From positions 1-10,719 of the forward strand of contig BBXU01000907.1 in NCBI GenBank assembly GCA_001598975.1: a stretch of 10,719 nt of DNA, read 5' to 3'. A program made the translations under genes and the position numbers. The notes beneath the pieces are model-generated. The model was not told the origin of the DNA and did not search any database. It saw only the letters and a list, made by a program, of their open reading frames with translations. This document shows positions 1 through 10,719 of the stretch, one piece after another (position 1 is the first letter of the stretch; the number at the start of each line of letters is the position of its first letter). This stretch comes from Parachlorella kessleri. Lineage: Eukaryota > Chlorophyta > Trebouxiophyceae > Chlorellales > Chlorellaceae.

Positions 1-23
1 TGTGTGTGTGTGTGTGTGTGTGT
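1..23. repeat. (TG)n microsatellite
   Basis: Eleven uninterrupted TG dinucleotides plus a trailing T open the window. It probably lies in an intron of the gene whose last exons follow. The tract may extend left of the window. Confidence 0.95.
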
Positions 24-73
24 TGGGGAGGTGGGGGCGGGGGGGCGGGGCGGGCGGGGCGGGGCGGGAGGCA
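24..73 (+). repeat. G-rich tract with G-quadruplex potential
   Basis: At least seven runs of three or more G are separated by one or two bases (GGGCGGGG-type spacing), directly after the TG repeat. The pattern meets the usual criterion for intramolecular G-quadruplex formation on the plus (sense) strand. Whether it folds or matters is not visible here. Confidence 0.7.
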
Positions 74-377
74 GAACCCCCTAGTAGATCAAGGGTGGCT
101 CGCTTCCGCTATGCTGTAACTCTCCCTAACACCTAGAGCTTGCGCACCTGTTGCAACCACCCTGGAACGCACCCTGAGGCCTCACCCCGGCACGCCACAC
201 CACACTATGGAGACTTTGGCTGAGGTGGTCCATGTGCTAGACCAGCACTTGTAACAACTTGGTCGGCTGTGTTCATATATGTCCATGTCTGCTCAAAAAC
301 ATGCAGGACTTCCCCTCACTTTCTGCATCACAGAATCTCGCGATGCATCTCTCACGACCTGACGTGCTGTTGTGCAG
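74..377 (+). other. Probable intron sequence of gene 1 (no gene seen)
   Basis: This stretch has lower GC than the exons, stops in all frames over short distances, and no exon I can support. It ends in TGTTGTGCAG, a good 3' splice site at 377. I interpret it, with the repeats to its left, as the 3' part of an intron of the gene entering from the left edge. Confidence 0.4.
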
Positions 378-1065
378 CTTGGAGGGACCCCGAGCAATCG
401 ACTCCGGCAGTGGTGGCTGGGCAGCCTTTGGTTTCTCGTTCACAACGTGAGTTGCTGGGCAAGCCCTGCAGTGTGTCTGCCACAACCACAGCTCCGACCC
501 CCGCACGCTGCTTGCCCCTACCCTAGCAGACGTTCTACGTTATCTTGAACTAAGCTCGGGCCCAGGAATGTCTCCTCCCAGTGACGCCGCTTGTGTGAGC
601 CAATGGAGCTGCCAGGGGTTGCCATGTCCTCACGCCTGCCCCGGAAGCCCATGCAGCCGCTCGCGTGCGCCCTGTCACAACCCCTGACGACAGGCTCCCC
701 AGCTCCGCAGGCTGGTAGCGATGGCCTGCGTAGCAGCACTGGTGGGCGGCGCGGCCGCGTACTACTACCGCCGGGGCGGCGCCGCGCCGGCCGGCCCCCG
801 CATAGTGCAGCTGGGCAGCCTGCCCGGCGGCGCGGCGGCCACCACCAAGTACGTGCCGCTCGTCCAGGAGCAGGGCGCGGGCAGCGGCGGCTTTGGCAGC
901 AGCGGCAGCACGCCGGGCGGCGCGCTGCGGTCGCCGGAGCGCACTTCGTCAGGCGGCGGCATGAAGCTGGGAGCGCAGCGGCTGGGCTCTCCCCGGCCCC
1001 CAAGGGCCAACCAGGGCAGCGGCCCCGCCGCCAAGCGCTCCGACTCTTGGAGCAGCAATTGGTAG
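378..1065 (+). CDS. 3' end of a membrane-protein gene (partial, two exons)
   Basis: Proposed coding exons are 378-446 and 711-1065, joined over a 264-base intron (GTGAGT donor at 447, CCGCAG acceptor ending at 710). The left exon ends two bases into a codon and the right exon supplies the third, so the frame runs through the junction. The joined product reads a short Gly/Ser/aromatic stretch, then a hydrophobic segment from Leu-Val-Ala-Met to Ala-Ala-Ala of about 17 residues, then Tyr-Tyr-Tyr-Arg-Arg. That is one membrane helix followed by a positive stop-transfer cluster. A Gly/Ser/Pro/Arg-rich tail of about 95 residues ends at TAG 1063-1065. This fits the C-terminus of a single-pass membrane protein whose large N-terminal part lies left of the window. 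The alternative is a small independent protein starting at ATG 721. The left exon boundary is less certain than the right. I recognise no family. Confidence 0.55.
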
Positions 1066-1427
1066 TGCGCGGACAAATGCATCAGTTGTTGATCGTGGCA
1101 GGTGGTGTGGACTTGCAGTTTGGTTGACCTGGCTCTGGCGGCATGCAAGGGTGCTGTGTGGGTAGTGTGGTTGGTGGCCCGGATACTACAGTACTACTAC
1201 AAAGGCTGCCTGGTACTGTGGTAGAAATGCCGTATGTCATCAGCTGTCTATGTCCTGGGCGGGCTAGGCGTGGCCTACCAGGAGGGTGTTGAAACAGTGG
1301 GCATGCATGAGCAGCCAGCATGGCCCATTGCAACTTGGCTATTTCAGTCAGCTGTGATTTTAAGATGGAAATGCAAATGACAGGATGGGATCAGACAGCT
1401 GGGACTTTGTAAAACACGGTTGGGGCA
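1066..1427 (+). other. Probable 3' UTR of gene 1
   Basis: No open frame of interest follows the stop at 1065. The first TGTAA on the plus strand after the stop is at 1408-1412, so cleavage is expected roughly 10-20 bases beyond it. The resulting 3' UTR of about 360 bases is a normal length for chlorophyte genes. Confidence 0.5.
1408..1412 (+). promoter_or_regulatory. TGTAA polyadenylation signal, gene 1
   Basis: TGTAA is the known chlorophyte nuclear polyadenylation signal. This is its first occurrence on the coding strand after the TAG at 1065. A five-base motif can occur by chance, so the call rests on position. Confidence 0.5.
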
Positions 1428-1894
1428 CACCCAGTCCCCCCAAACCGCCATGAACACTGCCAATGCAGTCTGTTCCTTGATATCTTTTGTCTTGCCAGCC
1501 GCACCGCGCGCCTGACCTGAAAGCCCACTCCTATCGGCCTGACGGTTGTCCAATCTTTGTTCAGCCCCACGATAGGGCTACTGCATCTCAATGGCTGAAT
1601 ACGATTGTCTAAATAACCACCCAGCCCTGTCAGTACAGTTCGCCTCTCACTCTCGGATCGCACGGCCTGCCATCCTTACTAATCACATCCGGGAAAGACC
1701 ACACCTTGCATCTGAAGCTGTCTGGTTCATGCCTGTCTATTCTCTGAACGCAATACCTGGCTCAGATAACGAACCACACCATACATAGCTCTGGTCGAGC
1801 CAGGGCCGGGGATGTTCAATAGGGAATAGCTGCAGGGCCAAATAGGAAGACATCGATGGTCTGCAGAAGGACCAACATGGTCCATCAAGCGAAC
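1428..1894. other. Intergenic region between two convergent genes
   Basis: About 470 bases lie between the inferred 3' ends of gene 1 (plus) and gene 2 (minus). Both strands show only short open frames with no splice-phase support, and I see no RNA gene or repeat. Confidence 0.45.
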
Positions 1895-2309
1895 TATGCA
1901 GGGACTCCAATTTACACGGCCAGCATGGAAAGCCAGCCATAATCAGATATCCCGCTATGCTCGACATTCAGAAGCCGTACTGTCCCAGGCCACAGCCCTG
2001 CAATTGCTAGCCTTCATAGCTTGCCTAGGTGCTGTCCTCGGAGAAGACAGAGCCAAAGGCATAGTATTTATTGATGGATGAAACCTGCGTGGCACAGGTG
2101 CAGCGGACGTTACTAGAATGCCCTCTGGACAGTGAGAGCCAAGGGGCGTCGATTGCAAGCACACTTAATGGAGCCCTAGTGACAAAGGCCTCACTGCAGA
2201 ATCCCGCCACACCATAATTGGCAGTCTTGCGCCACTGAGTTCCGCAGGTGCCTGCACAGCAGCCACCTAAACCCTGCTGTCACAGGCGCCCATCTCATAC
2301 ATGATCCCC
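1895..2309 (-). other. Probable 3' UTR of gene 2
   Basis: This runs from the stop codon of the minus-strand gene to about 17 bases past the first minus-strand TGTAA (plus-strand TTACA at 1912-1916). I see no convincing further exon, although a GTGAGG at 2336-2331, inside the last codons, could act as an alternative donor into this region. Confidence 0.45.
1912..1916 (-). promoter_or_regulatory. TGTAA polyadenylation signal, gene 2
   Basis: The plus strand reads TTACA, so the minus strand reads TGTAA. It is the first occurrence downstream of the gene 2 stop at 2310, giving a 3' UTR of about 415 bases. No other copy lies between. Confidence 0.5.
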
Positions 2310-3940
2310 TCACTTTGCAAACCCCTCCCCCCTCACCAGCATCTGGCAGAAATCCTTGATAGCAGACCGCGCCAGGTCGGTCACCGGCCGCTCATCAACT
2401 TTCCTGTGGACCAGTGAGTAGGAGCAGGACTTGATTTAACCAAAAGGGTTAAATAGGAGCAGGACTCGCTCTAAAACAAAGCCTCCACCTTCACTGGCTG
2501 CGAGGATGTGGTACGACGTTTGGGGCAGTAAAAGCACAGCACCCAAAACGACAAGGATTTGGCATCAGGGTGTGAAAAACGTGGGGCAGAACCATGACAA
2601 GAACGAAGGAGCAGGGTTTAGCCGGCTGCACCAGACACCACATGTGCTTTCACCAGCCTGCTGGTTATCTCACCGGATCTCAAAGTGCTTGCCGACCACC
2701 TCCTCCGCATTGCCTTCCAGCGAGGGAAATCCATCTGCAAACACTTGAGGGTTGCACGCTGGTGTGCGGCACCCAAGCAAGGACGACACCAGCAGCTAGC
2801 AGCACGAGCCAGCTGGTCAGACAGGTGGCCAAGGCACAGGCAAGCACATGAAGTCCTGACACTGGCCAGAGGGCAGAAAAGCCCTCTCTAAGCCAGAGGG
2901 CAGTACTTTCGCAAGCAAACCCAAGCGGCCCTGCCAGGGCAGGAGTTGCAAGCAGCCATCTATAAGTGCCTGATAATTCTCATTAATCCACATGCAGAGC
3001 TGATCATAGTCTTGGGAAGGAGTAACAGTTGAGCATGACAGGGCGACAGCTAACCGCTCTACATACCTGCGCCCTTGCCAACCCACTCGTGCTTCAGGGC
3101 AATCTGGTCATCAAAGGCCACCCGCACGTCATTAGCACTCACGCCATCCTTCAGAAAGGACACGTCAAAACCCCACAGCAGCCCTTCCCTGTAAAAAGGA
3201 ACCACCTGCAAGTCACACAGGCAGGCTGCCCAATTGATCAAATGCCAGCCTGCTACCCTTACCAACGTGACACCATATGCAATAAGTTCTTGCTAAACAG
3301 CTTTCCATGGACAGCATAACCAGCCAAGCTTGGGCAGACGAACTTCTACAAGGTGATGTGAATTAGTCACGCAATACGCGCTGGTGGAATCAACAATGCT
3401 GGAGGAAAGGACAGGTGTTGCACAACTGAGGTGCCCAAGGGAGTCTCAGCCGAGGAATACCTTGCAGGGCATGCCCAGGTTGGCCACGCCATTCTCCTGC
3501 ACCTCGATAATCGCCCACCGCACCAGCTGATCCATCAAGTCAGAACGCGGGATGAAGGCAGGGATCTCAGTCCTGGTGATGAGCTTGCCCACCTGCCAAG
3601 GACCAACGGAGTGGGAACAAAAACTAGCAAGCTTGGCTTGGCTGCAGGCCAGGCCCGCCAAAGGCCACAAGGCCGAGTCGAGGCCGCAGATAAACCGGAA
3701 CCAAACGGCCAGGCTGCTCAGCAGTAGGCAGAATATCCTGGCATGTTGCTGTGGCCACGATGGTACCTCTGTGGTGGACTGGCACAGCACGACTGCGGCT
3801 CCTCGCATCATGTTAGTTTTTCCAGCGAAGCTGCGGCGCTGCTTAGGTGTACAGGACTGCTTCTGCCTCTGCCCAAGGCCATGACGATAGGCCTGCCGGC
3901 ACTGAGCAAGGCCCACTTGCTGCATGGTCACACAAAACAT
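2310..3940 (-). CDS. Organelle-targeted conserved protein of unknown function, 199 aa, five exons
   Basis: The exons on the minus strand are 3940-3767, 3592-3461, 3205-3067, 2734-2674 and 2403-2310 (stop TGA). All four introns (174, 255, 332 and 270 bases) are GT-AG and every junction keeps frame, including two codons split by introns. ATG 3940 is the first after an in-frame TAG at 3952-3950; a second in-frame ATG lies at 3925. Residues 1-58 are rich in Arg, Lys, Gln and Ser with no acidic residue before Glu58, as in a chloroplast or mitochondrial transit peptide. Residues about 59-191 form a compact alpha/beta-looking domain. Notable motifs are EIPAFIPRSDLMDQL with RWAIIE in exon 2, LLWGFDVSFLKDG in exon 3, and HEWVGKGADGFPSLEGN across the exon 3-4 junction. 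I have an unverified impression of a green-lineage plastid family of the DUF7148 kind. No catalytic residues are recognisable. It is transcribed divergently from the repeat-protein gene. Confidence 0.8.
2419..2466. repeat. Palindrome flanked by a 13-bp direct repeat (gene 2 intron 4)
   Basis: ATTTAACC (2434-2441) and GGTTAAAT (2447-2454) are perfect complements separated by five bases. The 13-mer TAGGAGCAGGACT occurs at 2419-2431 and 2454-2466, exactly flanking the palindrome. The whole 48-base structure sits just upstream, on the minus strand, of the acceptor used at 2404. Confidence 0.85.
2865..2903. repeat. 12-bp direct repeat with internal hairpin (gene 2 intron 3)
   Basis: GCCAGAGGGCAG occurs at 2865-2876 and 2892-2903. 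Between them GCCCTCT (2881-2887) pairs with AGAGGGC (2868-2874) of the first copy and also matches the second copy. Two alternative short hairpins are therefore possible. It lies inside intron 3 of the minus-strand gene. Confidence 0.8.
3767..3940 (-). other. Exon 1 of gene 2: transit peptide
   Basis: Codes for 58 residues with many Arg/Lys/Gln/Ser and Cys, an Arg-Arg-Ser-Phe-Ala-Gly stretch, and an Ala-Ala-Val-Val segment near the end. The exon ends in GAG before the donor GTACCA, in phase 0. Both candidate starts (3940, 3925) have A at -3. The basic, acid-poor composition followed by a different-looking domain in exon 2 is typical of an imported organelle protein. Plastid versus mitochondrion cannot be decided by eye. 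Confidence 0.65.
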
Positions 3941-4903
3941 GGTCTCTGTCTACGGAAATGTAGTGGCTCGCCACACAGAGATTGCCAGAAGAGAAGCAAG
4001 CGTCCCGTTCGTGACTACCTTTGTCACGTAACCCCGCTTTTCTTTGGGCTTGCCCGTTCCCTTCCGTTCCTAAGCATCATTGCTTGTGATATTTTTCCTG
4101 CCGTCTCTCTCAATACTATAGCAAATTGAATTCCTCCTTGGCGTTGCCCAGCCCCTTGTAAACGCAGCCAGCTGCTGTCTGTTTTCCATGGCGGTCCGTC
4201 AGTATCAATTACTTTGTCAGACCTATGACTAGGTGAGGAGATCTCGACCTTGAAGCAGCAGCTTTCTTCTCGGAAGCATGCCGCACTTGCTACACAAGAG
4301 ATAGCCTTCTTATCCCGGGCAATGTCCTTGGTTGGAGGCGCCCGTCTATTCCTGACAGGGGTACTGGAAGGCTTCCTTGTGACAACAACGCATAACTTTA
4401 CAAGGTCCACCCTTCCTTGCCATGTAGTCTACCACTCATCCCAGGCAGACTACCAGCAGCCAGCTTAGCCAGGACTCAGGCTGGGACTGTCAATGCCTGC
4501 GTTGACAATCGTACAGCCACCAGCAGGCATCCTATATTTTCATCACTGCAAGCCCAGGTGGGTGTATTCTGGGGGAACCTCATGTAGCTAGCGAAATGCT
4601 TCTGCTGTAGTGAGGAATGAGGCATGTGACCTACAGGCTGAGCACCAACCCTCGGTGTGTGCAGATTGTTCATATTGAGCTGCTGGCATAATGATGGGGG
4701 CTGCCGCAAGCGGGGCGGTAGCCTCAGGCTGTTGAGTGCGTGGGCTGCGCAAGGCAGGCCATGTCAAAGGGCTGCGAGCCTTCGAGCAAGTCAAACAGTT
4801 CAGGTGTGGCCTCGGGCGTTATTGAGTGTGGCAGCGTTAATGCACATTGCAGCAGACTTGCCGCAGGGTATTTTGGCGGCACTTGGTGCGACGCTTTTCA
4901 GAT
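3941..4903. promoter_or_regulatory. Shared upstream region of two divergent genes
   Basis: Gene 2 starts leftward at 3940 and the modelled gene 3 starts rightward at 4904, so this roughly 960-base region must hold both promoters and 5' UTRs. I see no clear TATA box or other core element. GC is lower than in the exons. Non-ATG open frames here (minus 4410-4024, plus 4250-4468) lack splice-phase support. An extra 5' exon of gene 3 may lie in 4657-4803, where all three plus frames are unusually open. Confidence 0.45.
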
Positions 4904-5068
4904 ATGGTGTTGCGACCACAAGCTGCCTCAGGGTTTTTATTATGGATGCCACGTTCACTGTGGTGCATATCAGCCGTGGTCTTGCTACCTCAAGTTGGCC
5001 GTTTCAAGCTCTTGCAGGCCAGGGCTGTTGCCGTCCAAGAGCAGGAGCAGCAGCTTCCTCTCACAATG
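4904..5068 (+). other. Targeting-like N-terminal segment of the repeat protein
   Basis: From ATG 4904 the frame gives about 45 residues with Arg, Trp, Leu, Ser and Ala, including MPRSLWCISAVVLLPQ, then a Gln/Glu-rich linker (residues 46-54) before Met55. An in-frame TAA at 4838-4840 closes the frame upstream. The composition suggests import into chloroplast or mitochondrion. A TTGCAG acceptor at 5012-5017 in phase 0 means the segment could instead be partly intron, in which case the true N-terminus lies further left. Confidence 0.4.
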
Positions 5069-8000
5069 CACCCTAATGAGGCATGGGGCTGGAATGATCC
5101 AAACATGCTGGAAAGGGCCAGCCGGCAGCAGCTACATCTAATCCTCAGCCAGCTGCAAGCGGATGGGGAGATCTCAACAAAGCAGGTGCGGAACGCTGTT
5201 CACCGAGAGGCCGCAATTTGGTTGCCCAACTACAAGTTGGCAAGGCTGGAGCTACTTAAAAAGAGGTGATCGTTTTAGGCCTTAGTTATTGCTTTTGTTG
5301 TGACCTGTGGGACCGCTGGCTTTGTCCAATGTCAATTAGCTGGCCCCCTGGCTGAGGGTCAGTGCTGCTGGGTGCGTGTGCGTCGCTTAAAAAACCTGAA
5401 GCCGGAGTCCTGGCTTTTGTATGCAGGTGGCACTGGCAAGTGATTTGGCAGCAGACTTGCAGCTTGTGCGGTTGGCTCCAGACCTGGTGGCCGCTGCCCT
5501 GCTAGTGGTCCTAGCCCGCGCTGAAGGCCGCAGCATGCCGCTGAGCGCTGCCTGCCGTGCAGTGCATGGCGCATGTGGCTCCGGCCGGTACTCGGAGATG
5601 CTCTGCACCTTGGTACGGCAGCTGGAAGAGACCTGGCAGGTGAGCTCAGCTCCACAACCTGCCGCGCCCTGAGTGGCGGAGGTGCTTGACTGTGGACGAA
5701 CTGACCCTACAACTGCACCTCCTTCAAAGGATGGCCTAGCTGATCATCGAGACAGAATTAAGAAGAGTCAGAGGTGAGGTGTCCTACGACTGGCCCTAGT
5801 GTGACTCACCGCAGGCTAGCTCCAGGTGGCAACAGCTGCTGGGCCCGGCCGTGAGCTCCCACACTCTGGTGGTCCAACAAGTGCAGCTCCTCTTGCAGCA
5901 GCTGGCGATCGTGGGGCCGCCGGAAGTGGCAGCATGCGCACCCACAGCCGCTACAGCGGCGGCGGCCCTCGCACCTGACAGGGAGGCGGCCGGGAACCTT
6001 GCCGGAGGCTTGCTGCTGCTTGCCAGCCGCAGCCTGGCAGCACAAGGGCAGCGCCAGCTGTCGTGCAGTGCTGTTGCTCAGGCCATCCAGGCGGCCGGCT
6101 GCGAAGCCAGTACCACTGGGGTTGGAACCGCTGCAAGGCGGCTGGAGCCTGTCTTGCACACGCTGGGGCTTCTGAGCCCTAGCACGTCTGAGGACCCTGT
6201 AGCACTGCGCCATAAGCAGCTTGAAAGGCTGTTTGCGCAGCTCTCTGCCCAGGGACAGGTTTTGCCAGCTGATGTGCCGGTGCTGCTACGCCTGGCAGCT
6301 GCCATGCCCAAGAGCAGCTGGCCTGCCGGAGCCACAGCTGCAGCTCTGCTGGTGGTGCTGGGGCGGGCTCATGGCACAACCGTTGGGCAGGGCGCGGCAG
6401 TGGCGGTAGTGCGGGGGGCAGGTGGCCAGATACGCAGTGGCATCTCTTTTCATGTGAAGCTGCTGACTCAGCATTGGGAGGTGAGCATGCAGAGGGCTGC
6501 ATGTCACTCTAGCCCTTGCATCCTTCTCAAAGCCTCCGGTATGTCCCTAGGTCATTAGCAGCAGCCTGAATGTGTGTATCCTACTGTAGACTGACGTGCC
6601 GGCCGTGAAGGGCTTCTTTGTGACACCTTGCTGAGTGTCACCTTCTGCTGCTGCAGGCCAACACTGAGTGGCAGTCCGTGCTGGGTCCCGCCAAGGACGC
6701 TTCAGCGCTGGCTCGGGAGCGCCTGGCGGCACTGGTGCAGCGCGTGTCAGACCAGGGGGCCTTGCAGCCTGAGCGACTGGCACTTGCTCTGGAAATGGCA
6801 GCCAGCATGCCGCCAGCGGTGCTGGGGCAGCCACATCTTGTGGGCGGGCTTGCCGGCGCGCTGCTGGTCCTGCTGGCGGCCACGCATGGCGAGAGGCTGG
6901 CGAAGAAGCGAGCAGAGACGCTCATACATGCTGCTGGGGGCGAGGCTAGCACGTCTGGCATCACCCACAACCTGGAGCGCCTGCAGGAGCACTGGCAGGT
7001 GGGAGGCACGTCACAGCCAGCCGCTGACAGTGGTCACGATCATCCCTTGTCGACCAGATTAGAGCCTGCACAGAGGTGTATTAGTTAAGGTCTGCCTGTT
7101 GCAGGGGAGGCCTAGGCTCCCGGCATCCTTATCAACCTGTCGGCATGTTAGCATGGTGGGGTACTGCGCTCCTAAGGGCATTTTTGCAAAAGGCCTGGCA
7201 GCTGACAAGCCCAAGTTCAGTACAGGGGATATCGCCAAAGTACCATATGCATTCCCTTGCATACGTGGAGCGGTTTCTGCTGCTCTGTGCCCCTGCAGAT
7301 CAGTAGAAGTTGGCGTGCAGCCTTCGGCGAAGCACCAGAGGTGGCCGCATGGCACAGCCGCCCTGCGCCGCTGCAGGAAATCCTGCTGCGCCTCCAAGAG
7401 GCAGGCCACATCCAGCCTGCCCTGGCCCCTGCAATCGACCACCTGGCTGGCAGGCTGCTGCTGCGCCCAGCTGCCCATGGGAACTTTGTCGCAGCGGTGC
7501 TAGTGGCGGCGGCTGATGCTGCGTGCGTGCAGCAAGCGGTGCTGCCAGGGGTATCAGCAAAGCAGCAGCAGCAGCGGCACCTGACCATCCGGCAAGCGGT
7601 GGCTGCAGTGAAGGCGGCTGGCGGCAGCGCTTCCCTGGGCCGCACAGGAGCCATGCTGCGCAGGCTGCTGGCCGGCTGGCAGGTAGGTATTGACGGCCTC
7701 TGGCTGAGAGGATGGTGTGCAGGCTGCTCAAACAGCAATTTTGGTGTTATAGGACTCCTTGGCATGCGCTGCTGCCCCTATGCTTGACTATGCGGCCTAC
7801 ACGCCTGCGGGTCAGCTGGCATTGGAATTGGCCTGGCAACCTGCCCCATGCACCACATCTAGCACGTAGGTGTCCTCCTTGCAGGCGGGTGATACTGGCC
7901 ACCAAGCTGTCCTGGGAAGATATGAAGTGCCTGGCGGGAGCGACTCCCTCCCTCAGCTGGAGCAGGCCCTCAAGGAGCTTTGCTTTGCCGGCGTGGTGCC

Positions 8001-9916
8001 ACCCTCCCAGCTTGCGACTGCGCTGCAGCTGGCAGGCGGCCTGACACTGAAGGCCCGGCAGCCGTGGCAGGCCGGCAACATGGCTGCCGCGTTGCTGCTG
8101 GTGCTGGCGGCTGCACAGGGGCGGCGCCTGCTGCCCGCACAGGCAGCCGAGGCGGTGCAGCGCGGCATTGGGGCCGAGCCGGAGGCAGCCGCTGTGCACC
8201 GGCACAAACTCTCGGCGTTCAAGCTCTGGCAGGTTGGTTCCCCACGTGCGCACACACTCGGCAACCATGTCTAGTTTCACTGATTCACGGAAGACCAAGG
8301 TACCACGTGATGGCGGCGGGGGATATGGTTCGGTGTGCCCTGTTGGCAAGGGTTCTACTGCCCTGCAAGGACCCTCCAACCGCCCCGTACTCACATGTAT
8401 TATCACCTACAGCAAATTCTGCCTCGTTTGTGCGCCCACCCGTGTGCCCGCCCCTGTTGCAGTCCAGCAAGGAATGGCAGGCATTGCTGGGGCCCAGCCC
8501 GCTGTCCCCGCCCCCCACCCGCACCACAGTGAGTGGGCTGCTGCGGGGCCTGGCCAGCCAGGGCGCGCTGCCCTCCAGCCAGCTGCAGCCCGCACTGGCC
8601 CTGGCCCGCAGCCTGAGAGTCCAGCAGGAGCAGGCGGGCGCGGTGGCGGGCGCACTGGCAGTTGGGTGGGCTCGGTCGTCGGGCAGGGCCGGCAGCGTGG
8701 AGGGCGTGGTGCTGGCGCTGAGGGCGGCTGGGGGCGCCGCCCGGGCGCCTGAGGTGGAGCAGCAGCTGCGGTGGCTGGAGGAGCGATGGGGGGTGAGTGG
8801 CGGCTTGGTCAGGGCAAGCCGACCCTGTAGTAGTTTTCCTGCGCTTCCTCTTTTTACTTCACTACAGGGTCATTGTGGGAAGCACGAGTTTGGCCCATAG
8901 TCTTGATTCCATGCGAGTGGCCCCAGTGCCAGGCGCGCGCGGGCTGAGGAGATGTTGCAGCAGCATCGCGTCTGGCCAGTGGTGCTGATCTATCATTGTT
9001 GTAGCAAGGGGGCCTGACTTGGCCCTGCACGTCTCATGCCTTCAGCCGCCCACCGCCTGGGCTGCGGCTCTGCGGCACCCGCGCGCCGCTGCGCACCAGC
9101 AGTGCTGGCACGTGCTGGCGAGGCTGCTTGTGAAGCTGGAGGAGTCGGGGCACCTGCCGCCTGGCAAGGCCTGCAAGGCGCTCCACTTGGCACAGAGTCT
9201 GCAGGTGCGTGCTCAGTGGCGCAGCTGTAGCTACAACATGGATGTGCAAGCTACCCTGTGTGCATTGCACTGGCAGGGATCCATGCCTGCAGGCTGATCA
9301 AGTCATCGGTGGTTGGTGTTTGGGTCTCGCTTTAAGGGATTCCTCATGTGCTTGTGCAGTGTGCAATGCCAGTCCAAAAGTTTACCACTGTTCCTGTCCA
9401 GCGGTATGAAAAATCAAGTGTCCAAAGGAGCTTGTTTGGGAATTTATGTGTCGCCAACGTGCGCCGACCAGGACTATTCAACCTGGCAGCGTGACCCAGT
9501 GCTATGTGTTGATGATGGCAGGCAATGCGGACAGAGGGGCCAGGAGCAAACTGTACCAACAGCGGTGGGTGCAGTAATGCGCTGAGGGTTGCTTACTCTT
9601 ATATATGAAGTGGAGCATCTGAGATGCTCCGCAGGTGTGGACGGGTCGGGGGCCCTCCCAGAGGCCTGGCAACGTGGCCGGCGCGCTGCTGCTGGTGTTC
9701 GCTCGTGGTGCTGACGGCCGCCGCACGCTGACCTGTGGGCGGGCAGTGGCGGCCGTGAGAAGCACAGGGGAGGTCGCGTGTGACAGCAGCGTGACCAAGT
9801 GGCTTGCCAGGTGCATGCAGCAGTGGCGAGAGTCTTCGGATTGGCAGGACACTTTGGGCCCGCCGCCACCAGGAGGCGTGCCAGGGTGCCGCTCAGGTCG
9901 AGGTCGTAGTCTGTGA
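4904..9916 (+). CDS. Tandem helical-repeat protein, ~1001 aa, nine exons, putatively organelle-targeted
   Basis: The exons are 4904-5185, 5427-5639, 5815-6480, 6657-6998, 7299-7682, 7885-8232, 8463-8792, 9046-9204 and 9635-9916 (stop TGA). All eight introns are GT-AG and phase 0, and no stop interrupts the joined frame of 1002 codons. Residues 1 to about 45 are hydrophobic and basic with no acidic residue, then Ala-Arg-Ala-Val-Ala-Val, resembling an organelle transit peptide. From residue 55 there are eight diverged copies of a unit of roughly 100-128 residues, then the start of a ninth. A typical unit opens with EWQxLLGP, then runs through a leucine-rich helix, QGxLPxxxLxxALxLAxSL, AGxxAGALLVLLAxxHG, AVxAVxAAGG and LxxLxxxWQ. 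That looks like four or five helices per unit. I recognise no family; the length does not fit PPR (35), OPR (38), HEAT or ARM repeats. No catalytic motif is visible, so a scaffold or nucleic-acid-binding role is only a guess. The 5' end is the weakest part: ATG 5066, or a start in an upstream exon spliced to 5018, are alternatives. Confidence 0.75.
5066..5639 (+). repeat. Repeat unit 1 (split by intron 5186-5426)
   Basis: The first half (exon 1 end) carries a leucine-rich helix and QADGEISTKQ. The second half (exon 2) carries VALASDLAADLQ, PDLVAAALLVVLARAEGR, a helix with AACRAVHGACG, and ends LEETWQ at the donor. It lacks the WQxLLGP opening of the other units and has AWGWNDP there. The splice joins CAG to GTG in phase 0. 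Confidence 0.7.
5815..6180 (+). repeat. Repeat unit 2
   Basis: Opens RWQQLLGP, then a helix with LLLQQL, an alanine-rich segment, AGNLAGGLLLLASRSLAAQG, AVAQAIQAAGCEAS and RRLEPVLHTLG. It is 122 residues. The closing Trp-Gln of other units is missing (Leu-Gly instead), and there is no intron between it and unit 3. Confidence 0.75.
6181..6480 (+). repeat. Repeat unit 3
   Basis: At 100 residues it is the shortest complete unit. It lacks the WQxLLGP opening, then has LFAQLSAQGQVLPAD, LLRLAAAMP, AGATAAALLVVLGRAHG, VAVVRGAGGQ and LLTQHWE, and ends exactly at the GTGAGC donor at 6481. It shares the 666-base exon 5815-6480 with unit 2. Confidence 0.8.
6657..6998 (+). repeat. Repeat unit 4
   Basis: One exon, one unit, 114 residues, and the clearest example of the consensus: TEWQSVLGP, SDQGALQPERLALALEMAAS, LVGGLAGALLVLLAATHG, AETLIHAAGGEAST and LERLQEHWQ. 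Flanked by TGCTGCAG and GTGGGA splice sites, both phase 0. Confidence 0.85.
7299..7682 (+). repeat. Repeat unit 5, with Gln-rich insertion
   Basis: One exon, 128 residues. Opens RSWRAAFGE, then ILLRLQEAGHIQP, DHLAGRLLLRP, AAVLVAAADA, an insertion of about 15 residues with four consecutive Gln (CAG run near 7562-7575), AVAAVKAAGGSAS, and LRRLLAGWQ before the GTAGGT donor. The insertion accounts for its greater length. Confidence 0.8.
7885..8232 (+). repeat. Repeat unit 6
   Basis: One exon, 116 residues. The opening Trp is lost (GHQAVLGR). It then has LKELCFAGVVPPSQLATALQ, LAGGLTL, AGNMAAALLLVLAAAQGRR, AEAVQRGIGAEPEA and LSAFKLWQ at the GTTGGT donor. The AAGG motif is replaced by GIGAEPE. Confidence 0.8.
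8463..8792 (+). repeat. Repeat unit 7
   Basis: One exon, 110 residues. Opens KEWQALLGPSP, then LLRGLASQGALPSSQLQ, ALALARSLR, AGAVAGALAVGWARSSGR, VVLALRAAGGAARAPEV and LRWLEERWG at a perfect GTGAGT donor. An internal GTGAGT at 8529-8534 is a second potential donor in the same phase. Confidence 0.85.
8821..8871. repeat. 11-bp inverted repeat around a pyrimidine tract (gene 3 intron 7)
   Basis: GACCCTGTAGT (8821-8831) and ACTACAGGGTC (8861-8871) are perfect complements. The 29-base loop is pyrimidine-rich (TTCCTCTTTTT). The right arm contains an AG preceded by the tract, which would make a plausible 3' splice site ending at 8867. Confidence 0.85.
9046..9829 (+). repeat. Repeat unit 8 (split by intron 9205-9634)
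   Basis: The first half (9046-9204) has TAWAAALRHP, LLVKLEESGHLPPGKACKAL and HLAQSLQ before the GTGCGT donor. The second half (9635-9829) has VWTGRGPSQRPGNVAGALLL, VFARGADGRR, AVAAVRSTGEVA and LARCMQQWR. Its intron falls about ten residues later in the unit than the intron of unit 1. Confidence 0.8.
9612..9630. repeat. 9-bp perfect inverted repeat abutting the last 3' splice site
   Basis: GGAGCATCT (9612-9620), G, AGATGCTCC (9622-9630) form a near-contiguous palindrome. As RNA it would fold as a 7-bp stem with a 5-base loop. It is followed directly by GCAG (9631-9634), the acceptor of the final intron, and occupies the place of the usual pyrimidine tract. Confidence 0.85.
9830..9916 (+). repeat. 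Truncated ninth repeat unit and C-terminus
   Basis: After unit 8 the frame continues ESSDWQDTLGPPPP, which matches the opening of a unit (compare SSKEWQALLGPSP of unit 7). It then turns into a Gly/Arg/Ser-rich tail of 14 residues and stops at TGA 9914-9916. It looks like the start of a further unit that is cut short. Confidence 0.65.
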
Positions 9917-10455
9917 GATGCACCCAGGTACGAACTAGGGGAAGTGTGCACAGCGGCTTTAGAAGCAGACAGCTGTAGGAGGAGCTTTTCAGAAGGCGGC
10001 GTTGGTTGTTAGGATATCTACTACAGGAGTATCAGACCTTCAGCACACCTGTCGTTTCTCCCGTACCCTGTGGACATGGTAGGACTGCGATTTGAGGTGT
10101 ACCCTGGCATGAAGAGCAATGCTCACTGCTCCAGCACAGTTTTGTTGCCGTCTCTCTGCTGTCGGCGTGAGCCTGTCCAAAGGTGGCCCTTTGTCTTGTA
10201 TATAGGTTGGTATTGGTTGCTCTCGAACAAGGTATGTACGAATCTAAAGGTTCAATGACTCTACTAGGTTGCATGCCCAATAGGGATATATTTTGACATC
10301 ACAGTTGCGGAGCATGCCAGTTTTGACCTTCCTCCCCTAGACCATTAGTGTGTGCTCTAGCTGGGGCAATTTTATGCACACGCGGATCTAGCAATCCAGT
10401 GTCCTGTCTAGGAGTATGGTCAGCTTTTCGAGCTGGTGTAAGAAGGACTTGAATC
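9917..10455 (+). other. Probable 3' UTR of the repeat-protein gene
   Basis: From the TGA at 9916 to just past the first plus-strand TGTAA (10437-10441). Short AT-richer patches such as TTGTATATAG occur. I see no supported exon on either strand; minus-strand open frames here have no flanking splice sites that join. Confidence 0.45.
10437..10441 (+). promoter_or_regulatory. TGTAA polyadenylation signal, gene 3
   Basis: First TGTAA on the coding strand after the gene 3 stop, 520 bases downstream. The rather long distance leaves room for a missed 3' exon or a non-consensus signal nearer the stop. Confidence 0.4.
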
Positions 10456-10687
10456 CCCTGTATTGAAGCCAGAGAGTTGCGTCACAGAACAGAAAACGGG
10501 CTTGCCAAACCCTGAGCCAGGGCTAAGGCCAGGTCAGGCCACCGCTCATGGTCATATCTCACCCCACGCCTGTTGATGCACTTACGTCAGCGTAACATGG
10601 CATGCCTCTATGGTACATTGTGATCGGTGTATGGGTTGGTCCTTTGGGATTGGGTGAAGGGGGCCACCTGTCAGTGATCTGAGTGAC
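10456..10687. other. Intergenic sequence, no gene seen
   Basis: No open frame, RNA gene or repeat that I can support lies between the inferred end of gene 3 and the terminal G run. Confidence 0.4.
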
Positions 10688-10719
10688 GGGGTGGGGGGGG
10701 GGGGGGTGGGGGGGGGGTA
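10688..10719 (+). repeat. Poly-G / GGGT low-complexity tract at window end
   Basis: Three runs of G, two of them long, are broken only by single T residues up to the closing TA. Such runs are prone to sequencing and assembly error, so the exact length should not be trusted. Confidence 0.9.

Follow-up and report, generated by a model that had tools for sequence, protein, structure and literature searches.

Eight tandem units with a putative cyclin-type fold in a predicted gene of the green alga Parachlorella kessleri

The window analysed in this study, a contig of 10,719 nucleotides from Parachlorella kessleri (BBXU01000907.1), was found to carry on its plus strand (4904-9916) an array of eight diverged units of 102-128 residues each and the stub of a ninth, which we regard, as predicted from the sequence, as a real gene-like feature. 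With moderate confidence we propose that (i) the units are eight tandem cyclin-fold domains, approximately one per exon and followed by the ninth stub, (ii) they arose by duplication of a phase-0 exon, and (iii) they form a multivalent binding array. The cyclin fold is central to transcription initiation and cell-cycle control, and the eight-unit array would, if true, mean that this fold is also usable as an open-ended repeat module, beyond one, two or four copies.

The spliced model comprises nine exons and eight introns and encodes 1,001 amino acids in a single frame that runs through all nine exons, with every intron being GT-AG (8/8) and in phase 0 (8/8). The features are given below together with the held-out score of each unit, i.e., its score against the profile of the other seven units, and the number of identical per aligned residues in the relatives (P0001 and the like) found by profile searches.

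4904..5185, plus strand: exon 1, a possible leader (residues 1-58) and, from about 5078 on, the beginning of unit 1; donor AAGCAG/gtgcgg, phase 0; start codon uncertain
5427..5639, plus strand: exon 2, remainder of unit 1 (whole unit 55.9 bits held-out); P0010 57/71
5815..6174, plus strand: unit 2, first half of exon 3; 47.4 bits held-out; five-helix domain predicted by AF2; P0001 67/83
6175..6480, plus strand: unit 3, second half of exon 3; 62.6 bits held-out; five helices predicted by AF2; P0001 74/96, P0003 54/98
6657..6998, plus strand: unit 4, exon 4; 73.3 bits held-out; AF2 model with pLDDT 88.9 and pTM 0.80; P0007 100/114
7299..7682, plus strand: unit 5, exon 5, with helices 3 and 4 separated by a Gln-rich insert; 32.0 bits held-out (the lowest); P0008 101/128, 5 gap columns
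7885..8232, plus strand: unit 6, exon 6; 49.1 bits held-out; P0002 102/116
8463..8792, plus strand: unit 7, exon 7; 59.5 bits held-out; no relative found in the profile searches
9046..9204, plus strand: exon 8, first part of unit 8 (whole unit 55.9 bits held-out); P0006 49/53
9635..9916, plus strand: exon 9, remainder of unit 8 (to about 9829), ninth-unit stub and Gly/Arg-rich tail; no relative found in the profile searches

The donor of exon 1 at 5185 was joined to the first acceptor, with exon 2 running from 5427, and with this junction unit 1 reached its listed score versus 40.3 bits with the junction used earlier. In that first gene model 5265 was joined to 5441, which kept the frame but placed 22 extra residues in unit 1; the junction used the second-choice acceptor and was superseded by 5185/5427. 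Of the eight introns, six mark a unit end and follow its closing Trp by one residue, and the other two interrupt units 1 and 8; units 2 and 3 form one exon with no intron between them. The eight domains probably go back to the tandem duplication of a phase-0 exon and diverged afterwards. The stop codon of the model is located at 9914-9916. Since the acceptor-like CTTTTCAG ends immediately 5' of the ATG at 4904, the start codon is uncertain and an upstream exon is possible. With the start codon as modelled, residues 1-44 contain no acidic residue, a composition that would suit an organelle leader.

The repeat array was evaluated by the leave-one-out test with 1,998-2,000 scored shuffles per unit, the maxima of which were 10.4-15.0 bits versus 32.0-73.3 bits for the real units. 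An earlier sequence-only reading, which had described eight diverged copies plus a fragment of an approximately 110-residue unit, agrees with the plus-strand array in number, position and unit length, and the motifs that it had named (WQxLLGP, AGALLVLLA..HG, AVxAVxAAGG, and L..L...WQ) are visible in the unit alignments. The ninth-unit stub (ESSDWQDTLGP, about 9830-9862) is identified by its motif alone, its score as a separate match being -0.6 bits. In a six-frame scan of the window, using a profile that included these units and their relatives, no match scoring more than 6.9 bits was detected outside the exons.

Relatives were sought in a database of approximately 5.8 billion proteins; two profile searches, each scoring about 8,000 candidates, recovered ten proteins in total. 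Exon 2 of the window itself was recovered as P0009, and P0005 is near-identical to the window in the region of exon 8. A further six are each closely related to one exon (P0010 to exon 2, P0001 to exon 3, P0007 to exon 4, P0008 to exon 5, P0002 to exon 6, and P0006 to exon 8), and the two more distant ones are P0003, related to unit 3 as listed above, and P0004, with 39/112 identical residues to unit 6. As judged from these translations, conservation between relatives was shown for single exons: over the seven hand-trimmed pieces listed for the close relatives 550 of the 661 aligned residues were identical, a count that omits gap columns, of which exon 5 has five, as well as the six P0001 residues between its two pieces. 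The translated intron flanks of four such exons had 53/120 identical residues over seven mostly gapped flanks (7/31, 9/20, 5/9, 5/10, 7/9, 11/23, and 9/18), some of the short ones matching as well as the exons. The Gln-rich insert of unit 5 (window about 7515-7583) differs in length and sequence in the close relative P0008. Exons 1, 7, and 9 had no relative among the matches of the two profile searches. Because all relatives are exon-sized reading frames (their longest contigs 566-4,271 bases), the eight-unit array is so far seen in this one gene. A search with the full-length protein of the first gene model returned no match at E <= 0.001 among 7,999 candidates, and exon 4 had no match when searched against viral and prokaryote contigs. 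Unit searches of the same genome (50.9 Mb, 1,642 contigs) gave no convincing second gene of this kind. They returned weak extra matches with E-values of 0.026 to 0.79 on C45, C1073, C749, C1220, C1236, and C980; these six loci were rejected as a second gene after a rescan with the unit profile, performed together with nine loci matching the Pfam TFIIB model PF00382 (15 loci, 1,327 ORFs), gave none of them under E 0.24.

Structure prediction assigned the five-helix cyclin box fold to the units modelled, units 2-4. Unit 4, modelled alone with AF2, is predicted with good confidence as a closed five-helix domain; units 2 and 3, modelled together as exon 3, are predicted with less confidence to have five helices each. 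The models comprise approximately 100 residues in five alpha-helices, and their helices are arranged as in solved cyclin boxes. For units 1 and 5-8 the fold is predicted from profile similarity only. The top structural matches of unit 4 were TFIIB and Brf2 repeats, unit 2 alone could be fitted to the boxes of cyclins K, T, and D at 2.5-3.0 A (cyclin K at 2.5 A), unit 3 matched solved structures only jointly with unit 2, and the Foldseek matches of exon 3 included the retinoblastoma pocket chain 3pom_B. With two libraries and two aligners the PDB matches listed were almost all cyclin-fold entries, and the viral list was topped by TFIIB or cyclin names. The helical, beads-on-a-string character that had been suggested from the letters is in line with these models; the accompanying description of the fold as unrecognised is not supported in view of the TFIIB, Brf, cyclin, and retinoblastoma entries among the structural neighbours, nor is the term alpha-solenoid-like in view of the closed five-helix domains. 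Repeats missed by Pfam can thus be placed through predicted structure, and the units, with 23-35% identity to a reference unit within the protein, would offer a set of naturally diverged cyclin folds from which the requirements of this fold could be learned.

Like the OPR and PPR organelle factors of green algae, the array consists of tandem helical repeats rich in Ala, Leu, and Gly in a photosynthetic eukaryote, and it might be read as a solenoid of helical hairpins serving, as the sequence-only reading had suggested, as an organelle RNA factor, each unit of approximately 110 residues then representing three hairpins of approximately 37. The Ala/Leu-rich helices with Gly at turns and an OPR-like motif spacing seen by eye would agree with such a solenoid, but the models are closed domains with no stacked hairpins, and in PMC13126933, PMC12691811, and PMC5541062 OPR and PPR units are two-helix repeats of 38 and 35 residues, respectively, in contrast to the 102-128 residues found here. 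No PPR, TPR, or OPR titles were present among the best 50 + 50 PDB matches of unit 4 (lower ones may hold some), and Pfam searches with single exons, 13 unit sequences, or the whole protein as queries gave no PPR family at E <= 1. The organelle RNA-factor role thus lacks direct support, and we consider the solenoid very improbable; an OPR/TALE-like three-hairpin unit, read by eye, was abandoned because of the closed five-helix models.

Cyclins have one or two boxes according to PMC6170502 and PMC6971155, the latter of which proposes a Lys-Glu pair contacting the CDK as their defining feature. TFIIB, archaeal TFB, Brf1, and Brf2 contain two repeats (PF00382) in their core, and for Rrn7 PMC5489313 gives two boxes with a different mutual orientation. 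Retinoblastoma proteins have four cyclin folds in two pairs, are thought to have acquired their tandem folds by internal duplication, and have been proposed as adaptors (PMC2475671). No protein with more than four cyclin folds was recognised in the portions seen of the open-licence literature searched, and an array of eight predicted boxes would stand out by its length and represent a new architecture built from a known fold.

One alternative assigns the array to a cyclin- or retinoblastoma-like protein scaffold, with boxes that recognise kinases or short linear motifs and an array on which a regulatory complex is put together. We regard this as possible, if on the doubtful side. The fit of unit 2 to the cyclin boxes and the proposed adaptor role of the four-fold retinoblastoma proteins are consistent with it, but none of the Pfam families of the cyclins (PF00134 and PF02984) or of the retinoblastoma proteins was matched at E <= 1 by single exons, 13 unit sequences, or the whole protein.

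The same set of sequences gave no match at E <= 1 to PF00382, and no NCBIfam or Pfam model reached its curated cut-off, in keeping with the sequence-only reading. Scanning of the genome with PF00382 gave nine places, none of them (0) in the window. One of them, L026 (G000:C56:21501-21620), is a TFIIB-like stretch that scored 20.6 bits and so stayed under the cut-off (23.6); it was also the best match of the unit profile among the 1,327 ORFs of the 15 loci (E 0.16), the match spanning helices 2-4 as in the TFB alignment described below. A PDB sequence search with profile A3 returned six matches (best E 0.021, p70), which were judged to be due to chance.

Profiles of the TFB repeats were built from 79/80 archaeal loci (one cut short) and one typed archaeal protein. 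When the unit profile was aligned to them with hhalign, the score was 17.0 for the combined TFB repeats (0/200 column shuffles as high, best 16.9), 16.4 for repeat 2 (2/200), and 13.1 for repeat 1 (6/200). In global mode 0/200 shuffles reached repeat 2 and 112/200 reached repeat 1, and in local mode with the older unit 1 the numbers were 1/200 and 7/200, respectively. Helix 3 pairs with helix 3 in all three hhalign alignments (the TFB helices were placed by the analyst), and the path against repeat 2 covers 61 columns with the helix order of the model. With the unit HMM repeat 2 averaged 6.3 bits (versus -1.0 for shuffles, s.d. 1.6), 64 of the 80 sequences, which are closely related, falling at offsets 14-17, and repeat 1 averaged 0.4 bits, a value reached by 12% of shuffles. 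As a real-family control 12 unrelated archaeal ORF families, some of them possibly spurious frames, were used, and one (1/12) beat the TFB score with 18.8 over 21 columns. These comparisons suggest a descent of the units from TFIIB-type boxes. That the likeness to cyclins is instead convergent, i.e., a five-helix bundle without descent from cyclin-fold proteins, is in our judgement unlikely but deserves weight, given that sequence homology to cyclin-fold families was not established by Pfam, hhalign, or the control families; against convergence speak the almost exclusively cyclin-fold PDB entries obtained with both libraries and both aligners and the retention of the model's helix order in the weak TFB alignment.

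A second alternative that follows the TFIIB likeness is a nucleic-acid reader, in which the helix-turn-helix of helices 4-5 in each box contacts duplex DNA, be it nuclear or that of an organelle nucleoid, either at an extended site or by coating it. TFIIB/TFB repeats are five-helix cyclin-like domains with a helix-turn-helix at the C-terminal end (PMC7865254), the top structural matches of unit 4 are of this type, TFB repeat 2 agrees better in sequence than repeat 1, and the modelled protein is basic (pI 10.1, net charge +28). The charge, however, is uneven between units (unit 1 -3, unit 4 -1, unit 2 +1, unit 6 +2, unit 8 +11), and identity between relatives is 84-85% in helices 4-5 versus 83-87% in helices 1-3, so that helices 4-5, being no more conserved, carry no special signal for DNA reading. 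Furthermore, unlike in TFIIB, TFB, and Brf, no zinc ribbon was seen in the 1,001-residue model, although it could lie in an unseen first exon; scanning 3401-5500 with a loose Cys/His pattern returned two matches, neither of them in the frame of an exon. Such a reader seems rather unlikely to us, and its stricter form, eight TFIIB-type boxes whose helix-turn-helices each read a separate position along an extended DNA (or RNA) target, quite improbable. If each unit of the array did bind nucleic acid in this way, the protein would be a modular reader of a new type, a cyclin-fold counterpart of the modular readers, so far in one algal lineage.

The uneven charge and the lack of extra conservation in helices 4-5 are the reason why we prefer a multivalent scaffold with no choice of partner type, protein partners and nucleic acid being about equally likely. 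Each box of this scaffold would offer a partner-gripping surface as in cyclin boxes, for a protein motif or for duplex nucleic acid, and the eight distinct boxes would hold several partners, or one extended partner, simultaneously. The scaffold role and any partner of the array are what we infer from this combination of evidence.

For the chlorophyll a/b-binding family the genome gave 38 exon matches, which mark it as that of a photosynthetic eukaryote. Rfam and tRNA searches returned no match. A spliced-looking gene occupies the minus strand at about 2330-3600 of the window, with exons placed by eye near 3590-3465, 3205-3065, 2740-2670, and 2420-2330; its joined translation had no Pfam family at E <= 1. 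An open frame on the plus strand (688-1065), Gly/Ala-rich and with a hydrophobic stretch, resembles the last exon of another gene and matched no Pfam family at E <= 0.01. A (TG)n run opens the contig (1-24) and long G runs close it (about 10690-10717), and the assembly probably stopped at these runs.
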